NCBI GenBank assembly: GCA_945878725.1
Contig: CAMCTY010000001.1
Coordinates: forward strand, 124,001 to 188,000
DNA length: 64,000 nucleotides
Direction: 5' to 3'
DNA from: Bifidobacterium breve
Lineage (GTDB): Bacteria; Actinomycetota; Acidimicrobiia; Acidimicrobiales; Acidimicrobilacustridaceae
Shown: piece by piece, positions 1-64,000 of the stretch
Layout: each line of letters starts with the position of its first letter
How positions within the stretch are numbered: the first letter of the stretch is position 1
Notes under the pieces: generated by a model
The model's database searches: none
What the model was told of the DNA's origin: nothing
Seen by the model: only the letters and a program-made list of their open reading frames with translations
Made by a program: the position numbers and the translations under genes

Positions 1-1426
1 CATGAAGCGGCTCGATCCTGATGCCATCGACCGTGGGGTGGCCGCACTCATCCGTCTGGGTCGACTGGCATCGGTCAACGATGCTGAGGTTTTTGCGGTG
101 GCGACCAGCGCGGTTCGCGAAGCCGAGAATGCCGACGAATTCATCGACAGGGTTCGAGTCGAGGCCGGCATTGAGATTGATGTGGTTTCAGGCGTAGAGG
201 AGGCCCGGCTCATCCATCTCGGCGTCCTCCAGGCGGTGCCGGTCTACGACCGGCGACTCCTCCTGATCGACATCGGGGGCGGCAGCACGGAGATCCTTGT
301 CGGCGAGCGAGGCGAGACGATCGTCGCCGGCAGCCTGAAACTTGGTGCAATCCGACTGACCCGTCGGTTCTTTCGCGGCGAGCGATTGCACCCTGGGGCG
401 GTTGAAGCCTGTCGTCGTCACATTCGCTCGGCGCTCGTGCCGATGGTCCGCGAGGCGGGCCGGGCCGGATTTGAGGTGGCCATCGCTTCGTCGGGAACAG
501 CCGAGACAATTGCGGCAATGTCAAATGCGAGAAACGTCGGGGGATCGCTGCGCACGCTCAACAATTTTGTGTTGACCAGGCCTGACGTCGAGCGTTCGGT
601 GGCCGATCTCGTGGCCGCCTCGACGAATGACGAGCGGCGAAAACTCCCGGGTATGGACCCGAGTCGCGCCGACATCATCCTTGGCGGCGCGCTCGTCCTT
701 GAACAGGCGATGATCGAACTCGGAATCGATGAACTCATCATCTCCGATTCGGCCCTGCGTGAGGGTGTGCTGCTCGACGCTCTGTCGCGCCGGCGGGGAG
801 CGACGCTGCATCATCTGCACGATCTACGTCGGCGCAGCGTGCTTCATCTTGCCGAGTCAATGGACGAGGATTCCCGCCACTCAGCCCGCACCGCGGCTTT
901 GGCCCTCGAACTCTTTGATGCCACGGCGGATCTTCATGGTCTCGGCGACGACTCTCGAGAACTGCTCGAGGCAGCCGCACTGTTGGCGAACGTCGGACTG
1001 TTCATCTCGCATTCGGAACATCACAAGCACAGCTATTACGTGATCCGGAACTCAGATCGCCTGACGGGCTTCACCGATCATGAGATCGAACTGATCGCGC
1101 AGATAGCCCGCTATCACCGCAAGAGTGCGCCCAAGTTGAAGCATCCGGAGTTCGCGCGGTTGCGGCCCGACGATCAGCATCGAGTGCGCGCATTGGCCGG
1201 AGTCCTGCGCATCGGAATCGCGCTTGATCGTTCGCATGCTGGTCATGTGAACGCGCTGATCGTGCGAGACGCAGTATCTGACATTCCCGATGGGTTGCCC
1301 GGTCTCGATATTCTCGTGGCCTCAACTGAGGGTGCTGATATCTCGCTCGAGCTTCAGACCGCCGACGAGCGCAAGTCGCTTCTTGAAGAAGTTCTCCTAC
1401 GTCGTGTGAAAATTGAAGCTTCATAG
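1..1426 (+). CDS. ppx: Exopolyphosphatase / Ppx-GppA phosphatase, 5' end missing
   Basis: Partial protein, about 474 residues visible, cut by the window start. The first visible ATG at base 2 aligns to roughly residue 55-60 of the family, so the true start lies upstream and the N-terminal phosphate-binding loop is outside the window. The second actin-fold loop is present as DIGGGSTE near visible residue 92. The last ~200 residues resemble the HD-like helical C-domain of long Ppx proteins, with an HHKHSYY segment. The family hydrolyses inorganic polyphosphate or pppGpp to orthophosphate and GDP/ppGpp in the cytoplasm. The split between Ppx and GppA activity cannot be decided from sequence. Confidence 0.9.
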   Translation, partial: MKRLDPDAIDRGVAALIRLGRLASVNDAEVFAVATSAVREAENADEFIDRVRVEAGIEIDVVSGVEEARLIHLGVLQAVPVYDRRLLLIDIGGGSTEILVGERGETIVAGSLKLGAIRLTRRFFRGERLHPGAVEACRRHIRSALVPMVREAGRAGFEVAIASSGTAETIAAMSNARNVGGSLRTLNNFVLTRPDVERSVADLVAASTNDERRKLPGMDPSRADIILGGALVLEQAMIELGIDELIISDSALREGVLLDALSRRRGATLHHLHDLRRRSVLHLAESMDEDSRHSARTAALALELFDATADLHGLGDDSRELLEAAALLANVGLFISHSEHHKHSYYVIRNSDRLTGFTDHEIELIAQIARYHRKSAPKLKHPEFARLRPDDQHRVRALAGVLRIGIALDRSHAGHVNALIVRDAVSDIPDGLPGLDILVASTEGADISLELQTADERKSLLEEVLLRRVKIEAS

Positions 1427-1505
1427 TCCCGGTATGACAATTGACCGATCAAGAGGCGGGTTACTTCAAAAATGTCAGGGGTTCGTGAGCTAGACCTAGT
1501 TCACG

Positions 1506-2657
1506 ATGATGATTTTTCGGAAATTAAAGCGTCACGATGTTCGATTTTTCCGAGGGGCACTCGTCTTTCTCGCCTTGACGGTTCTGCTTCCAAGTTGCTT
1601 GGTGAACCAGTTAAACATTTCGCCCAACGACAAGCTTTCGCCGAGTACTCCCACGACCAGACCGGTGAGTCGGCCGAACATCTCTTATGGAACGGACCCA
1701 CTTCAGAAGCTGGATCTCTATCTTCCTGCAGTCGCTCCAATTGGCATCATCATTTTCTTCCACTCAGGTGGTTGGTGCTGCGGAGATAAGGCAGAAATTG
1801 ACCCTCTCACTCTTTCTCAAATTGATCGCGGGTATGCAGTTGCATCCGTGAATTACCGATTGGTTTCTGGAACGACGGACGAGGGTGTCCTAGTCGATGG
1901 GATAAGCCGAAGGGAGGCGCCGTCGAGCGGTACGGAAGTGACCGCAGAGATGCAGTTGGCTGATGGCGATCAAGCGGTGAGATTCATCAAGGCGTTCTGG
2001 GCATGGGGTTATGGGCGGGGGAAGATAATCGTTTCGGGCAGATCGTCTGGGGGGCACATTGCGTTGTTGCTCGCGGCGGCGCCCGGAATTTTCTCAGGAC
2101 CTGGGCTCGGTGCCCTTGCTGGCGTTGACCCACGTGTTGACGGAGTGTTCTCCAATGTTGGGCCTTCCGATTTCCGTCCGTATGTCGACGGGTCGCTTTC
2201 CGATTGGGGTCGCGGGTTAGTCGAAGCATTTCTGGGTTGCTCGAATCTCGGAACGGTTTGGCCGCCAGCCACCACAACCACTTCGACGACTACGACAACT
2301 AGTGGGGTGCCGTCGAGTTCGCCGACTTCAACAACGACGACGTTATTGGCACCGCCAGTTCCAATGCCTCGCTGTGATCCCAATCGAGTTCTGAGACTGA
2401 GCCCGATGTTTTGGGCAGCACTCACTGTGTTCCTTGGCATTAGTAGCCATCTTCCGCCGGCGTATCTCGCCTATGGCGATCAAGACACACTTGTGCCGCC
2501 GGCATCGCAAGGAATCGCCTTACACGACGTGTGGGCTTCCGGGGGAAATTTTTACGCGACCTATTACGACAATCCGCCTCTGATAGGCCACAGCCTGAGC
2601 TACGAGATCAACGCAACGTTGTTCAATCACTGGTTGGATCTCTACGCCGCTCAATGA
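1506..2657 (+). CDS. Putative lipoprotein esterase, alpha/beta hydrolase fold
   Basis: 383 residues. An N-terminal signal peptide ends in LLPSC, giving lipid-modified Cys31 (Pro at -2 is unusual). Alpha/beta-hydrolase features follow: oxyanion-type HSGGW at 86-90, nucleophile elbow GRSSGG at 178-183 (Ser180), an acid in YGDQDTL at 323-329 and a likely catalytic His362 in GHSL. This resembles the BD-FAE/HSL group of carboxylesterases. Oddly, a Thr/Ser/Pro-rich stretch at about 254-286 is inserted between the nucleophile and the acid. The gene is visibly richer in A/T than its neighbours, consistent with transfer. Two adjacent ATGs (1506, 1509) can start it and no clear ribosome site is seen. 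The substrate is unknown. Confidence 0.75.
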   Translation: MMIFRKLKRHDVRFFRGALVFLALTVLLPSCLVNQLNISPNDKLSPSTPTTRPVSRPNISYGTDPLQKLDLYLPAVAPIGIIIFFHSGGWCCGDKAEIDPLTLSQIDRGYAVASVNYRLVSGTTDEGVLVDGISRREAPSSGTEVTAEMQLADGDQAVRFIKAFWAWGYGRGKIIVSGRSSGGHIALLLAAAPGIFSGPGLGALAGVDPRVDGVFSNVGPSDFRPYVDGSLSDWGRGLVEAFLGCSNLGTVWPPATTTTSTTTTTSGVPSSSPTSTTTTLLAPPVPMPRCDPNRVLRLSPMFWAALTVFLGISSHLPPAYLAYGDQDTLVPPASQGIALHDVWASGGNFYATYYDNPPLIGHSLSYEINATLFNHWLDLYAAQ

Positions 2658-2697
2658 TTGCGCGCAACGTGTTCGCGTGACTGTCGCGTGCAATTGA

Positions 2698-2731
2698 CGA
2701 ATTAGTTCAACTGATTAGTTGAACTAATTCG
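2698..2731. terminator. Perfect AT-rich palindrome, bidirectional terminator candidate
   Basis: A 15-bp perfect stem (2698-2712 with 2717-2731) closes a GATT loop. It sits between convergent genes and covers the stop codon and last codons of the minus-strand hydrolase. The stem is about one third G+C, in contrast to the GC-rich surroundings. A regulatory operator is an alternative, but the position at two converging 3' ends favours termination. Confidence 0.6.
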
Positions 2732-3583
2732 GCCGGCGACGTCGAAACAGGCCGCTGTGAGGGCGGGGACAAAGATCTCCGGCTGCGTGGCACAGACGTC
2801 GTGACGACCGTTAACCAGAAACGTCACTGAGCTATCGATTGCATCGGCGAGGGCACGTTGTCGGATGGGCAGGACGGTCTTGTCGCGTTCGGTGATGACG
2901 ACCGCAGTGGGCACATCCACGAGCCCGATCCAATCGCGTGAATCGAAGGCACCAACGGCGTGACCCGCCTCGACCATTGTCCTCAGGTCGTTGAGGCGTG
3001 CTTGCTCTCGAGCCCAGCATCCGAGGGGCGTGTCCTGATACTTCGAAACGAGAAACTTTTCGGCGAGACGTCGATCGATCCAAGGCGGCGTCGCGCGGAT
3101 GATGGCGGAGACTCCGGTGGCGAGTCCTTGCAGGACGCGTTCGCCACGGCGCTCTCGGAATCGCGCAGCGGTAGAGCACAGGACGAGTCCCGCGACACGA
3201 TCGCGATGGCGGCGCCAAAGCAGTTGGGCGATTGGGCCACCCATCGAATACCCAACCGCGATGGCGCGTTCGACTCCGAGGACATCGAGAAGGGCGTCCG
3301 CATCATCGGCACAGTCGTCGAGTCGGAACTGACGGGAATTCCTAATGCCGTTTCCGTGACCACGATGATCGAGGGCAATGACTCGGAAGTGGCCAGCGAG
3401 TGGTTGGTACGCGGCGAACCAGTTGAGCGCAGAGTTCGCTGTCCAGCCATGCAAAAGCAAGAGAGTGGGAGCGCCTGGAGGCCCGGGGAGTTCACGTACG
3501 AACGTTGTCCCTCGCCGGGGCAGTTCGAGAAAGCGACCTTCAGGTAATCCGGGCGTCGGGAAGGGAGATTCGGAAATGGTCAC
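2702..3583 (-). CDS. Alpha/beta hydrolase (MhpC-like)
   Basis: 293 residues, the usual length for cytoplasmic alpha/beta hydrolases. Visible features: oxyanion-hole LLHGWTAN near residue 44, DHRGHG near 72, the nucleophile elbow GYSMGG near 112-117 (Ser114), and a late NGRHDV segment supplying the catalytic His near 261. No signal peptide is seen. The closest general groups are MhpC/lipid-ester or lactone hydrolases; the substrate cannot be told. It is convergent with the esterase lipoprotein and shares the palindromic terminator at its 3' end. The greA gene lies 40 bases upstream on the same strand. Confidence 0.8.
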   Translation of the reverse strand: MTISESPFPTPGLPEGRFLELPRRGTTFVRELPGPPGAPTLLLLHGWTANSALNWFAAYQPLAGHFRVIALDHRGHGNGIRNSRQFRLDDCADDADALLDVLGVERAIAVGYSMGGPIAQLLWRRHRDRVAGLVLCSTAARFRERRGERVLQGLATGVSAIIRATPPWIDRRLAEKFLVSKYQDTPLGCWAREQARLNDLRTMVEAGHAVGAFDSRDWIGLVDVPTAVVITERDKTVLPIRQRALADAIDSSVTFLVNGRHDVCATQPEIFVPALTAACFDVAGRISSTNQLN

Positions 3584-3623
3584 GGCGTGCCGAGAATCGT
3601 GAGCTTCGTCATGGAGTCGATGA

Positions 3624-4091
3624 TCAGGACTCGATGTTTACGATCTCGACTTTGAGAACTCCGCCGGGAGCCTCGAAGTCGCAGATATCGCCAACCCGTT
3701 TACCCATAAGTGATTCACCGAGCGGGGAGCCAGGGGTGAGAACCTCGTGGTCGCCGCCGCGCTCCTCGATGGATCCGATGAGGAAGGTTTCGGCTTCGTC
3801 GTCACCCTCGTAACGGATTGAGACTGTGACACCAGGAGCAACTGTGTCGGAGGCAACGGCTTCGACGATCTCGGCATCAAGGAGCGTGCCCTGAATCTGG
3901 CGGATGCGGGCTTCCATCTTGCCCTGCTCCTCCCGAGCCGCGTGATAGTCGCCGTTCTCCGAAAGATCGCCCATTTCGCGTGCGGTCTGGATCTTTCGGG
4001 CGATCTCGACACGACCGTGGGTCGTGAGTTGCTCGAGCTCGGCGCTGAGTCGATCGTGGGTTGCTTGGGAGAGATGTTGGACGACAGCCAT
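3624..4091 (-). CDS. greA: Transcription elongation factor GreA
   Basis: 155 residues, full family length. The N-terminal coiled coil (residues ~5-75) carries the acidic tip GDLSENGDY that enters the RNA polymerase secondary channel and stimulates cleavage of backtracked RNA. The C-terminal FKBP-like domain ends with the typical SPLGESLMGKRVGD segment. On the coding strand a good -10-like TAACAT lies six bases before the ATG, so the mRNA may be leaderless. It is divergent from the branched-chain amino-acid leader and operon. Confidence 0.97.
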   Translation of the reverse strand: MAVVQHLSQATHDRLSAELEQLTTHGRVEIARKIQTAREMGDLSENGDYHAAREEQGKMEARIRQIQGTLLDAEIVEAVASDTVAPGVTVSIRYEGDDEAETFLIGSIEERGGDHEVLTPGSPLGESLMGKRVGDICDFEAPGGVLKVEIVNIES

Positions 4092-4163
4092 GGCGGAATG
4101 TTAGCGGTCGGGTCGGAAAATCCCGATATGGCCCTATGGATGGGCCGGGCTAAGGTGTTCTCA

Positions 4164-4202
4164 ATGTCGAGAAGGTGTTTTCCGGTCGTACTTATTCCCT
4201 AG
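4164..4202 (+). CDS. Branched-chain amino-acid leader peptide
   Basis: A 12-residue open frame, MSRRCFPVVLIP, starts at an ATG preceded by an AAGGTG ribosome site (4152-4157). Consecutive Val-Val-Leu-Ile codons (GTC GTA CTT ATT) precede Pro and a TAG stop. The stop overlaps the first of three hairpins in front of leuB. Leader peptides rich in the end-product amino acids are the classical sensor of ribosome-mediated attenuation, and here the codons match the products of the leuB-ilvE-cimA operon. The gene is inferred from codon content and position; translation has not been shown. Confidence 0.75.
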   Translation: MSRRCFPVVLIP

Positions 4203-4297
4203 CGCACGTCGTTTTTGACGTGCGCCCCTCGGCCGTCCACTCACGTGGGCGGCCTTGTTGTTGTATGCGCCTGTTGTAGCGGTCGTTGTAACGACCG
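4202..4297 (+). promoter_or_regulatory. Attenuator-like RNA leader with three hairpins
   Basis: Three strong hairpins follow the leader stop codon. Hairpin A: 9-bp perfect stem 4202-4210/4217-4225, loop GTTTTT. Hairpin B: 9-bp stem 4231-4239/4246-4254 with one G-U, followed by TTGTTGTTGT, which resembles an intrinsic terminator. Hairpin C: 7-bp stem 4280-4286/4291-4297, loop TGTA. The 5' arm of C (CGGTCGT) is repeated exactly at 4183-4189 inside the Pro-Val-Val codons of the leader, so the leader can compete for the 3' arm of C. The tail of A (4223-4227) can also pair with part of B (4247-4251). The leuB ribosome site GGAG is at 4317-4320. The exact switch is inferred. Confidence 0.65.
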
Positions 4298-4325
4298 TCC
4301 CGAGATCTTTTCCCCTGGAGCAAGA

Positions 4326-5306
4326 ATGAGCCACAGAATCGGTGTCATCCCCGGCGACGGAATCGGCCATGAGGTCATTCCCGAGGCGTTGAAGGTGATC
4401 CGGGCCGCCGGAGTTGAACTCGACTGTGTCGATTACGACCTCGGTGGAGCCCGCTACTTGCGCGATGGCGTGGTCCTGACCGATGACACCATCAACGAAT
4501 GGCGCGGACTCGATGCACTGTTGCTCGGCGCGGTTGGCACCCCAGATGTTCCGCCAGGTCTCATCGAACGAGGCTTGCTCCTCAAAATGCGTTTTGATCT
4601 CGATCTCTACATCAATCAGAGGCCGTTCATTGCGCCGGATGGATCACACAACTTCATCGTGATCCGCGAGAACACCGAAGGTACCTATGCCGGTGAGGGC
4701 GGATTCCTCCGCAAGGGAACCCCGTTCGAAATTGCGACACAGGGTTCGGTAAACACCCGCCACGGTGTCGAGCGTTGCGTCCGTTATGCATTCGGACTCG
4801 CTCAGAGCCGGGAGCGCAAACACCTCACGCTCGTACACAAGACCAACGTGCTGACGTTCGCTGGCGATCTTTGGGAGCGCACCTTTAACGAGGTCGCCCT
4901 CGACTTCCCGGACGTCACGACCGCCTACAACCATGTTGATGCTGCCTGCATCTACTTCGTTGAGAACCCGCAGCGTTACGACGTGATCGTCACCGACAAC
5001 CTTTTCGGCGACATCCTCACCGATCTCGGCGGTGCCGTTTCCGGTGGGATTGGATTCGCGTCCTCCGGCAATCTCAATCCCGACCGAACCAGTCCGTCGA
5101 TGTTCGAACCTGTTCACGGCTCGGCTCCCGACATTGCCGGTCAGGGGCGAGCAAATCCGATCGCCGCGATTCTTTCGGCCGCGATGATGCTCGACTTCCT
5201 CGGCGAGACCGATGCCGCCGCCCGCATCCAGGCCGCATGTTCTGACAGCGAACTACTCACCGGATCCACTTCTGAAATCGGCGACCTTGTCGCCGCTCGT
5301 CTGTAA
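4326..5306 (+). CDS. leuB: 3-isopropylmalate dehydrogenase
   Basis: 326 residues from the ATG at 4326, which has GGAG five bases upstream; an upstream in-frame ATG at 4215 would run through the attenuator and is rejected. It oxidises and decarboxylates 3-isopropylmalate to 2-oxoisocaproate using NAD. Family marks: IPGDGIGHEV at the N terminus, RENTEG near 117, the catalytic Lys in VHKTN near 179, the metal/NADP region VTDNLFGDI near 223, and EPVHGSAPDIAG near 263. In organisms with citramalate synthase the same enzyme usually also oxidises beta-methylmalate for isoleucine. It is the first gene of leuB-ilvE-cimA and the likely target of the leader. Confidence 0.93.
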   Translation: MSHRIGVIPGDGIGHEVIPEALKVIRAAGVELDCVDYDLGGARYLRDGVVLTDDTINEWRGLDALLLGAVGTPDVPPGLIERGLLLKMRFDLDLYINQRPFIAPDGSHNFIVIRENTEGTYAGEGGFLRKGTPFEIATQGSVNTRHGVERCVRYAFGLAQSRERKHLTLVHKTNVLTFAGDLWERTFNEVALDFPDVTTAYNHVDAACIYFVENPQRYDVIVTDNLFGDILTDLGGAVSGGIGFASSGNLNPDRTSPSMFEPVHGSAPDIAGQGRANPIAAILSAAMMLDFLGETDAAARIQAACSDSELLTGSTSEIGDLVAARL

Positions 5307-5320
5307 CCCAAGGGGAAACA

Positions 5321-6238
5321 ATGCCTATTACACCCACCGCAAAAATCTGGATGAACGGTTCGCTCGTCGACTGGGCCGACGCGCAGATCCACATTCTGAC
5401 GCACACGCTCCATTACGGAATGGGCGTTTTTGAAGGCGTGCGTGCTTACGAAACCTCGAATGGTCCGGCCGTGTTCCGGCTCACCGAGCACATGGAGCGA
5501 CTCCACAATTCCGCAAAGATCATGGGCATGGACATGCCCTACTCGGTTGACGAGTTGGTGGAGGCGACGAAAGCTGTTGTCCGAGCGTCCGGTCTTCCTT
5601 CGGCGTACATCCGTCCAATCGCGTACTACGGCTACGGCGAGATGGGTCTCAACACGCTTCCGTGCTCGGTCGATGTCGCTATCGCCTGCTGGCCATGGGG
5701 TGCCTATCTAGGTGAGGACGCGCTCTCCAAGGGCGTCCGCATGAAGATCTCGTCCTGGACTCGTCACGATCACAACACGATGCCTCCCGCGTCAAAGACC
5801 ACGGGCAACTACGTGAACTCGTCCTTGGCCAAGGTTGAAGCACTCAAGGCCGGATACGACGAAGCGATCATGCTGAACCCGCAAGGATTCGTCAGCGAGT
5901 GCACCGGCGAAAACATCTTCGTCGCCCGCGATGGCGTTCTTATTACCCCGCCGATCGCTGCAGGAGCGCTTGAGGGCATCACCCAAGACACTGTTGCCGC
6001 GATCGCCGACGAAATGGGCTTCGAGGTCCGGGTGGACTATCTCACCCGCAGCGATCTCTACGTTTGCGAAGAGATGTTCGTGTGCGGCACGGCGGCTGAG
6101 GTTTCGGCCGTCAACTCCGTGGACGATCGCACGATTCCGTGCCCCGGCCCCATGACAACAGCGATCGCCGAGGAATACGGGCGTGTCGTTCGCGGTCAGG
6201 TCGATCGCTACAAAGACTGGTTGGAGCATGTCAACTGA
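5321..6238 (+). CDS. ilvE: Branched-chain amino-acid aminotransferase
   Basis: 305 residues, class IV (fold type IV) PLP aminotransferase. It makes Leu, Ile and Val from their 2-oxo acids with glutamate. The PLP Lys is K159 in the ASKTTGNY context, and GFVSECTGENIF near 190-200 is the signature after it. It starts 14 bases after the leuB stop with AAGGGGAA as ribosome site and overlaps the next gene, so the three genes form one transcript. Alternatives in the family are D-amino-acid aminotransferase and aminodeoxychorismate lyase, but the operon context and motif support IlvE. Confidence 0.95.
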   Translation: MPITPTAKIWMNGSLVDWADAQIHILTHTLHYGMGVFEGVRAYETSNGPAVFRLTEHMERLHNSAKIMGMDMPYSVDELVEATKAVVRASGLPSAYIRPIAYYGYGEMGLNTLPCSVDVAIACWPWGAYLGEDALSKGVRMKISSWTRHDHNTMPPASKTTGNYVNSSLAKVEALKAGYDEAIMLNPQGFVSECTGENIFVARDGVLITPPIAAGALEGITQDTVAAIADEMGFEVRVDYLTRSDLYVCEEMFVCGTAAEVSAVNSVDDRTIPCPGPMTTAIAEEYGRVVRGQVDRYKDWLEHVN

Positions 6239-7856
6239 TCCTCGGGCGGAAACACCGATGCTTCCTGCATCGGTCGAGATCTTCGACACAACGCTGCGCG
6301 ACGGCGCCCAGTTCGAGGGCATCTCGCTGACCGTCGAGGACAAACTCCGCGTCGCCGAACAACTCGATTATCTCGGAGTTCACTGGATCGAAGGCGGCTA
6401 TCCGCAGGCCAATCCGAAGGACGAGGAGTTCTTCCGTCGTGCCCCGCTAGATCTCAAACTGAACACGGCGCAACTGGTGGCATTTGGTTCGACACGGCGA
6501 CCAGCCGGCAAGGTCGATGTTGATCCGACTCTGGCCGCGCTTGTGGGCGCCGGCACGTCGACGGTTTGCATCGTGGGCAAGAGTTGGGATTTCCATGTCA
6601 CTGAAGCGCTACGCACGACCCTCGATGAGGGTGTGGCGATGGTCGGCGAATCAGTTGCTTTCCTGAAGGCGGAGGGACTGCGCGTGTTCTTCGACGCGGA
6701 GCATTTCTTCGACGGCTACAAAGCCAACCCTGAGTTCGCTCTGCGGGTGCTTGAAGCGGCAATGGTGAACGGTGCTGATTGTTTGGTGCTATGCGACACC
6801 AATGGCGGCTCGCTGCCTCACGAAGTGCAGCGCATCACGTCGGACATCGTTACGTTCGTCGGATCAAGCGCTGGTGTTGGTATTCATACCCAGAACGATT
6901 CTGGTTGCGCCGTCGCCAATACGATTGCTGCTGTAGTCGGCGGCGCGACCCAGGTGCAGGGAACCGTCAATGGCTATGGCGAGCGCACCGGAAACGCGAA
7001 TCTCATGACCGTGGTTCCCGATCTCACGCTCAAACTCGGCGTAGCGACACTGCCCGAAGGTCATCTTGAGCGACTCACTGTTGTCAGCCACCGAATCGCA
7101 GAACTGGTGAACCTCCCACCTCATTCTGCTGATCCATTTGTGGGATCTTCCGCGTTTGCCCACAAGGGTGGCCTTCACACGTCAGCGCTCGGCCGGGCCG
7201 GTGGCGCAACGTATGAGCACATCAATCCCGCGATTGTGGGCAATCACACGCGTGTGCTCGTGTCCGATCTCGGAGGACGCGCGGGCATGTCGATGAAGGC
7301 GGCCGAGTTCGGACTCGAACTCGACGACCGCGCCGCAGGAGCGTTGTCGGAGGAACTCAAGCAACTTGAGTCCGAAGGCTGGTTGTTCGAGTCGGCCGAC
7401 GCGTCGCTCGAGCTGCGGATGCGCCGGGCGGCCGGCTGGAAGCATGACTCGTTTGAACTCGAGGAATACCGGGTAGCGAGTGTTCATCGGGCCTCGTCAG
7501 CTGGTGATGCGGGTACCGCCCTCGTTACGACAGAGGCGTCGGTTTCGCTCCGAGTCGGTGACGAGGTGCTCTCGTCCGTCGGTGAGGGCAATGGGCCGGT
7601 AAATGCACTCGATGATGCTGTGCGTCGAGCTCTCGACGGTCGGTTCCCGTCGCTGGCTCGGATTCATCTGACCGATTTCAAGGTGCGCGTTGTCGATAGC
7701 GGAGCCGCCACCGGTGCAGTTGTCCGGGTGCTTATCGATTCCACCGACGGTGAACGGGTCTGGACAACGGTTGGGGTCGACAGCAATGTCATCGAGGCGT
7801 CGTGGCAGGCGCTGATCGACTCGCTGCAGTTCGGCCTGCTCCACGCCGGGAGCTAG
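6228..7856 (+). CDS. cimA: (R)-citramalate synthase
   Basis: 542 residues from the ATG at 6228, which overlaps the ilvE stop by 11 bases; an ATG at 6258 is an alternative start. The HMGL-type TIM barrel begins with FDTTLRDGAQ and carries HTQNDSGCAVANT near 226-238 and NGYGERTGN near 253-262. The C-terminal half (from ~390) is a LeuA-type allosteric dimer domain. Length and the RDGAQFEGISLT opening fit the long citramalate synthase group rather than LeuA. It condenses pyruvate with acetyl-CoA, feeding threonine-independent isoleucine synthesis. Feedback by isoleucine through the C-domain is known for the family. Confidence 0.9.
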   Translation: MSTDPRAETPMLPASVEIFDTTLRDGAQFEGISLTVEDKLRVAEQLDYLGVHWIEGGYPQANPKDEEFFRRAPLDLKLNTAQLVAFGSTRRPAGKVDVDPTLAALVGAGTSTVCIVGKSWDFHVTEALRTTLDEGVAMVGESVAFLKAEGLRVFFDAEHFFDGYKANPEFALRVLEAAMVNGADCLVLCDTNGGSLPHEVQRITSDIVTFVGSSAGVGIHTQNDSGCAVANTIAAVVGGATQVQGTVNGYGERTGNANLMTVVPDLTLKLGVATLPEGHLERLTVVSHRIAELVNLPPHSADPFVGSSAFAHKGGLHTSALGRAGGATYEHINPAIVGNHTRVLVSDLGGRAGMSMKAAEFGLELDDRAAGALSEELKQLESEGWLFESADASLELRMRRAAGWKHDSFELEEYRVASVHRASSAGDAGTALVTTEASVSLRVGDEVLSSVGEGNGPVNALDDAVRRALDGRFPSLARIHLTDFKVRVVDSGAATGAVVRVLIDSTDGERVWTTVGVDSNVIEASWQALIDSLQFGLLHAGS

Positions 7857-7865
7857 ATTCGACTC

Positions 7866-8432
7866 GTGGCCGCTCCCGATTACGTTCCCAAGCCGACCGA
7901 TGACTCCGCTCGCGCGTACTCATCACCGCCGCGGCGTCCCGAATCATGGGTCGCCGATCGACCGGCCGAACTCTCGGGCCGTCAGCCGCGCGGCACTCGT
8001 CTCGGTTCCCCCGGTCCGGATCAGGGTTTTGCGCTGAAACTCGCCCGCCAGTTCACCGGGAAGCTTGTGCTCATCCCGTCCGAATCCGAAGCTGATGCAC
8101 TCTCGGGTTGTCTGGCCATAGCGATGCGTCGTTCCGCGATCTACGGACGTGCGCCCGTGATCCACGATCTAAGTCTTGCGCTCACCCTTTGGGGTTTTCT
8201 CGCTGAGGCGCCGGCCGATCTCGTGGCTGTCCGCTCCCAAGTGTTCGCATCTGTCGCCAGCCCGCATCATTACGTGGAGCGCCGGGCGATCGTCGACGGC
8301 GTAAGCGAAGAGATCCTCCGTTTGAGCGTCGCTGATGTTGCGTCACTGGCTCGCGACGAACCTCGTCGGGTTCTCGCGATGGCTCAGGACGTCCTCGCCG
8401 CCCAGCATTCGGCGGCCGCGACCTCTCACTGA
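7866..8432 (+). CDS. Conserved hypothetical protein downstream of cimA
   Basis: 188 residues from a GTG at 7866, ten bases after the cimA stop, so probably in the same transcript. The first ~55 residues are rich in Pro, Arg and Ser and look disordered. Residues ~60-180 look like a compact alpha/beta domain with no signal peptide or membrane segment. I recognise no catalytic motif and no family. It ends at a strong bidirectional terminator shared with the convergent L,D-transpeptidase gene. Confidence 0.65.
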   Translation: MAAPDYVPKPTDDSARAYSSPPRRPESWVADRPAELSGRQPRGTRLGSPGPDQGFALKLARQFTGKLVLIPSESEADALSGCLAIAMRRSAIYGRAPVIHDLSLALTLWGFLAEAPADLVAVRSQVFASVASPHHYVERRAIVDGVSEEILRLSVADVASLARDEPRRVLAMAQDVLAAQHSAAATSH

Positions 8433-8443
8433 GTCGGCAACCA

Positions 8444-8467
8444 AGTCATCCCTTTCCAGGGATGACT
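8444..8467. terminator. Bidirectional terminator hairpin
   Basis: A perfect 10-bp stem, AGTCATCCCT (8444-8453) with its complement (8458-8467), closes a TTCC loop. It lies in the 36-base gap between convergent genes and ends one base before the stop codon of the minus-strand L,D-transpeptidase gene. Confidence 0.75.
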
Positions 8468-8468
8468 C

Positions 8469-9320
8469 CTAGGTCCCCGAGATGATGTCGATCGGTGTGC
8501 CGGCTGGCAATGCGTCGGCCAGCTTCGAGACAACCTCGTTCGTCATGCGAACGCAACCGTTCGAAGCTTTGGTGCCGACAAGCTCGGGCTGATTGGTGCC
8601 GTGGAATGCGATCACGGGGAGGCCGTCGTTGAACGTGTCGAGCGATTCGCTGTACCCGTTCGTCGCAAGCACCCATGAACCGTAAATGCCGGTGTCATTG
8701 GACTGCTTGATCTTCTCAGTCATGTAGAAGCGGCCGACAGGGGTCCGGGTCGAGTCCTTACCGATCACGACATCAGTCTCAATGAAGACCTCACTGCCCT
8801 TGTAGACGATGAGTTGGAACTTCGAGAGGTTCAGAACCATGCGATAGGAGACCGTCTCTAGAGTCACGTCGGAGGCCTTGATCCAACCTTCAGTCTGATT
8901 CGGGCGAGCGGGGATGAGCACCTTGAGCCAATCGCCACTCTTTTCGAGAACCTCGAACACGAGTGGGTTCTTGAAGTACGTCGGATTCGTGAACTCGAAT
9001 CCGTCTGCTGTCTTCTTCACGCCCGCGGAGTTGAGACCGTTACGGGGGATAGCGGGGAGTGCGTTCGGGGCAATCGTGGTGGATACCGCCGGAGCCGATG
9101 TTTTGACTCCGGCGGGGGCAGCACTGACAACGGTGATGGTCTTGCCCTTGACCGTCGCAGCCTGAACGGTGGTGGATGCACCGGAAATGGATTCGGTGGT
9201 TGTGTCCTCGGGGCCGGCTTTGTCGCTGCCAGAACAGGCTCCGGCGCCAGCCACAAGCGCCAAAGTGATACCGAGAGCGCCGACGAGGCGGAGAATTCGG
9301 TTCGGTGAGGTGGGGGTCAT
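8469..9320 (-). CDS. L,D-transpeptidase lipoprotein (YkuD domain)
   Basis: 283 residues. The signal peptide ends in VAGAGAC, so Cys29 is probably lipid-modified and the protein is anchored outside the membrane. A Thr/Ser/Ala-rich linker follows, then an SH3-like segment (~105-155) and a YkuD catalytic domain (~160-280). The active-site signature runs from His240 (HGTN) to SNGCVRM with nucleophile Cys256. Such enzymes form 3-3 cross-links in peptidoglycan or anchor proteins to it, which is common in actinobacteria. The start has GGAG eight bases upstream. It is divergent from gltX. Confidence 0.9.
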   Translation of the reverse strand: MTPTSPNRILRLVGALGITLALVAGAGACSGSDKAGPEDTTTESISGASTTVQAATVKGKTITVVSAAPAGVKTSAPAVSTTIAPNALPAIPRNGLNSAGVKKTADGFEFTNPTYFKNPLVFEVLEKSGDWLKVLIPARPNQTEGWIKASDVTLETVSYRMVLNLSKFQLIVYKGSEVFIETDVVIGKDSTRTPVGRFYMTEKIKQSNDTGIYGSWVLATNGYSESLDTFNDGLPVIAFHGTNQPELVGTKASNGCVRMTNEVVSKLADALPAGTPIDIISGT

Positions 9321-9457
9321 CGCGTACTCCGGGGGATGGTGGGACAGTGAGGGGACTTCGTTGATGTTCCGACATCACCGGGGCTGCGGCGACAATGGCG
9401 CCAACAACATCGGGGGCTTTTACGGCTCATCTGCGAGGTGACGGTACCATCGAACTC

Positions 9458-10867
9458 GTGACTTCTTCCCCCGTCCGCGTCCGTTTCGCTCCGTCTCCCA
9501 CGGGATACCTGCATATTGGAGGTGCGCGGACCGCCCTCTTCAACTGGCTCTTCGCTCGCCAATGTGGCGGTGAGTTCATGCTCCGCATCGAAGACACTGA
9601 TTCCGAGCGGTCGAGGCCGGAACTGATCGACGTCATTTTCCGGTCGCTGGAATGGCTCGGGCTCGACTGGGACGGAACGCCCGTCCATCAGTCCGAACGC
9701 GGGCATCTCCACCAGGCTGCGGTGGACAAACTTCTCGGCACCGGTGCCGCTTACTGGTGTGACTGCACGCCTGACGCAGTGAAGGCCCGGGCTGAGGCTC
9801 GTGGAGGAACCCCGGGTTACGACGGCTTCTGCGCTGAACGGAATCTTGAGAACGGCGATGGTCGTGTCGTCCGTTTCCGGGTGCCGTCCGCAGGTTCGAC
9901 CGCGTTCGAGGATCTCATCCGTGGTCGCGTGAGTTTCGAGAATGAAAACCTCGAGGACTTCGTGATCCTCCGATCCAACGGAACCCCGATGTTCCATCTA
10001 GCCAATGCCGTTGACGATGCCGATCAGGGAATCACTCACGTTGTGCGCGGCGAGGATCTCATCAACGTGACCCCGAAGGTGATCCTGATTCGCGAGGCAC
10101 TCGCCATCGAGGGTGATCTCACGTTCGCCCATCTCCCGCTCATCGTGAACGAGAAGCGCCAGAAACTTTCGAAGCGACGCGACGATGTTTCGGTCGGGGA
10201 CTACATCGACCGCGGCTATCTGGCCGAAGCGATGGTCAACTACCTCGCCACGCTCGGTTGGGGTCCACCCGACGACATCGAGATTCGTCCGTTGGCCGAG
10301 ATTGTCTCGCTGTTCCGCCTCGAAGACGTCAACAAAAGCGGCGCGTTTTTCGACGTTAAGAAACTGCAGCATTTCAACGGCGAGTACATCCGCAATCTCT
10401 CGACAACGCAGTTCGTGAACAGTTCAACGCGCTGGCTCTACGAAGATGCCCCGTGGCCAGCCGAGCGGTTCGACATCGCGACCTTCGAGGTGCTCGCCCC
10501 GTTAGTGCAGGAGCGGGTCAAGCTGCTCTCTGAAGTTCCGGGCTACGTCGACTTCGTGTTCAATGCCGATCCGATCATCGACGACGATTCATGGCAGAAG
10601 GTCATGGTGAAGGGCGCGGAACTTGCCGCTGCGGTTCTCGATCACGCACTCGCCGGTTTCGCCGATTGCGAGTGGACCGCGGCCGGTCTTGAGGCGGCGC
10701 TGTTCTCGTATGCCGAGCAGAACGAGATCTCGAAGGGGAAGGTGCAGGCGCCGGTGCGAGTCTCGGTCACCGGTCGCTCAGTTGGCCCGCCCCTTTTCGA
10801 ATCGCTCGAAGTTCTGGGTCGAGATGAAACACTCCGCCGTCTGAACGCTGCGAAAGAGCGCCTGTAG
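9458..10867 (+). CDS. gltX: Glutamyl-tRNA synthetase
   Basis: 469 residues from a GTG at 9458, where the conserved protein begins; the upstream in-frame ATG at 9395 adds 21 unlikely residues. Class I aminoacyl-tRNA synthetase with the HIGH-type motif PTGYLHIGG (15-22) and KMSKS-type motif KLSKR near 236. The C-terminal helical domain reads the anticodon. Most actinobacteria lack GlnRS and use GluRS to charge tRNA-Gln before GatCAB amidation; a tRNA-Gln gene lies 650 bases downstream. A TACCAT -10-like element ends eight bases before the GTG, so a leaderless mRNA is possible. Confidence 0.96.
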   Translation: MTSSPVRVRFAPSPTGYLHIGGARTALFNWLFARQCGGEFMLRIEDTDSERSRPELIDVIFRSLEWLGLDWDGTPVHQSERGHLHQAAVDKLLGTGAAYWCDCTPDAVKARAEARGGTPGYDGFCAERNLENGDGRVVRFRVPSAGSTAFEDLIRGRVSFENENLEDFVILRSNGTPMFHLANAVDDADQGITHVVRGEDLINVTPKVILIREALAIEGDLTFAHLPLIVNEKRQKLSKRRDDVSVGDYIDRGYLAEAMVNYLATLGWGPPDDIEIRPLAEIVSLFRLEDVNKSGAFFDVKKLQHFNGEYIRNLSTTQFVNSSTRWLYEDAPWPAERFDIATFEVLAPLVQERVKLLSEVPGYVDFVFNADPIIDDDSWQKVMVKGAELAAAVLDHALAGFADCEWTAAGLEAALFSYAEQNEISKGKVQAPVRVSVTGRSVGPPLFESLEVLGRDETLRRLNAAKERL

Positions 10868-10876
10868 GGCGTTTCG

Positions 10877-11476
10877 ATGATCCTTGCGCGCTTGGTGATT
10901 CGCATCGCCTTCGGTTTGATCGCCATCGTGGTCCTATATTTCGGGATCACCTTTGCGCAGGTCTGGTGGGCGTCGCGCGGTAACGACACATCGCCGGCGT
11001 CGGCGATCATCGTGATGGGAGCAGCGCAATGGAACGGTGTTCCGTCGCCGGTGTTGAAGAGCCGACTCGATCACGCAGTCGACCTCTACCGGCGCGGTGT
11101 CGCTCCGGTGATTGTCGTGACGGGCGGCAAGCAATCGGGCGATGCAGTAACCCAAGGCCTGAGCGGTTTCACGTATCTGCGCGATCAGGGGGTGCCAGAG
11201 ACCGCCATCAAAATCGAGGTGGACGGGACCAACAGTTTCGAGGAGCTTTCCTCGTCGGCGGCGATACTCCGCAAATCGGGTATCGACGACTCAGTGGTCA
11301 TCGTGTCGGATTCGTATCATGCGTTCCGAGTCGAGGAGATTGCCCGCGAGGTTGGATTGAAGCCGCACGTCTCGCCGACTGATTCCTCGGCGTCGCTGCG
11401 CCCGATGCTGCGCGAAACGGTGGCGGTCGCTATCGGCCGCCTCATCGGTTTTCGCCGTCTGGCGTCACTCCGTTGA
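10877..11476 (+). CDS. YdcF/SanA-like DUF218 membrane protein
   Basis: 199 residues. One N-terminal membrane helix (residues ~4-28) is followed by a DUF218 domain with IIVMGAAQWNG near 45, VVTGGKQSGD near 78 and SDSYHAFRV near 146. The family has a Rossmann-like fold and includes SanA and ElyC, which affect envelope integrity and the lipid-carrier cycle; the reaction is not established. It follows gltX by nine bases and lies before a tRNA gene, so it may be cotranscribed with gltX. Confidence 0.85.
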   Translation: MILARLVIRIAFGLIAIVVLYFGITFAQVWWASRGNDTSPASAIIVMGAAQWNGVPSPVLKSRLDHAVDLYRRGVAPVIVVTGGKQSGDAVTQGLSGFTYLRDQGVPETAIKIEVDGTNSFEELSSSAAILRKSGIDDSVVIVSDSYHAFRVEEIAREVGLKPHVSPTDSSASLRPMLRETVAVAIGRLIGFRRLASLR

Positions 11477-11523
11477 TGCAGTTGGTATCGGAGTGGTTCC
11501 AGCCGGTATCCTTCGGGAGCCCT

Positions 11524-11595
11524 TCGGGGGTGGTGTAATTGGTAACACGAGTGGTTCTGGTCCATTTGTTGGGGGTTCGAGTCCTCCCCCCCGAG
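11524..11595 (+). tRNA. tRNA-Gln (anticodon CUG)
   Basis: A full cloverleaf can be drawn. Acceptor TCGGGGG (11524-11530) pairs with CCCCCGA (11588-11594); the D arm is GTGT/ACAC; the anticodon arm AGTGG-TTCTGGT-CCATT has anticodon CTG; the T arm has loop TTCGAGT. Length is 72 bases, discriminator G11595, and CCA is not encoded. Confidence 0.95.
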
Positions 11596-11602
11596 CTTTA
11601 TG

Positions 11603-11629
11603 ACAGGCGTCGGCTCAGCCGGCGCCTGT
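11603..11629 (+). terminator. Terminator hairpin after tRNA-Gln
   Basis: A 12-bp stem with one G-U pair (11603-11614 with 11618-11629) closes a TCA loop, starting eight bases after the tRNA. There is no long T-run, as is common in high-GC genomes. Confidence 0.65.
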
Positions 11630-11666
11630 TGCGCGTACCGACCCGAGGGTCTTTAGGCTGGGACCG

Positions 11667-12272
11667 ATGACAGATTTGCAAGCCAATGCCATTCGCTCAC
11701 TCTGTGTGTATTGCGGCTCCTCTGTGGGCATCGACCCGATCCATCGGGCGTCGGCTGCAGCTCTAGGCCGTGTGATGGCCGCAGAGGGCGTGCGCCTCGT
11801 CTACGGCGGCGGAGCGGTCGGCCTGATGGGTGTTGTGGCCGACTCGGTGATGGAAGCAGGGGGCGAGGTTTTCGGCGTCATCCCGAAAGGGCTGTTCAAA
11901 TCGGAAACCGGTCATCAAGGAATCACCGAACTCGTCGAGGTCGATTCGATGCACGAACGGAAACTCCTCATGGCGGTCGAATCCGATGCCTTTGTTGCTC
12001 TCCCGGGAGGGTTGGGGACGCTCGAGGAACTCGCCGAAATCACGACCTGGGCCCAGATCGGTATACATGACAAGCCGGTGGGGGTTCTCGATACCGATGG
12101 TTTCTGGTCACCTCTGTTCGAATTTCTGGACCAGACGGTGACCGCCGGTTTCCTCCGTCCGGCCAACCGGGAACTAATTGTGCGGATTAGCGATGTCAAC
12201 GATGTCCTGCCGATGCTTCGCCAGCACCGACAAGCAAACCGCGAGCCGCTTCTCAACATCGACGAGATCTGA
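11667..12272 (+). CDS. LOG-family nucleoside 5'-monophosphate phosphoribohydrolase
   Basis: 201 residues, full length for the TIGR00730 group once called lysine decarboxylases. It carries the signature PGGLGTLEEL near 112-121 and the upstream GGGAVGLMG near 46. Characterised members split the N-glycosidic bond of cytokinin or purine nucleoside monophosphates, releasing the base and ribose 5-phosphate. No cytokinin pathway is seen here, so a role in nucleotide salvage or cleaning is more likely. It lies 15 bases before a GTG of the next frame and probably shares its transcript. Confidence 0.88.
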   Translation: MTDLQANAIRSLCVYCGSSVGIDPIHRASAAALGRVMAAEGVRLVYGGGAVGLMGVVADSVMEAGGEVFGVIPKGLFKSETGHQGITELVEVDSMHERKLLMAVESDAFVALPGGLGTLEELAEITTWAQIGIHDKPVGVLDTDGFWSPLFEFLDQTVTAGFLRPANRELIVRISDVNDVLPMLRQHRQANREPLLNIDEI

Positions 12273-12343
12273 CCGGGCAGGTATCTGTGGCGGAGACGTC
12301 CCCCGATGTGGGATTTCCGTCGTCCGCGGGGGAGAATCTGCTC

Positions 12344-13570
12344 ATGACCAATGTCGACCTCGCGGTTATCGGAGCGGGCCCTGCCGGTTCGGCGGCGGCC
12401 ACATGGGCAGCTCGGGGCGGAGCTTCGGTCGCACTTTTCGAAAAGGCGACACAGGGTCGGGATAAGTCCTGTGGTGACGGCCTCACGCCTCGTGCAGTCG
12501 TCGAACTGCAGCGTCTCGGTGTCGACATCACCGACTTCCATCGAATCGACGGACTGCGAGTTCAGGCCGGGCGCGCCGAGCGCGAAGTTCTCTGGCCGGA
12601 TGGTGCGTTTCCTCCGGTCGGCGCAGTTGCGCCTCGAGCGCAGTTCGATGCGCGCGTTATGCAGTGCGCGATCGATGCTGGAGTGGCGATCCACGATCGC
12701 GCCACCGCCGAACCAATCCTCGAAGGTGACCGCGTTGTCGGAGTTCGAGCGGGTGACGTCGAGGTACGGGCAAAGTTCGTGATCATCGCGTCAGGCGCGG
12801 GATCAGCTCCCGCCAAGCTTCTTGGTGCCGTCCGTATTCCCGAATCACCGTTCGGTCTTGCGATCCGGGGCTATGTGACATCGACCAAGGCCGACGATCG
12901 GTACATGGAAGCGTGTCTCACGGTGAAGGGTCCGGATGGCTCGCTGATCCCCGGATACGGATGGGTGTTCCCCGCCGGAAACGGAATCGTGAACATTGGC
13001 GTCGGCGCTCTGTCCACCATGCGCAACTTTTCTGATCTCAATCTCAACACGATGCTTGCGGCGTACACGGAGCAGGTGCGCGATTCGTGGGGGCTCGGAG
13101 AGTTCACGGCTCGGCCGCGGGCGTGGCGCCTTCCGATGCATGTCGAGCACCGCGGTGGTCCGGGATGGGTTGTTGTGGGCGACGCCGCCGGCCTCGTGAA
13201 CCCGTTCAACGGCGAAGGGATCGACTACGCACTCGAATCGGGCCGTCTCGCCGCCGAGGCATTCCTGTCTGATGCATCGACGGCACCAGTTACCTACCAA
13301 GCCGTTCTGGCGACCGAGTACGACCCGTTCTTTGCGACCGCCCGTCGGTTCGCCTGGGTCATCGGTCATCCCCGACTCCTTCGGGTGCTGTTGGGAATCG
13401 CCCTGTCGACGAAGTTCACGATGAAACTCGTGCTCGACATCATGGCGAATCTTGTCGACCACGAACATCCGGGTCTTGCCGGGCGAGCACTCACCATTGG
13501 CGGGAAGTTCCTGTCTTTGTTCGACCCGTTGCTCACCCGCCGGAAGAAGTCGAGTTCCGGAAAAGACTGA
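12344..13570 (+). CDS. Geranylgeranyl-reductase-family FAD oxidoreductase
   Basis: 408 residues from the ATG at 12344, which has GGGGGAG nine bases upstream; a GTG at 12287 would add 19 residues without a better site. The N-terminal FAD Rossmann fold is VIGAGPAGSAAA (8-19). DGLTPRAV near 46 and GDAAGLVNPFNGEGI near 277-291 are the second FAD motif and the family signature. Relatives saturate isoprenoid chains of menaquinone (MenJ), archaeal lipids or chlorophyll. No menaquinone genes are nearby, so MenJ is only one possibility. Confidence 0.88.
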   Translation: MTNVDLAVIGAGPAGSAAATWAARGGASVALFEKATQGRDKSCGDGLTPRAVVELQRLGVDITDFHRIDGLRVQAGRAEREVLWPDGAFPPVGAVAPRAQFDARVMQCAIDAGVAIHDRATAEPILEGDRVVGVRAGDVEVRAKFVIIASGAGSAPAKLLGAVRIPESPFGLAIRGYVTSTKADDRYMEACLTVKGPDGSLIPGYGWVFPAGNGIVNIGVGALSTMRNFSDLNLNTMLAAYTEQVRDSWGLGEFTARPRAWRLPMHVEHRGGPGWVVVGDAAGLVNPFNGEGIDYALESGRLAAEAFLSDASTAPVTYQAVLATEYDPFFATARRFAWVIGHPRLLRVLLGIALSTKFTMKLVLDIMANLVDHEHPGLAGRALTIGGKFLSLFDPLLTRRKKSSSGKD

Positions 13571-13614
13571 CCCTGCGAATCGTTGACTAGGGTTCGACGA
13601 TCAGGAGGGGGAAC

Positions 13615-14472
13615 ATGAGCGATTCACCAGTAGCGATTGTCACGGGCGCGAGCCGCGGGATCGGCCGCGAAGGGGCGTTGGCGCTGGCCGATGCGGGCTT
13701 CGACGTTGTTATCAGTGCACGAACGGTGCACGAGGGTGACGGTAAGGCCGAGCCGAACTCGGTGCGCGAGGACGTAACTCTGGCTGTGCCGGGAAGTCTC
13801 GAGCGCACGGCGCAGGAAATCGAAGACCGCGGTCAGCGATCGCTCATCCTCCCGCTCGATCTGATCGACCGCGACGCTGTCGTGTCGTTGCCAGCCCAAG
13901 TACTCGACGCATGGGGTCGGATCGACGTGCTCTACAACAACGCGATCTATCGGGGCGTGGGAACGCTCGACCGCATCGAAGATCTGACGATGGAATCAAT
14001 GACGGCTCTTATGACCGGCAATTTCATGCATCAGGTACTTCTCATTCAGCAGGTTCTCCCGCATATGGTCGAGCGCGGTAGCGGCTCGATCATCAACATG
14101 GTGTCCGGTTCGGCTCGCCTTGATCCTCCCGGGCCTCCGGGAGAGGGTGGATGGGGAATTCTCTACTCCGCGTCGAAGGCGGCTTTCGCCCGCGTTGCTG
14201 GCGGCATCAACGCCGAGTACCGCTCGAAGGGACTCAAGGCATTCAACGTCGATCCCGGCAACGTGGTTACCGAGGCCCGTAAAGCAGCCAAGCCCGACGA
14301 CGAATACTCAGGCGGGTTCGGCAGCGAACCGGCCGAAGCGACCGGCAAAGTCGTGGCCTGGTTGGCGACCGATCCCGGTGCCGACAAGTTCATGGGTAAG
14401 TGGATCTTTGCTCCGAAGCTCTGTTCAGACCTTGGCCTGCTTCCGGGATGGACGTTCCAGGCCCCGCAATGA
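13615..14472 (+). CDS. Short-chain dehydrogenase/reductase
   Basis: 285 residues with a strong AGGAGGGGG ribosome site. NAD(P)-binding TGASRGIG at 12-19 and active-site YSASK near 183-187 mark a classical SDR. An insertion of ~20 residues (HEGDGKAEPNSV region) after the second strand sets it apart; the SDR at 20864 has the same kind of insertion, so the two are probably paralogues. The substrate is unknown. The stop overlaps the next start (ATGA), so the SnoaL-like protein is translationally coupled. Confidence 0.9.
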   Translation: MSDSPVAIVTGASRGIGREGALALADAGFDVVISARTVHEGDGKAEPNSVREDVTLAVPGSLERTAQEIEDRGQRSLILPLDLIDRDAVVSLPAQVLDAWGRIDVLYNNAIYRGVGTLDRIEDLTMESMTALMTGNFMHQVLLIQQVLPHMVERGSGSIINMVSGSARLDPPGPPGEGGWGILYSASKAAFARVAGGINAEYRSKGLKAFNVDPGNVVTEARKAAKPDDEYSGGFGSEPAEATGKVVAWLATDPGADKFMGKWIFAPKLCSDLGLLPGWTFQAPQ

Positions 14473-14954
14473 CAGGTAGCCAGTTGACTGATGCCGAGTT
14501 CGCCGAGGTGCGAGATCGTCTTGAGATCCGCGCTTTGGTCGATTCCTATGCGTTCTGTGTCGACAGTCGCAAGCACGAACGAACGGCAGAGTTGTTCACC
14601 CCGGACGGAGAACTGCGTATTTTCGAACGCGGGAATCCCGTCGCTGTGCGCGAACGCATCGGACAGGCTGAGATCGTCACAGCCATGGAAGGGCTTTCGC
14701 GTTATGAGTTCACGATCCATTTCGTGGGCAATCATCGCTCCGAGATCAACGGCGACGAGGCAACAGGCGAGACGTACTGCGTGGCGAATCACGTTCGAAA
14801 CGTCGATGAAGGCGGCGGTCCTGATGGCCGGGCCAACTATGTGATGCACGTTCGGTATCTCGATCGGTACACGCGCACAGCCGAAGGTTGGAAGATCAAT
14901 CAGCGGCACTTGATGCTTGAGTTCACCGAAGACAGGCCAGTAACCGGTCCGTAG
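14469..14954 (+). CDS. SnoaL-like / NTF2-fold protein
   Basis: 161 residues from the ATG that overlaps the SDR stop. The pattern EIRALVDSYAFCVDSRKHERTAE and later a GWKINQRHLMLEF end fits the SnoaL-like NTF2 fold, used by polyketide cyclases, ketosteroid-isomerase-like enzymes and ring-hydroxylating subunits. No catalytic pair can be assigned with certainty. Coupling with the SDR suggests action on the same metabolite. Confidence 0.8.
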   Translation: MTGSQLTDAEFAEVRDRLEIRALVDSYAFCVDSRKHERTAELFTPDGELRIFERGNPVAVRERIGQAEIVTAMEGLSRYEFTIHFVGNHRSEINGDEATGETYCVANHVRNVDEGGGPDGRANYVMHVRYLDRYTRTAEGWKINQRHLMLEFTEDRPVTGP

Positions 14955-14970
14955 CCTTGCCAGTTCGTGT

Positions 14971-16029
14971 TCAGTGACCCTGCAGCGTCGGGACCGAAGA
15001 CACGTCAGCGAGTTGGAGAGCAAGGTCGGCGAGGGCAGCCACGGTCGCGGCGATAGGTGCGTTGTCTTCGTCGGGTCGGGTGGCGCGAATGCGGGCGTGG
15101 GCACCCTCGGTGATTACTGCGAGTTTGAACACGGCAAGCACCCGGTACACATCGATGTCACGCAGCGAGCGGCCACTAGTCGTCTCGTAGCGGGTGAGCA
15201 GATGGTCGACATCGGGGAAACCGGCGTTGGCTCGGTGCGGCTGCGGCGATCGATTGCGCCACATGAGTTCGCCGGCCTCACCCCAGTACACACTGACCAT
15301 TCCGAGATCGGTGAGCGGATCACCAAGGGTCGACATCTCCCAGTCAAGTACTGCCACCATCTTGGAGGGGTCGGTGCGACTCCACATCGTGTTGTTGAAC
15401 GAGTAGTCACCGTGAACAATCGCGGAATCAGTGTGTGTGGGAATGGAACGGTTGAGGCGACGTGCGACCTCGTCGATCGCCGGAAGCTCCTGCTGCTTCG
15501 ATTTCTCCCACTGCGTGCACCAACGGTTGACCTGACGCTCCAAGAATCCGGCCGGTTTGCCGAGTTGCCCGAGTCCGGCGGCCTCGAAATCGACGGAGTG
15601 AAGACGGGCGAGAACATCAATGAGCTCATCGGTGGCGGCCAGGGCCTGGCCCGAATCAAGGTGAGCGACGGCGTCGGCATCGGAGTAGACGATTCCGTCA
15701 ACAAACTCCATTAAGTAGAAGGGTGCCCCGATGATGTCGGGATCGTCGCAAAGGGCGACTGTCTGAGCGACGGGCACCTCGGAACGGGCAAGACCCTGCT
15801 GCACGCGGAACTCGCGACCCATGTCATTGGCCGTGGCGAGGAACGCGCCGAGGGGCGGCCGACGCAGCACCCAATCGTTTGCGTCATCACGGACGCGGAA
15901 CGTGAGGTTCGACGAACCTCCGGAAAGGTGCGAGATGGTGACGGGGCCTTGAGCGTCGGTGACGTTGGCCGCTATCCAGTTGCCCAGAGCGCCGATCGGA
16001 ACCGCCTCGGCGACCTGTTCGGGGTTCAT
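14971..16029 (-). CDS. Aminoglycoside-phosphotransferase-like kinase (APH family)
   Basis: 352 residues from the ATG at 16029, coupled (ATGA) to the upstream oxidoreductase. The kinase-like fold shows SGGSSNLTFRV near 37 as the nucleotide loop, the catalytic HGDYSFNN near 211 and the metal site LDWEMSTLGDP near 233. It matches the group of APH proteins often found with acyl-CoA dehydrogenases and lipid catabolism genes rather than drug-resistance enzymes. The acceptor is unknown. Operon order on the minus strand: EthD-like protein, OYE-like protein, this kinase. Confidence 0.88.
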   Translation of the reverse strand: MNPEQVAEAVPIGALGNWIAANVTDAQGPVTISHLSGGSSNLTFRVRDDANDWVLRRPPLGAFLATANDMGREFRVQQGLARSEVPVAQTVALCDDPDIIGAPFYLMEFVDGIVYSDADAVAHLDSGQALAATDELIDVLARLHSVDFEAAGLGQLGKPAGFLERQVNRWCTQWEKSKQQELPAIDEVARRLNRSIPTHTDSAIVHGDYSFNNTMWSRTDPSKMVAVLDWEMSTLGDPLTDLGMVSVYWGEAGELMWRNRSPQPHRANAGFPDVDHLLTRYETTSGRSLRDIDVYRVLAVFKLAVITEGAHARIRATRPDEDNAPIAATVAALADLALQLADVSSVPTLQGH

Positions 16030-17246
16030 GCGACGGGGGCAGAAGCAACGATTGGGCTGGGGAAGTCGATGACGCAGCGACTGCCGCTCCAGATCGACAC
16101 CATGCACTTGTTGCAATGGACGCAGTTGCCTTCGGTCTGCGTACCTTCCTGCATCCTGTTGATGAGATCAGGTTCACGCAGTACGGCTCGGCCCATCGCC
16201 ACGAAGTCGAAGCCGTCCGACATCGCCTGCTGGACAGTGGCGAGGTTGTTGATGCCACCAAGGAAGATCAACGGCATGTCGAGTTGGGCGCGCACATCAA
16301 GGGCCATCGGGCGGAAGTACGCCTCCTCGAATGGATAGGAGGGCATGAACTTCTTGCCGAACAGTTTGAAGCCGAGACCCATGACCTTTGGGAGTGCTTT
16401 AGCGAATTCGTCACGCGGAGCGTCGCCCTTGAACAAGTAAATGGGATTGGCCAGCGAGGAACCGCCGGTCATCTCGAGCGCGTCGAGATGACCATCGTCC
16501 TGAAGCATCTTTGCGAACGCTGTGCTTTCAGGCGGTTTGAATCCGCCGGGCACGCCATCGTTGAGACTGATTTTCGCAGTGACGGCGACGTTCGAGGGAG
16601 CCGCGTCGCGGACAGCGGCAACGACTTGTCGGGCAAAGCGGGCGCGATTCTCGAGCGAGCCGTTCCATTCATCCTTGCGCTTGTTGAACTTCGGGCTCAG
16701 GAACGAAGAGAGCAGGTAGTTGTGGGCGAGATGGATTTCGATCGAATCAAATCCGGCTTCGACCATGAGTCGCGCACCGTTGGCGTAATCCTCGGTAACC
16801 CGTTCGATGTCGGTCGGTGTGATCGCCTTCGAGAACTTGCCGGAAACAGGGCTGAACAACTTGCCCGGGGCAAGCGAAGGAACGCCGTTCTTCTTGGCGT
16901 TGGCGACGGGACCAGCGTGGCCGATTTGGCCGGCGACGAGAGCTCCTTCGGCGTGAATCGTGTCGACAAACTTCTTGAGGCCGGGGAGTGCGGCCGGACG
17001 CAGCCACATACAGCCATCATCGGTGCGTCCCTCGGGGGCGACAGCCAAGTAGGCGAGTGTCGTCATGGCGACGCCGCCGCGTACCGGACGCAGATGGAAG
17101 TCGATGAGTTCCTGGGTGACGAGTCCCTCGGGTGTCACTCCCTCAAAGGTCGCTGCCTTGATGAACCGGTTCTTGAGTGAGAGCGGTCCGAGGGTTGCCG
17201 GAGCGAACGGATCCGGAGGCGTGACGTTGTTGGCGGTGGGAGTCAC
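16026..17246 (-). CDS. NADH:flavin oxidoreductase, old yellow enzyme family
   Basis: 406 residues from a GTG at 17246 that overlaps the stop of the upstream gene (GTGA); longer in-frame extensions look non-coding. FMN TIM barrel with SLKNRFIKAATFEG near 20-33, GQIGHAG near 104, the catalytic-type HLAHNYL near 175 and the phosphate loop FLGGINN near 333. No C-terminal 4Fe-4S/FAD module of the dienoyl-CoA reductase type is present, but the tail has CVHCNKCM with three cysteines. Such enzymes reduce activated C=C bonds; the substrate is unknown. Confidence 0.88.
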   Translation of the reverse strand: MTPTANNVTPPDPFAPATLGPLSLKNRFIKAATFEGVTPEGLVTQELIDFHLRPVRGGVAMTTLAYLAVAPEGRTDDGCMWLRPAALPGLKKFVDTIHAEGALVAGQIGHAGPVANAKKNGVPSLAPGKLFSPVSGKFSKAITPTDIERVTEDYANGARLMVEAGFDSIEIHLAHNYLLSSFLSPKFNKRKDEWNGSLENRARFARQVVAAVRDAAPSNVAVTAKISLNDGVPGGFKPPESTAFAKMLQDDGHLDALEMTGGSSLANPIYLFKGDAPRDEFAKALPKVMGLGFKLFGKKFMPSYPFEEAYFRPMALDVRAQLDMPLIFLGGINNLATVQQAMSDGFDFVAMGRAVLREPDLINRMQEGTQTEGNCVHCNKCMVSIWSGSRCVIDFPSPIVASAPVA

Positions 17247-18064
17247 CAGAGCTCGTTGACGTAGGTATCGGTTCCGACGATCGTGCGGAAGAACGGAGCA
17301 ACAAGATGGACGTCGGCTAGTCCCGCGGCTGCGACACCATCGGTGTACGCCTTCATACGCTCGAGTTCGTCGGTGATGTCCCCGCGCACGAAAATCAGTT
17401 GTACGAGACGTTCCGGGCCACCGGCTGGCGTTCCGAGATCCATGGGCTGATCGGCAGCGGGATTGGCCACTGGTTGCCATGACGAAACAATCTCGATGTT
17501 CGAACCGGTCATGAGTTCCGAGTAGGCGCCCTTCTGGAGTTCGGCATGGACGCTCTTGGCCGTGTGACCATCGCGGGCATCGAACCAGACCGCGAAGATG
17601 CCGTCGTAGGAGCTGTCGAGGGCAAGATCGACGGGAACGCCGTCGGCATCGCGATTCGCCGCTCCGATGCGATCGAAGAGGTTCGTATGCGTGTGCTTGC
17701 GTTCAGCGAAGCCGCGCCCATTGCTGTAGAGCCACGTGACGGTGTCCTGGCCCCACTGGTTCCACTCCTCGTGATGACCTTCCTGGATCCAGTAGATCGC
17801 AACGTAGGAGCCGGAGTCTGTCGGATTGGCGACAGCCGTGTCACCGGCCGGCCAGCGGAGATCCTTGAGTGAGCGAGGTGCCACCCAACGCGAGCCCGAC
17901 ATCTGCCATGGTCCGACCATGCACCCTGCGAAGTAGTGATCTCGCTCGTACCAGCGGTTGTAGGCCGACTCGAATCCCTTGTTGGGATCGACCATCGTCA
18001 GCAGCATGCTGCCGACCTTGACCGGGTAATCGTCTAGTCCGCCCGCTTCGAGTGGGTATGTCAT
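17243..18064 (-). CDS. Dimeric alpha/beta-barrel-like protein (EthD-like)
   Basis: 273 residues from the ATG at 18064, which has GGGAG eight bases upstream. The N-terminal region (FESAYNRWYERDHYFAGC near 29-46) and a second, similar region near 195-265 (ending in HLVAPFFRT) look like two ferredoxin-like EthD/DUF halves. EthD-type domains are small dimeric barrels that accompany oxygenases and degradative enzymes. No cofactor motif is seen. It overlaps the flavin oxidoreductase start, so the two proteins probably work in one pathway. Confidence 0.65.
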   Translation of the reverse strand: MTYPLEAGGLDDYPVKVGSMLLTMVDPNKGFESAYNRWYERDHYFAGCMVGPWQMSGSRWVAPRSLKDLRWPAGDTAVANPTDSGSYVAIYWIQEGHHEEWNQWGQDTVTWLYSNGRGFAERKHTHTNLFDRIGAANRDADGVPVDLALDSSYDGIFAVWFDARDGHTAKSVHAELQKGAYSELMTGSNIEIVSSWQPVANPAADQPMDLGTPAGGPERLVQLIFVRGDITDELERMKAYTDGVAAAGLADVHLVAPFFRTIVGTDTYVNELW

Positions 18065-18104
18065 CAGGTGCTCTCCCGTGGTGGCTTCATGCATGATCGT
18101 CCAT

Positions 18105-18132
18105 GCCTGACCGGAGACCCCCCGGCTCAGGC
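18105..18132 (-). terminator. Possible terminator hairpin after the TauD gene
   Basis: In the 115-base gap on the minus strand, GCCTGA/TCAGGC pair outside and CCGG/CCGG inside with one bulged base. The hairpin is modest and without a clear T-run, so it could also be incidental. Confidence 0.35.
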
Positions 18133-18179
18133 AAAACTAGTCGGGTGAACGCGGCGGTGACGGGGGACGAGCGGGCCGC

Positions 18180-18998
18180 TCAGACGTTGCCGTCGCCGAC
18201 GACCGAGACGCGGTACATGAGGCGGCGTCCCTCGAAGTCGGCGAGTGCGAGGTGCATTGTCGAGCGGTTGTCCCACATCAGCAGATCGCCGTCGTTCCAG
18301 CGATGGCGATAGACGAACTGCTCCTTGATGGTGTGACGGTGAAGGTAGCCAAGAAGCATGTCGCTCTCATCGGGAGGAAGGCCGACGATGTGGCGCGTAT
18401 AGGTGGGATTGACGAACAGGCTCTTCTCGCCGGTGACGGGATGGGTGCGGACAACTGGGTGGGCGATGCGCCGATCGGCCGCGATGGCGGAGGCATATTG
18501 CCCGGCATCGGCCAACCCGAAGCGAAATCGGAGTTCGGTTGTACGGCTTAGATCATGGATGGCGGTGAGACCTTCGAGATGGTCCTTCATCCGGGGCGAA
18601 AGTGCGTTGTAGGCGGCGCTGCTGCTGGCAAAAAGGGTGTCACCACCTGTCGAGGGAAGAATCTTGGCGTGGGTAAGCGTGGCCATAGGCGGTTCGGCCA
18701 GAAAGGTCTCGTCGGTGTGCCACATGCTGGCGGTCGTCCCGTCGGCGGAATCAAGGACGCTGACCTGTTCGCGGGTGCCGCCGAGGTTGGGGAAAAATGC
18801 GTGAACCTCGATCTCGCCGAGTCGACGACCGAACGCCATGTGCTGTTCGGGGGTCATGTCGGGAGCATTGATGACGAGGACCTGATGAGTGACGAAGGCC
18901 TGAACCAGTGCGCTCATCGTCGTTTGGTCGAGATCGCTCGTCAGATCGAGTCCCCGGACCTCAGCGCCAAGAGCGGGTGTGAGCTTGACCAGTTCCAT
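18180..18998 (-). CDS. TauD/TfdA-family 2-oxoglutarate-dependent dioxygenase
   Basis: 272 residues from the ATG at 18998; upstream in-frame codons look non-coding. The iron ligands are visible as WHTDETF (near 96-102) and a late STMHLALADF His (near 250), with the 2-oxoglutarate-binding Arg in RRLMYRVSV. This is the double-stranded beta-helix fold of taurine, 2,4-D and alkylsulfate dioxygenases. The substrate cannot be read from sequence. It is divergent from the SDR at 19090 across 92 bases, which must contain both promoters. Confidence 0.9.
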   Translation of the reverse strand: MELVKLTPALGAEVRGLDLTSDLDQTTMSALVQAFVTHQVLVINAPDMTPEQHMAFGRRLGEIEVHAFFPNLGGTREQVSVLDSADGTTASMWHTDETFLAEPPMATLTHAKILPSTGGDTLFASSSAAYNALSPRMKDHLEGLTAIHDLSRTTELRFRFGLADAGQYASAIAADRRIAHPVVRTHPVTGEKSLFVNPTYTRHIVGLPPDESDMLLGYLHRHTIKEQFVYRHRWNDGDLLMWDNRSTMHLALADFEGRRLMYRVSVVGDGNV

Positions 18999-19089
18999 CC
19001 GCCGATATTGACACGTTCCGGCACCGCTCATAGGTTCGACGGGCTGCGTCGATCGACCGGCGCCAACGTTTCTGTGGGGGAAGATAGCC

Positions 19090-19905
19090 ATGGCTGATCT
19101 GTTCAATTACAAGGGCAAGCGTGTTGTGATCACCGGAGGTGCCACGGGTATCGGTGCCGCCTTGGTCGATCTTCTTCGGACACTGGATGTCGAGCACATC
19201 ACGGTTCTCGACATCAAGAAGCCGGCTGGCAATGTCGATGTCTTCATTGAGACAAACCTCTCCGACAAAGACTCCGTCGATGCGGCCATGGCGCAGCTCG
19301 ATGGGCGCATCGATGTTCTGTTCTCAAACGCGGGCGTTGCTGCCAACGCTGGTGTCCGCACATGCATGGCCGTCAACGTCGCCGCCTCGCGCCGCCTCGT
19401 CGATGGGCTTCTTGATCGGATCACCGAGGGCGGAACCGTCGTGTTCACCGCGTCGATGGCCGGCAACGGTTGGCCCGCCCAAGTTGCGGAGATCAACGCG
19501 CTGCTCGACATTGCCGACTGGGATGAATTCCTTGACTGGTGTGATGCGCATCCCGAGGTCGTCAACGACGTCTACGGATTTTCGAAGATGTGCATGCAGG
19601 TTTATGTCATGCGTAAGTCGCATGAGTCGATCCGTCGCGGTGTGCGCATCAACAGCATCTGCCCAGCGCCGGTTGACACGCCTCTCATGAAGGACTTCCG
19701 CGAAACGATGGGCGACAAGGTCATCGACTGGAGCGTCACGGTGCAGGGCAATGGCCGGATGGCAGTTGCTGCCGATATCGCCCCGCCTCTTGCCTTCATG
19801 GGAAGCGATGCGGCCAGCTTCATCAATGGCGTCAACCTTCTCGTCGATTCCGGCTTCACCGCCGCAATGACAACCGGCCAGGTCGACTTCAGCGGCCTCG
19901 CGTAG
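19090..19905 (+). CDS. Short-chain dehydrogenase/reductase (3-alpha-HSD-like)
   Basis: 271 residues. TGGATGIG at 15-22 binds the cofactor, NAG is in FSNAGVAANAG near 80, and the active site is YGFSK near 161-165. The short C-terminal region and the segment after NVAASRRLVDGLL resemble 3-alpha-hydroxysteroid dehydrogenase/carbonyl reductase. Two genes of the same strand follow closely (19926, 20864), forming a probable three-gene unit. Confidence 0.88.
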   Translation: MADLFNYKGKRVVITGGATGIGAALVDLLRTLDVEHITVLDIKKPAGNVDVFIETNLSDKDSVDAAMAQLDGRIDVLFSNAGVAANAGVRTCMAVNVAASRRLVDGLLDRITEGGTVVFTASMAGNGWPAQVAEINALLDIADWDEFLDWCDAHPEVVNDVYGFSKMCMQVYVMRKSHESIRRGVRINSICPAPVDTPLMKDFRETMGDKVIDWSVTVQGNGRMAVAADIAPPLAFMGSDAASFINGVNLLVDSGFTAAMTTGQVDFSGLA

Positions 19906-19925
19906 TCGGTCAACGGAGTTTCCCC

Positions 19926-20870
19926 GTGACCACCATGCATCCCGACGACGAGTTTCATCCGCCAACATCCGACGATCCGGAGTGGACCGAGACGTCCTGG
20001 TTCACCTTCGCCGTGCCCGAACGCGGTTTGTCCGGACAGTTGTATCCGTACTTCAAACCGAATCAAGGGGTTGCCGCCGGCGGTGCTTTTTTCTGGGACG
20101 GTCGCGCTGATCGGCCCGAGACCTGCATCTATGCGAAGCAGTTTTGGCACCTTCCGTTGCCGGATCAGCCGCTCACCGATCTCACGCTCGCCAATGGCAT
20201 TCGATACAAGTGCATCGAACCGCAGCGCAAATGGGCTATCGGCTACGACGATCCCGACGGCGGTGACGAGATCCATGTCGACCTCACGTTCACCGGCATT
20301 GTGGCTCCCAACATGCTGGGTGCTTCCCATGTTGATCAACCCGGTCGTTACGAGGGGACGATCGTTCTGCACGGCGAGACAATTGCAGTCGATTCCTTCG
20401 GGTTCCGTGATCGATCGTGGGGGCCGCGACCGCAGTTCGGTCCCGGAATTCATGGCGGCATCAGCACCAATGGTGGCTACAGCTATGCAACTGCGTCAGA
20501 GTCCGACGCGTTCCACGTGATCACAATGGATTTCGGAACAGGATGCATCGCCATTCATGGTTCGCTTATGCGTGATGGCGAGTGGTCGAAGATGGCAAGC
20601 GGCGAGAGACGAGTTCTCGAGCGCGATGCTGACGGATTCCCTCTGCGGGTGATGTTCGACGGCATCGACGAACTGGGTCGGTCCATCCATGCTGAGGGTG
20701 CGACTCGCAACTCGATGGGTTTCCTCATCAACCCGAATCTCTATTCGATCAATTGCCTCACCGAGTGGTCGTTCGATGGTGTCATCGCATGGGGCGAAGA
20801 TCATGACAACTACAGCTTCCCGGCAGCACGCAAACTGCTACGAGCAGCCAGAGGACAACAAACGTGGTGA
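19926..20870 (+). CDS. DUF7064/CrtC-like lipocalin-fold protein
   Basis: 314 residues from a GTG at 19926. The segment SFGFRDRSWGPRPQFG near 157-172 is the hallmark of a widespread actinobacterial family related to hydroxyneurosporene synthase (CrtC) and AttH, with a double lipocalin fold. No signal peptide or membrane helix is seen. Relatives in mycobacteria sit among lipid and steroid catabolism genes, as here. A hydratase or cyclase role is possible but not shown. Its end overlaps the next SDR start. Confidence 0.7.
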   Translation: MTTMHPDDEFHPPTSDDPEWTETSWFTFAVPERGLSGQLYPYFKPNQGVAAGGAFFWDGRADRPETCIYAKQFWHLPLPDQPLTDLTLANGIRYKCIEPQRKWAIGYDDPDGGDEIHVDLTFTGIVAPNMLGASHVDQPGRYEGTIVLHGETIAVDSFGFRDRSWGPRPQFGPGIHGGISTNGGYSYATASESDAFHVITMDFGTGCIAIHGSLMRDGEWSKMASGERRVLERDADGFPLRVMFDGIDELGRSIHAEGATRNSMGFLINPNLYSINCLTEWSFDGVIAWGEDHDNYSFPAARKLLRAARGQQTW

Positions 20871-21697
20871 CCCAACGCAGGACGGCACTCGTGACGGGTG
20901 CGAGTAGAGGGATTGGTAGAGCCACAGCGTTGGCGCTCGCTGACAATGGCTTCGACGTTGCGATCACTGCTCGAACGGTGAACGACGGTGATCCATCTGC
21001 GCTGACTAGCGACGGACAAGTCCTCCCCGGAAGTCTTGCGGCCACTGCCGCCGAGATCGAAGCCCGCGGCAGTCGTGCCGTGCAGATTCGACTCGATCTT
21101 CTTGAGCGCGCCGCGCTCGTTCCTGCCATCGAGATGGCGATTAGGGAACTCGGACATCTTGATGTCGTCGTGAACAACGCGATATTCGTCGCTGGTGGAG
21201 GTCCGAAATCGTTCCTCGACATGGACCCCGACGATCTCGTCGATCAAATGTGGGGTGACCTCACTGCGCAATTACTCCTCTTGCAGCCACAGGTCGCGCA
21301 CATGGTCGCTCGCGGCGGCGGCGTCATCGTCAACATCGGTTCCGGGTCAGGCAAGTGGAAGTTGAAGTTCCCGATCGGCAAAGGCGGACCGCAACTCGCG
21401 TACTGCGCCGCCAAAGCGGGGTTCCACCGGGCCGCCGACCGAATCGCCTTTGAGTACGGCGATGCCGGCGTAACGGCGTTCACCGTCGATCCTGGATTCG
21501 TTGCGACGGAACGAACCCGCATGGTCACCGAGCTAGGAGAGATCGCATCCCGTGGCGTCGAACCGTCGGTTGTGGGTGCCGCGATCGCATGGTTGGCCAC
21601 GTCCGGCGCGTCAACGTTTGAGAACGGCTCGTATCACGAGGCGCAGGCAATCGCCCGCGAGCTCGGCCTTCTCGAACCCCTACCGACCTCCGACTGA
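20864..21697 (+). CDS. Short-chain dehydrogenase/reductase
   Basis: 277 residues from a GTG at 20864 (a second GTG at 20867 overlaps the previous stop as GTGA). Cofactor loop TGASRGIG at 11-18 and active site YCAAK near 180-184. It carries the same kind of insertion after the second strand (NDGDPSALTSDGQV) as the SDR at 13615 and the same C-terminal layout, so the two are probably paralogues. The substrate is unknown. Confidence 0.9.
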   Translation: MVTQRRTALVTGASRGIGRATALALADNGFDVAITARTVNDGDPSALTSDGQVLPGSLAATAAEIEARGSRAVQIRLDLLERAALVPAIEMAIRELGHLDVVVNNAIFVAGGGPKSFLDMDPDDLVDQMWGDLTAQLLLLQPQVAHMVARGGGVIVNIGSGSGKWKLKFPIGKGGPQLAYCAAKAGFHRAADRIAFEYGDAGVTAFTVDPGFVATERTRMVTELGEIASRGVEPSVVGAAIAWLATSGASTFENGSYHEAQAIARELGLLEPLPTSD

Positions 21698-21702
21698 TTC
21701 CC

Positions 21703-21719
21703 GCTCCGGTTTTCGGGGC
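21703..21719 (+). terminator. Terminator hairpin between convergent genes
   Basis: GCTCCG (21703-21708) pairs with CGGGGC (21714-21719) around a GTTTT loop; a longer imperfect outer stem from about 21695 to 21732 can extend it. It lies six bases after the SDR stop and before the convergent LLM gene end at 21731. Confidence 0.5.
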
Positions 21720-21730
21720 AAGGCGAGGGA

Positions 21731-22696
21731 TCAGAGGCGGGGGCGGACCTGTGTGCAGACGAGTTCGATGTGGCGCTCGACGAGATCGGCGGGCATTCCG
21801 GCCACGCTCGCCCACAGGTAGACATGCTCAACCGGTGAACCTGTGATCGCGTCGCGAATGGCGGCTACCGCATCATCCGAAGTGAGAACCCTGAGCCCGG
21901 GGATCTGTCCGTTGTTGGTGACGCCGGATCGCAGCTTCTCGACGGTGATCTCTCGGGGAGCGTCGCGACCCGTCCCCGCCACGGCGGCGGCCCTGTAAGT
22001 GTTCAGTTGGTGTGCGTAGTGCGGAAGGATGCGCTCGAACGCGCTTTGCGGATCGTCGGCAACGATGATGTCCATCATTCCGCCGGTGCGGGCCAGTGCG
22101 GCGGCGTGGCCGCCCTCGGCCAAACCTTCCCGATAGGGCTCGAGCAGCGCCCGATCAAGACTCAGCAGGCCGACGCCGAGACGACCAGCCCGACGCGCGC
22201 CCTGAGGCCCTTGATAGCCGAGCCAGATTGGAAACGGGTTCTGGGCTGCCGGGGGAGTGACGATGCCATCATCAAGAAGACGACGGATCTCCGCAACAGC
22301 AGCGTCGGTGAGTCCGTAGCGCTTGGTGATGTCGGTGGCGTAGATCTCGTATTCCGGAATGCTGTAGCCCGCTCCGATTCCGAGTTCAAGACGCCCGCCG
22401 GAGATTTGGTCGACGACGGCGACTTCTTCGGCAACGAGTACCGCCGGCCGGAGTGCGGCGATGAGCACTGCGGTTCCGATGCGGACCCGCGAAGTTCGTG
22501 CCGCAGCCGCGGCCGCAAATGTGAGCGGTTGCGGGAGATAGCCGTCTGCGAACAGGTGATGCTCGGAGAACCAGACGGAATCAATTCCGAGTTCCTCGGC
22601 GCGCACGATTTGATCAAGGGCGTCACCGTAAACGGTCGTCCAGGGCGATGCCCACGGGTCCGGATTGCGGAGATCGAAATACAGACCCAGTTTCAT
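21731..22696 (-). CDS. LLM-class luciferase-like oxidoreductase
   Basis: 321 residues. Bacterial-luciferase TIM barrel: GLYFDLRNP at the start, VWFSEHHLF near 41, TSRVRIGTAV near 68 and GRLELGIGAGY near 100. The group uses FMNH2 or reduced F420. The presence of the F420 gene cofC in this window makes F420 plausible, but the His/Trp pattern does not settle it. It lies 22 bases downstream of the next SDR on the same strand and probably shares its transcript. Confidence 0.88.
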   Translation of the reverse strand: MKLGLYFDLRNPDPWASPWTTVYGDALDQIVRAEELGIDSVWFSEHHLFADGYLPQPLTFAAAAAARTSRVRIGTAVLIAALRPAVLVAEEVAVVDQISGGRLELGIGAGYSIPEYEIYATDITKRYGLTDAAVAEIRRLLDDGIVTPPAAQNPFPIWLGYQGPQGARRAGRLGVGLLSLDRALLEPYREGLAEGGHAAALARTGGMMDIIVADDPQSAFERILPHYAHQLNTYRAAAVAGTGRDAPREITVEKLRSGVTNNGQIPGLRVLTSDDAVAAIRDAITGSPVEHVYLWASVAGMPADLVERHIELVCTQVRPRL

Positions 22697-22718
22697 GCGC
22701 GGGGATTTGGAATTTCGC

Positions 22719-23573
22719 TCAGCCGCCGACAGGGGCTTTGGCGACGAGAGCGTCGTGACCGATTGCGGGTTCGATGAACGAACGGAAATCGGGGCCTCGG
22801 CGCAGGTGATGGCCGCCGTCGCAGTTGATGGCGGTGCCGGTGATCCACCGGGCTTCGTCGCTCACAAGGAAGCGGACGAGGTTGGCCACGTCTTCGGGTT
22901 CACCGACGTCATTGAGCGGCGTGTTCTCGATGTAGCTGTCGTAGACGGCAGATTCACGCGGAATGCCTTCCATGATCTCGGTCGAGATGAAACCGGGGCG
23001 AACCGCGTTGAAGCGCACTTTGACCTCGCCGAACTCGTCGGCCGCGTTCTTCATCATCTCTTCGATGCCGGCCTTGGCGACGCAATAGGCGCCGAACATC
23101 ACGTGAGTCTTATGCCCGGCGAGCGAGGACATCCCGACGAACGAACCGCCACCCGCCGCAACGAGATGGGGGACGGAGTACTTCACCGAAAGCATTGTGC
23201 CCATGACGTTGAGATGGAGCACTCGGATGAACTCTTCGGTGTCGAGCAGATGGTACGGACCCATGCCGCCACCGCCACCAGCGTTGGCAACAAATCCGTC
23301 AAGGCGTCCGAAGGCATCAACATGACCGGCGACAAGTGCGGCGACGTCATCTTCGACGGTGACGTCGGTGACCTGATGACGGATTGCTCCGGTTGCCCCA
23401 GATGCCTTGATCCGATCGACAACGTCGACGAGGCGGCTTTCGGTGCGCCCACAGATCGTGACGTTCATTCCGTCATTGGCGAGGCGAGTGGCACATGCGG
23501 CGCCGATTCCGGTTCCGCCTCCGGTGACGATCGCGGTGCGACCAGCGAGAGACGCGTTGGTTGATGAAGTCAT
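22719..23573 (-). CDS. Short-chain dehydrogenase/reductase
   Basis: 284 residues. Cofactor loop TGGGTGIG at 17-24, NAG in FVANAGGGGG near 95, active site YCVAK near 162-166, and a C-terminal DGGHHLRRGPD tail. The layout is close to FabG and glucose/steroid-type dehydrogenases. It is the middle gene of a minus-strand run: amidohydrolase, this SDR, LLM oxidoreductase. Confidence 0.9.
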   Translation of the reverse strand: MTSSTNASLAGRTAIVTGGGTGIGAACATRLANDGMNVTICGRTESRLVDVVDRIKASGATGAIRHQVTDVTVEDDVAALVAGHVDAFGRLDGFVANAGGGGGMGPYHLLDTEEFIRVLHLNVMGTMLSVKYSVPHLVAAGGGSFVGMSSLAGHKTHVMFGAYCVAKAGIEEMMKNAADEFGEVKVRFNAVRPGFISTEIMEGIPRESAVYDSYIENTPLNDVGEPEDVANLVRFLVSDEARWITGTAINCDGGHHLRRGPDFRSFIEPAIGHDALVAKAPVGG

Positions 23574-23631
23574 GTCGATACCTCGGGTGGTGTTGGTAAG
23601 CCGGCAGTGATGTCGGCAGGATTAGTGGGGA

Positions 23632-25380
23632 TCAGCGGGTGCCGCGGACGAGACGTCCGGGGCGAGCGCCAGTGTCGGTGTCGTTGCGGCGGGTGACGAC
23701 ACCGTTCACGATGGTGTGCGAATACCCGGTAGCTCCCTGGAGGAGACGCTTGCCTCCGGCGGGAAGGTCGTAGGCCATGGACGGACGGCCGATGGCGAGG
23801 GTGTCCATGTCGATGATGTTGATGTCGGCGCGCTTGCCCTCGGCCAGAAGTCCACGATCGGTCAGTCCAAACAACTGGGCCGTGTCGAAGGACTGCTTCT
23901 TGACGACGAACTCAAGCGGAAGGCCTGGTCCGCGGGTGCGACCCTTGGCCCAGAACGAAAGCAGGTAGGTCGGGTACGACGCATCGCAGATCATGCCGCA
24001 GTGCGCTCCGCCATCTGACAGACCGGCGACTCCGGCCGGATGGAGGAGCATCTCGCGCACGGCGTCTTGATTGCCATGGGAATAGTTGAAGAACGGAACC
24101 ATCGTCATGGCCGTGCCGTCGAACTCGCTGTACGCGTCGTAGAGGACTTCGAGCGGATCTCGGCCCTGAGCGGCAGCGATCGCAGCGATGGTCTGATCGG
24201 GAGTCGGCTCGTAGTCAACATGGGAACCGAGGTTGTACGTATTGCCGACCATTCCTTGCGCGAGCCCGTTCATGCCGTCGAACAACACGTTCGGATTGGC
24301 GGGAAGGTCGGTCTCGGAGAGGATCTTCGCCTTGACCGAAGGCTTGATCAACTCAAGCGCAAGCTCCTGGGGCGACATGCGACCAGCGAGTTCGATGTAG
24401 GTCGGGCGCTTTGAGAATGCGTGGTGTCCGGCGAAACCGAGGAGCATGCCGAACGGACGGGCAGCCACCTGCGGGAAGATCGGCGAGCCAGCGTCGTGTG
24501 CGGCCAGCGATTCGGTCATGATCTCGCGCCACAGTTCGGGAGCGGCATCAACCTGAATGAGAGCGAACGAAACCGGGCGATCGATCTCTGCGGCGAGACG
24601 ACGCATCCATTCGACTTCGGTCTTGGGGGCGATGATGTCCTCGCCGGCGGCGCCCATCGGTGCGAGTTCGAAAACAGCGTTGCCGCCGCGGGCCATGGCC
24701 CGACCGAGACCGAAGAGTTCGTCCTCAGCGGCAAAGGTGCCAGGGACGGGCTCGCCATTCATGGCCCGATGGCCGAGTGTGCGCGATGTCGAGAACCCGA
24801 GGGCTCCGGCTTCGACGGCTTCCTGCACATGCTTGGCCATGAGATCGATGTCTTCGGTCGACGCAGCTTCGTTGCGTGAGCCGCGATCGCCCATGACGTA
24901 GGTGCGCACCGCGCTGTGTGCGATCTGCACGCCGTAATCCACGGCGAGTTCGCGCTCGTCGAGCTTGTCGAGGTAACCGGGGAAGCTTTCCCAGCCCCAC
25001 GTCATGCCTTCAGTGAGGGCTGTACCCGGGATGTCTTCGACGCCCTCCATGAGCGAGATGAGATCGGCTTCACTGCCGTGATGAACGGGGGCAAAGCCGA
25101 CGCCACAGTTGCCGCTGACGACAGTGGTGACGCCATGCGTGCTTGAGGGCTCAAGCTGCGCATCCCACGTCACCTGACCGTCGTAGTGGGTGTGGATGTC
25201 AACAAAACCAGGCGTGACGATCTTGCCTGTGGCATCGATCGTCTCGACAGCATCGCCGTCGAGACCGCCGCCGCGCTTGATGGCGACGATCTTCCCGTCC
25301 TTGACGGCGATGTCGCCGATGAATCGGTCGGCACCGGAACCATCAACGATGGTTCCACCTGTGATCTTCAAGTCGTACAT
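23632..25380 (-). CDS. N-acyl-D-amino-acid deacylase-family amidohydrolase
   Basis: 582 residues, full length for the D-aminoacylase group. The metal motif HTHYDGQ near 63-69, the cysteine ligand region SGNCGVGFAP near 89-98, and a late DGGAHCGM segment near 466 are all intact. It would hydrolyse amide bonds of N-acyl-D-amino acids or related cyclic amides in the cytoplasm; no signal peptide is seen. Coding-strand TTGCAT and TAGTAC, 16 bases apart (around 25414-25441), give a possible promoter, and GGGGAG is the ribosome site. A degenerate, exported relative lies at 33731. Confidence 0.88.
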   Translation of the reverse strand: MYDLKITGGTIVDGSGADRFIGDIAVKDGKIVAIKRGGGLDGDAVETIDATGKIVTPGFVDIHTHYDGQVTWDAQLEPSSTHGVTTVVSGNCGVGFAPVHHGSEADLISLMEGVEDIPGTALTEGMTWGWESFPGYLDKLDERELAVDYGVQIAHSAVRTYVMGDRGSRNEAASTEDIDLMAKHVQEAVEAGALGFSTSRTLGHRAMNGEPVPGTFAAEDELFGLGRAMARGGNAVFELAPMGAAGEDIIAPKTEVEWMRRLAAEIDRPVSFALIQVDAAPELWREIMTESLAAHDAGSPIFPQVAARPFGMLLGFAGHHAFSKRPTYIELAGRMSPQELALELIKPSVKAKILSETDLPANPNVLFDGMNGLAQGMVGNTYNLGSHVDYEPTPDQTIAAIAAAQGRDPLEVLYDAYSEFDGTAMTMVPFFNYSHGNQDAVREMLLHPAGVAGLSDGGAHCGMICDASYPTYLLSFWAKGRTRGPGLPLEFVVKKQSFDTAQLFGLTDRGLLAEGKRADINIIDMDTLAIGRPSMAYDLPAGGKRLLQGATGYSHTIVNGVVTRRNDTDTGARPGRLVRGTR

Positions 25381-25514
25381 GGCGAAATCTCCCCTCGAGT
25401 TCTTACTGTCACGGTACTACGCAGCCGGGTTGCCGATGCAAGGGAGAACGGGGTTCAAGTACGGTGCTGCCACGGTTCGCAAGGCGCTGGACCGCAAGGG
25501 GGCAAGGGGTAGAA

Positions 25515-26360
25515 ATGGGTCGATTCTCAGGACGACGGGCGCTCGTGACTGGTTCTAGTCGGGGGATCGGTGCGGCCACCGCTGAACGACTCGCCGCTGA
25601 AGGCGCGGACGTCATGCTCACCGCTCGCACGGTCGACAAACACGATCATCTCGCCGGCAGCCTCAATGAGACCCTCGAGCGCTGCCGCAGGTTCGGAACC
25701 AATGTTCAGGTGGTGGCGGCAGACCTCACTGATCCAGAGGATCGACTTCGGATCGTGCCGGCTGCGGTGCAGGCACTCGGTGGCCCGATCGACATCCTGG
25801 TCAACAACGCCGCAGCGGCGATTTACGGATCGTTGCTTGACTACCCGCAGAAGCGACGTCGGATCATGTTCGAAGTCAACGTGTTCGCTCCGCTTGATCT
25901 CATGCAGCAGGTGGCGCCGTCGATGATCGAACGCGGCGAAGGGTGGATCGTAAATGTCTCGAGCGCGACTGGCCGCATGATTGAAGGCCCCCCATACGCG
26001 TCGGCAGGAGTAGCGGGGACGACTGGCTTCTACGGATCATCCAAGGCTGCGCTCAATCGCATGACAAACGCGATGGCGCTCGAGATCGCGGTGCACGGCG
26101 TGCGGGTCAACACTGTCGAGCCGCGCGCTGCAGTGATGAGCGAGGGAGCGCAGGCGCTTGTCGGTGACATCGTTCGCGATGATCAAATCGAGTCAATGGA
26201 AGCAATGGTGGAATCGATCGTCGCTCTTTGTGACTGTCCTGCGGAACGCAGTGGCCATGTCCATGTGAGCCTCGATCTACTCGACGAACTTCGACTCACA
26301 GTCATGGATCTTGATGGGCTGGCTCCCTATCCGGGAGGCCAACGGGTTCACCATGGCTGA
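25515..26360 (+). CDS. Short-chain dehydrogenase/reductase
   Basis: 281 residues from the ATG at 25515, which follows AAGGGG; an upstream ATG at 25464 has no such site. Cofactor loop TGSSRGIG near 11-18, NAA in ILVNNAAAAI near 96, and active site YGSSK near 175-179. A long C-terminal region follows. The last eight bases overlap the MFS gene, so enzyme and exporter are made together. Confidence 0.9.
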   Translation: MGRFSGRRALVTGSSRGIGAATAERLAAEGADVMLTARTVDKHDHLAGSLNETLERCRRFGTNVQVVAADLTDPEDRLRIVPAAVQALGGPIDILVNNAAAAIYGSLLDYPQKRRRIMFEVNVFAPLDLMQQVAPSMIERGEGWIVNVSSATGRMIEGPPYASAGVAGTTGFYGSSKAALNRMTNAMALEIAVHGVRVNTVEPRAAVMSEGAQALVGDIVRDDQIESMEAMVESIVALCDCPAERSGHVHVSLDLLDELRLTVMDLDGLAPYPGGQRVHHG

Positions 26361-27933
26361 GGTCGAAGCATCGGGAACCGGACCGGCCAAGTCGGGTCTC
26401 GTTCTTGTGTCCCTAATACTCGTAGCAACAGTGGCCAATCTGAACCTCGCCGTTGCAAACGTGGCTCTGCCGGATATTGCAGAGCATTTCGACGCATCGC
26501 AGGTCGGCCTGAACCTTGTCGCAGTCGGTTACTCGCTTGGTCTTGCCTGCTCGGTTCTGTGGCTCGGAGCACTCGGCGACCGACACGGACGAAAGCGGAT
26601 GCTCCTTCTTGGTACAGCACTCGCCATTCCCGCTTCGGTTCTCGCCGCATGGGCTCCGTCGATGGTTTCCTTGGCGGTGGCTCGACTCGCTGGAGGCCTT
26701 GCCGCCGGAATGGCCTATCCAACAACCCTTGCTCTGATCGCGGCGCTATGGACGGGACACGCACGCACGCGGTCGATTGCGTTGTGGTCTGCGATCGGCG
26801 GCGCATCGGCTGCACTCGGCCCGCTGGCGGCCGGCGCGGTTCTTGTTCATTTCTGGTGGGGCTCGGTTTTTCTTCTCACCGTTCCACTTGCACTTGTCGC
26901 GTTGATCGGCGCAGCAAGATTTATCCCAGCACATGTCAACGAGACCACCGAACGCGTCGACAATCTCGGCGGGTTTCTTTCAGTGGTCATGGTCGGAGCG
27001 ATCGTGCTGAGCATCAACTTCGCCCCCCAGACGGAGATGCTGACGCAAACGTTGGTCCTCGGCGCAGTCGGCATCATCGCTGCCGTTGCATTTGTCATCA
27101 GGCAGAAACGCTGTGCCGAACCTCTCTATGACCTTGGATACGCCGGGCGCCGAACCTTTTGGGTTGCGGCGGTGGCGGGCATGCTTGTCTTCGGCGCCCT
27201 CATGGGGGCGATCTTCGTTGGCCAGCAGTATCTGCAGAATGTGCTCGGGTATTCGACGTGGACAGCGGGGCTGAGCGTTGTCCCGGCAGCACTTGCGATG
27301 GTCCTCGTGGCTCCGCGGTCGGCCTCTCTCATTCAGCGCTACGGATCGAGGATCACGCTCCTCATTGGGTACGCCTTCTGCGGCGCTGGTTTCGTTGTCA
27401 TGTGGCTGCTGTGGACTTCTGGTACGTCCTTTGCTGTCATCGCCGTCGGTTATGTATTCCTCGGCATCGGTGTGGCGATTGCCGGTACGCCGGCATCACG
27501 CGCGCTCACCAGTTCGGTCCCAGTGCACAAGGCAGGCATGGCCTCGGGAACCGCTGATCTCCAGCGCGACCTCGGGGGCGCGATCATGCAGTCAATCTTG
27601 GGGGCCCTGCTGACAGTTGGTTACGCGACGTCGTTCAACAAGGCGATCGCCGACGCGCCGCAGGCCGCACAGGTCACTGGTGAGGTAACGGCTCAACTCA
27701 CGAAGTCCTTCGCCGGTGCCGAGTCTGTTGCCGCGAATTATCCGGGCTACTCAGAGCAGATCATCGCCGCGGCCAACGAATCATTCGTTGCCGGTCAGCG
27801 ATGGGCGTTTTTCGTCGGACTGATTGCTATGTGTCTAGGTGTTGCTGTGGTTTGGATCGCATTCCCGGACAAAGATGACGAAGCCGCGTTGTTGGTGGAA
27901 TTTGAAAAATCAGACGCACTTGTAGGGGGCTGA
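26353..27933 (+). CDS. MFS transporter, DHA2 (EmrB/QacA) drug-exporter type
   Basis: 526 residues with about 14 hydrophobic helices, the DHA2 layout. Motif A is GALGDRHGRKRML near 72-84 and a motif-C-like region is AIGGASAALGPLAAG near 146-160. The family exports small hydrophobic molecules using the proton gradient. It starts inside the end of the SDR gene (ATG at 26353), so it may export the product or substrate of that enzyme. A strong hairpin follows. Confidence 0.9.
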   Translation: MAEVEASGTGPAKSGLVLVSLILVATVANLNLAVANVALPDIAEHFDASQVGLNLVAVGYSLGLACSVLWLGALGDRHGRKRMLLLGTALAIPASVLAAWAPSMVSLAVARLAGGLAAGMAYPTTLALIAALWTGHARTRSIALWSAIGGASAALGPLAAGAVLVHFWWGSVFLLTVPLALVALIGAARFIPAHVNETTERVDNLGGFLSVVMVGAIVLSINFAPQTEMLTQTLVLGAVGIIAAVAFVIRQKRCAEPLYDLGYAGRRTFWVAAVAGMLVFGALMGAIFVGQQYLQNVLGYSTWTAGLSVVPAALAMVLVAPRSASLIQRYGSRITLLIGYAFCGAGFVVMWLLWTSGTSFAVIAVGYVFLGIGVAIAGTPASRALTSSVPVHKAGMASGTADLQRDLGGAIMQSILGALLTVGYATSFNKAIADAPQAAQVTGEVTAQLTKSFAGAESVAANYPGYSEQIIAAANESFVAGQRWAFFVGLIAMCLGVAVVWIAFPDKDDEAALLVEFEKSDALVGG

Positions 27934-27938
27934 ACGCG

Positions 27939-27977
27939 AACGTGCGGCCCCGCTCCGGAGAGCTAAGACCGCACGTT
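27939..27977. terminator. Bidirectional terminator, nested hairpin
   Basis: Outer 9-bp perfect stem (27939-27947 with 27969-27977) encloses a small inner GCTC-CGGA-GAGC hairpin. It fills the gap between the convergent MFS and P450 genes. Confidence 0.7.
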
Positions 27978-28014
27978 TGTAATTGTCAGTCGGAACGAAC
28001 CGACTGTTTCACAT

Positions 28015-29262
28015 CTAGGAAAGCGGTTCCGGGTTACGACGCATGCCGGGGCTGAACTGAACCGGCATGTGCTTGACGCCACCGATGAAGTTCGAACGAA
28101 GCATCTCGACATCGCCGGCAAGTTTCATATCCGGAATGCGGGACATGATTTCGCGGAAGATGAGCTTGAGTTCCATGCGGGCCAGGTTGGCACCGAGGCA
28201 GAAGTGCTGGCCGCCGCCACCGAACGCGATGTGCTCGTTGGGCCAACGGTCGATGTCGAACTGGTAGGGGTTCTCAAAGACGGCTTCGTCGCGGTTGGCT
28301 GAGATATGCCAGATGACGACCTTGTCATCCTTCTTGATCTCTTGACCGTGAAGCACGGTGTCGGCGGTTGCGGTGCGACGGAAGTGGTACACCGGCGTCG
28401 CCCAGCGGAGGATCTCCTCGATGGCGTGGTCAAGCTTGCCGTCGATGTCGCCGGCCAGTGCCTTGTACTGGTCGGGGTTTTGCATGAGTGCCCACATACC
28501 CCATGAGGTGGTGTTTCGGGTGGTCTCGTTGCCGGCCACGGTGAGGAGCATCATGAACATGTCGAACTCGAACTCGGTGAGGCGATCGCCTTCGATTTCG
28601 GAGTTGATCAGCTTTGTGACGATGTCATCGCGTGGATCGGCCTGACGCTTCTGCGCGAGGTCGTTTACGTACATGAAGAGTTCGGCTGAAGCGGTGGCAC
28701 CGTCTTCTCCGGCGAACTCGGGATCGTCGATGCCGATCATGCGATTCGACCAGTCGAACAGCATCATGCGGTCTTCTTGCGGAACGCCCATGATCTCGGC
28801 GATGGCCTGCAGCGGAAGTTCCGACGCGAGATCGACGACGAAATCGCATGAGCCGCGCTCGATGATGTTGTCGACGATGAGAACCGCGCGGTGCTCGAGG
28901 TACTTCTCGATGAGTCCGATCATGCGCGGTGTGAAGCCCTTGTTCACCAGGAGGCGATAGCGAGTGTGCTTCGGGGGGTCCATGTAAAGCATCATCAGGC
29001 CGCGGGGGTCTTGGCCGTTGCCTTCGCCCGGGAACTCATCAGGCGTCAGGATTGAGATGCCGCCAGTCTCTGACGAGTACAAGCCGGTGTCTCGGTTGAC
29101 CTGGACAAGGTCCTGATGCTGCACGACGTTCCAGAAGCCCTTGGCGTTCGGGTACTCGTGCCAGCTCACCGGAGATTCGGCGCGCAGACGGTCAAACATT
29201 TCGTAGTGCTCGAGGCGCTGGAAGCGGTCGAGATCGAGAAGGTCAATTCCTTCGAGAGCCAT
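28015..29262 (-). CDS. Cytochrome P450 (CYP125/CYP142-like)
   Basis: 415 residues from the ATG at 29262, which follows GGGGGAACC; in-frame sequence further upstream runs into the tRNA gene and is rejected. The I-helix is VAGNETTRN near 241, the ExxR is EEILRW near 284-289, and the haem loop is FGGGGQHFCLG near 345-355 with the Cys ligand. The AGNETTRN and HFCLG forms resemble bacterial steroid side-chain hydroxylases CYP125 and CYP142. Electron partners are not in the window. A bulged hairpin at 29279-29306 sits in the 5' leader. Confidence 0.92.
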   Translation of the reverse strand: MALEGIDLLDLDRFQRLEHYEMFDRLRAESPVSWHEYPNAKGFWNVVQHQDLVQVNRDTGLYSSETGGISILTPDEFPGEGNGQDPRGLMMLYMDPPKHTRYRLLVNKGFTPRMIGLIEKYLEHRAVLIVDNIIERGSCDFVVDLASELPLQAIAEIMGVPQEDRMMLFDWSNRMIGIDDPEFAGEDGATASAELFMYVNDLAQKRQADPRDDIVTKLINSEIEGDRLTEFEFDMFMMLLTVAGNETTRNTTSWGMWALMQNPDQYKALAGDIDGKLDHAIEEILRWATPVYHFRRTATADTVLHGQEIKKDDKVVIWHISANRDEAVFENPYQFDIDRWPNEHIAFGGGGQHFCLGANLARMELKLIFREIMSRIPDMKLAGDVEMLRSNFIGGVKHMPVQFSPGMRRNPEPLS

Positions 29263-29363
29263 GGTTCCCCCTGATCGGGATGTCCTGCTCCGGGGCAGGA
29301 GACATCGGGACTGTGACAATAACTGACGATGGAGTCGCCGGGTAAGTCGCGTCCGGCAGATCG

Positions 29364-29391
29364 GGTGCCCCGGACCGGTTTGACCGGCACC
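29364..29391 (-). terminator. Possible terminator after tRNA-Glu
   Basis: On the minus strand a GGTGCC/GGCACC outer stem with an inner CGGT/ACCG pairing lies three bases beyond the encoded CCA of tRNA-Glu. It separates the tRNA from the P450 leader. There is no T-run, so the assignment is tentative. Confidence 0.4.
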
Positions 29392-29394
29392 AAA

Positions 29395-29470
29395 TGGCAC
29401 CCCCAACGGGATTTGAACCCGTGCGTCCACCTTGAGAGGGTGGTGTCCTAGGCCGCTAGACGATGGGGGC
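29395..29470 (-). tRNA. tRNA-Glu (anticodon CUC), CCA encoded
   Basis: Read on the minus strand, acceptor GCCCCCA pairs with TGGGGGT (first pair G-U). The anticodon arm CCACC-CTCTCAA-GGTGG gives CTC; the T loop is TTCAAAT in the stem CGGG/CCCG. The discriminator is G and CCA follows, 76 bases in total. Confidence 0.95.
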
Positions 29471-29629
29471 CGGTGTTGGCGCTGCTCCCGGAGGGTTCTA
29501 GATCCTCACAGGGCAGCGGGGAAAGCATAGCGGTCAGACCCGATTGGCCACCAACGAGAACTGATTGCGGCGCTTCCGACGAGATCGAGGGACGGCTCGA
29601 TGACCGAACCGTGATCCGCTATCGGTGGC

Positions 29630-30298
29630 TCAGAGTTCCGACTCGCGGTTTGGCTCGGGCGGAAACTGCACATCGGGAGCGACGCGCAACGCGCAAACAC
29701 CTTCGATTGCTCCGACGCCGCGGACCGCTACGACGCGGGGTGAACCGGTTTGGACCCAGTCGGGCACGCCGTCAAGCGATGAGGGGTGAGCGAGCAGTTC
29801 ACCTGGACCGGCTTCGTCGCACAATCGCGCGGCAAGGTTGACGGGTCGTCCGATGTAATCGTCACCATCAAACAAGAGGGCGACGCCGCTGCATACGCCG
29901 GCGCGCAGATCGATAGCGAACGATTCGAAGCGGCCGGTCAGTTCGGCCACAGTGGCGACAACCGGGCCCGGCTTGGTTCCGACCAGCAGGACGCCGTCGC
30001 CGAGCCACTTCGCGACGCGGGCACCTCGTCGTCCGGCGACTTCCTTGACCGCGGTCCGGAAGACCTCAAGAGCCCGAACTGCTCGGCGAGGGCCGTGACG
30101 TTCGGTGAGCGCGGTGAATCCACAGATGTCGATGAATGCGAATGTCCGCTCGAGTTCGATGGGTCCACCAGTGGGCGGGAGCGACTCGGGGCGCTCGGTT
30201 CCCAAACCCGAGGCCGGAGCATGGGTATCGGGCTGCGGACGATCGGCGTCGTCGTTACGATCGGAATTGGTGGTGTCGGTCGAAAGTGCGTCAGCCAT
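29630..30298 (-). CDS. Class III adenylate/guanylate cyclase, catalytic domain
   Basis: 222 residues from the ATG at 30298 (an ATG at 30361 would add 21). After a disordered Asp/Pro-rich start (~1-47), one cyclase domain follows. All key residues are visible: metal Asp57 (FIDICGFT) and Asp101 (LGDG), adenine-selecting Lys97 and Asp147 (DDYIG), transition-state Asn154 and Arg158 (NLAAR). It should therefore be an active homodimeric adenylate cyclase making cAMP. There is no sensor or membrane domain. Confidence 0.88.
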   Translation of the reverse strand: MADALSTDTTNSDRNDDADRPQPDTHAPASGLGTERPESLPPTGGPIELERTFAFIDICGFTALTERHGPRRAVRALEVFRTAVKEVAGRRGARVAKWLGDGVLLVGTKPGPVVATVAELTGRFESFAIDLRAGVCSGVALLFDGDDYIGRPVNLAARLCDEAGPGELLAHPSSLDGVPDWVQTGSPRVVAVRGVGAIEGVCALRVAPDVQFPPEPNRESEL

Positions 30299-30465
30299 AA
30301 CCCCCTGACAATCCCACACCCGGGGACTTCTCTGCGTGATGGATTCGACGTCCAGCATCACTTTGGGATGAAATCCGGCCTCATTGATCCACTGAATCGG
30401 TGGAAAAGGTTCCTGAGTGGGGTCTTCTAGAGCCCACCGGAACGCATGTGTGCGGAGTCTCGGAG

Positions 30466-31263
30466 CTAGCGGCGGCGTCGGGCCAGTGCTTCTTGAGCAG
30501 CGCTAGCCACGTGGGTGCCGGACGAATCAAAGATTTTTGCGATCGAGAGTCCACGTGCATCGGCCATGCCGTGTCCGGAAAGATCGAAACAAAGCCAGTC
30601 ATCGACGCGCAGAGGGCGATGGAACCAAAGCGCGTGATCAAGACTCGCCGTCATCAGGTTGTCCCAGTCGCCGATGAGGCTATGACCGGTCAATGCTGCA
30701 CCGAGCAGGTGCTCGTCGGAGAGGTACGCAAGCGCGCATGCGTGTAGCACCGGATCGTTGTCAAGCGATTCCCGCGTGCGCATCCACGCCAGTGTCGCCA
30801 TCCCGAATTCATCGCGCACAGCACGCGTCTGGAAAAACAGCGGCGTTTCTTCATCGGTCAGATCGTCGGGGGACGGAGTGCCCTCGGGAATGAACGTGGC
30901 GAGAATCTCCTCCGATTCCTCCGGCTCGTGGAAGCTCGCGATCAGCGTGAGAATCGCGCCACCTTGTTGCGATGCGACCACTTGACGGGTCGAGAACGAG
31001 CGACCATCTCGGATCCTCTGCACTTCGTAAAGCACCGGTGCGGGTTCTTCGCCCTGGCGCACGTAGTAGGCGTGCAGAGAATGGGGGAGTTGTTCAGGAC
31101 TCACGGTGAGCGACGCCGCCCGAAGTGCTTGGGCGATGACCTGACCGCCGTAGAGCCGTCCCCAACCGGTGAATCCGCTCGGCGCCAGAAATGCATCTGG
31201 ACTTACGGCATCGAGCGTTAGGAGCGAGGCGAGATCAGTGGCGGTGGGGAGTTCGAGTGTCAC
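30466..31263 (-). CDS. Acyl-CoA thioesterase II (TesB-like)
   Basis: 265 residues from a GTG at 31263 that follows AAGGTGG; an ATG 40 codons further up would run towards the aquaporin leader. Double-hotdog fold: [10 protein letters not shown] near 39, the HAYYVRQG segment near 64, [11 protein letters not shown] near 85, and the second-half [11 protein letters not shown] near 221 with the catalytic Asp. It releases free fatty acid from acyl-CoA in the cytoplasm, in line with the surrounding lipid-type catabolic genes. Confidence 0.9.
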
Positions 31264-31336
31264 CCCGCCACCTTGCCACGACCCGATCGGTGCGCGAGAA
31301 ACCGCCTGCACCGGGATATCTATGACCCGCTGCGAG

Positions 31337-31355
31337 TCAAACGGAAATTGTTTGA
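31337..31355. repeat. Short inverted repeat between tesB-like and aquaporin genes
   Basis: TCAAAC and GTTTGA are perfect complements separated by seven bases in the 175-base divergent gap. It could be an operator, but the site is short and found only once here. Confidence 0.3.
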
Positions 31356-31438
31356 GTATCCACCGGTCTCCGACGGGGGACATTTACGGTTTTCGCGTCG
31401 TCAACGTTGGCGGCAAAAACCGACATCGGGGAGAAACC

Positions 31439-32194
31439 ATGCAGCAGGGTAGAAAACTCGCGGCTGAAGCGATCGGCACCTTTTGGCTCGTACTCGGCGG
31501 CTGTGGAAGCGCAGTCATCGCGGCCAAGCTTCTCAACGGGCCCGATGGCATCCAACTGGGCATCGGATTGGTTGGCGTCTCGCTCGCCTTCGGTCTCACG
31601 GTTCTCACGATGGCCTATGCCGTCGGCCATATCTCGGGTGGCCATTTCAATCCGGCCGTCACGATCGGCCTGTGGGTCTCGAAACGTTTCCCGGCGAAAG
31701 ACGTACTTCCCTACGTCATCGTGCAGGTGATCGGAGCGATTCTTGCCGCTCTCGTCATTTGGGCCATTGCGTCGGGGCGCGCCGGATTCGATCTCAAGAC
31801 TGATGGTCTCGCCGCGAACGGTTACGGCGAGCATTCTCCCGACGGTTTTAACCTCGCAGCGGCTTTGCTCACTGAGGTTGTGATGACCGCGGGATTCCTG
31901 TTCGTCATCCTCGGCGCCACCGCGAAGAAGGCAGTCGGTGCGGCTGCTCCTGTCGCCATCGGCCTCGCCCTCACGCTGATCCATCTGATCAGCATCCCGG
32001 TGACGAATACGTCGGTGAACCCGGCCCGCTCGACTGGCCCCGCAGTTGTTCAGGGCGGATGGGCTGTGGGTCAGTTGTGGATGTTCTGGGTCGCGCCGAT
32101 CGTCGGTGCAGTGATTGCAGGACTGGCGTGGCGCTTTATGAGCCCGTCCGACAGCATGATTGACGACGAAGCCGCTGAGGCAAAGGTCGCCTAG
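31439..32194 (+). CDS. aqpZ: Aquaporin Z-type water channel (MIP family)
   Basis: 251 residues from the ATG at 31439 with GGGGAG just upstream. Six membrane helices and two half-helices, with both NPA boxes: HFNPAV near 69 and SVNPARS near 188. The aromatic/arginine filter Arg follows the second NPA and the opening [18 protein letters not shown] is typical of AqpZ. Water selectivity rather than glycerol transport is suggested by the Cys/Ala pattern and length. A 5' leader segment CGGTTTT...AAAACCG can form a hairpin upstream. Confidence 0.93.
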
Positions 32195-32213
32195 CAAAAC
32201 GCAACGGGGCTGA

Positions 32214-32255
32214 CCGTCCGGGGATTCGCAGTGTTACGCGCGGATTCCCGGACGG
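32214..32255. terminator. Long bidirectional terminator overlapping the amidase 3' end
   Basis: A 16-bp stem with two G-U pairs (32214-32229 with 32240-32255) closes a 10-base loop. The 3' arm lies inside the last codons of the minus-strand amidase, whose stop is at 32234-32236. It serves the convergent aquaporin and amidase genes. Confidence 0.7.
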
Positions 32256-33685
32256 CGCTCGTCCCAGGGATTGGCTGCTTCGAGCTCGCAGGCCAGTCTG
32301 ATCAGTAGATCCTCACGGCCGACCGGAGCCACGAACTGCACGCCGATCGGCAGCCCCGAATCGTTCCACCAGAGGGGGAGCGAGATCGCAGGCTGGCCGG
32401 TGACGTTGAACTGCGCGGTGTACTGCATGAGATCGGTCACCCGTGCGAGGCCTTCAATCGGGTCCGACAACCATCCGATGCGCGGAGGCGGACCATTGAG
32501 GACCGGGCAGCACAGCAGATCGAAACCATCCGGGTCGATGGAGTTGCGCCACCACGACGCCATGCGTCGTGACCACTCTTGTTGCCAGCGAACCGCTTCG
32601 AGATACTGCGGCGCGGTGATGGAACGGCCGATAGATGCGAACATCCAGTTTCGTTCTTCGACATCGTCGGCATCGATGTCGCGACCGATCAACCGCCCCC
32701 ATGTGTCGAGATCATGGGCGACACTGGCGGCGACAACTGTCGTGAACGTGTCGGTGAAATGTGCTTCGGACATAGCGGCGGGATATTCGGCGCTCACAAG
32801 GTGCCCGAGTCGTTCGAGAACAGCGGCAGCATGGTGGACCGCGGCGGTGGCGTCTCCATCGGCGCTAACACCTGGCAGCAGTGGGCTATCAAGAACACCG
32901 ATACGCAAACGGCCGGGATCGCGTCCGAGTTCGGCGGTGAGCAGGCCGGGAAGGGCAGGAGCGGCGTAGGGATCGCCGGGCATCGGTCCGGAGATCGTGT
33001 CGAGTAGCGCCGCGGCGTCACGTACCGATCGAGTGAGGACTCCATGAACGGTGGAACCGGCCCAGGACTCGCCGATGTTGGGACCGAGTGGCACTCGGGC
33101 ACGTGTGGGTTTGAGGCCAACAAGGCCGCATTCGCTTGCCGGGATTCTGATTGAACCTCCACCGTCGCTGGCATGAGCGGCCGGGACCATGGCCGAAGCG
33201 ATGGCGGCAGCCGAACCGCCCGACGAACCGCCGGTTGAATGGTCGGTGTTCCATGGATTGCGAGCCGGTCCGTGCGATTCCGGTTCGGTGGTGATTGTGG
33301 TTCCGAATTCTGGTGTGTTCGTGCGACCGAGGATGACGAGTCCGGCGGCACGGAATCGGGCGGTGATGTGGTCGTCGTTCTCAGCGATCCAGTTGATCCG
33401 CTTAAGGAACGCAGCTCCTGCATGTTGCGGATCACCGGCACTGAGCGCAGCAAGATCCTTCAACAGGAACGGGACACCACGGAATGGTCCGTCGGGGAGC
33501 GGACCCTCACTTTCGGCGCGCGCCCGATCGAACCGCTCGTGTATCACGGCATTGAGCGTGGGATTTAGACGTTCAATGCGGCTGATCGCTGCCTCAACGA
33601 GTTCCTTAGGTGAGGCCTGACCGGTGTGGACGAGTTCGGCCTGAGCGCACGCGTCGAGATCGGAGAAAGGATCGGTTTCTGCCAT
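32234..33685 (-). CDS. Amidase (amidase-signature family)
   Basis: 483 residues, full length. The Ser-Ser-Lys triad is visible: Lys in LLKDLAA near 73, the Gly/Ser-rich GGSSGGSAAA near 151-160 with the cis Ser, and the nucleophile in DGGGSIRIPAS near 173-183. It hydrolyses carboxylic amides to acid and ammonia. The protein is not GatA: there are no GatB or GatC neighbours and the C-terminal half is of the general amidase type. A Tat-exported amidohydrolase follows on its upstream side with 45 bases between. Confidence 0.9.
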   Translation of the reverse strand: MAETDPFSDLDACAQAELVHTGQASPKELVEAAISRIERLNPTLNAVIHERFDRARAESEGPLPDGPFRGVPFLLKDLAALSAGDPQHAGAAFLKRINWIAENDDHITARFRAAGLVILGRTNTPEFGTTITTEPESHGPARNPWNTDHSTGGSSGGSAAAIASAMVPAAHASDGGGSIRIPASECGLVGLKPTRARVPLGPNIGESWAGSTVHGVLTRSVRDAAALLDTISGPMPGDPYAAPALPGLLTAELGRDPGRLRIGVLDSPLLPGVSADGDATAAVHHAAAVLERLGHLVSAEYPAAMSEAHFTDTFTTVVAASVAHDLDTWGRLIGRDIDADDVEERNWMFASIGRSITAPQYLEAVRWQQEWSRRMASWWRNSIDPDGFDLLCCPVLNGPPPRIGWLSDPIEGLARVTDLMQYTAQFNVTGQPAISLPLWWNDSGLPIGVQFVAPVGREDLLIRLACELEAANPWDERRPGIRA

Positions 33686-33730
33686 GAGGTGAACGCTATA
33701 GCGCTCGCTTACCCCCAGTGCGGACGAGAA

Positions 33731-35284
33731 TCAGGCCGGGTTTCCCTTGATGGCTTGCCCGGCCCGGACGTCCTTTCTGACTCCGGTCGGATCCTTCGCA
33801 ATCTGCCCCATGACCATCACGTACTGAACGCCGGCCGACATCTGGGCGGGCTTCTCGACCGTGGACGTATCGGCGATCGTTGCCGGGTCGAACAAGGTGA
33901 TGTCGGCGTCGGCGCCCATTTGCATGCGGCCCTTGCGCCCGAGCATTGGGACGCGTGCATCAAGTCGCTTGGCGGGGAGAATCGTGCATTTCGCGAGGGC
34001 GTCCATTAGCGAGATGACACCGAGGTCGCGCACGTACGGGCCGAGGAGACGCGAGAAACAACCCGATCCTCGCGGATGGTTGTTGTTCGAAGATTCGGGA
34101 ATGGCATCGGAACCGACCATCGACCATGGCGCTTTCACGGCCGCGATCACATCGTCTTGTGGAATCGCGTAAGCGACGACGAGTTTGTTTTGGGCCTGAT
34201 ACTTCTTGAAGCTGTCGGCCGTAAGGCGTTCGTTGCTTCCGGCAAGTTGGAGATCGCTAAACGTGATGCGGAAGCGCGACTGCCAGTCGCCGGCGAAGCG
34301 CGCCGAGCCGAGGTACGTGCCCCAGAACGTGTAGGGATAGAAGCAGCCGGTGACGTCGAGTCCCTCTGACCGAGCGGCCTCGATCTTTGCAATTGCCTCC
34401 GGCATCACATGTGTGGCCATTGACGGAATGTGATCGACGTGGAGCGAGACGCCGGTCTCGCGTGCAACGCGCAGGACCTCGTCGACAGCGTCGAGTGAAC
34501 CTTTTCCGGCCGGCCCTGGCGAGGAATACCGGATATGAGTGAACAGGGGCATGCCGGCGGCTTGCGCAACGGTGCCGAGCGCGAGGTACTCGTTGGTGTC
34601 GATGTAGGGCGCGTACTCGGGATCGATCGAGAGTCCGATCCATCCGTCGTTGATGCCCTTGTCGAGATCGTTGCCGAGTCGTGACAACTGGCTAGGCGAC
34701 GCTGTGTTCTTGATACCGACGGAATCTCGATACCACTGATCCGAGAATGCTCCGCCGAAATGCACAGGTGGTGCGTTCTTGCCGGAGTTCGCCGCAAAGA
34801 AACCGGGAGCATCGACCGGCGTCTTGATTCCGTGCATGCCGAGGTTCGTCGTGACGCCGTCGCCGAGCTTGTACCAGACGCCGTACGAATTGGGCTCGTA
34901 GGAAAGAATGTCGATGAATCCCGGAGCGACCACAAGATTTGTTGCGTCGATGGTTTTCTTGCCGGTCAACGTTGACTCGCTGATTAGGGCGATGGTGGAA
35001 CCGAGAAGGCCGACGTTGGCGATTTGGTCGAAACCCGTGTCGGGATCCATGACCCGGCCTCCGACGATGACAACATCGAACACCGTGTCATCGGGAGGTG
35101 GAGACGACGAACCGGCGAGTTGGGGCGGGAGGATTCGATCGGGCTCGCGAACCGAAACTGTCGACGTTGACGATCCCGAACATCCGGCGGCAACAGCGGC
35201 GACGGTGGCAAGCCCTGCTCCACCAAGGACCAGAAATTTCCGCCGGTCGACGAAAGTCTCGGAGTCGTCGTCTTCGTACGTCAC
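33731..35284 (-). CDS. Tat-exported amidohydrolase-like lipoprotein with lost metal ligands
   Basis: 517 residues. The N terminus has twin arginines (DRRKFLVLGG) and a hydrophobic run ending in AAGC, so a Tat-dependent lipoprotein signal with Cys34 is likely. The rest aligns with the N-acyl-D-amino-acid deacylase group: VIVGGRVMDPDTG near 68, VAPGFIDI near 116 and DADITLFDP near 464. The usual HxH after GFID is replaced by LSY, and the cysteine ligand region reads TNLGMHG. The later His ligands in FTHIRYSS and VDHIPS remain. Activity may be altered or lost. Confidence 0.8.
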   Translation of the reverse strand: MTYEDDDSETFVDRRKFLVLGGAGLATVAAVAAGCSGSSTSTVSVREPDRILPPQLAGSSSPPPDDTVFDVVIVGGRVMDPDTGFDQIANVGLLGSTIALISESTLTGKKTIDATNLVVAPGFIDILSYEPNSYGVWYKLGDGVTTNLGMHGIKTPVDAPGFFAANSGKNAPPVHFGGAFSDQWYRDSVGIKNTASPSQLSRLGNDLDKGINDGWIGLSIDPEYAPYIDTNEYLALGTVAQAAGMPLFTHIRYSSPGPAGKGSLDAVDEVLRVARETGVSLHVDHIPSMATHVMPEAIAKIEAARSEGLDVTGCFYPYTFWGTYLGSARFAGDWQSRFRITFSDLQLAGSNERLTADSFKKYQAQNKLVVAYAIPQDDVIAAVKAPWSMVGSDAIPESSNNNHPRGSGCFSRLLGPYVRDLGVISLMDALAKCTILPAKRLDARVPMLGRKGRMQMGADADITLFDPATIADTSTVEKPAQMSAGVQYVMVMGQIAKDPTGVRKDVRAGQAIKGNPA

Positions 35285-35330
35285 CTTTGCAACCTACCCG
35301 GGCGCGGTTCGAGGAACGTGTCGCCCTGCG

Positions 35331-36083
35331 TCAGCGGGCGATCGACGAGCCGAGATGGATCGGGAGTCCCGGTGCAATACCGAGTTCGGCGGACGCAGCA
35401 GGCGACATTCGCCCAACCGGTGTTGCGGCATCGACTGTCCGTGGAAGGCACACATTCCAGTCACGGTCGTGATCGATGGCGGCGAGGAGATCGGCGCGCC
35501 ATTGAGATGTATCGGAGCGATCGAGAACTGCTGTCCCGACCGCGTCATGGATTCCCACTGCCGATTCGGCGCCGAGTTGCTCTGCGATCCAACCGGTGGG
35601 AATGGTGAATGACTTGGCGCGGTCCCACACCGAGGGCTCAGTCCGATGGACAAACGACAGCAGTGCTGAGGTGGATCCGGCGGCGGGGAGAACGCCCGTT
35701 ACGGCGAGCCAGGCATCGGCGCCACCGTCGACGCGGGAGACAAGCCACTCGGCATCGGGAGCGGAGGCTTCGTGTGATCCAAGCAGTGCCGGGCCGACAA
35801 TGTCCCCTGAGCTGTCGAGGATGACGAGCCCGCCGGGAGCAGGGGCGACGTCGAGCATCACGGTGCGGATCTCGGCGTCAGTGATTCCCATCGCTGCCGC
35901 ACCGTCGACCGCATGACGGGTCGCATCGACGAGGGCACTCCACCAGTGGGCGGGATCGGTCTGGTGATTGACAGGCTCGGGATGTGCGCTGCGACCTTCA
36001 CCGACATCGGTCTGGGTGGCGGTGTCGAAAACGGCGACCTTTGTGGACTCGATCGACCACTGGATCTCGAGGACGAGTGTCAT
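35331..36083 (-). CDS. Half-size FGGY-type carbohydrate kinase, N-domain only
   Basis: 250 residues from the ATG at 36083, compared with about 480-500 for xylulokinase-type enzymes. The sequence follows the first actin-like domain: KVAVFDTATQ, then DPAHWWSALVDATRHAV, LLGSHEAS in place of the usual substrate-binding region, and a SAVGIHDAVGTAVLD end. The phosphate loop that normally reads DIGTTSVK is changed to LEIQWSIEST. The stop codon is clean and no second domain lies downstream, where the Tat amidohydrolase begins 46 bases on. It may be a binding protein or a relic rather than a kinase. Confidence 0.55.
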   Translation of the reverse strand: MTLVLEIQWSIESTKVAVFDTATQTDVGEGRSAHPEPVNHQTDPAHWWSALVDATRHAVDGAAAMGITDAEIRTVMLDVAPAPGGLVILDSSGDIVGPALLGSHEASAPDAEWLVSRVDGGADAWLAVTGVLPAAGSTSALLSFVHRTEPSVWDRAKSFTIPTGWIAEQLGAESAVGIHDAVGTAVLDRSDTSQWRADLLAAIDHDRDWNVCLPRTVDAATPVGRMSPAASAELGIAPGLPIHLGSSIAR

Positions 36084-36145
36084 GTTCCAAGCGTGACACG
36101 GGCGGAGGGCGAATTGGGTGTCGTGCGGCGTGTTCCTGTTTTGAC

Positions 36146-37081
36146 TCAGTCCGTCGGTGCCAGTAATCCCAATGTCGCCCAAACGCGATCACTTGCCCCT
36201 GGTTGGAGCACAGCATCCAGCACATCGAGGACAAGTTCGCGCGGAGGAAGTTCGCCGTGGACCCAGCGGGCGAACATGCCGGCGTCCATCCATGCGGCGG
36301 CGTCGGTCGTGAGGTTTGGGCATGGCGTGAATCGACTCGAGATGCAGGCGGCGTGGAAGCGCTCCCAACCGAGTGACGCACCGAATCGTTCAGTGCTGGC
36401 CGCAATGTCGGCCGGCGTTGGCACCTCCGCGCCGGTCTCGGATAGGACGTGTCCGATCGGTTGCGGCACGAGGGATGACATCTCGGCCGCCGAGGCAGGA
36501 TGAAGCGAGACCACCTCCGGCCACGTGAGGCCGGGCGAGAGAGTTGCCGTCTTTGCGCAGACTGCGAGCCACGAGTCGACGACGAACGATGTCATCGAGG
36601 CCGGAGGTGGCGCCGTAGGAAGTCCGAGTAGTCGTCGACATGCGTCGGGGACGCGCCCGTCACGGACCTCCATGTCGGGACCGAGAACGAGGCGGTCGAC
36701 AGAAGGAAAAGACAAAACAGTGACGGCCGTTCCATCGCGGTGGACGATGTGTACGACGTTTCCCGATTGGGCGGTGGTCGGATCATCCCCGCGTCTTGCG
36801 TGTGCGCCCGCCCGGAGCCCAACCGCTCGCCAATTCGAAGGGATGGGACGACCCACGAGTTCAAGAACGGGATCGTTGCCACCGAGTTCGACCAACTCGA
36901 GTCGACTCAACGGCGGAGTTGATGGGTCGAATGCGCGTGAAGGAATGCCAATCAACATTGGCGAGAGCGCTTCGGGATGTTGAATGTCGTCAAGAGCAAG
37001 AGCGATACCGAGTAGTCGGTCGTTGCGTTGTGGATCAGCAGTCTCGTCGTGGTCGATTCGGCTGGAAGTGGGAGGGGTCAT
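36146..37081 (-). CDS. Conserved hypothetical protein
   Basis: 311 residues from the ATG at 37081, with AAGG nine bases upstream. In-frame sequence further upstream is antisense to the exonuclease gene and is not used. No signal peptide, membrane helix or known motif is visible. The C-terminal part (~190-300) is mainly helical, with segments such as FVVDSWLAVCAKTATLSPGLTW. It lies 62 bases before the half-FGGY gene on the same strand, so the two may be cotranscribed. I do not recognise the family. Confidence 0.6.
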   Translation of the reverse strand: MTPPTSSRIDHDETADPQRNDRLLGIALALDDIQHPEALSPMLIGIPSRAFDPSTPPLSRLELVELGGNDPVLELVGRPIPSNWRAVGLRAGAHARRGDDPTTAQSGNVVHIVHRDGTAVTVLSFPSVDRLVLGPDMEVRDGRVPDACRRLLGLPTAPPPASMTSFVVDSWLAVCAKTATLSPGLTWPEVVSLHPASAAEMSSLVPQPIGHVLSETGAEVPTPADIAASTERFGASLGWERFHAACISSRFTPCPNLTTDAAAWMDAGMFARWVHGELPPRELVLDVLDAVLQPGASDRVWATLGLLAPTD

Positions 37082-37228
37082 CGCGTGTGCCTTCTGTCCG
37101 TCGGATGGCGACGGCGATGCGGCCGGCCGACGGCCGACGATCGCGAGAGCACGACTGGGTTCCGAGACAGGATCCCGGACGGAGTGTTGCGGAATACGTC
37201 GACCGAGACATGGGCCGGGGTATTCCTT

Positions 37229-37273
37229 TACTGCTTGGCGCTCTGCTGCCTGGCGCTGTACTGCTTGGCGCGT
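37229..37273. repeat. Tandem 15-bp repeat, three copies
   Basis: Three head-to-tail units of 15 bases (37229-37243, 37244-37258, 37259-37273), each based on TACTGCTTGGCGCTC with two to four changes. They lie in the 217-base gap downstream of the exonuclease gene and upstream of the hypothetical gene. No other function is seen in this gap. Confidence 0.7.
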
Positions 37274-37298
37274 GCGAATGTCTCGGGGGTGTCGACGA

Positions 37299-37937
37299 TC
37301 AGACGAGACGAAGGCGTTGGCGTGGCCAGGGAAACGGACTCCGGGGAATCGTCTGCAAAAGGATTCGCAACATCTCCGCCGTAACCAATGCATCGCCAAG
37401 CGCCCGGTGTGCATCGGGATGGGGGATTTCGAGTTCCTCGGCACACGTGGCCAGAGAATATTTGCGTCGTCCTGGTCGGGCGGCCCGAACGAGTTCAAGG
37501 GTGCAGAGACCGAAGCCGTCGAGAGGAGGTGCACCGGCCTCTGCGAATTCGCGGGCCACGAACGCAGCATCGAACGCGAGGTTGTGGGCCGTGAAGATCG
37601 TGCCGTCGAGTTGTCGGCGCAACTCGGGGGCGATCTCGAAAAATTTCGGAGCGTCGGCAAGATCGTTCGCGGTTATGCCGTGGATGTGGGTGGGACCGGG
37701 ATCGCGATCGGGATTAACGAGCGACGACCATTCGGAGATCTTCCGGCCCGAAGGAGAGCACGTGACCACGGCGATCTCGATGATGCGATCGGCGGCAGTG
37801 TTGAGTCCGGTTGTTTCGACATCGAGCACAGCGAAGGGCTGGCGGGGAGCGCGTCGACCGTGGCTCTGGAGTCGCATCAGGCGAAGGCCCGAGGAGGAAT
37901 CGGGTCGGGGATTGGTGCGTCGGCCGGATGAAGTCAC
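37299..37937 (-). CDS. DnaQ-like 3'-5' exonuclease (DEDDh)
   Basis: 212 residues from a GTG at 37937; an internal ATG at 37877 would remove a basic 20-residue tail. All exonuclease motifs are visible: Exo I LDVETTGL near 38-45, Exo II AHNLAFDAAF near 116-125, and Exo III HRALGDALVTA near 176-186, with the His of the DEDDh class. It could be a proofreading epsilon subunit or a stand-alone RNase T/DNA exonuclease. The polymerase III alpha-type gene here (dnaE2) is far away, so partnership is not implied. Confidence 0.9.
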   Translation of the reverse strand: MTSSGRRTNPRPDSSSGLRLMRLQSHGRRAPRQPFAVLDVETTGLNTAADRIIEIAVVTCSPSGRKISEWSSLVNPDRDPGPTHIHGITANDLADAPKFFEIAPELRRQLDGTIFTAHNLAFDAAFVAREFAEAGAPPLDGFGLCTLELVRAARPGRRKYSLATCAEELEIPHPDAHRALGDALVTAEMLRILLQTIPRSPFPWPRQRLRLV

Positions 37938-37975
37938 AGCCCAACCGTAGGTTGCCGGTGCGACAGGGGTAGCCG

Positions 37976-39286
37976 TCAGGTTTCGAGAGGGCCGTCGAGG
38001 AGTTCGGTGACCACTGCGGCGATCTCGCTCCGCTCGGATCTGGTGAGCGTGACATGTCCGAAGATTGGGTGTCCGCGCAGCGCTTCGATGACCGACACGA
38101 TGCCGTCATGGCGACCGACTCTGAGGTTGTCCCGCTGAGCCACATCATGGGTGAGCACGACCCGGCTACCCGCGCCAAGGCGACTCAGGGCTGTTAGCAA
38201 CACGGGTCGTTCGAGGTTCTGGGCTTCGTCGATGATCACGAAACTGTCGTTGAGGCTCCGGCCACGGATGTGGGTGAGCGGAAGCACTTCGAGAAGGCCG
38301 CGATGGACAACCTCGTCGATGATCTCGGGGCCAGTGATGGACTCGAGGCCGTCAAGAACCGCAGCGGTCCATGGGCTCATCTTTTCGAATTCAGAACCAG
38401 GAAGAAAACCAAGATCCTGTCCGCCCACAGCGAAGAGAGGACGGAAGACCAGCACGCGCTTATGTGATCGTTGTTCGAGCACCGACTCGAGTCCGGCGGC
38501 GAGGGCAAGAACGCTCTTGCCTGTGCCAGCGGGTCCGCCGAGCGACACGATGCCGATCTCTGGGTCGGACAGCAGGTCGATCGCGATCCGTTGTTCGGCG
38601 GAACGGCCGCGAACATCGAACAGGTGGCCATCGCCACGGACGAGGTGAAGTGACTTGTCGGACCGAACCCGGGCGATAGCCGATTGTGAACCGGCATGCA
38701 GAATGACTCCGGTGTTGCACGGCAGATCGCGGGCCTGATCGTTGTCAGCCGAACCGTGGTCGAACAGTTCGTCGATGAGTGAGCCGTCGACGTCGAGTTC
38801 GACGAGTCCATTCCAACTGGTGTCGTTCGCGAGTTCGTTGCGGTATTCGTCGGCTTGCAGTCCCACGATCGAAGCCTTGAGTCGCAGAGGAAGATCTTTG
38901 GTTACCACTGTCACGTGATTCCCCTCTGTCGACAATGCGTGTGCAACCGCCAAGATGCGATTGTCGTTTGTGTCGCCAGAGAGTGACGGGGGCAGCGCGG
39001 CAGGATTGTGATTGTTGATCTCGACCCGCAGGGTGCCACCCAGATCGTTCACCGGAATTGGTTCGGTGAGCGTTCCGTGTTGGACGCGGTAGGACTCAAG
39101 TTGACGCAACGCCTGTCGTGCCGACCAACCGAGTTCGGGATGATTTCGCTTTGACTCAAGTTCGAGGATGACAACGACCGGGAGCACTACCGAGTGTTCG
39201 TCGAACCGGAGCATCGCTTTCGGATCGGAGAGGAGCACCGAGGTGTCGAGAACGTAGACACGTTGCGGCGGGCTGGTCGGGCGCAT
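37976..39286 (-). CDS. PhoH2-type PIN-PhoH ATPase
   Basis: 436 residues from the ATG at 39286. An N-terminal PIN ribonuclease domain ([11 protein letters not shown] near 12-22, further acids at 105-112 and near 131) is fused to a PhoH ATPase with Walker A GPAGTGKS (251-258) and Walker B IIDEAQ (351-356). Such PhoH2 proteins are known to unwind and cleave RNA using ATP. In mycobacteria PhoH2 is paired with a PhoAT partner; no such small gene is seen next to this one. Confidence 0.92.
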
Positions 39287-39411
39287 GTCGGTCACTGGGC
39301 TCCGGTAGGGTCGAGTGCGGATGGTACGAACTGCCTCATGGAACACCCTCGGCGCCCTCGACGCGCGGATGGCGGGCGAGATGTCATGTCCCGTTCACGA
39401 ACAGGAGAGAT

Positions 39412-40164
39412 TCAGATGGCAACGCGCATGGGGCGACCGAGGCTGTCGAGTGAACCGTCGCCGAGCACGATGGCCTCGCCCGTTAGCCAGCGCCGCGCCG
39501 TCCATGCGATTGCTGCGGCATCAAGGATGTCGTCTGGTGCCGCGCCAGTAAGTCGACCAACCAGAAGTTCTTCGCTGTCTGGGAAGACCGGTTCAAGGAG
39601 CGCCTGGCGTTCAAGACGGCCAGCAACCAGTCGCTTCTTCGTCAGTAACGGCGATCCGGCGAGCGTGGCAAAGACTGATTCCGGATGGGCTTCGACGATC
39701 CTGTCGGTGAGGTCGGGATCGAAGGCGCAATCGAGTTGCTCGATCTTGGCGAGGATGTTGAACGCCTGGATGGTGACGCCGCGTCCGTCGATAGCGCGGC
39801 TGCGCTTGACTGCTGCGGCATGGTCGGCGCTGCCGAGCACTGCACGAACCGGCGCCGGGAATACCGAAGACCCTTTGCGTCCGAGACGAGCCCGAGTTGC
39901 AACGTCACATGCGCGGGTCCCCGAATCGGGAAGTCCGATCGGCATGTCAATGGCGACGGCCGCGAACTCGCCGGATCGAACTCGATCGACGATCTCGTCA
40001 ATTGCAGTAACGATCTCCACGCGGATGAGGGGAGTGTCGGGTCGGGAGTCTGCGATGGCGACCACCCATCCGGTGCGGCAGCCGTCGATGCCGGCCACGA
40101 GTCCGGCTCGCTCCGCTTGGGGAGTCGACGAGCGGGTCGATGAGGGGATCGGATCGGGAACCAT
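39412..40164 (-). CDS. DUF429 predicted RNase H-like protein
   Basis: 250 residues. Typical DUF429 pattern: AGIDGCRTGWVVA near 24-36, AAVAIDMPIGLP near 69-80, and HPESVFATL near 161. The fold is predicted to be RNase H-like with acidic residues in the two opening motifs, but no biochemical role is established. It sits 14 bases upstream of the PIG-L gene end on the same strand, at the downstream end of the cofC-PIG-L unit. Confidence 0.85.
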   Translation of the reverse strand: MVPDPIPSSTRSSTPQAERAGLVAGIDGCRTGWVVAIADSRPDTPLIRVEIVTAIDEIVDRVRSGEFAAVAIDMPIGLPDSGTRACDVATRARLGRKGSSVFPAPVRAVLGSADHAAAVKRSRAIDGRGVTIQAFNILAKIEQLDCAFDPDLTDRIVEAHPESVFATLAGSPLLTKKRLVAGRLERQALLEPVFPDSEELLVGRLTGAAPDDILDAAAIAWTARRWLTGEAIVLGDGSLDSLGRPMRVAI

Positions 40165-40178
40165 GGTTACAGCGGTGA

Positions 40179-40964
40179 TTACAACTCGGTCATGAGTTTG
40201 AAGATCTCGCCGGCGCCGACACCAGTTCGCGATCCGACGGCACGAGCGTGATCATTCATGCGATCGCCGAATTGGATGGCTCCGCTTCCGTCGTCGTCAT
40301 CCGCTATGCCGTGTGTCGTGACGTACTGGCTTCGATGAGCGAGCAGGGCGGTGATCTTTGTGTCAACGAATCCGGTGATGTCCTCGACATGATCGGGCTC
40401 GTCGGCTTCGAAGAGAAGCAGCGCGTCGGGTCGATGTGGAGCGGCGTCGTGATGACGGAAGTAATGAGGATCGCGCGCGGCGACGATGCCGTCGATGGCC
40501 AACCAGCCGGCGTTGCGATGATCGGGATGAAGTCGGTATCGCTTCCATGGATCATGGGCGAGGACAACGTCTGGTTTGAGCGCTCGGATCCAGTACGCAA
40601 CCTGATCGCGAACGTGGAGCGATGGCTGAAGTTCGCCGTCGGTATGGCCGAGCATGACGACCTTGCCAGTGGAACCGAGTAAGCGAGCCGCCTCCATCTG
40701 TTCGTCGCGACGCTTCTCGATAAGCGCATCCGAACTCGCGTCGGCGTCCCATGTGCCTTTCGAGCCATCGGTCAGAACCAGATGATTGATGACGCATCCG
40801 GCGGCAGCCCATTTGGCGAGCGTGCCGCCGCACTGGAACTCGCAATCATCCGGATGAGCGACGATGGCAAGTGCCCTCGCCGGTGTCGTGAGGTTTCGGG
40901 TTGCGATTGGACCGATCGGGATGTCACCGACGGGCAGGGGTGATGACGAAGGTTCGATAGTCAT
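40179..40964 (-). CDS. PIG-L/LmbE family deacetylase
   Basis: 261 residues from the ATG at 40964, coupled to the cofC stop (ATGA). The zinc motif is AHPDDCEF near 36-43 and a third ligand is the second His of LHPDHRNAGW near 148. Family members remove acetyl groups from GlcNAc-type substrates; examples are MshB (mycothiol), BshB and LmbE. A separate Mca-type member occurs at 61442, so this one may be MshB-like or act on an unrelated sugar. The link to cofC may be only transcriptional. Confidence 0.85.
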   Translation of the reverse strand: MTIEPSSSPLPVGDIPIGPIATRNLTTPARALAIVAHPDDCEFQCGGTLAKWAAAGCVINHLVLTDGSKGTWDADASSDALIEKRRDEQMEAARLLGSTGKVVMLGHTDGELQPSLHVRDQVAYWIRALKPDVVLAHDPWKRYRLHPDHRNAGWLAIDGIVAARDPHYFRHHDAAPHRPDALLLFEADEPDHVEDITGFVDTKITALLAHRSQYVTTHGIADDDDGSGAIQFGDRMNDHARAVGSRTGVGAGEIFKLMTEL

Positions 40965-41545
40965 TGACTGGTGCTCCAATCGGGTGGCGACAAATCCGCT
41001 GGGCGATCGACGTCCCATCCGAGACGTTGATCGCGCACGACGCTGACGTCGAGGCCGAGCCGATCTGCTTCCCGAAGATGACGTTTGAACGAACTGGGAC
41101 CGTAGGAGAATACGAAACCGCTTTGCGCAGGCACGACCGCCACGTTTGTTCCGTCGTTGTGACGATCGGGAACGAGGACGACGCCAGATTCGCCAGCGAT
41201 GACCCCGAGATCGAGGGCGTGCGGAAGATCGGCGTGGGCGACGATGACGCGCTCTATGCCGCGCCCAGCGAGATTGGCAACGCCTTCGTTGACCGCACCG
41301 TTGAGACCGCGATCGGGTTTCCAAAGGACCTCAGCGCCGACTGATACCGCCCAGTCGCGTACGGCATCGTCGTCGCACACGACCCAGACGGGAATCGATT
41401 TCGCGGCCATGACCACAGTGGTCGCCATCGAGCGGGCGAGTGCGGAACGTTCGGCGGGGTCGAGCGCGTCAGCGAGACGGGCTTTCGCGTCGGAGAATGC
41501 CTTCACAGGAATCAGGACTGCAGTTTCGATTCCGCGGCTGGACAC
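40961..41545 (-). CDS. cofC: 2-phospho-L-lactate/phosphoenolpyruvate guanylyltransferase
   Basis: 194 residues from a GTG at 41545; an ATG at 41584 is an alternative. The nucleotidyltransferase fold opens with TAVLIPVKAFSDAKARL and has VIVAHADLPH near 113 as the acidic metal site, then NDGTNVAVV near 141. It activates phospholactate or PEP with GTP in coenzyme F420 synthesis (CofC/FbiD). A TACACT -10-like element ends six to seven bases before the GTG, so leaderless expression is possible. It is divergent from the glycosidase-like gene. Confidence 0.88.
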   Translation of the reverse strand: MSSRGIETAVLIPVKAFSDAKARLADALDPAERSALARSMATTVVMAAKSIPVWVVCDDDAVRDWAVSVGAEVLWKPDRGLNGAVNEGVANLAGRGIERVIVAHADLPHALDLGVIAGESGVVLVPDRHNDGTNVAVVPAQSGFVFSYGPSSFKRHLREADRLGLDVSVVRDQRLGWDVDRPADLSPPDWSTSQ

Positions 41546-41640
41546 GTTTTGGAGTGTAGGGGTGTGTCTAAGCAAGCACCCCATGTGATCACGGGGTTGC
41601 CATCGTCGACTGGACACGCCGGGCGGTAGCGTCGTCGCCA

Positions 41641-43767
41641 ATGTCTCTTCACGATGATCGACTTTTCCCCTGGTGGCTCGAGCGGCAACTCGACCCCTCA
41701 TCGCCCGACGCGATCCCCGGTCCGGCAGGGTTCCAGAACACGACCCATCGCAATTGGGCCTTGCTCGGAACCGTGGGCGGGCCGGAACGGGCAGCCATCG
41801 ATCCGCGGGGTCTGATCACGCCGGTCTTCGGAGGATGGTCGCTTGACTGGTGGGTGGGGGCCGACGATGCCTGGCATCTTCCGTCGCGAACTCACGGGAT
41901 ACGACAAGCACTTGTCGAGGATTCTCCCGTCGTTGAAACGACGATGCGGATCCCGAGTGGTGAACTCGTTCACCGGGCATGGGCGGTCGCAGCTGGCGGT
42001 GGTGTGCCGAGTGGCGGCGCCGTCATCGTCGAGTTGACGAACTCGTCTCCGGTTCCTGTCGCACTCGCGTTGGCCGTTCGCCCATTCGGCCCGACGGGGA
42101 TCGTTCCGATTTCGACGATTGATCTCGACGGCACCAGCGTGATTGTGGACGGGCGAGTGGCGATGATTCTTCCGAAGCTGCCCTCGCGTCACGCGATCGG
42201 ATCGGAACGCATCGGTGACTCGTTGCGTTCAACGCTCGACGGAACCGCGACGCACGCGTGGCCCGTCGGCGGCATCTCCTGTGAATCAGGTTCGGCATCG
42301 GCAACCGTGATCTTCCCGCTTCCTCACACGGCAACGTTGCGCGTGATGCTGCCGCTCGTGCCCGAAGCCGCGACATCGGGAAAGACAGCCGCTGCATCAA
42401 CAGTTGCATCGATAGTCGAACCTTCTGTTGCTCCGGAGTCGGCGCGTGTGATCTCGGGATGGGAAGCGCAGTCGAGGCGCGCACCACGCCTCGAATTTCC
42501 CGATCGGAAGTTCTCGCCGGTCCTCGTCTCGTCACAACGATTCGCTCTTCTTCACGCTGAGGGTGACGACGCCGGTTCATGGCCGCCGGCACCCGTCGGC
42601 GGTCTGGACACCACAGAGCTCTGCGTCGCACTCGACCAGCACGGTTTCCACATCGAGGCGGAGCGGATCCTGCTTGGTTTCGCTGATCGGCAGCGACTCG
42701 ACGGCATGTTCGAAGGGGAGGCCGATCGCACGGACTCGCCGGGGGCGTGGTTGCACGCCGTGGCCGAACACATCCGGCTGAGCGGCGATCCGTCGATCGC
42801 CGAGGTACTTGTCGGTCCGGTCGCAAAGGCTGCGCATGCGCTTCGCCGTCGCCAATCCGGGCGGCGATTCAGTCGTAGATCCGGTGGCGATCTCTTTCCG
42901 TCAGGAACTGGCCCCTCATGGGCGGCAGAGGGAGAGGATCGGCGCGCGCACGACATCGAATGGGCGCTGCGTGGATACCTTGACGCAGCATTCGTTCTCG
43001 AGATCGCCGGCCAGAACGATGCGGCCGACGAGATCGCCGACTTCGCTGTGGCGCTAGCCGATGCGGTTGCGCTTTCTTCTCCCGTGGCCACAATCGAGCC
43101 TCTGCTTGTGAAAGGCGGGGTTTGGCATGAGTCGGGCAACGCAGGGCTGAGCCCGCGGCGCACGGCCATGCTTGGCATGCAACGGCTTGATGTCGGAGAC
43201 GTCGGCGCATTCGATCAACTCATGTGGCTTCTCGATAGCGGTACCCCTCTTGCGACTTGGCCCGAGTTTGTGCATCCGCGCACCGGAGGCGGCTGTGGCG
43301 GTGACGGCCATCACGGACCGTCATCGGCCGCTTTCCTGAGATTGGCTCGTACGCTCGCGGTGATCGAACGTCCTGATGGTCTGCATGTTCTGCCCGTTGT
43401 TCCCGATAGTTGGTTTGGACAGAGCGTCGAGATCCACGATCTGCCGACGCAGCACGGCCGACTATCTCTGGCGGTGCGCTGGCACGGTGAACGACCAGCG
43501 GTTCTGTGGGACGTCGAACCCCACACCAACGATCGACTTGCCGACCTCGTGGCCGGGCAGGTCCCGTTTCGCCTGTCAGTCCCGGGTCTTGATCCGGAGT
43601 GGTCGACGAGCGAGCGTCGGGGTGAGGCTTTGCTGGCGGCTCCGATCGCTCGTGAATCTCTGGCTGAAACTGATTCAGGGGAGTCACCCGAGGCCTCAGA
43701 GTCGGTGGATCCAGGGGGCGAAGGCCCTGCCGTCAGCGCTCCTGATGAAGGAAGCTCCTTCTCCTAA
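41641..43767 (+). CDS. Six-hairpin-glycosidase-like protein
   Basis: 708 residues. The first ~270 residues look like a beta-rich domain (FQNTTHRNWALLGTVGG near 31-47). Residues ~290-600 resemble an (alpha/alpha)6 barrel, with repeated helix pairs and a late HPRTGGGCGGDGHHG near 541-555, as in trehalase/amylo-glucosidase relatives. A disordered acidic tail (SGESPEASESVDPG) ends the protein. No signal peptide is present. A catalytic acid pair cannot be assigned with confidence, so a glycosidase activity is only suggested. Confidence 0.6.
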   Translation: MSLHDDRLFPWWLERQLDPSSPDAIPGPAGFQNTTHRNWALLGTVGGPERAAIDPRGLITPVFGGWSLDWWVGADDAWHLPSRTHGIRQALVEDSPVVETTMRIPSGELVHRAWAVAAGGGVPSGGAVIVELTNSSPVPVALALAVRPFGPTGIVPISTIDLDGTSVIVDGRVAMILPKLPSRHAIGSERIGDSLRSTLDGTATHAWPVGGISCESGSASATVIFPLPHTATLRVMLPLVPEAATSGKTAAASTVASIVEPSVAPESARVISGWEAQSRRAPRLEFPDRKFSPVLVSSQRFALLHAEGDDAGSWPPAPVGGLDTTELCVALDQHGFHIEAERILLGFADRQRLDGMFEGEADRTDSPGAWLHAVAEHIRLSGDPSIAEVLVGPVAKAAHALRRRQSGRRFSRRSGGDLFPSGTGPSWAAEGEDRRAHDIEWALRGYLDAAFVLEIAGQNDAADEIADFAVALADAVALSSPVATIEPLLVKGGVWHESGNAGLSPRRTAMLGMQRLDVGDVGAFDQLMWLLDSGTPLATWPEFVHPRTGGGCGGDGHHGPSSAAFLRLARTLAVIERPDGLHVLPVVPDSWFGQSVEIHDLPTQHGRLSLAVRWHGERPAVLWDVEPHTNDRLADLVAGQVPFRLSVPGLDPEWSTSERRGEALLAAPIARESLAETDSGESPEASESVDPGGEGPAVSAPDEGSSFS

Positions 43768-43804
43768 CCGAGAATCGGGTTTCCTTTCGGTGAGTAATTC
43801 CGGG

Positions 43805-43900
43805 GACTGGGGTGGCGCATGTGCCTCCAGTCACGCCTAAGCTTCGAGAAAGCGGGTTGCCGAGGGGCCTCCCGACAATCAACCCGTCGGCGTTGGCCGA
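43805..43900 (+). promoter_or_regulatory. Structured 5' leader of the ABC binding-protein gene
   Basis: Three hairpins fill the leader: GACTGG/CCAGTC (43805-43810/43827-43832) with an inner GGC/GCC; CGGGTTG/CAACCCG (43853-43859/43880-43886) around a further GAGG/CCTC; and TCGGC-GTTG-GCCGA (43887-43900), which ends directly at the AGGAGG ribosome site. This could be a riboswitch or translation control element. It matches no consensus I recognise. Confidence 0.45.
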
Positions 43901-43913
43901 AGGAGGCGCACAG

Positions 43914-45581
43914 ATGGCATCGCGAGCAGGTACCCGTCGTTGGGTACAACTCACCGGAGTGGTGATGGCTCTTGGACTTGTTCTGGCCGCATGCGGTTCG
44001 GACTCCAATGGCACGGACAACAACTCCGGAAAAACCACCAACGTGACAATCAAGGCTTCGGGTCCGCCCAAGTCCGGTGGATCACTGACTTTCGCCCTTG
44101 AAGCGGAGAGCGACGGGTTCAACCCCACGTCGAACCGTTGGGCCATTGCCGGCAACATGGTCGGAAACGCAGTCTTCGACCCGTTGGCTGCCTACGACAT
44201 CGATGGCAAGCCTCAGCCGTATCTGGCCAAGGCGTTCACTCCGAGTGCCGATTTCAAGACTTGGACCATCGAACTTCGTTCAGGCGTGAACTTCAGCAAC
44301 GGAACTCCTGTTGACGCTGCTGCGGTGAAGAACGATCTCGAACTTGTGCGCAAGTCGGCTCTCGTCGGCGCAACATTGGCCAACGTCGCCTCGATCGATC
44401 TCGTCGCAGCCAACCCGCTTTCACTCACCCTGACTATGACTGATCCGTGGGCGTCATTCCCGGCTCAGCTCACCACCCAGGTCGGCTACATCGCCGCTCC
44501 GGCTCAGCTCGCTGCCGCCGGTGCTGACTCATCGCGTCAGCCCATTGGCTCAGGTCCGTTCATCCAGAAGGAATGGGTTCCGGACAACCGTTGGGCTGGC
44601 ACCAAGAATCCCAACTACTGGCGTTCAGATGACAAGGGCAACAAGCTTCCCTACCTGGACTCAATCGAGTTCCGTCCGATCGTTGATCCTCAGAACCGTG
44701 TGAACGCATTGATCAGCGGCGATGTGCAGGTAATGCACACCACTGACTGGCCTGCGATTGCCAAGCTTCAGTCCGAAGCGGCTGCCGGAGCTATCCAGTT
44801 CGTGGCTGACCCGACGGAGACCGAAGAGAGCTTCTTCATGTTCAACACGACCAAGGCTCCGGTCAACGACGTTCGTGTTCGTAAGGCGCTTGCACTTTGC
44901 TCGGATCCTGCGGCTGTGATCTTGGTCAGCGAGACGCCGGCAGAGCGCATCGCCGACAGTCAGTTCACCAAAGATTCGCCGTGGTATTCGAATACGAACT
45001 TCCCGAGAGGCGATTTTGTGGCCGGCAAGGCGCTTATTGATCAGGTGACGGCTGAGAAGGGTCCGGTCGTTGTAGATCTCACAACGACACCGGTTCCGGC
45101 AAACGTCGCCACCAATGAGCTTGTTGCCGAGCAGTGGAAGCGATGTGGTGTCACCACGAACCTCTCGACCACCGCGCAAAGCAAGTTCGTGGCGGATGCC
45201 GTGACCGGTCAGTACATGATCAACCAGTGGCGTCAGTTTGCCCACGCTGATCCTGACGGCGACTACGTCTGGTGGACCGGCAAGAACGCCACGGGTCCGT
45301 TGGCGCTCAACATCGCCCGTCTGCAGGACGCGCAAATCGATGCCGCACTCAACAAGGCTCGTGCGTCTAACGATCCGGCGGTGCGCAAGCAGGCATACGC
45401 CGATCTGCAGGCCCGTCAGACCGAACTCGTTCCGTACATCTGGCTCGCACACTCCCAGTGGGCGATCGGTGCGGCGAAGAACATCCGCAACCTCACCAAC
45501 GTGACGTTGCCGGATGGCTCAGTCTCCGCCCCATACCAAGCTGGTAACTGGCGTCTTGTACAGACGTGGATCGATAACTAG
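43914..45581 (+). CDS. ABC transporter substrate-binding lipoprotein (peptide/nickel type)
   Basis: 555 residues from the ATG at 43914, preceded by AGGAGG. The signal peptide ends in LVLAAC, giving lipid-anchored Cys27. The mature part is an SBP family 5 protein (DppA/OppA/NikA type): GGSLTFALEAESDGFNP near 57, PYLAKAF near 102, and the typical DVRVRKALALC near 322. No permease or ATPase genes are adjacent, so the transporter partners are elsewhere. The gene ends before a very strong terminator and is preceded by a structured leader. Confidence 0.9.
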   Translation: MASRAGTRRWVQLTGVVMALGLVLAACGSDSNGTDNNSGKTTNVTIKASGPPKSGGSLTFALEAESDGFNPTSNRWAIAGNMVGNAVFDPLAAYDIDGKPQPYLAKAFTPSADFKTWTIELRSGVNFSNGTPVDAAAVKNDLELVRKSALVGATLANVASIDLVAANPLSLTLTMTDPWASFPAQLTTQVGYIAAPAQLAAAGADSSRQPIGSGPFIQKEWVPDNRWAGTKNPNYWRSDDKGNKLPYLDSIEFRPIVDPQNRVNALISGDVQVMHTTDWPAIAKLQSEAAAGAIQFVADPTETEESFFMFNTTKAPVNDVRVRKALALCSDPAAVILVSETPAERIADSQFTKDSPWYSNTNFPRGDFVAGKALIDQVTAEKGPVVVDLTTTPVPANVATNELVAEQWKRCGVTTNLSTTAQSKFVADAVTGQYMINQWRQFAHADPDGDYVWWTGKNATGPLALNIARLQDAQIDAALNKARASNDPAVRKQAYADLQARQTELVPYIWLAHSQWAIGAAKNIRNLTNVTLPDGSVSAPYQAGNWRLVQTWIDN

Positions 45582-45602
45582 ATCCCAGTCATCACAATTG
45601 TG

Positions 45603-45636
45603 AAAGGGACCCGGCGCTTCGGCGCCGGGTCCCTTT
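45603..45636 (+). terminator. Strong terminator, 15-bp perfect stem with TTCG loop
   Basis: AAAGGGACCCGGCGC (45603-45617) pairs perfectly with 45622-45636 around a TTCG tetraloop. It lies 22 bases after the ABC binding-protein gene. The 3' arm ends in CCCTTT. Confidence 0.9.
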
Positions 45637-45640
45637 GCGT

Positions 45641-45669
45641 TATGGCAGAGCTGTGGTATGGCAGAGCTG
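45641..45669. repeat. 13-bp direct repeat upstream of rnhB
   Basis: TATGGCAGAGCTG occurs at 45641-45653 and again at 45657-45669, three bases apart. The two copies may reflect a small duplication in the rnhB promoter region. Confidence 0.6.
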
Positions 45670-45737
45670 CGTTACGGTCAAGCCATGGAACTGGATGTAT
45701 CCCGTTGAGGGCAGCATTGCGGGCGAAGGCCCCGACG

Positions 45738-46376
45738 ATGGCTCGGGAGAAGGAACTGTGGGGGCACGGCCATCAAATCGTTGTCGGGATTGATGAAGTG
45801 GGTCGTGGTTCGTGGGCGGGACCGCTTGTTGTCGGTGCGTTCGTAGCTCCGCAAGATCGGCGACTGAACAAGATCAGGGATTCGAAGATGCTGAACGAAT
45901 CGGAACGCGAAGCGATGTTCGACCGTGTTGCCGACTGGAGTCATCACTGGGCGCTTGGCATCGTGACGCATGATGAATGCGATGAACTCGGCATGTCGGC
46001 GGCTTTGCGTCTTGCCGCCCGTCGGGCGATCGATGGGCTCGGAGTGGTTCCGGATCGGGTGCTGCTCGACGGTTCGTGGGACTTCGTCGGAGGTGGCATT
46101 ACCGAGACGATCGTGAAAGGCGACACGACGTGTGTCTCGATCGCGGCGGCGTCGATCCTCGCCAAAGTCAGTCGCGATCGGATGATGCGGGCCGAGGCCG
46201 AGAACTTCCCGGCGTTCGAGTTCCAAGCGAACAAGGGCTATCCGTGCCCCCGACACAAGATGGCAATTGCTGCCCACGGCCCGACGACGATCCATCGGCG
46301 CTCGTGGTCGTTCATGGACGATCTCCCGTGGACGGGCATCGACAGACTCTCACCAGTGGGTACCCTCGGCGCATGA
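45738..46376 (+). CDS. rnhB: Ribonuclease HII
   Basis: 212 residues from the ATG at 45738; an earlier in-frame start would begin within the terminator and is rejected. The opening VGIDEVGRGSWAGPLV supplies Asp19 and Glu20; the third metal-binding Asp is in LLDGSWDF near 112-116, and SIAAASILAKVSRD near 135 follows. It cuts RNA in RNA-DNA hybrids and removes misincorporated ribonucleotides. The stop overlaps the start of the next gene (ATGA). Confidence 0.94.
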   Translation: MAREKELWGHGHQIVVGIDEVGRGSWAGPLVVGAFVAPQDRRLNKIRDSKMLNESEREAMFDRVADWSHHWALGIVTHDECDELGMSAALRLAARRAIDGLGVVPDRVLLDGSWDFVGGGITETIVKGDTTCVSIAAASILAKVSRDRMMRAEAENFPAFEFQANKGYPCPRHKMAIAAHGPTTIHRRSWSFMDDLPWTGIDRLSPVGTLGA

Positions 46377-46831
46377 CCATCCCCGCGCTTTCCGCCGACA
46401 CATCTCCAACCACTCAACAACGTGTGGTTCTTTCCGTGTTTGTTGCGTGGACGGCCTACGTCTGGGTGAGTCGAATTGTCAACGCTCTGGGTAGCGACAC
46501 CGAATCGACTGGCGGAAAGATCTTCTCGGTCATCCTGTCGCTCGTGTTGCTCGCCCTGACCGCCGGGGTCGTCACTGTGATGGTCCGCTCCTGGAACGCA
46601 CCGCTCACTGTGGGGGGAGCAAAGGTGCTGGCTGCCGCAGCCGGGGTCACGATCGTCGTATGGCTCATCCGTGTGCCCCAAATTCTAACGACCGATCACG
46701 GCCCCGAGGTCAACGGGACCGCCTTCAACATCGTCCACACACTGCTCGGAGTGGTTTCGGTCGTTCTGGCCGCACTCGTCTGGCAGATCGCCGTGCCCGT
46801 AGTGCGAGCCAAGGGTGAGGGTCGACGCTGA
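46373..46831 (+). CDS. Small membrane protein coupled to rnhB
   Basis: 152 residues from the ATG that overlaps the rnhB stop. Four hydrophobic segments are visible at about 19-40, 50-72, 83-102 and 119-142, with short polar loops and a basic C-terminal tail. No family motif is recognised. Coupled translation with rnhB may be only transcriptional convenience. Confidence 0.75.
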   Translation: MTIPALSADTSPTTQQRVVLSVFVAWTAYVWVSRIVNALGSDTESTGGKIFSVILSLVLLALTAGVVTVMVRSWNAPLTVGGAKVLAAAAGVTIVVWLIRVPQILTTDHGPEVNGTAFNIVHTLLGVVSVVLAALVWQIAVPVVRAKGEGRR

Positions 46832-46855
46832 CCTCCGACTAGCATCGTCATCGTT

Positions 46856-47176
46856 ATGGGACAGCCAGTTACCGTCATCGAAAAGCCGTCAGTTCACGAA
46901 GGTGTGGTCCGTTTCGAGACCAACCGTGCTCTCACGGGAATGGGCCATGAGGCGTATCGCTCCGTCGCCGACGTCAAAGGGGATCGTCCGAGCGATCAGA
47001 TCGCTTGTGCCGTCTTTGCTCATGGCGGCGTCGACGCTGTTCATGTCAACTCCAACGTCATCACGGTCCACCTCGCGGCGGGCAGCAGTGGTTCCGGCCT
47101 CAAAGAGGTCATCGAGAACATCTTCCTGTTCTACCGGGAAGACCTCGTGACCGACGCAGCTCCTGTCCTTCCTTGA
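46856..47176 (+). CDS. Scaffold protein Nfu N-terminal-domain protein
   Basis: 106 residues, made up almost entirely of an Nfu/NifU N-domain (PF08712-like): the pattern RFETNRALTGMGHEAY near 19-34 and AVFAHGGVDAVHVNSNVITV near 51-70. The C-terminal NifU domain with the CxxC iron-sulfur site is absent, so it cannot hold a cluster by that route. Stand-alone N-domains occur in several bacteria and may modulate cluster assembly. It begins 25 bases after the membrane protein gene. Confidence 0.8.
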   Translation: MGQPVTVIEKPSVHEGVVRFETNRALTGMGHEAYRSVADVKGDRPSDQIACAVFAHGGVDAVHVNSNVITVHLAAGSSGSGLKEVIENIFLFYREDLVTDAAPVLP

Positions 47177-47194
47177 CGAACTGAAGGTGGCCTT

Positions 47195-47959
47195 GTGACG
47201 AGTTTCAAAGTCGGTATTCAGCTCCAGCCCCAGCACACCACGATGGCGGATCTGCGCGAGGCCTGGTGCGAGGCCGACTCGATGGGCGTGGATTCGATTT
47301 GGACGTGGGATCACTTCTACCCGCTGTACGGAGCACCGGATGGTGCGCACTTTGAGGGCTGGGTGACGCTTGCGACGATGGCGGCCGACACCAGCAATGC
47401 GCAGGTCGGCATGATGGTCACGGGCAATAGCTATCGCAATCCGGAACTGCTGGCCGACATGGCCCGCACGCTTGATCACGTGAGCAACGGACGCGCCTAT
47501 CTCGGTCTCGGTGCCGGTTGGTTCGAACGCGATTACGACGAGTACGGCTACGAATTCGGAACGGCGGGCTCGCGTCTTCGTGCTCTCGAAGAATCGCTGG
47601 TTCGTATCCGCGCACGCCTCTCGGCTCTGAATCCGGCGCCGATCGGTCCACTGCCGATCCTCATCGGTGGAGGTGGCGAGAAGGTCACGCTCCGCATCAC
47701 GGCGAAGTATGCCGATGCATGGAATACCTTCGGCCCGCCCGAGAACTTCGCCCACAAAAGCGCAGTACTCGACAAGTGGTGCGACGAACTGGGCCGCGAT
47801 TCTTCCGAGATCGAACGCACGGTGGGGATCAATGCCAACGATGTCGATGCCGTCGAGGCGTATCTCGAGGCCGGTGCCACCCACTTGATCCTCATGCAGG
47901 GGACGGAAGGGCCATTCGATTTAGGCGCTCTGGAGCGCTTGCTCGAAATCAGGGGCTAG
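47195..47959 (+). CDS. LLM-class F420-dependent oxidoreductase
   Basis: 254 residues from a GTG at 47195. Luciferase-like TIM barrel with VDSIWTWDHFYPLYG near 30-44, QVGMMVTGNSYRNPELLA near 70-87 and GRAYLGLGAGWFE near 99-111. The WDHF/PLYG pattern matches F420-dependent LLM enzymes, and cofC in this window supports F420 use. The physiological substrate is unknown. It lies just before the LexA-controlled imuA gene but ends before its box. Confidence 0.87.
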   Translation: MTSFKVGIQLQPQHTTMADLREAWCEADSMGVDSIWTWDHFYPLYGAPDGAHFEGWVTLATMAADTSNAQVGMMVTGNSYRNPELLADMARTLDHVSNGRAYLGLGAGWFERDYDEYGYEFGTAGSRLRALEESLVRIRARLSALNPAPIGPLPILIGGGGEKVTLRITAKYADAWNTFGPPENFAHKSAVLDKWCDELGRDSSEIERTVGINANDVDAVEAYLEAGATHLILMQGTEGPFDLGALERLLEIRG

Positions 47960-47966
47960 CCAGTTG

Positions 47967-47994
47967 CCAGTATCGAACATATGTTCGATACTGG
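47967..47994. promoter_or_regulatory. LexA (SOS) box and promoter of imuA-imuB
   Basis: A 28-bp perfect palindrome (47967-47994) holds the core TCGAACATATGTTCGA at 47973-47988, an exact match to the actinobacterial SOS consensus TCGAAC-N4-GTTCGA. TTGCCA at 47964-47969 and GATACT at 47987-47992, 17 bases apart, form a promoter covered by the box. The -10 ends six bases before the imuA ATG at 47999, so a leaderless transcript is likely. Confidence 0.93.
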
Positions 47995-47998
47995 AGGA

Positions 47999-48733
47999 AT
48001 GGTCGTCCCCTCCGCACTCCGAGAACTTCATGATCGGACTCGGCCGGTCACCTTGGCGCGGGAGCACACGCTTCCGGTCGTCGATGCGCTGGGATCACTG
48101 TTCGTCGATGGGGCACTGACACGAGGTAGCGCCGTGGGCGTCTCCGGTGTCGGTGCAACGTCGCTGGGTTTGGCGCTGGCGGTCGGAGCATCCCGCGCCG
48201 GTGCGTGGGTAGCAGTCGTGGGGTTGGCCGATCTCGGTCTCGCGGCCGCGTTCGAAGCCGGGATCTCCCTCGAACGTCTAGCCCTGATCGAGGCCCCATC
48301 CCCGGGTCGGTGGGCCGAGGTGATTGCGGCACTCGTGGATGGCATCGACGTGGTGATCGTGGATGGTCGCGCCCCGTTGACTGCGTCGGAGGGAAGACGG
48401 TTGGCGGCGCGTGTACGCGAACGCGGTTCGGTCCTGATCCCCGTGACACAGGGTTCGCAACCGACGCGGCGCCGACCCGGAGCATGGTCGGTGGATCTCA
48501 CGCTCGAGGTTCGTTCTGGCCGGTGGGAGGGGCTCGGTCAGGGGCATGGTCATCTGCAGGGCCGGGCCGTCCGTGCCGAATCCGGTGGTCGAGGCAAAGC
48601 GTCGCGGATGCGTTCGTGTGAATTGTGGTTGCCCTCCGCCGATGGCAGCACGACGGTGCGCGTCGAACCGGAGCGAGAAGCCACTGTTGTGCTGTTGCGG
48701 CCCGACAGGGGTTCTCCATCCGATGGGGCCTGA
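47999..48733 (+). CDS. imuA': ImuA'-like SOS mutasome protein
   Basis: 244 residues from the ATG at 47999, just behind the SOS promoter; an ATG at 47981 lies inside the LexA box and is not used. The first half is RecA/SulA-like with GVGATSLGLALAVGASRAGAWVAVV near 49, but without a clear Walker A Lys-Ser pair. The actinobacterial ImuA' helps ImuB and DnaE2 in error-prone translesion synthesis. imuB overlaps its end by 11 bases. The assignment rests on fold, SOS control and neighbours. Confidence 0.82.
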   Translation: MVVPSALRELHDRTRPVTLAREHTLPVVDALGSLFVDGALTRGSAVGVSGVGATSLGLALAVGASRAGAWVAVVGLADLGLAAAFEAGISLERLALIEAPSPGRWAEVIAALVDGIDVVIVDGRAPLTASEGRRLAARVRERGSVLIPVTQGSQPTRRRPGAWSVDLTLEVRSGRWEGLGQGHGHLQGRAVRAESGGRGKASRMRSCELWLPSADGSTTVRVEPEREATVVLLRPDRGSPSDGA

Positions 48734-50303
48734 ACGCGTCGTACGCACCTTGGTGGTGCTGATTCCCGATTGGCCTCTGATCGCCGCCGGTGTACTACCG
48801 ACCGATGTCGCAGTGGTCGTACACGCAAACCGTGTTGTAGCAACGTCGCCGCGGGCGCGCAGTGAAGGCATCGAGGTGGGTCAGCGTCGACGCGAAGCGC
48901 AACGTCGATCTCCCGATTTGTTCCTGAGTGAGTCTGATCCGAACCGCGATGCCCGAGCGTTTGCACCAGTTGCCGCCGCGCTCGAACAATTCACTCCTCG
49001 CATCGAACTTTCACGACCTGGCGTTGCGGCATTTCCCACGATCGGCCCATCGCGCTATTTCGGGGGTGACGACGCGCTGGCGACAATGGTCTCGGTGGCG
49101 ATTGATGCCGAACTCAACGAGCTCGGATGGGAAGGATCTGCAGGTATCGGCATCGCCGACGGCCCATTCGCCGCGGAACAAGCGGCGCGAAGCGGAGGGA
49201 TCACCGTCGTCCCCGCCGGTGGATCACCTGCGTTCCTAGCTCCGCTCGGCGTGAAAGTTCTCAATCGTCCGGAGTTGGTCGATGTCCTGTCGCGGCTGGG
49301 TCTTCACACTCTCGGATCGTTCGCGGCGCTTACGGCAGGTGATGTTGTCGGCCGATTCGGAGTCGACGGTCATGTCGCCCATCGTCTGGCCTCCGGGCTG
49401 GATGAACGCCCGCCGGCCACGTCGCTTCCGCCGCGCAATATGCACTTCGTCGTTGAACTTGAGTCGCCGGCGGATCGGGTCGACATCGCGACATTCGCTG
49501 CGAGGGGAGTCGCCGAGGAACTTCATGAGCGTCTTACCAGCGAAGGGTTTGCCTGTGCCCGGATATGCATTTCTGCAGAGACCGAACATGGCGAGTGCAT
49601 CGAACGAGTCTGGCGTCATGAGACGGCATTGACGCCAGCGGCGCTGGTCGATCGGGTGCGCTGGCAACTCGATGGCTGGCTCAACGGTCCGGCGGCAGTG
49701 CGTCCGACAAGTGGCATCACTCGCATCACGCTTTGCCCCGATGAACTGATTGCCGCAAGCGGCCGACAGCTTGGCTTCTGGGGCGGTGAAACTGCCGTCG
49801 ACGAACGTGCGACTCGGGCGTTGGCCCGCGTGCAGGGATTACTCGGAGTGAACGCCGTGAGCGTTCCCGATGTCCGCGGTGGGCGCGGGCCATCTGAACA
49901 GATCACGCGTATCTCGGCCGCGGCCGTCGATTTCGGTGCCGGATACTCGGCGGGCGCATCTCGGCGAATGGGCGATGCGCCATGGCCGGGTCGCGTTCCT
50001 GTGCCATCGCCGGCACTCATCCCCGCCGAGCCCATCGGAGTCGACGTTTTCGATGCTGTCGGAGCGGCAGTGATGGTTACTGGGCGAGGTGACATCAGCG
50101 CGGCCCCGGCGTCGATCCGTTTCGCCGGGGCCGACGGCATCGGTGTGGCGGCGTGGGCGGGTCCGTGGCCACTCGATGAACGTTGGTGGGATCCTGCGCA
50201 GCATCGCCGCCGGGCCCGCCTACAGGTGGTCCTGGCTGACGACCGAGCCCTCCTCCTCCACGTCGAACACGGTGAGTGGAGTGTTGAGGGCTTCTACGAT
50301 TGA
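48723..50303 (+). CDS. imuB: ImuB, Y-family polymerase-like mutasome hub
   Basis: 526 residues from the ATG at 48723, overlapping the imuA' stop. The Y-family frame is visible: TLVVLIPDWPLIA at the start, RARSEGIEVGQRRREAQRR near 45, SRYFGGDDALATM near 114 and a helix-hairpin-helix-like LSRLGLHTLGSFAAL near 188-202. The catalytic acids of active Y-polymerases are not all conserved, as is typical for ImuB. It is known to bind the beta clamp and to hold DnaE2 and ImuA' together. LexA controls the transcript. Confidence 0.9.
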   Translation: MGPERVVRTLVVLIPDWPLIAAGVLPTDVAVVVHANRVVATSPRARSEGIEVGQRRREAQRRSPDLFLSESDPNRDARAFAPVAAALEQFTPRIELSRPGVAAFPTIGPSRYFGGDDALATMVSVAIDAELNELGWEGSAGIGIADGPFAAEQAARSGGITVVPAGGSPAFLAPLGVKVLNRPELVDVLSRLGLHTLGSFAALTAGDVVGRFGVDGHVAHRLASGLDERPPATSLPPRNMHFVVELESPADRVDIATFAARGVAEELHERLTSEGFACARICISAETEHGECIERVWRHETALTPAALVDRVRWQLDGWLNGPAAVRPTSGITRITLCPDELIAASGRQLGFWGGETAVDERATRALARVQGLLGVNAVSVPDVRGGRGPSEQITRISAAAVDFGAGYSAGASRRMGDAPWPGRVPVPSPALIPAEPIGVDVFDAVGAAVMVTGRGDISAAPASIRFAGADGIGVAAWAGPWPLDERWWDPAQHRRRARLQVVLADDRALLLHVEHGEWSVEGFYD

Positions 50304-50397
50304 CGTGCCACTCACGGAAAATCCAAAGCGGCACGATCTCAGGAGTACGTGCACTGGCCGATGACATGCGCCGGTCGCTGGCGAGTATCTTTAACAG

Positions 50398-53298
50398 ATG
50401 AAAATACGACGGCTACGGGGAGTGACTTCGGTCGGCGTTCTCGTCGTTGTCACCCTTGTCGTCGGTCTCGTGTGGTTCCCGCGGTCTGTCGCAACAACGA
50501 CAGCGTCGGAAGTGTCGGAGTCAGCGATTCCGGATTCCAGTTCAACTCTCCTTCAGTCGTTGTCAGAGTCGCCCGTTGCCGAATCGACAACAGAACAACC
50601 GACGTCATCTCGGGCTAATCCCGATCCGGCCTTCATCGCTCCCAAGGTGGAAGCCGAGATCGCCGCCGAAGGTTCGACGACCGTCATCGTGCGTCTCGAT
50701 ACAACGCTCTCGGGTGACGATCAGAAACGCAGGGAGAGCGCGAAGGCTGCGGCCGGTGAGCTGCTCGACACTCTCCCGGAGGGAAGTTGGTCGCAGGTCA
50801 ACGAGACCGGCACCGTCCCTGTTGTCACGTTTACCGTGAATGCCGCGGGACTCGAGGTACTGCGTCAATCGGAACTCGTCGATTCCGTGGCCGCGAACGA
50901 ACGCAAGTTTCCGACGTCGGTGACCTCGTCGACATTTGTGGGAGCGCGCTCGGCATGGGGATCGGGATGGACCGGTGCCGGCTCAACCGTCGCAGTACTC
51001 GACAGCGGCGTCCAGACGAATCACCCGTATCTGATGACCAACGGTGTACCAAAAACCATTGCTGAAGCGTGTTTTTCGACGCCAGGCGGGGGATACGTCT
51101 CGGCCTGTCCGTCGCCGAACGGTAATTGGCAACAATTCGGTACCGGAGCCGCAACGCCCTGTTCGGTGACATCACAATGCAGCCACGGCACCCACGTGGC
51201 CGGTGTTGCCGTCGGTGGTGACGCCGGTGCAAGTAATCCACAGGGAGTGGCTCCGGGGGCATCGCTCATTGCCGTGCAAGTCTTCGCAGAGTCCGGCAGC
51301 GGCACAACTATCGGGGCTTCCGATAGCGATATCAACGACGCCCTGCAATGGCTCTATGACGAATACCAACTGGGAACTTATCCGGGGTTGGTGGCGGTGA
51401 ATCTGAGTCTCGGCGACGAGACGAAGTACACGTCCTACTGCAACTATGCATCGCAACGTCCGTACATCCAGCAGTTGTTGTCGGTTGGCATCGCAACGGT
51501 TGTGGCGTCAGGAAACGACGGATGGACAGATGGGGTTGCGTCACCCGGATGCATCCAAGAGGCAGTGACCGTCGGAGCGCAGAACGATGCTGGTGCGGCC
51601 CTCGGCGCTGCGGTCAACGTTGCGACGTATTCGAACATCGGGCCGCAGGTGGATTTTTTCGCTCCCGGTTCATCAATCAGTTCGTCGATCCCGGGATCCA
51701 CTTATGCGTTCATGAGCGGCACATCGATGGCAACGCCCGCCGTTGCTGGTGCACTCGCCCTCATACGCGATGCGACATCGTGCGACCTGTTGGCACAACT
51801 GCGCAACGACACGAACTTCACAACTTCGTTTTCCAACGTCATTCCTGGTCTCCGACTCGACAAGGCAGTCCGCGGCACTCCGTGTGAGCCGCAATCGGTC
51901 ACACCGATCCTCGGAGCAGGAATCGTTCAAGTCGCCTGGCAGGCGCCGATCTACCCGGGGTCAAGCGCGATCATTGGCTATGAAGTGACGGCCTCCCCAG
52001 GTGGCGAAACGTGCACCACGAATGGGGCACTCACTTGCGCCGTTGCGAATCCGGCGCCGGAGTACGTGCATACCTACACAGTTCGGGCGCGCAATGCTGA
52101 CGGCTTCGGCATCGGGGCGACAGCGGTCGACGGGGGTACGCAGTTCACGCCGATGACTCCGCGACGAGTGCTTGATACCAGACCCGGTGAGAGTACTGCC
52201 GATGGTCTCTTCGCCGGCGGCGGCGCGATCGGCCCACAAGCAACTCGCACGATGCCCATCGCAGGTCGGGTGGGCATCCCAGCTGATGCCGTAGCTGTGG
52301 TGCTGAATGTGACTGTGGCGGATCCGACGGCATGGTCCAACCTGTTGGTCTTCCCAGCCGGAACGACACAGCCTCTCGCGTCGAATCTGAACTTCACCGT
52401 GGGTCAGACCGTCCCAAATCTGGTTGTGGTGAGGCTCGGGGCCGGCGGAGCGATGTCGCTTTTCAACGCCGCGGGGTACACGCAGGTCGTTGTCGATGCC
52501 ATGGGCTACTACCGAGATAGTGCCGGATCGAAGTTCACTGCACTTTCTCCGCAACGAATCCTCGACACGCGTCCCGGTGGAATAACGATCGACAATCAGG
52601 CGGCGGGTGGTGGCGCGGTCGGACCCCAGATCGATCGGACCGTCCAAATCGCAGGGCGTGCCGGAGTTCCGGCGGATGCCGTGGCGGTTGTCGTCAATGT
52701 CACTGCGGCCGATCCCACAGCATGGTCGAACCTGCTTGTGTATCCGACCGGTTCGGTACGACCGCTCGCATCGAACCTGAACTATCAAGCTGGTCAAACT
52801 GTTCCCAATCTCGTGATCGTGAAACTCGGAACGAGCGGCAATCTGAACTTCTTCAACGCGGCTGGTTCGACACACGTCGTTGCCGATGTCATGGGTTATT
52901 ACCGAGCCAGTTCGGGCACGATGTTCACGCCGATGATTCCGGTGCGTCTTCTCGATTCGCGCCCGGGGTATTCGACTTTCGACGGTTTATCGAGCGGTGG
53001 TGGGCGGATCGGAGCCAATGGTACGAGGACTGTCCAAATCGCGGGTCGCGGTGGAGTGCCGACGGATGCGACTTCCGTTGTGCTCAATCTCACTGCCGTC
53101 GACCCGAGTGCGTGGTCGAATCTCCTCGCCTATCCGACAGGCACGGTGCAACCGCTTGCGTCGAATCTCAACTACAGCGCCGGTCAGACCGTTCCGAATC
53201 TCGTGATCGTGAAGATCGGGTCACTTGGGCGGATTTCACTGTTCAATGCGGCCGGTAGTACCGATGTCGTCGCTGACGTGATGGGCTACTACCGCTGA
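50398..53298 (+). CDS. Secreted subtilisin-like (S8) protease with FN3 and three surface repeats
   Basis: 966 residues. Signal peptide (~1-36), I9-type propeptide (~75-165), then an S8 domain with triad Asp202 (VLDSGVQ), His263 (SHGTHVAG) and Ser443 (GTSMATP). A fibronectin-III-like domain (~500-580) follows, then three repeats of exactly 130 residues starting at about 583, 713 and 843. Each opens with LDTRPG or LDSRPG and ends in MGYYR. It is likely exported and proteolytically active, with the repeats holding it at the surface. It lies between imuB and dnaE2 but has its own upstream region. Confidence 0.9.
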   Translation: MKIRRLRGVTSVGVLVVVTLVVGLVWFPRSVATTTASEVSESAIPDSSSTLLQSLSESPVAESTTEQPTSSRANPDPAFIAPKVEAEIAAEGSTTVIVRLDTTLSGDDQKRRESAKAAAGELLDTLPEGSWSQVNETGTVPVVTFTVNAAGLEVLRQSELVDSVAANERKFPTSVTSSTFVGARSAWGSGWTGAGSTVAVLDSGVQTNHPYLMTNGVPKTIAEACFSTPGGGYVSACPSPNGNWQQFGTGAATPCSVTSQCSHGTHVAGVAVGGDAGASNPQGVAPGASLIAVQVFAESGSGTTIGASDSDINDALQWLYDEYQLGTYPGLVAVNLSLGDETKYTSYCNYASQRPYIQQLLSVGIATVVASGNDGWTDGVASPGCIQEAVTVGAQNDAGAALGAAVNVATYSNIGPQVDFFAPGSSISSSIPGSTYAFMSGTSMATPAVAGALALIRDATSCDLLAQLRNDTNFTTSFSNVIPGLRLDKAVRGTPCEPQSVTPILGAGIVQVAWQAPIYPGSSAIIGYEVTASPGGETCTTNGALTCAVANPAPEYVHTYTVRARNADGFGIGATAVDGGTQFTPMTPRRVLDTRPGESTADGLFAGGGAIGPQATRTMPIAGRVGIPADAVAVVLNVTVADPTAWSNLLVFPAGTTQPLASNLNFTVGQTVPNLVVVRLGAGGAMSLFNAAGYTQVVVDAMGYYRDSAGSKFTALSPQRILDTRPGGITIDNQAAGGGAVGPQIDRTVQIAGRAGVPADAVAVVVNVTAADPTAWSNLLVYPTGSVRPLASNLNYQAGQTVPNLVIVKLGTSGNLNFFNAAGSTHVVADVMGYYRASSGTMFTPMIPVRLLDSRPGYSTFDGLSSGGGRIGANGTRTVQIAGRGGVPTDATSVVLNLTAVDPSAWSNLLAYPTGTVQPLASNLNYSAGQTVPNLVIVKIGSLGRISLFNAAGSTDVVADVMGYYR
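52144..53295 (+). repeat. Three 390-bp coding repeats in the protease gene
   Basis: Units begin at 52144, 52534 and 52924, each 390 bases (130 codons) apart. They share the LDTRPG-like start, an ADPTAWSNLL core and the MGYYR end. Sequence divergence is moderate, so the duplication is not recent. Confidence 0.9.
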
Positions 53299-53308
53299 GC
53301 AAACTGAA

Positions 53309-53333
53309 ACCACAGACAGATATGTCTGGTGGT
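53309..53333. terminator. Bidirectional terminator between surface-protein genes
   Basis: ACCAC-AGACA pairs with TGTCT-GTGGT around a GATA loop, with one bulged G. It fills the 37-base gap between the convergent protease and Tat-protein genes. Confidence 0.55.
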
Positions 53334-53335
53334 CA

Positions 53336-54655
53336 TCAGAGGTAATAGCCGTTGATGTCGATAATGAAGTCGGTCGAGCCGTTGCCGCAGATCACGGTGA
53401 TCTGGCGATTGGCGTTGAGCGTGAGGTTGACGCAATTGGCGAGGTAGAGGCCGCTAGCCGACCAGTTGATCGTCGATGCGGTCACGGCGAGAGTTCCGCC
53501 GGGGTTAATGGCGAGCCAACCGTTTCCGGCAGTCTCGACAACCGTGATGTTGGCCGAGACGGCGGTTGCTCCGGCGGGTACAAAGTTCGGAACGGTCACA
53601 ATGCCGGTTTCGAGATTGCGTTGGTCGGCGACCGACAGCGTGCGTTTCATCCCCAGAGAGATGCGACCGGGCGATGGTTGAGCGCAGCGACTGTCGTAAA
53701 TGCGCCCCGGGGTGACGGCATGGAATGAACCGGCCGAACCTGGTCCGGTGATCTGACGCCAAGTTCCCGGGGTGCCGGAACCGATGCAGAACCACAGGTT
53801 TCCATTCGCATCGACATCGAGATCGCCGCGATCGAAGCGAACCGATGTGCGCGTTGGTGGCGCGGCGTTGGTGTTGTCGAATGTTGCGGCGACGCGTCCG
53901 CCGTACGCGCGCAGGCCGATCGTGGTTCCGTGCAGATAGCCAGCGGTGGCTCCGGAGAAATCGCCGCCGACACCGTTGGTCGAGGAACCGTTCACCCCGG
54001 GAGCGTTGTAACTGGTGCCGGCCACACCGGCGCCGTTGGTGGAACTTCCGTAGACACCGGCGTTGCTGTCGGACGCGCCCGAAACGCCGCGCCCGGTGGT
54101 TGAAGTACCGGTCACGCCGGTGCCGCCGACCGCATCGCCGCCAACACCAGTACCGCTGGTGGATCTTCCGCGTACGCCGATGCTTGAACTGTCGGTAGTG
54201 CTGAAGCCGTAGACGCCGTATGCGGAGGTTGCTCCTGTGGCCACGGCGTAGACGCCGTGATGCCCGGGTGCGGCGGCGCTGGCACGGATGGCGTCGGTGG
54301 CGGTTGCGGCCCCCGCATCGGCGGTGATGGCGGGAACGCCGGTCGTCGCATCGAACGAGGCGGGAGCGGCTGCCGCGGCGGGATCAGCGGTGGCGCCGAG
54401 CGCGAATCCTCCGGCAAGCGCACCAGCGGCGACGGTACCGACGGTGCGCAGTGCATGGCGACGCGACACCGGCTCGACCGCGGCGTTAGGGGCCGCAGGG
54501 GTGGGGGAGTCCGAAGCGATCGGCGACTCGCTAGGCATGGCGTCAACCTGTGCTTTGAGCCTCGCCACTTCGGCAGTTAGATCGTCGATGTGTCGAATTA
54601 GTTCGGTTCGTTCCAGCTCGGATCGTTCCAGCTCAGATCGGTCCAGTTCAGACAT
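53336..54655 (-). CDS. Tat-exported surface protein with glycine-rich repeats
   Basis: 439 residues from the ATG at 54655, preceded by GGGGGA; other ATGs lie at 54670, 54706 and 54763. A charged coiled coil with ELxRS pentapeptides (4-40) precedes a twin-arginine signal (SRRHALRTVG, Arg65-66) and an Ala-rich cleavage region near 88-98. Residues ~145-290 are short repeats such as GVYGSSTNGAGVAG, like beta-solenoid or trimeric adhesin heads. The C-terminal domain (VTPGRIYDSRC...INGYY) resembles the repeats of the neighbouring protease. It is likely an extracellular structural protein. Confidence 0.8.
   Translation of the reverse strand: MSELDRSELERSELERTELIRHIDDLTAEVARLKAQVDAMPSESPIASDSPTPAAPNAAVEPVSRRHALRTVGTVAAGALAGGFALGATADPAAAAAPASFDATTGVPAITADAGAATATDAIRASAAAPGHHGVYAVATGATSAYGVYGFSTTDSSSIGVRGRSTSGTGVGGDAVGGTGVTGTSTTGRGVSGASDSNAGVYGSSTNGAGVAGTSYNAPGVNGSSTNGVGGDFSGATAGYLHGTTIGLRAYGGRVAATFDNTNAAPPTRTSVRFDRGDLDVDANGNLWFCIGSGTPGTWRQITGPGSAGSFHAVTPGRIYDSRCAQPSPGRISLGMKRTLSVADQRNLETGIVTVPNFVPAGATAVSANITVVETAGNGWLAINPGGTLAVTASTINWSASGLYLANCVNLTLNANRQITVICGNGSTDFIIDINGYYL
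54590..54649. repeat. 15-bp tandem repeats encoding ELxRS units
   Basis: On the minus strand, units at 54635-54649, 54620-54634 and 54605-54619, with a degenerate fourth at 54590-54604, encode ELDRS, ELERS, ELERT and ELIRH. The three best copies differ at two to four bases. They form the start of the coiled coil. Confidence 0.85.
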
Positions 54656-54755
54656 GGAGTCCCCCGCCATGTTCGGGGCTTTGCCCCCGGATTTTCCGGC
54701 GATCATAGAATCGCTAGGGCCGCCAATGACGAGTTCGGCGAGGGCTCTTGGACAG

Positions 54756-54771
54756 TCGAACACCTGTTCGA
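54756..54771. promoter_or_regulatory. LexA (SOS) box and promoter of dnaE2
   Basis: TCGAACACCTGTTCGA is an exact match to TCGAAC-N4-GTTCGA. TTGGAC at 54748-54753 and GATACT at 54770-54775, 16 bases apart, make a promoter overlapped by the box. The flank TTCGATACTG and the following GAGGAATGG are the same as in front of imuA'. The -10 ends eight bases before the dnaE2 ATG. Confidence 0.92.
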
Positions 54772-54783
54772 TACTGTCGAGGA

Positions 54784-57700
54784 ATGGAGCGGAGCCCCGA
54801 GCACAAATCTTTCCTGAAGTCGGCGGCCCCGAAACGTTCCCGTACGGCCGGGGTGCGGCCGTACGCCGAGCTTCATTGCCATTCCAACTTCAGTTTTCTC
54901 GACGGGGCCTGCTCGCCCGAGGCACTCGCCCGCGAAGCGGCCCGACTCGAACTTGAGGCGCTGGCGCTCACCGATCACAACGGCTTCTACGGCATCGTCC
55001 GGTTCGCGGAAGCGGCCCGTGAGGTCGGCATCCCTACGATCTTCGGGGCGGAGATCACGCTGAACCGCACTCGGGTACCCGCCGGCGATCCGGATCCCGG
55101 GGTCGATGCCGGAGAATCACATCTTGTGGTGCTGGCCCGCAATCCGCGCGGTTACGCGCTGCTGGCCCGGGCGTTGAGTGAAGCGCAATTGCGCGGCGAG
55201 AAAGGCGCACCCCGCGCCTCACTCGATCAACTCGCAGCCGTGGCCGGAAGCGCGGCGCCCGCAGCCGATCGGGGGCACTGGGCAGTGCTCACCGGTTGTC
55301 GCAAAGGCGCGGTTCCTGCGGCGCTCGAGCGAGAGGGTCCGTCGGCGGCAGCCAACGAGCTCGCCCGTCTCGTCGATGCATTCGGTCGCGACAACCTTTC
55401 GGTCGAACTATGGGATCACGGCCATCCGCTCGATTCGGTCCGCAACGACGCCCTGGCCGCGCTTGCGGTGCGGGCCGGCGTCGAACCCGTTGCCACGACC
55501 AACGCTCATTACGCCACCCCTGCTGATCGTCCGTTAGCTACCGCCCTCGCGGCCGTGCGATCGCGTCGCAGTCTCGATGAACTCGATGGATGGCTACCGG
55601 CCGGAGCCGGCGCACACCTCCGATCAGGGTTCGAGCAGGCCCGTCGCTTCGCCCGCTATCCCGGGGTTGTCGAGCGCGCCGCCGAAATCGGTCGGGCGAG
55701 TGCATTCGATCTCGCGCTCGTTGCTCCCGAACTTCCGCCGTATCCATGTCCTGACGGTCTCGACGAGATGGCGTATCTGCGACGTCTCACTGAACAGGGC
55801 GCCGAGCGTCGGTACGGGCCGCGTCATGCGGAACACACTCCGGGGGCGTGGGCCCAGATCGATCACGAACTCACCGTGATCGAAAAACTCAACTTTCCCG
55901 GCTATTTCCTCATCGTGTGGGATCTCGTCGAGTTCTGCCGTCGAAAGGACATCTACTGCCAAGGTCGCGGTTCCGCCGCGAATTCGGCCGTGTGTTTCGC
56001 TCTCGGTGTCACCAAGGCCGACGCGGTCGCTCTTGGGCTGTTGTTCGAGCGCTTTCTGTCAAGCGAACGCGACGGCCCTCCCGACATCGACGTCGACATC
56101 GAATCGGGTCGTCGCGAAGAAGTCATCCAGTACGCCTACGAGCGTTACGGCCGCCATTACGCCGCACAGGTTGCCAACGTCATCACATACCGGGCGCGTT
56201 CCGCAGTGCGCGACATGGCCGGTGCGCTTGGTTACGCGCAGGGTCAGGCCGATGCGTGGGCCAAGCAGGTTGATCGCTGGGGCTCGATACGCGCCCAGAT
56301 CGACGAAACGGAAGCATCAGTCACGCCCACGCCGATGGGCGACCGCATCCCCGACGCGGTGATCCAACTCGCGTCACAGGTCGAGCATGCTCCCCGCCAT
56401 CTCGGTATCCATTCGGGGGGCATGGTGCTGTGTGATCGTCCGATCATCGAGGTGTGTCCGGTTGAATGGGCGCGTCGTGAAGGTCGCACGGTGCTGCAAT
56501 GGGACAAAGAAGATTGCGCTGCGTCCGGCTTGGTCAAGTTCGACTTGCTGGGGTTGGGCATGCTCACGGCGTTGCACAACACCGTCGACGCGGTTGAGCA
56601 GGCTCATGGTTTCCGAATGGATCTCGCCGAACTGCCGCAGGACGACGCCGTCTACGACATGTTGTGCGTCGCCGATTCCATCGGTGTGTTCCAGGTCGAG
56701 AGTCGGGCACAGATGGCGACGCTGCCGCGGCTCAAACCCCGACATTTCTACGATCTGGTCGTCGAGGTGGCTCTCATTCGTCCCGGTCCGATCCAGGGCG
56801 GTTCGGTGCATCCGTATATCCGGCGCCGCAACGGGAAGGAAGAAGTCACCTATCTGCATCCGTTGCTCGAACCGGCACTGGCCAAGACACTCGGTGTGCC
56901 TTTGTTCCAAGAGCAACTCATGCAGATGGCGATCGATGTGGCGGGCTTCACCGCGGGTGAGGCCGATCAGTTGCGTCAGGCCATGGGCTCGAAACGCAGT
57001 GCCGAGCGCATGGAACGGTTGCGGTTGCGCTTCTACGACGGAATGGCCGAGCGCGGGATCGAAGGTGAGGTGGCCGACAACATCTACGACAAGCTCGCCG
57101 CATTCGCGAACTTCGGTTTTCCGGAGAGTCACTCTGTCTCGTTCGCGTATCTCGTGTATTCCAGCGCGTATCTCAAGCGGTATTTCCCGGCGGCGTTCTG
57201 TGCCGGTCTGCTCGATGCGCAACCGATGGGTTTCTATTCGCCGCACACGCTCGTCGCCGATGCCCGTCGTCACGGAGTGATGGTGCGCACGCCCGACATC
57301 AACGCGTCGGGCGCGGGAGCAACTCTCGAATGGTTGCCGGGCACGCCGGCGAGTACATCGGATGCGCCGGAGTTGCTGGGCACATTTCCAGTCGGCGGTG
57401 CGGCGGTGGCGCAACCGGCGCTGCGACTCGGGTTGGGTTCGGTGCGCACAGTAGGTCCGGAACTCGCCGACGCCATGGTTGCCGAACGCGTCGAGCGCGG
57501 TCCGTACAAATCGATGGAGGACCTCGCCCGGAGGGTCTCGTTGAAACGGCAGACACTCGAGGCTCTGGCCACGGCCGGGGTGTTCGCGCAAACAACCGGA
57601 TCCGACGGTCGTCCGCTCGACCGCCGACGCGCACTGTGGGTGGCCGGGGCGGTGGCGCAGACGGGATCAGATCGACTGGCCGGCATCGTGACCGGAGGTG

Positions 57701-58134
57701 AGGCTCCGACTCTGCCTGGTCTGTCCGAGCAGGAACTGGCGACCGCCGATCTCTGGGCAACCGGCGTGGCTCCCGATCGCCATCCCACGCTGTTTGTGCG
57801 CGGGCATCTTGACGAGCTCGGGGTACTCACCGCAACAGCCCTCGGCACGGCCGAACACGGCATCCGGGTGTTGGTGGGCGGGGTCGTCACCCATCGACAG
57901 CGTCCATCGACCGCCGCCGGAATCACGTTCCTCAATCTCGAAGACGAAACCGGCCTGATCAACGTGATTTGTTCGAAGGGGCTCTGGCAGCGCTATCGCA
58001 GTGTCGCCCGCTCAGCTCCGGCACTGTTGGTCAGGGGCCGACTCGAACGGGTCGAGGGGGTCATCAATGTGATCGCCGACAAACTTGAACTTCTACCAAT
58101 GGCGGTTCCCTCCCGATCGCGCGACTTCCGCTGA
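54784..58134 (+). CDS. dnaE2: Error-prone DNA polymerase III alpha subunit DnaE2
   Basis: 1116 residues from the ATG at 54784. PHP domain at the start (YAELHCHSNFSFLDG near 28-42), the polymerase catalytic PDIDVDIE near 433-440, and a C-terminal OB-fold (GVVTHRQRP to LLVRGRLERV near 1030-1090). Size and domain order match DnaE2 rather than the replicative DnaE1, which has extra C-terminal regions. It does translesion synthesis with ImuA' and ImuB after SOS induction and causes damage-induced mutation. It is the second LexA-controlled unit of this window. Confidence 0.95.
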   Translation: MERSPEHKSFLKSAAPKRSRTAGVRPYAELHCHSNFSFLDGACSPEALAREAARLELEALALTDHNGFYGIVRFAEAAREVGIPTIFGAEITLNRTRVPAGDPDPGVDAGESHLVVLARNPRGYALLARALSEAQLRGEKGAPRASLDQLAAVAGSAAPAADRGHWAVLTGCRKGAVPAALEREGPSAAANELARLVDAFGRDNLSVELWDHGHPLDSVRNDALAALAVRAGVEPVATTNAHYATPADRPLATALAAVRSRRSLDELDGWLPAGAGAHLRSGFEQARRFARYPGVVERAAEIGRASAFDLALVAPELPPYPCPDGLDEMAYLRRLTEQGAERRYGPRHAEHTPGAWAQIDHELTVIEKLNFPGYFLIVWDLVEFCRRKDIYCQGRGSAANSAVCFALGVTKADAVALGLLFERFLSSERDGPPDIDVDIESGRREEVIQYAYERYGRHYAAQVANVITYRARSAVRDMAGALGYAQGQADAWAKQVDRWGSIRAQIDETEASVTPTPMGDRIPDAVIQLASQVEHAPRHLGIHSGGMVLCDRPIIEVCPVEWARREGRTVLQWDKEDCAASGLVKFDLLGLGMLTALHNTVDAVEQAHGFRMDLAELPQDDAVYDMLCVADSIGVFQVESRAQMATLPRLKPRHFYDLVVEVALIRPGPIQGGSVHPYIRRRNGKEEVTYLHPLLEPALAKTLGVPLFQEQLMQMAIDVAGFTAGEADQLRQAMGSKRSAERMERLRLRFYDGMAERGIEGEVADNIYDKLAAFANFGFPESHSVSFAYLVYSSAYLKRYFPAAFCAGLLDAQPMGFYSPHTLVADARRHGVMVRTPDINASGAGATLEWLPGTPASTSDAPELLGTFPVGGAAVAQPALRLGLGSVRTVGPELADAMVAERVERGPYKSMEDLARRVSLKRQTLEALATAGVFAQTTGSDGRPLDRRRALWVAGAVAQTGSDRLAGIVTGGEAPTLPGLSEQELATADLWATGVAPDRHPTLFVRGHLDELGVLTATALGTAEHGIRVLVGGVVTHRQRPSTAAGITFLNLEDETGLINVICSKGLWQRYRSVARSAPALLVRGRLERVEGVINVIADKLELLPMAVPSRSRDFR

Positions 58135-58204
58135 AGTCCACCGGGCTGATCTCCTTGGGCCGTAGTGTGAGCACCTATTCGACATCCACCTCAAGGGGAA
58201 TTCC

Positions 58205-58741
58205 GTGCTCACAGAAGCAACGAATGAAATGTTCAACGTCACAGGCCTGAATCTCGGCCTTCTGATCATCCGCGTTGTGATCGGCTTGACGCTCGCATCT
58301 CATGGCCTCAACAAGATCTTCGGCGGCGGAAAGATCGCCGGAACCACCGGTTGGTTCGCGTCAATGGGCATGAAACTTCCGTTTGTCAACGCATGGTTGG
58401 CCGCGCTTACCGAGATCGGGGCCGGCTTCTTGCTCGCCATCGGCCTTGTCACTCCGCTCGCCGCCGCCGGAATGGTCGCCATCATGGTCGTCGCCGGAAT
58501 CACCACCCATCGCAAGAACGGTTGGTTCATCTTCAACGCCGGTGGTGGCATTGAGTACGTCGTTGTGCTCGCCGCCGTCGGCTTCGGTCTCGGCTGCACC
58601 GGTGCGGGCGAATGGTCAGTCGACCACGCCATGAAGATTCACTGGTCTGGCACCACAGGCCTGATCATCGTTGCCGTCGCTGGTGTCGGCGGAGCACTCC
58701 TGCAGTTGCTCACCTTCTGGCGCCCCGCCAAGACCGCCTGA
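58205..58741 (+). CDS. DoxX family membrane protein
   Basis: 178 residues from a GTG at 58205 with AAGGGG as ribosome site. Four membrane helices are visible, with the family-type LASHGLNKIFGGGK loop near 30-43 and TTHRKNGWFIFNAGGGIEY near 100-118. DoxX-like proteins occur in redox and thiol-stress membrane complexes in actinobacteria, but the role here is open. The gene ends four bases before the convergent alcohol dehydrogenase gene. Confidence 0.88.
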   Translation: MLTEATNEMFNVTGLNLGLLIIRVVIGLTLASHGLNKIFGGGKIAGTTGWFASMGMKLPFVNAWLAALTEIGAGFLLAIGLVTPLAAAGMVAIMVVAGITTHRKNGWFIFNAGGGIEYVVVLAAVGFGLGCTGAGEWSVDHAMKIHWSGTTGLIIVAVAGVGGALLQLLTFWRPAKTA

Positions 58742-58745
58742 TCGC

Positions 58746-59789
58746 CTAGGGGACGAGCACCGCTCGTCCCTGCAGCGTGCCGCCCACCATTTGGCGGTAG
58801 ACGTCCTTGGCCTCTGCGAGCGGGTACTGCTGGGCATGAATCCGGAACCCGCCCGTGTGGGCCAGGGCGAACAACTCTTGGAGTTCGGTGATGCTTCCCC
58901 AGTACGTGCTGGCGACGGAGCATTCGTACGGCATCGTGAAGAAACTGAACGGCAGCGTCCCGCCGCCGACACCGACAACGGTGATGTGGCCGAGACTTGC
59001 AGCGACGGCGCTAGCGAGAGCCAGTGTGTCGTCGTAGCCGCAGATGTCGAGCACCAACTCGGCGCCGTGGCCGCCGGTGATCGCCCGGATCTCCGCGGCC
59101 GCGTTGGGGCCGGCAACCACTGTGTGATCGGCTCCGAGTTCTGCGGTGATCGCTAGGGCGGATTCGCGCTGGTCGACCGAGATGACGGTGGCCGGCGAAA
59201 GGATCTTGAGGAACTGCACGGCAAGATGTCCGAGGCCGCCGGCCCCGATCACTACGACGTGTGATCCCGGGACGAGCAGATGCAGGGATCGCTTGACTGC
59301 GTGGTACGGCGTGAGGCCCGCGTCAACAAGGGGAGCTGCTTCGGCAGGCGTCATCTCGGTGAGAGGAACCAGATAGCGAGCGGCGGGAACAAGCAGGTAC
59401 TCGGCCATGCCGCCATCAACGCTGAGGCCGGGGCCGCTGGCGGATACGTTCAGGCAGTAGTTCTCCATGCCTTTTCGGCAATTGGAACACTGGCCACATC
59501 CCCAAGCGCCGTAGACCGCGACGGGCGAACCGATCTCGAGTCCCGCGGTGGGGAGAGTCCCGGGGCCGAAGGCCTCGATCCAACCGGCATTTTCGTGGCC
59601 GAGTGTCATCGGAACATCGCGCGCAGCTCCAGCCGAGAACTCCATGAGACTGACATCGCTGTGGCAGACGCCGGCGCCACCGATCCGGACGAGTACCTGG
59701 CCGGGGCCGGGATCAGGTTGGGCGACATCGTTGAGCGAGGTGGTGATGTCGACATCAGCCGAACCTCCGACGAGCTGGAATGCCTTCAT
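58746..59789 (-). CDS. Zinc-dependent alcohol dehydrogenase (MDR)
   Basis: 347 residues from the ATG at 59789; the stretch upstream is not coding-like. Catalytic zinc ligands are in GAGVCHSDVS near 41-50 and GHENAG near 65, with structural-zinc cysteines in WGCGQCSNCRKGMENYC near 93-109. The NAD fold is VIGAGGLGHLA near 174. It would oxidise primary or secondary alcohols with NAD. The stop end carries a palindromic terminator hairpin. Confidence 0.93.
   Translation of the reverse strand: MKAFQLVGGSADVDITTSLNDVAQPDPGPGQVLVRIGGAGVCHSDVSLMEFSAGAARDVPMTLGHENAGWIEAFGPGTLPTAGLEIGSPVAVYGAWGCGQCSNCRKGMENYCLNVSASGPGLSVDGGMAEYLLVPAARYLVPLTEMTPAEAAPLVDAGLTPYHAVKRSLHLLVPGSHVVVIGAGGLGHLAVQFLKILSPATVISVDQRESALAITAELGADHTVVAGPNAAAEIRAITGGHGAELVLDICGYDDTLALASAVAASLGHITVVGVGGGTLPFSFFTMPYECSVASTYWGSITELQELFALAHTGGFRIHAQQYPLAEAKDVYRQMVGGTLQGRAVLVP
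58750..58770. terminator. Bidirectional terminator inside the alcohol dehydrogenase 3' end
   Basis: GGGACGAGC (58750-58758) pairs perfectly with 58762-58770 around a three-base ACC loop. It lies within the last codons of the alcohol dehydrogenase gene and serves the convergent DoxX gene, which ends at 58741. Confidence 0.7.
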
Positions 59790-59905
59790 GGTGAAACCCC
59801 CGGGGTTGATGCAGCGAGATGAGTTCGTGTCGAACACGGTTCTAGCGCAAACCGGTGACCCATCCATCCCTTCACGATGAATCGTGGCGTCTACCGTCGG
59901 GGGCT

Positions 59906-60733
59906 ATGACCCGTTTCGATCTCGATACGCAGCCAGAAGCTCTCGACGACAACACCTACCGGGTGCGCATCGACGATGGATGGTGGGTCGGCACCGGACC
60001 CAACGGCGGCTATCTGGCGGCGTTGATGGTGCGGACGTTTGAAGCCGCGGTCAATGATCCGGCACGGACCTGTCGATCCGTCACGGCCCACTATCTCTCC
60101 CGTCCCGAACCGGGCGACGCCATCGTCGAGGTGACAGTCGAACGTTCGGGGCGATCCATGACGTCGTTGTCGGCGCGTTTGACGCAGAACGGTCGCGTGC
60201 TCCTAACGGCGTTGGCGGCGTTCTCGGCGCCGCGATCGGGTCCCGCATTCAGCGATCTCGTCATGCCCGAGGTGGCGATGCCCGAAGTTCTCTCCGATCC
60301 CGTGTTCGATGACCGCATGCCCGAAAGGGCCATTCCAGAAATGGCCAAGCGCTATCAACAACGGTGGGCAATCGGATCCCGGCCCTTCAGCGGTGGGACC
60401 CGTGCGCTGGTTGGCGGTTGGATCCGCCTAGCCGAACCGCAACCTGTCGATGCTGCGGTACTTGCCGCATTTGTGGATGCCTGGATGCCGGCGATGTTCA
60501 GTCGGATTTCTGGTCCGTGGGGGATCACGACTGTCGACCTCACTGTGCACGTTCGATCGTTGCCGCCGGCGGGTTACGACGACTGGTGTCTCGTGCAGTT
60601 TGGTTCCGTGGAGAGCAGCGACGGATTCTGCGAGGAGGACGGCGCGATCTGGACTCGCGACGGCCAACTTCTGGCCCAATCGCGGCAACTTGCCGCGATT
60701 TTGGGAATGGCCGGAGATCAGCCCCGCTTGTAG
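59906..60733 (+). CDS. Acyl-CoA thioesterase-like protein (double hotdog)
   Basis: 275 residues from the ATG at 59906; a start at 59855 adds 17 non-conserved residues. Two hotdog halves: VGTGPNGGYLAALMVRTFE near 31-49 and RSVTAHYLSRPEPGD near 57-71 in the first, LPPAGYDDWCLVQFGS near 214 in the second. This is the 4HBT_3/TesB-like family; the acyl-CoA substrate is unknown. Its last 16 bases overlap the convergent lipoprotein gene. Confidence 0.85.
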   Translation: MTRFDLDTQPEALDDNTYRVRIDDGWWVGTGPNGGYLAALMVRTFEAAVNDPARTCRSVTAHYLSRPEPGDAIVEVTVERSGRSMTSLSARLTQNGRVLLTALAAFSAPRSGPAFSDLVMPEVAMPEVLSDPVFDDRMPERAIPEMAKRYQQRWAIGSRPFSGGTRALVGGWIRLAEPQPVDAAVLAAFVDAWMPAMFSRISGPWGITTVDLTVHVRSLPPAGYDDWCLVQFGSVESSDGFCEEDGAIWTRDGQLLAQSRQLAAILGMAGDQPRL

Positions 60734-61335
60734 GTGCCGGTGATTACTGAGACGCTCCGCGGGTTGGCAACGGCGGCGTCAATCTGGGCCTTTGTCGATG
60801 ACGCGTTGAGCCCCGAAGGCTGCGTAAGTCCATAAAGGGTGAAGTCATACGTGTGCGTTCCGCTTTCGGGGCACGGACCAGACCACAGGGCGGATCCCGA
60901 ATCGTTCGGGATCTGGATGGCACCGGTCGGTGCGCCACCCTGAGGGATCGCCGCAGTGGCAGCACCGATTTTCGAGACCACCCAGTTGGTCTTTCCGCCA
61001 AGGGTTTGATCAGAGACGATCAGCACGAGTTCGACAACATCGGCCGATGCGCCGGAGATGAGTAATGGAGGTGACGTGTTTGCTCCGTCACATCCGTACG
61101 CCTTGGGTATCGCCTCGCCGGCGGACCATGCGGTGGTCTTGATCGAGAGTCCAGAACCGGTGATGACCGCTCCACCTTTGGTGGTGGGTGCAGCTGCCGT
61201 AGTTGCCGTGCTCTTGCGCGCCGGGGCTGTTTTGCCGGATTCCGGATCGCGCAGTGTGCGTCCACTCGATCCGCACGCAGTGGTCGCAACGCCGAGAGCA
61301 AGGGTGATCAGAAGAATCGACGTTGCTTTCGACAT
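60718..61335 (-). CDS. YbhB/YbcL (PEBP-like) lipoprotein
   Basis: 205 residues from the ATG at 61335 (a GTG one codon earlier and an ATG at 61371 are alternatives). The signal peptide ends in ATTAC, a poor lipobox, so Cys21 may be lipid-modified. A Thr/Ala/Pro linker follows, then a phosphatidylethanolamine-binding-like domain with YGCDGANTSPPL near 81 and GPCPESGTHTYDFTLYGL near 153. The fold binds anions or phospholipid heads; no catalytic role is known. It overlaps the convergent thioesterase end. Confidence 0.85.
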   Translation of the reverse strand: MSKATSILLITLALGVATTACGSSGRTLRDPESGKTAPARKSTATTAAAPTTKGGAVITGSGLSIKTTAWSAGEAIPKAYGCDGANTSPPLLISGASADVVELVLIVSDQTLGGKTNWVVSKIGAATAAIPQGGAPTGAIQIPNDSGSALWSGPCPESGTHTYDFTLYGLTQPSGLNASSTKAQIDAAVANPRSVSVITGTYKRG

Positions 61336-61441
61336 CACCTTCCGGTGGCCGCGGAAGTAGTTGATGAACATGGGTGTGGAGGATAGGTCGCTCCCGTCCC
61401 CGTGTGGTGCCGGTGGGGGTTGGGGCCGATAGCGTTTGCTG

Positions 61442-62293
61442 ATGGCCGAACTTTGCCTTCTCTCCGTTCATGCCCATCCCGATGATGAGGCGTCCAAAGG
61501 AGCCCCGACCGTCGCCCGGTACAAGGCCGAGGGCATTCGATCGGTGCTTGTCACCTGCACGGGTGGTGAGGAAGGCGACATTCTGAATCCGGCGATGGAC
61601 CGGCCCGAGATCCGCGGAAATCTTGCCGCAGTCCGCCTCGCAGAACTCGAGGCCGCTGCGAATGTCATCGGATACGACGTCGTCGAACTTCTTGGTTACC
61701 GCGATTCGGGAATGCCCGATTCTGAGGCCAACGCCCGTCCGGATGCATTCGCCAATGCCGAACTCGACGAAGCGGTCGGTCGTCTCGTTGCGATCATCCG
61801 ACGGGAACGTCCGCAGGTGATCCTCACCTACGGTGACGACCAGCAGGGATACCCGCATCCCGATCATCTCCGGGTCCACGACATCTCGCTCCCGGCGTTT
61901 GATCTCGCTGGTGACCCGGCGTACCGCCCGGAACTCGGCGAACCATTCGAACCTTCGAAGCTCTACTACTCGGTGTGGGCGCGTGCGCGGGTGCAGGCGA
62001 CCCACGAGAAGTTCCTTGAACTCGGACTCGAGTCGCCGTTCACTGAAGAGTGGTTTCAACGTCCGAGCGATGATCACCGAATCACGACCTCGATCAACAT
62101 CGAGGATCATTTCGATGTGCGGCTCGATGCGCTCCTCGCACATGCCACTCAGGTGGACCCGGAATCGACGTTCTGGTTCGGACTGCCGCGCAACGTCGCC
62201 CGCACTGTTCACCCCTTCGAGGACTTCATTCTTGCGCGGTCACGCGTCGAGTCGGCCCTGCCGGAGATCGATTTGTTTGCCGGACTGCGGTGA
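61442..62293 (+). CDS. mca: Mycothiol S-conjugate amidase
   Basis: 283 residues from the ATG at 61442 (a TTG two codons earlier is possible). LmbE/PIG-L fold: zinc motif VHAHPDDEASKGA near 9-21, TCTGGEEGDILNP near 39-51 and HPDHLRVHDIS near 139. The long insertion with NPAMDRPEIRGNL and the length of about 285 fit Mca rather than MshB. It cleaves mycothiol-toxin conjugates, giving a mercapturic acid for export and GlcN-inositol. It supports an actinobacterial host that makes mycothiol. Confidence 0.9.
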   Translation: MAELCLLSVHAHPDDEASKGAPTVARYKAEGIRSVLVTCTGGEEGDILNPAMDRPEIRGNLAAVRLAELEAAANVIGYDVVELLGYRDSGMPDSEANARPDAFANAELDEAVGRLVAIIRRERPQVILTYGDDQQGYPHPDHLRVHDISLPAFDLAGDPAYRPELGEPFEPSKLYYSVWARARVQATHEKFLELGLESPFTEEWFQRPSDDHRITTSINIEDHFDVRLDALLAHATQVDPESTFWFGLPRNVARTVHPFEDFILARSRVESALPEIDLFAGLR

Positions 62294-62299
62294 CTTGTC

Positions 62300-63280
62300 T
62301 TGACAACTCCGACTGACGCGAATCCACAAAAAACAGTTTCGGGTCGGCGGGGGAAGTTCGCCGTCGCCCTCTTCGTGCTCGCTGGTTTGTGCGCGTCGTT
62401 CTCGGTGGCCTCGTTCTGGTCGCTCAATGAACTTCTCGACGAGGACACGTGGGCATCGACGAGCAAGACGCTCGTCGACAACCCGACGGTGCAGCAGGAC
62501 GTCGCCCGAACGATTGCCGAACAGATCGTGTCGGTCGCCGACGTGCAAAATCGGATCGACGACGCGCTACCGATACAGATCGGGGGCCTTTCGACATCAC
62601 TGACCGAGACGGCGACTGATCTCATTACGCTGGCGACGCTGCAGGCAATACGAACCGACGCGTTCGTCGCCGTATGGGATGCCGCAACGCGCGCCACCCA
62701 CGATGAATTCATTCGTGCCGTCGATGGCAAACAGCGATTCACCGTGATCGGCTCCGACGGCCTCTATCTCGATCTGGGATCGTCGCTCAGCGAGGTCCGT
62801 CGCTATCTCGACGACCAGGGGATCACCTATCTCGACGATATTGATCTCAGTTCGATCGACGTGAAGGTCCTACTCCTTGATGCGCCCGGCCTCGATCTCG
62901 TCCGGCGCTTGGTCGAGATGATGCGCGTACTCGTGATCATCCTTCCGACTCTTGCTGTCGTCTCGCTCGGACTCGGGTTGCTCCTGTCGTTCAGACCACG
63001 TCGTGCCCTTGTATCAATTGGTTCTGGCGTGATCGCAGGTTCGGTAGCGATCATCGTGATCGAACAGATGGCGAAGAGTTCGATCGTCGATGAATTGACC
63101 GGCGGCGTTCTTGGCCGCGCGAGTGCCGAGTTGATCGTTGATCAGGTGAGCTCAAGTCTCGATCGAATGTTGCTGCTCGTTGTGGGCGGAGGAGTGGCAC
63201 TGATCGCTGTCGGCCTCCTCTTGAAGAACGGTCGATTCCGACAGGTTCCCAAATCCCCGTCGGAAACTGTGGCGACATGA
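62300..63280 (+). CDS. Membrane protein with large extracytoplasmic domain
   Basis: 326 residues from a TTG at 62300, six bases after mca. One membrane helix near 20-43, then a ~165-residue helical region (DTWASTSKTLVDNPTVQQDVA near 48-68), then three more helices near 210-232, 238-258 and 288-306. The C-terminal tail is short and polar. I do not recognise a family with certainty; the layout resembles actinobacterial integral membrane proteins of unknown role. Its stop overlaps the next start (ATGA). Confidence 0.7.
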   Translation: MTTPTDANPQKTVSGRRGKFAVALFVLAGLCASFSVASFWSLNELLDEDTWASTSKTLVDNPTVQQDVARTIAEQIVSVADVQNRIDDALPIQIGGLSTSLTETATDLITLATLQAIRTDAFVAVWDAATRATHDEFIRAVDGKQRFTVIGSDGLYLDLGSSLSEVRRYLDDQGITYLDDIDLSSIDVKVLLLDAPGLDLVRRLVEMMRVLVIILPTLAVVSLGLGLLLSFRPRRALVSIGSGVIAGSVAIIVIEQMAKSSIVDELTGGVLGRASAELIVDQVSSSLDRMLLLVVGGGVALIAVGLLLKNGRFRQVPKSPSETVAT

Positions 63281-64000
63281 GCGAGCCTTCCTCCTTGGCG
63301 ATCGTCCCGTGGACGGCGGAGCGGTTGGACGAACTCGTTGCACTCGTTGCGTCGAGCGCGGCGTTCGAGGACCTCACTGGTGACGAACTACTCACCGCAT
63401 GTTGGGAACGTCCGGGAGTTGTGTTGGGTGACGAGTCGGGTCTCGGAGCGGTAGCTGTTGGGGTCGGACGAGACAGTGACAATGGAGTTGTGGGCGTCGT
63501 TCGCCTGATCGCGGTTCATCCTGATCGGCAGAGGCTTGGATGGGGATCGGCGCTCGTCGAACATGCAGCAGTTTGGGCCCGTGATCGTGGGGCAACCCGT
63601 TTGGAACTTGGCGGCGTGCTCCCGTTTCCGTTGTGGCCGGGTGTGGATGTCGATAGCGGACTCGGAGAAATGGCGGACAGCCTCGGGTTCGATTCCGGCT
63701 CGGCGGGACAGTCGCTGGTGGTTCCGATCACGTTCCGGAGCGATGATCCGTCAGGCGTGACTGTGCGGCGTGTCGTGCGCGATGACGATGTCATCGCCGT
63801 AACCCTTGCGACCGCACAGGCCTGGCCGCACCTGTCCGACGAAGTGTCCCGAGCCCTCGAGCACGGCACCTGCCACGGAGCCTTCGGGCCGGACCATGGC
63901 GGTAATGACGCTGTGCTCGGTATCGGTTGCCACTCGGTTACTCGGGCGACATGGATTGGACCGTTCGTCGTCGTCCCGGCTCATCGCCGACGCGGAATCG
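63277..64000 (+). CDS. Tandem-GNAT acetyltransferase, 3' end outside window
   Basis: Open from the ATG at 63277 to the last base, at least 241 residues. The first GNAT domain has the acetyl-CoA loop AVHPDRQRLGWGSALVEHA near 79-97. A second domain begins near 165 and reaches its own loop VPAHRRRGI at the window end. Tandem GNAT proteins include mycothiol synthase MshD, and mca lies two genes upstream. The position fits MshD, but the conserved regions needed for proof are not fully visible. Other two-domain GNAT enzymes remain possible. Confidence 0.75.
   Translation, partial: MSEPSSLAIVPWTAERLDELVALVASSAAFEDLTGDELLTACWERPGVVLGDESGLGAVAVGVGRDSDNGVVGVVRLIAVHPDRQRLGWGSALVEHAAVWARDRGATRLELGGVLPFPLWPGVDVDSGLGEMADSLGFDSGSAGQSLVVPITFRSDDPSGVTVRRVVRDDDVIAVTLATAQAWPHLSDEVSRALEHGTCHGAFGPDHGGNDAVLGIGCHSVTRATWIGPFVVVPAHRRRGI

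Follow-up and report, generated by a model that had tools for sequence, protein, structure and literature searches.

A probable leader-peptide attenuator upstream of leuB-ilvE-cimA, with relatives before leuB, cimA and ilvB in Acidimicrobiia

Described attenuators and the leuB locus

Leader-peptide attenuators of branched-chain amino acid genes are already known in Actinobacteria. The ilvB-II motif of Corynebacterium, as far as the cited part of its description goes (PMC10272879), resembles the locus reported here in having an upstream ORF rich in branched-chain amino acid codons and two stem-loops, the second a terminator with a U-tract, in front of a branched-chain amino acid gene. Its ORF spans most of P1 and an antiterminator involving the P1 loop is proposed there, whereas the ORF of our element ends at the base of the first hairpin (A), no antiterminator was found, and the targets are leuB, cimA and ilvB. 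The leaders of actinobacterial ilvB, leuA and leuS (PMC1262725, PMC8079986, PMC5784534) share with our element the branched-chain codons, in several cases the terminator, and leaderless transcription; however, their targets are ilvB, leuA and leuS, their peptides differ, and the cited portions of these papers name neither leuB or cimA leaders nor Acidimicrobiia. The enteric amino-acid attenuators, within the cited part of their treatment (PMC1183508), are similar in the run of regulatory codons, the terminator and the biased choice of control codons, with which the selective-charging theory deals. In the open-licence PMC literature we did not meet leuB or cimA as targets, occurrence throughout a class, or a layout of two hairpins fused to the leader stop; searches there returned no paper joining Acidimicrobiia with an attenuator and, for citramalate synthase combined with leader peptide and attenuation, nothing that we judged related.

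The locus lies in a stretch of 64,000 nucleotides, here called the window, and comprises the following features, upstream of which greA diverges:

4151..4156, + strand: candidate -10 box TAAGGT, ending 7 nt 5' of the leader start, with comparable spacing in relatives
4164..4202, + strand: leader peptide MSRRCFPVVLIP followed by a stop, probably leaderless (from relatives' leaders and the ORF, a 12-codon frame translated as M S R R C F P V V L I P, stop)
4185-4196, + strand: control codons GTC GTA CTT ATT, inside the leader
4202..4225, + strand: hairpin A, 10 bp (predicted fold, class-wide covariation)
4231..4264, + strand: hairpin B with a U-rich tail, resembling an intrinsic terminator (fold, terminator scan, covariation)
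4280..4297, + strand: hairpin C, predicted in the window and not conserved
4326..5306, + strand: leuB, 3-isopropylmalate dehydrogenase (NF002898)
5321..6238, + strand: ilvE, branched-chain aminotransferase (NF005146)
6228..7856, + strand: cimA, citramalate synthase (TIGR00977, searched with 6234-7856); start uncertain, 6228 being an in-frame ATG

The 12-codon frame with branched-chain codons, the three predicted hairpins and the leuB gene that follows them, all described in an earlier note on this DNA, are present in the window, and the 162-nt region is predicted to fold better than 200 of 200 shuffles (z -4.24). The first base of hairpin A is the G of the leader's UAG stop. Hairpin B, which the note had likened to a terminator, has a predicted stem at 4231-4254 and the tail TTGTTGTTGT, is conserved, and was the sole terminator-like site in a scan of 4080-4340 (1 versus a mean of 0.3 in shuffles). 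Of the parts of a ribosome-mediated amino-acid attenuator, the locus appears to contain a short ORF in which codons for the end products of the operon follow one another and, between the leader and the first gene, a putative intrinsic terminator whose U-rich tail is conserved. An Rfam 15 scan of the window reported two tRNAs only; nothing, T-box included, reached the gathering score at the element, where the one match below threshold (SdsR_RyeB, E 0.66) belongs to an unrelated family. The leuB frame stays open upstream to 4215, and in the window the leader is in frame with leuB. A read-through fusion of leader and leuB was considered and rejected: the spacing breaks the frame in relatives (L003 at -175, L008 at -178), so that we treat the shared frame as a coincidence, probably due to chance.

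Distribution and downstream genes

Of the 37 genomes searched from the window's family, 36 gave a LeuB match, although the match of G005 begins inside the gene at a contig end and that of G009 is only a 37% homologue. Conservation of the short frame in close relatives, proposed in the earlier note as a check, was borne out: among the 34 family loci with readable sequence before leuB, 27 show leader, stop, A and B there. The family leaders vary in their first half (e.g. MSTPSPRRSRSIVIIR, MRHRTTPVVVIIR, MSARQNAVIIIE) and have Ile at codon -2 in 27 of 27 cases. Seven loci are without the element: L009, L017, L018 and L019, which belong to the same genus as the window, and L030, L031 and L034, which share another genus. 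By eye, the former four carry a -10-like TAGGAT upstream of leuB and yet no leader, A or B, and look as if the attenuator had been lost and the promoter retained.

A covariance model (R1) built from 23 distinct rows (alignment A1) and used with a cut-off of E <= 0.001 matched 157 of 296 genomes of the class, 8 of them from the window's family, on which the model was trained, and gave no match in the other 139. In a sample of the phylum it matched 35 of 396 genomes, 11 of these outside the class and mostly weak. Reading of 127 further match loci, a subset of the class matches, revealed leuB downstream in 77, cimA in 23, ilvB in 23, and 4 remaining cases. The proteins downstream of the cimA-type elements are 51-62% identical to the window's CimA (BLASTP, 23/23), while those of the ilvB type are 54-94% identical to the IlvB of the window's own genome, plus that gene itself (BLASTP, 23/23); NCBIfam agreed for 4 of 4 partial cimA and ilvB proteins tested, one of them above the curated cut-off. 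Two loci lack a leader stop (L091, L109), one has neither an assigned gene nor a run of codons for Ile, Leu or Val (ILV; L110), and another has such a run, no start and no assigned gene (L080). Dereplication left 130 elements: 84 of leuB type, 23 of cimA type, 21 of ilvB type and 2 without a gene assignment. The window's own genome has a second, weak R1 match (E 0.025), outside the window, before ilvB (G000:C1:106862-106954; L038 1501-1593), with the leader MSIKVVPNSTLVVLN, its stop and two hairpins.

For 15 genomes with a cimA element, the region upstream of the best LeuB match was examined. In 12, which all belong to a single other family of the order (LeuB 74-78% identical), no leader with this type of hairpin precedes leuB, and two of these loci show ILV-like runs without it; the other three are little informative, the best LeuB match being only 43-44% identical. 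In the related family represented by L290-L301, leuB has no leader and the attenuator, with Ile-rich codons, stands before cimA. In several of these loci a -10-like box was seen by eye close before the leuB ATG, and leuB itself may be leaderless there.

Because R1 includes 24 leader columns, its matches lean towards ILV codons. Named genome contigs were therefore scanned with the terminator sequence alone, the leader being ignored, which yielded at least 118 stretches and returned 80 loci, with leuB downstream in 66 of the 80 among the matches listed. Nineteen of the 80 elements were already in the fetched set, and 47 of the 66 leuB-positive loci were new. The titles of the leuB-positive records mostly read Acidimicrobiia, Acidimicrobiales, Acidimicrobiaceae, Microthrixaceae, or Actinomycetota/Actinomycetes MAGs, with a few under other names (e.g. 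Acidobacteria, Burkholderiales); this agrees with the earlier view that the genome is of the Acidimicrobiia type and has a leader and terminator ahead of an operon beginning with leuB. Two of the leuB-positive records, L203 and L226, are from Candidatus Microthrix. For 14 loci no leuB was seen: the record titles of 11 name other taxa and 1 is an Actinomycetota record, while in the remaining 2 the sequence ends 2 and 117 nt past the element. As judged from these sequence matches, the element is spread far wider than the window and heads three types of operon (leuB, cimA and ilvB).

Leader codons and leader start

Codons -2 to -5 before the stop, taken across the dereplicated elements, were counted as cells. 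ILV codons occupy 295 of 336 cells in frame for the leuB type (n=84; 22 and 3 in the other frames), 87 of 92 for the cimA type (n=23; 15 and 1) and 83 of 84 for the ilvB type (n=21; 10 and 0), and all four codons are ILV in 49 of 84, 18 of 23 and 20 of 21 elements, respectively. On comparison of the sequences, the frame appears to be translated and its codons match the products of the operon, with Val and Ile before leuB (Ile 173, Val 119, Leu 3), nearly only Ile before cimA (Ile 85, Val 1, Leu 1 of 92) and Val and Leu before ilvB (Val 46, Leu 27, Ile 10 of 84). Codon -2 is Ile in 81 of 84 leuB-type and 23 of 23 cimA-type elements; the same place in the ilvB type holds Val 9, Ile 7 and Leu 5 times. 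Leu, one of the three amino acids in the window's Val-Val-Leu-Ile run, takes up 3 of 336 cells in 84 leuB elements, and the set of three amino acids is peculiar to the window. Likewise, we did not find the leucine run before leuA that marks a LEU element, given that Leu is this rare in the leuB-type cells and the first gene is leuB. The terminator-only scan agrees: when nothing but the distance to B was used to pick the leader stop of the 47 new loci, 46 of them could be read, and 152 of their 184 cells (codons -2 to -5) were ILV, versus 19 and 4 in the other frames, with Ile at codon -2 in 43 of the 46.

The choice among synonymous codons is also unusual. Of the 119 Val codons in leuB-type leaders, 47 are the rare codon GTA (39.5%, versus 4.2% in downstream ORFs), as are 32 of the 46 in ilvB-type leaders (69.6%, versus 1.7%), an enrichment of 9 to 41 times, while GTG is depleted in leaders; ATT accounts for 75 of 173 Ile codons in leuB leaders versus 11% downstream. 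The new loci of the terminator scan behave alike (GTA 34/47 Val codons versus 5.0% in downstream ORFs; ATT 41/104 versus 8.8%). The Fisher p-values for these comparisons ignore relatedness and overstate the certainty. Among 30 of the 38 tRNA matches in the window's own genome are tRNA-Val with the anticodons UAC, CAC and GAC and one tRNA-Ile(GAU). Since there is a separate tRNA-Val(UAC), selective charging of isoacceptors could account for the preference for GTA; it is probably not behind that for ATT, which would share its tRNA with ATC. An alternative for the codon choice is the low pairing potential of A/T-rich codons.

The leader start was taken as the nearest in-frame ATG or GTG at least 8 codons from the stop and could be assigned in 128 of 130 elements. 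In 62 of the 128, a hexamer resembling a -10 box has its end 6-10 nt upstream of the start, versus 0 and 3 in two control intervals, and 31 of these 62 also have a suitably placed -35-like hexamer, versus 4 when a control spacing is used; roughly half of the loci lack such a -10 match. Shine-Dalgarno-like motifs precede 15 of 128 leader starts, versus 11 of 128 in a control interval, compared with 29 of 39 leuB starts. The placement of the -10 boxes and the lack of a Shine-Dalgarno excess suggest that the leader is probably leaderless. The ribosome site that the leader had been thought to possess (AAGGTG, 4152-4157) overlaps the candidate -10 box and finds no support in these counts. A strict sigma-70 scan gave no promoter match at this place in the window and no -35 near TAAGGT, so that for the window's own genome the leaderless start is argued from the relatives. 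Leaderless leader peptides have been reported for ilvL, leuL1 and leuL2 of Streptomyces lividans and for ilvB of Corynebacterium diphtheriae, in the cited parts of the sources (PMC1262725, PMC8079986, PMC5784534).

Hairpins and the proposed mechanism

Compensatory changes in the stems, a further check named in the earlier note, are abundant. In 92 distinct leuB rows, whose alignment was fitted to the model, 98.4% of the cells pair and both sides have changed in 14 of 20 pairs (107 cells versus 35 in shuffles), including all 10 pairs of hairpin A; in 46 cimA and ilvB rows the same holds for 17 of 20 pairs (148 cells versus 41). By comparison, then, both hairpins are conserved as structures and B keeps the shape of a terminator. 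The arms of the leuB-type B (CCGUCCAC/GUGGGCGG, alignment A2, columns 64-73 with 95-105) change little in sequence and contain a U.G pair in 81 of the 92 rows, in contrast to hairpin A and the cimA and ilvB terminators, which covary. Two clean hairpins could be parsed in 93 of 130 elements, 92 of them with an assigned gene; counted from the first base of the stop, the start of A in these 92 lies at 0-4 nt and that of B 23-35 nt downstream, and A and B are 0-6 nt apart.

Hairpin C behaves differently. The segment CGGTCGT at 4183-4189 recurs at 4280-4286, in the 5' arm of C, and had been proposed to let a stalled ribosome change the partner of the 3' arm. However, among the 27 family loci just two have CGGTCGT in the leader, and the window itself is the one locus with both arms of C; in L002, the nearest relative (LeuB 98% identical), the 3' arm is absent. 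Hairpin C is, by this comparison, probably not part of a switch. Of the earlier proposal of ribosome-mediated attenuation, the kind of mechanism is probably right, given the frame, its codons and the covariation, while the switch through hairpin C is not supported.

An attenuation function is likely on the comparative evidence, and we regard it as highly probable that the element, with a leaderless leader, controls the leuB-ilvE-cimA operon through ribosome-mediated transcription attenuation, in which shortage of Val or Ile leads to read-through at B. Transcription would start at or next to the start codon of the leader, and a ribosome would begin on the leaderless short ORF. If Val- or Ile-tRNA is scarce, the ribosome would lose speed between codons -5 and -2. 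Once codon -2, which almost invariably encodes Ile, occupies the A site, the leading side of the ribosome would reach over the first bases of A, and RNA polymerase would then pass terminator B into leuB. If charged tRNA is plentiful, the ribosome would reach UAG and depart, A and B would fold, and transcription would end at B. We infer this geometry from a ribosome footprint, which reaches about 12 nt past the first base of the A site: a ribosome with codon -2 there should cover the RNA as far as roughly position +6, if the first base of the stop is numbered 0, as computed from this assumed value, and such a position fits the near-invariant Ile at -2.

The classical enteric model of attenuation includes a competing antiterminator. 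Applied here, it would have the stalled ribosome block A while the 3' arm of A and the 5' arm of B form an antiterminator by lineage-specific pairings, a reading we hold to be possible yet doubtful. With the 5' side of A masked and the 3' side of B not yet made, at least 5 cross pairs are predicted to form in 44 of 69 parsed leuB elements, and the predicted energy reaches -7.6 kcal/mol in the window and -9.9 kcal/mol in several sister sequences. However, the predicted pairs differ between the window and these sister sequences, and the duplex of the A 3' side with the B 5' arm is no better than in shuffles (median z -0.26 for leuB, n=69; 0.45 for cimA, n=17; 0.69 for ilvB, n=6). Against permuted stems (88 elements) it is, if anything, slightly worse (mean z 0.44 for leuB, n=69, and 0.97 for cimA, n=17; 0.28 and 1.06 with the B loop included), the ilvB type being hardly tested, as 2 of its 6 parsed elements were permuted. 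Equilibrium folding with the ribosome placed codon by codon leaves B formed at codon -2 (mean P 0.87 to 0.81, n=69), and B is still favoured in most elements. A search for a third register (5' side of A with the loop, 3' side of A with the spacer, leader with A or B) revealed no conserved full-length register: the best non-native one, between the end of the A 3' side plus spacer and the G-rich 3' arm of B, is 90% paired over 5 columns, compared with 97-100% over 7-9 columns for the native A and B, and we judge it to be probably chance arising from G-rich sequence. Thus, unlike in the enteric systems, an antiterminator mutually exclusive with the terminator was looked for and not found among the 93 of 130 elements that could be parsed. 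None of the four tests was supportive, and we keep attenuation by translation of the leader at high confidence while setting the antitermination step apart.

The stalled ribosome might instead act without any competing helix, through the tight succession of leader, stop, A and B, by kinetic, steric or pausing effects, with A and B kept from pairing with each other; we put this forward tentatively. The missing antiterminator raises the question of how a ribosome controls a terminator without one.

Two further explanations dispense with the ribosome as a sensor. It is very improbable that there is no response to amino acids, B being a constitutive weak terminator or a structure stabilising the mRNA and the ORF a by-product: four genomes of the same genus do without the element before leuB, but the frame-specific ILV conservation, the codons matched to the operon, the rare-codon enrichment and the covarying stems speak against it. 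A protein- or ligand-binding RNA akin to a riboswitch, with A and B as sensor and the ORF secondary, is very improbable: the conserved arms and U.G pair of the leuB-type B would suit it, but stem A covaries at all its pairs, the B sequences of cimA and ilvB differ and covary, no Rfam family reaches its gathering score at the element in the window, and the ILV codons would lack an explanation.

If ribosome-mediated attenuation holds, leuB and cimA would join the operons under leader-peptide control, across a whole bacterial class. With Val and Ile codons before leuB and almost only Ile before cimA, the codon code would have changed with the target gene, and such operon-specific codons make it possible to test directly to which tRNA each operon responds. 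Selective-charging theory was developed on E. coli, and the enrichment of GTA offers a case in which it can be tested by comparison.
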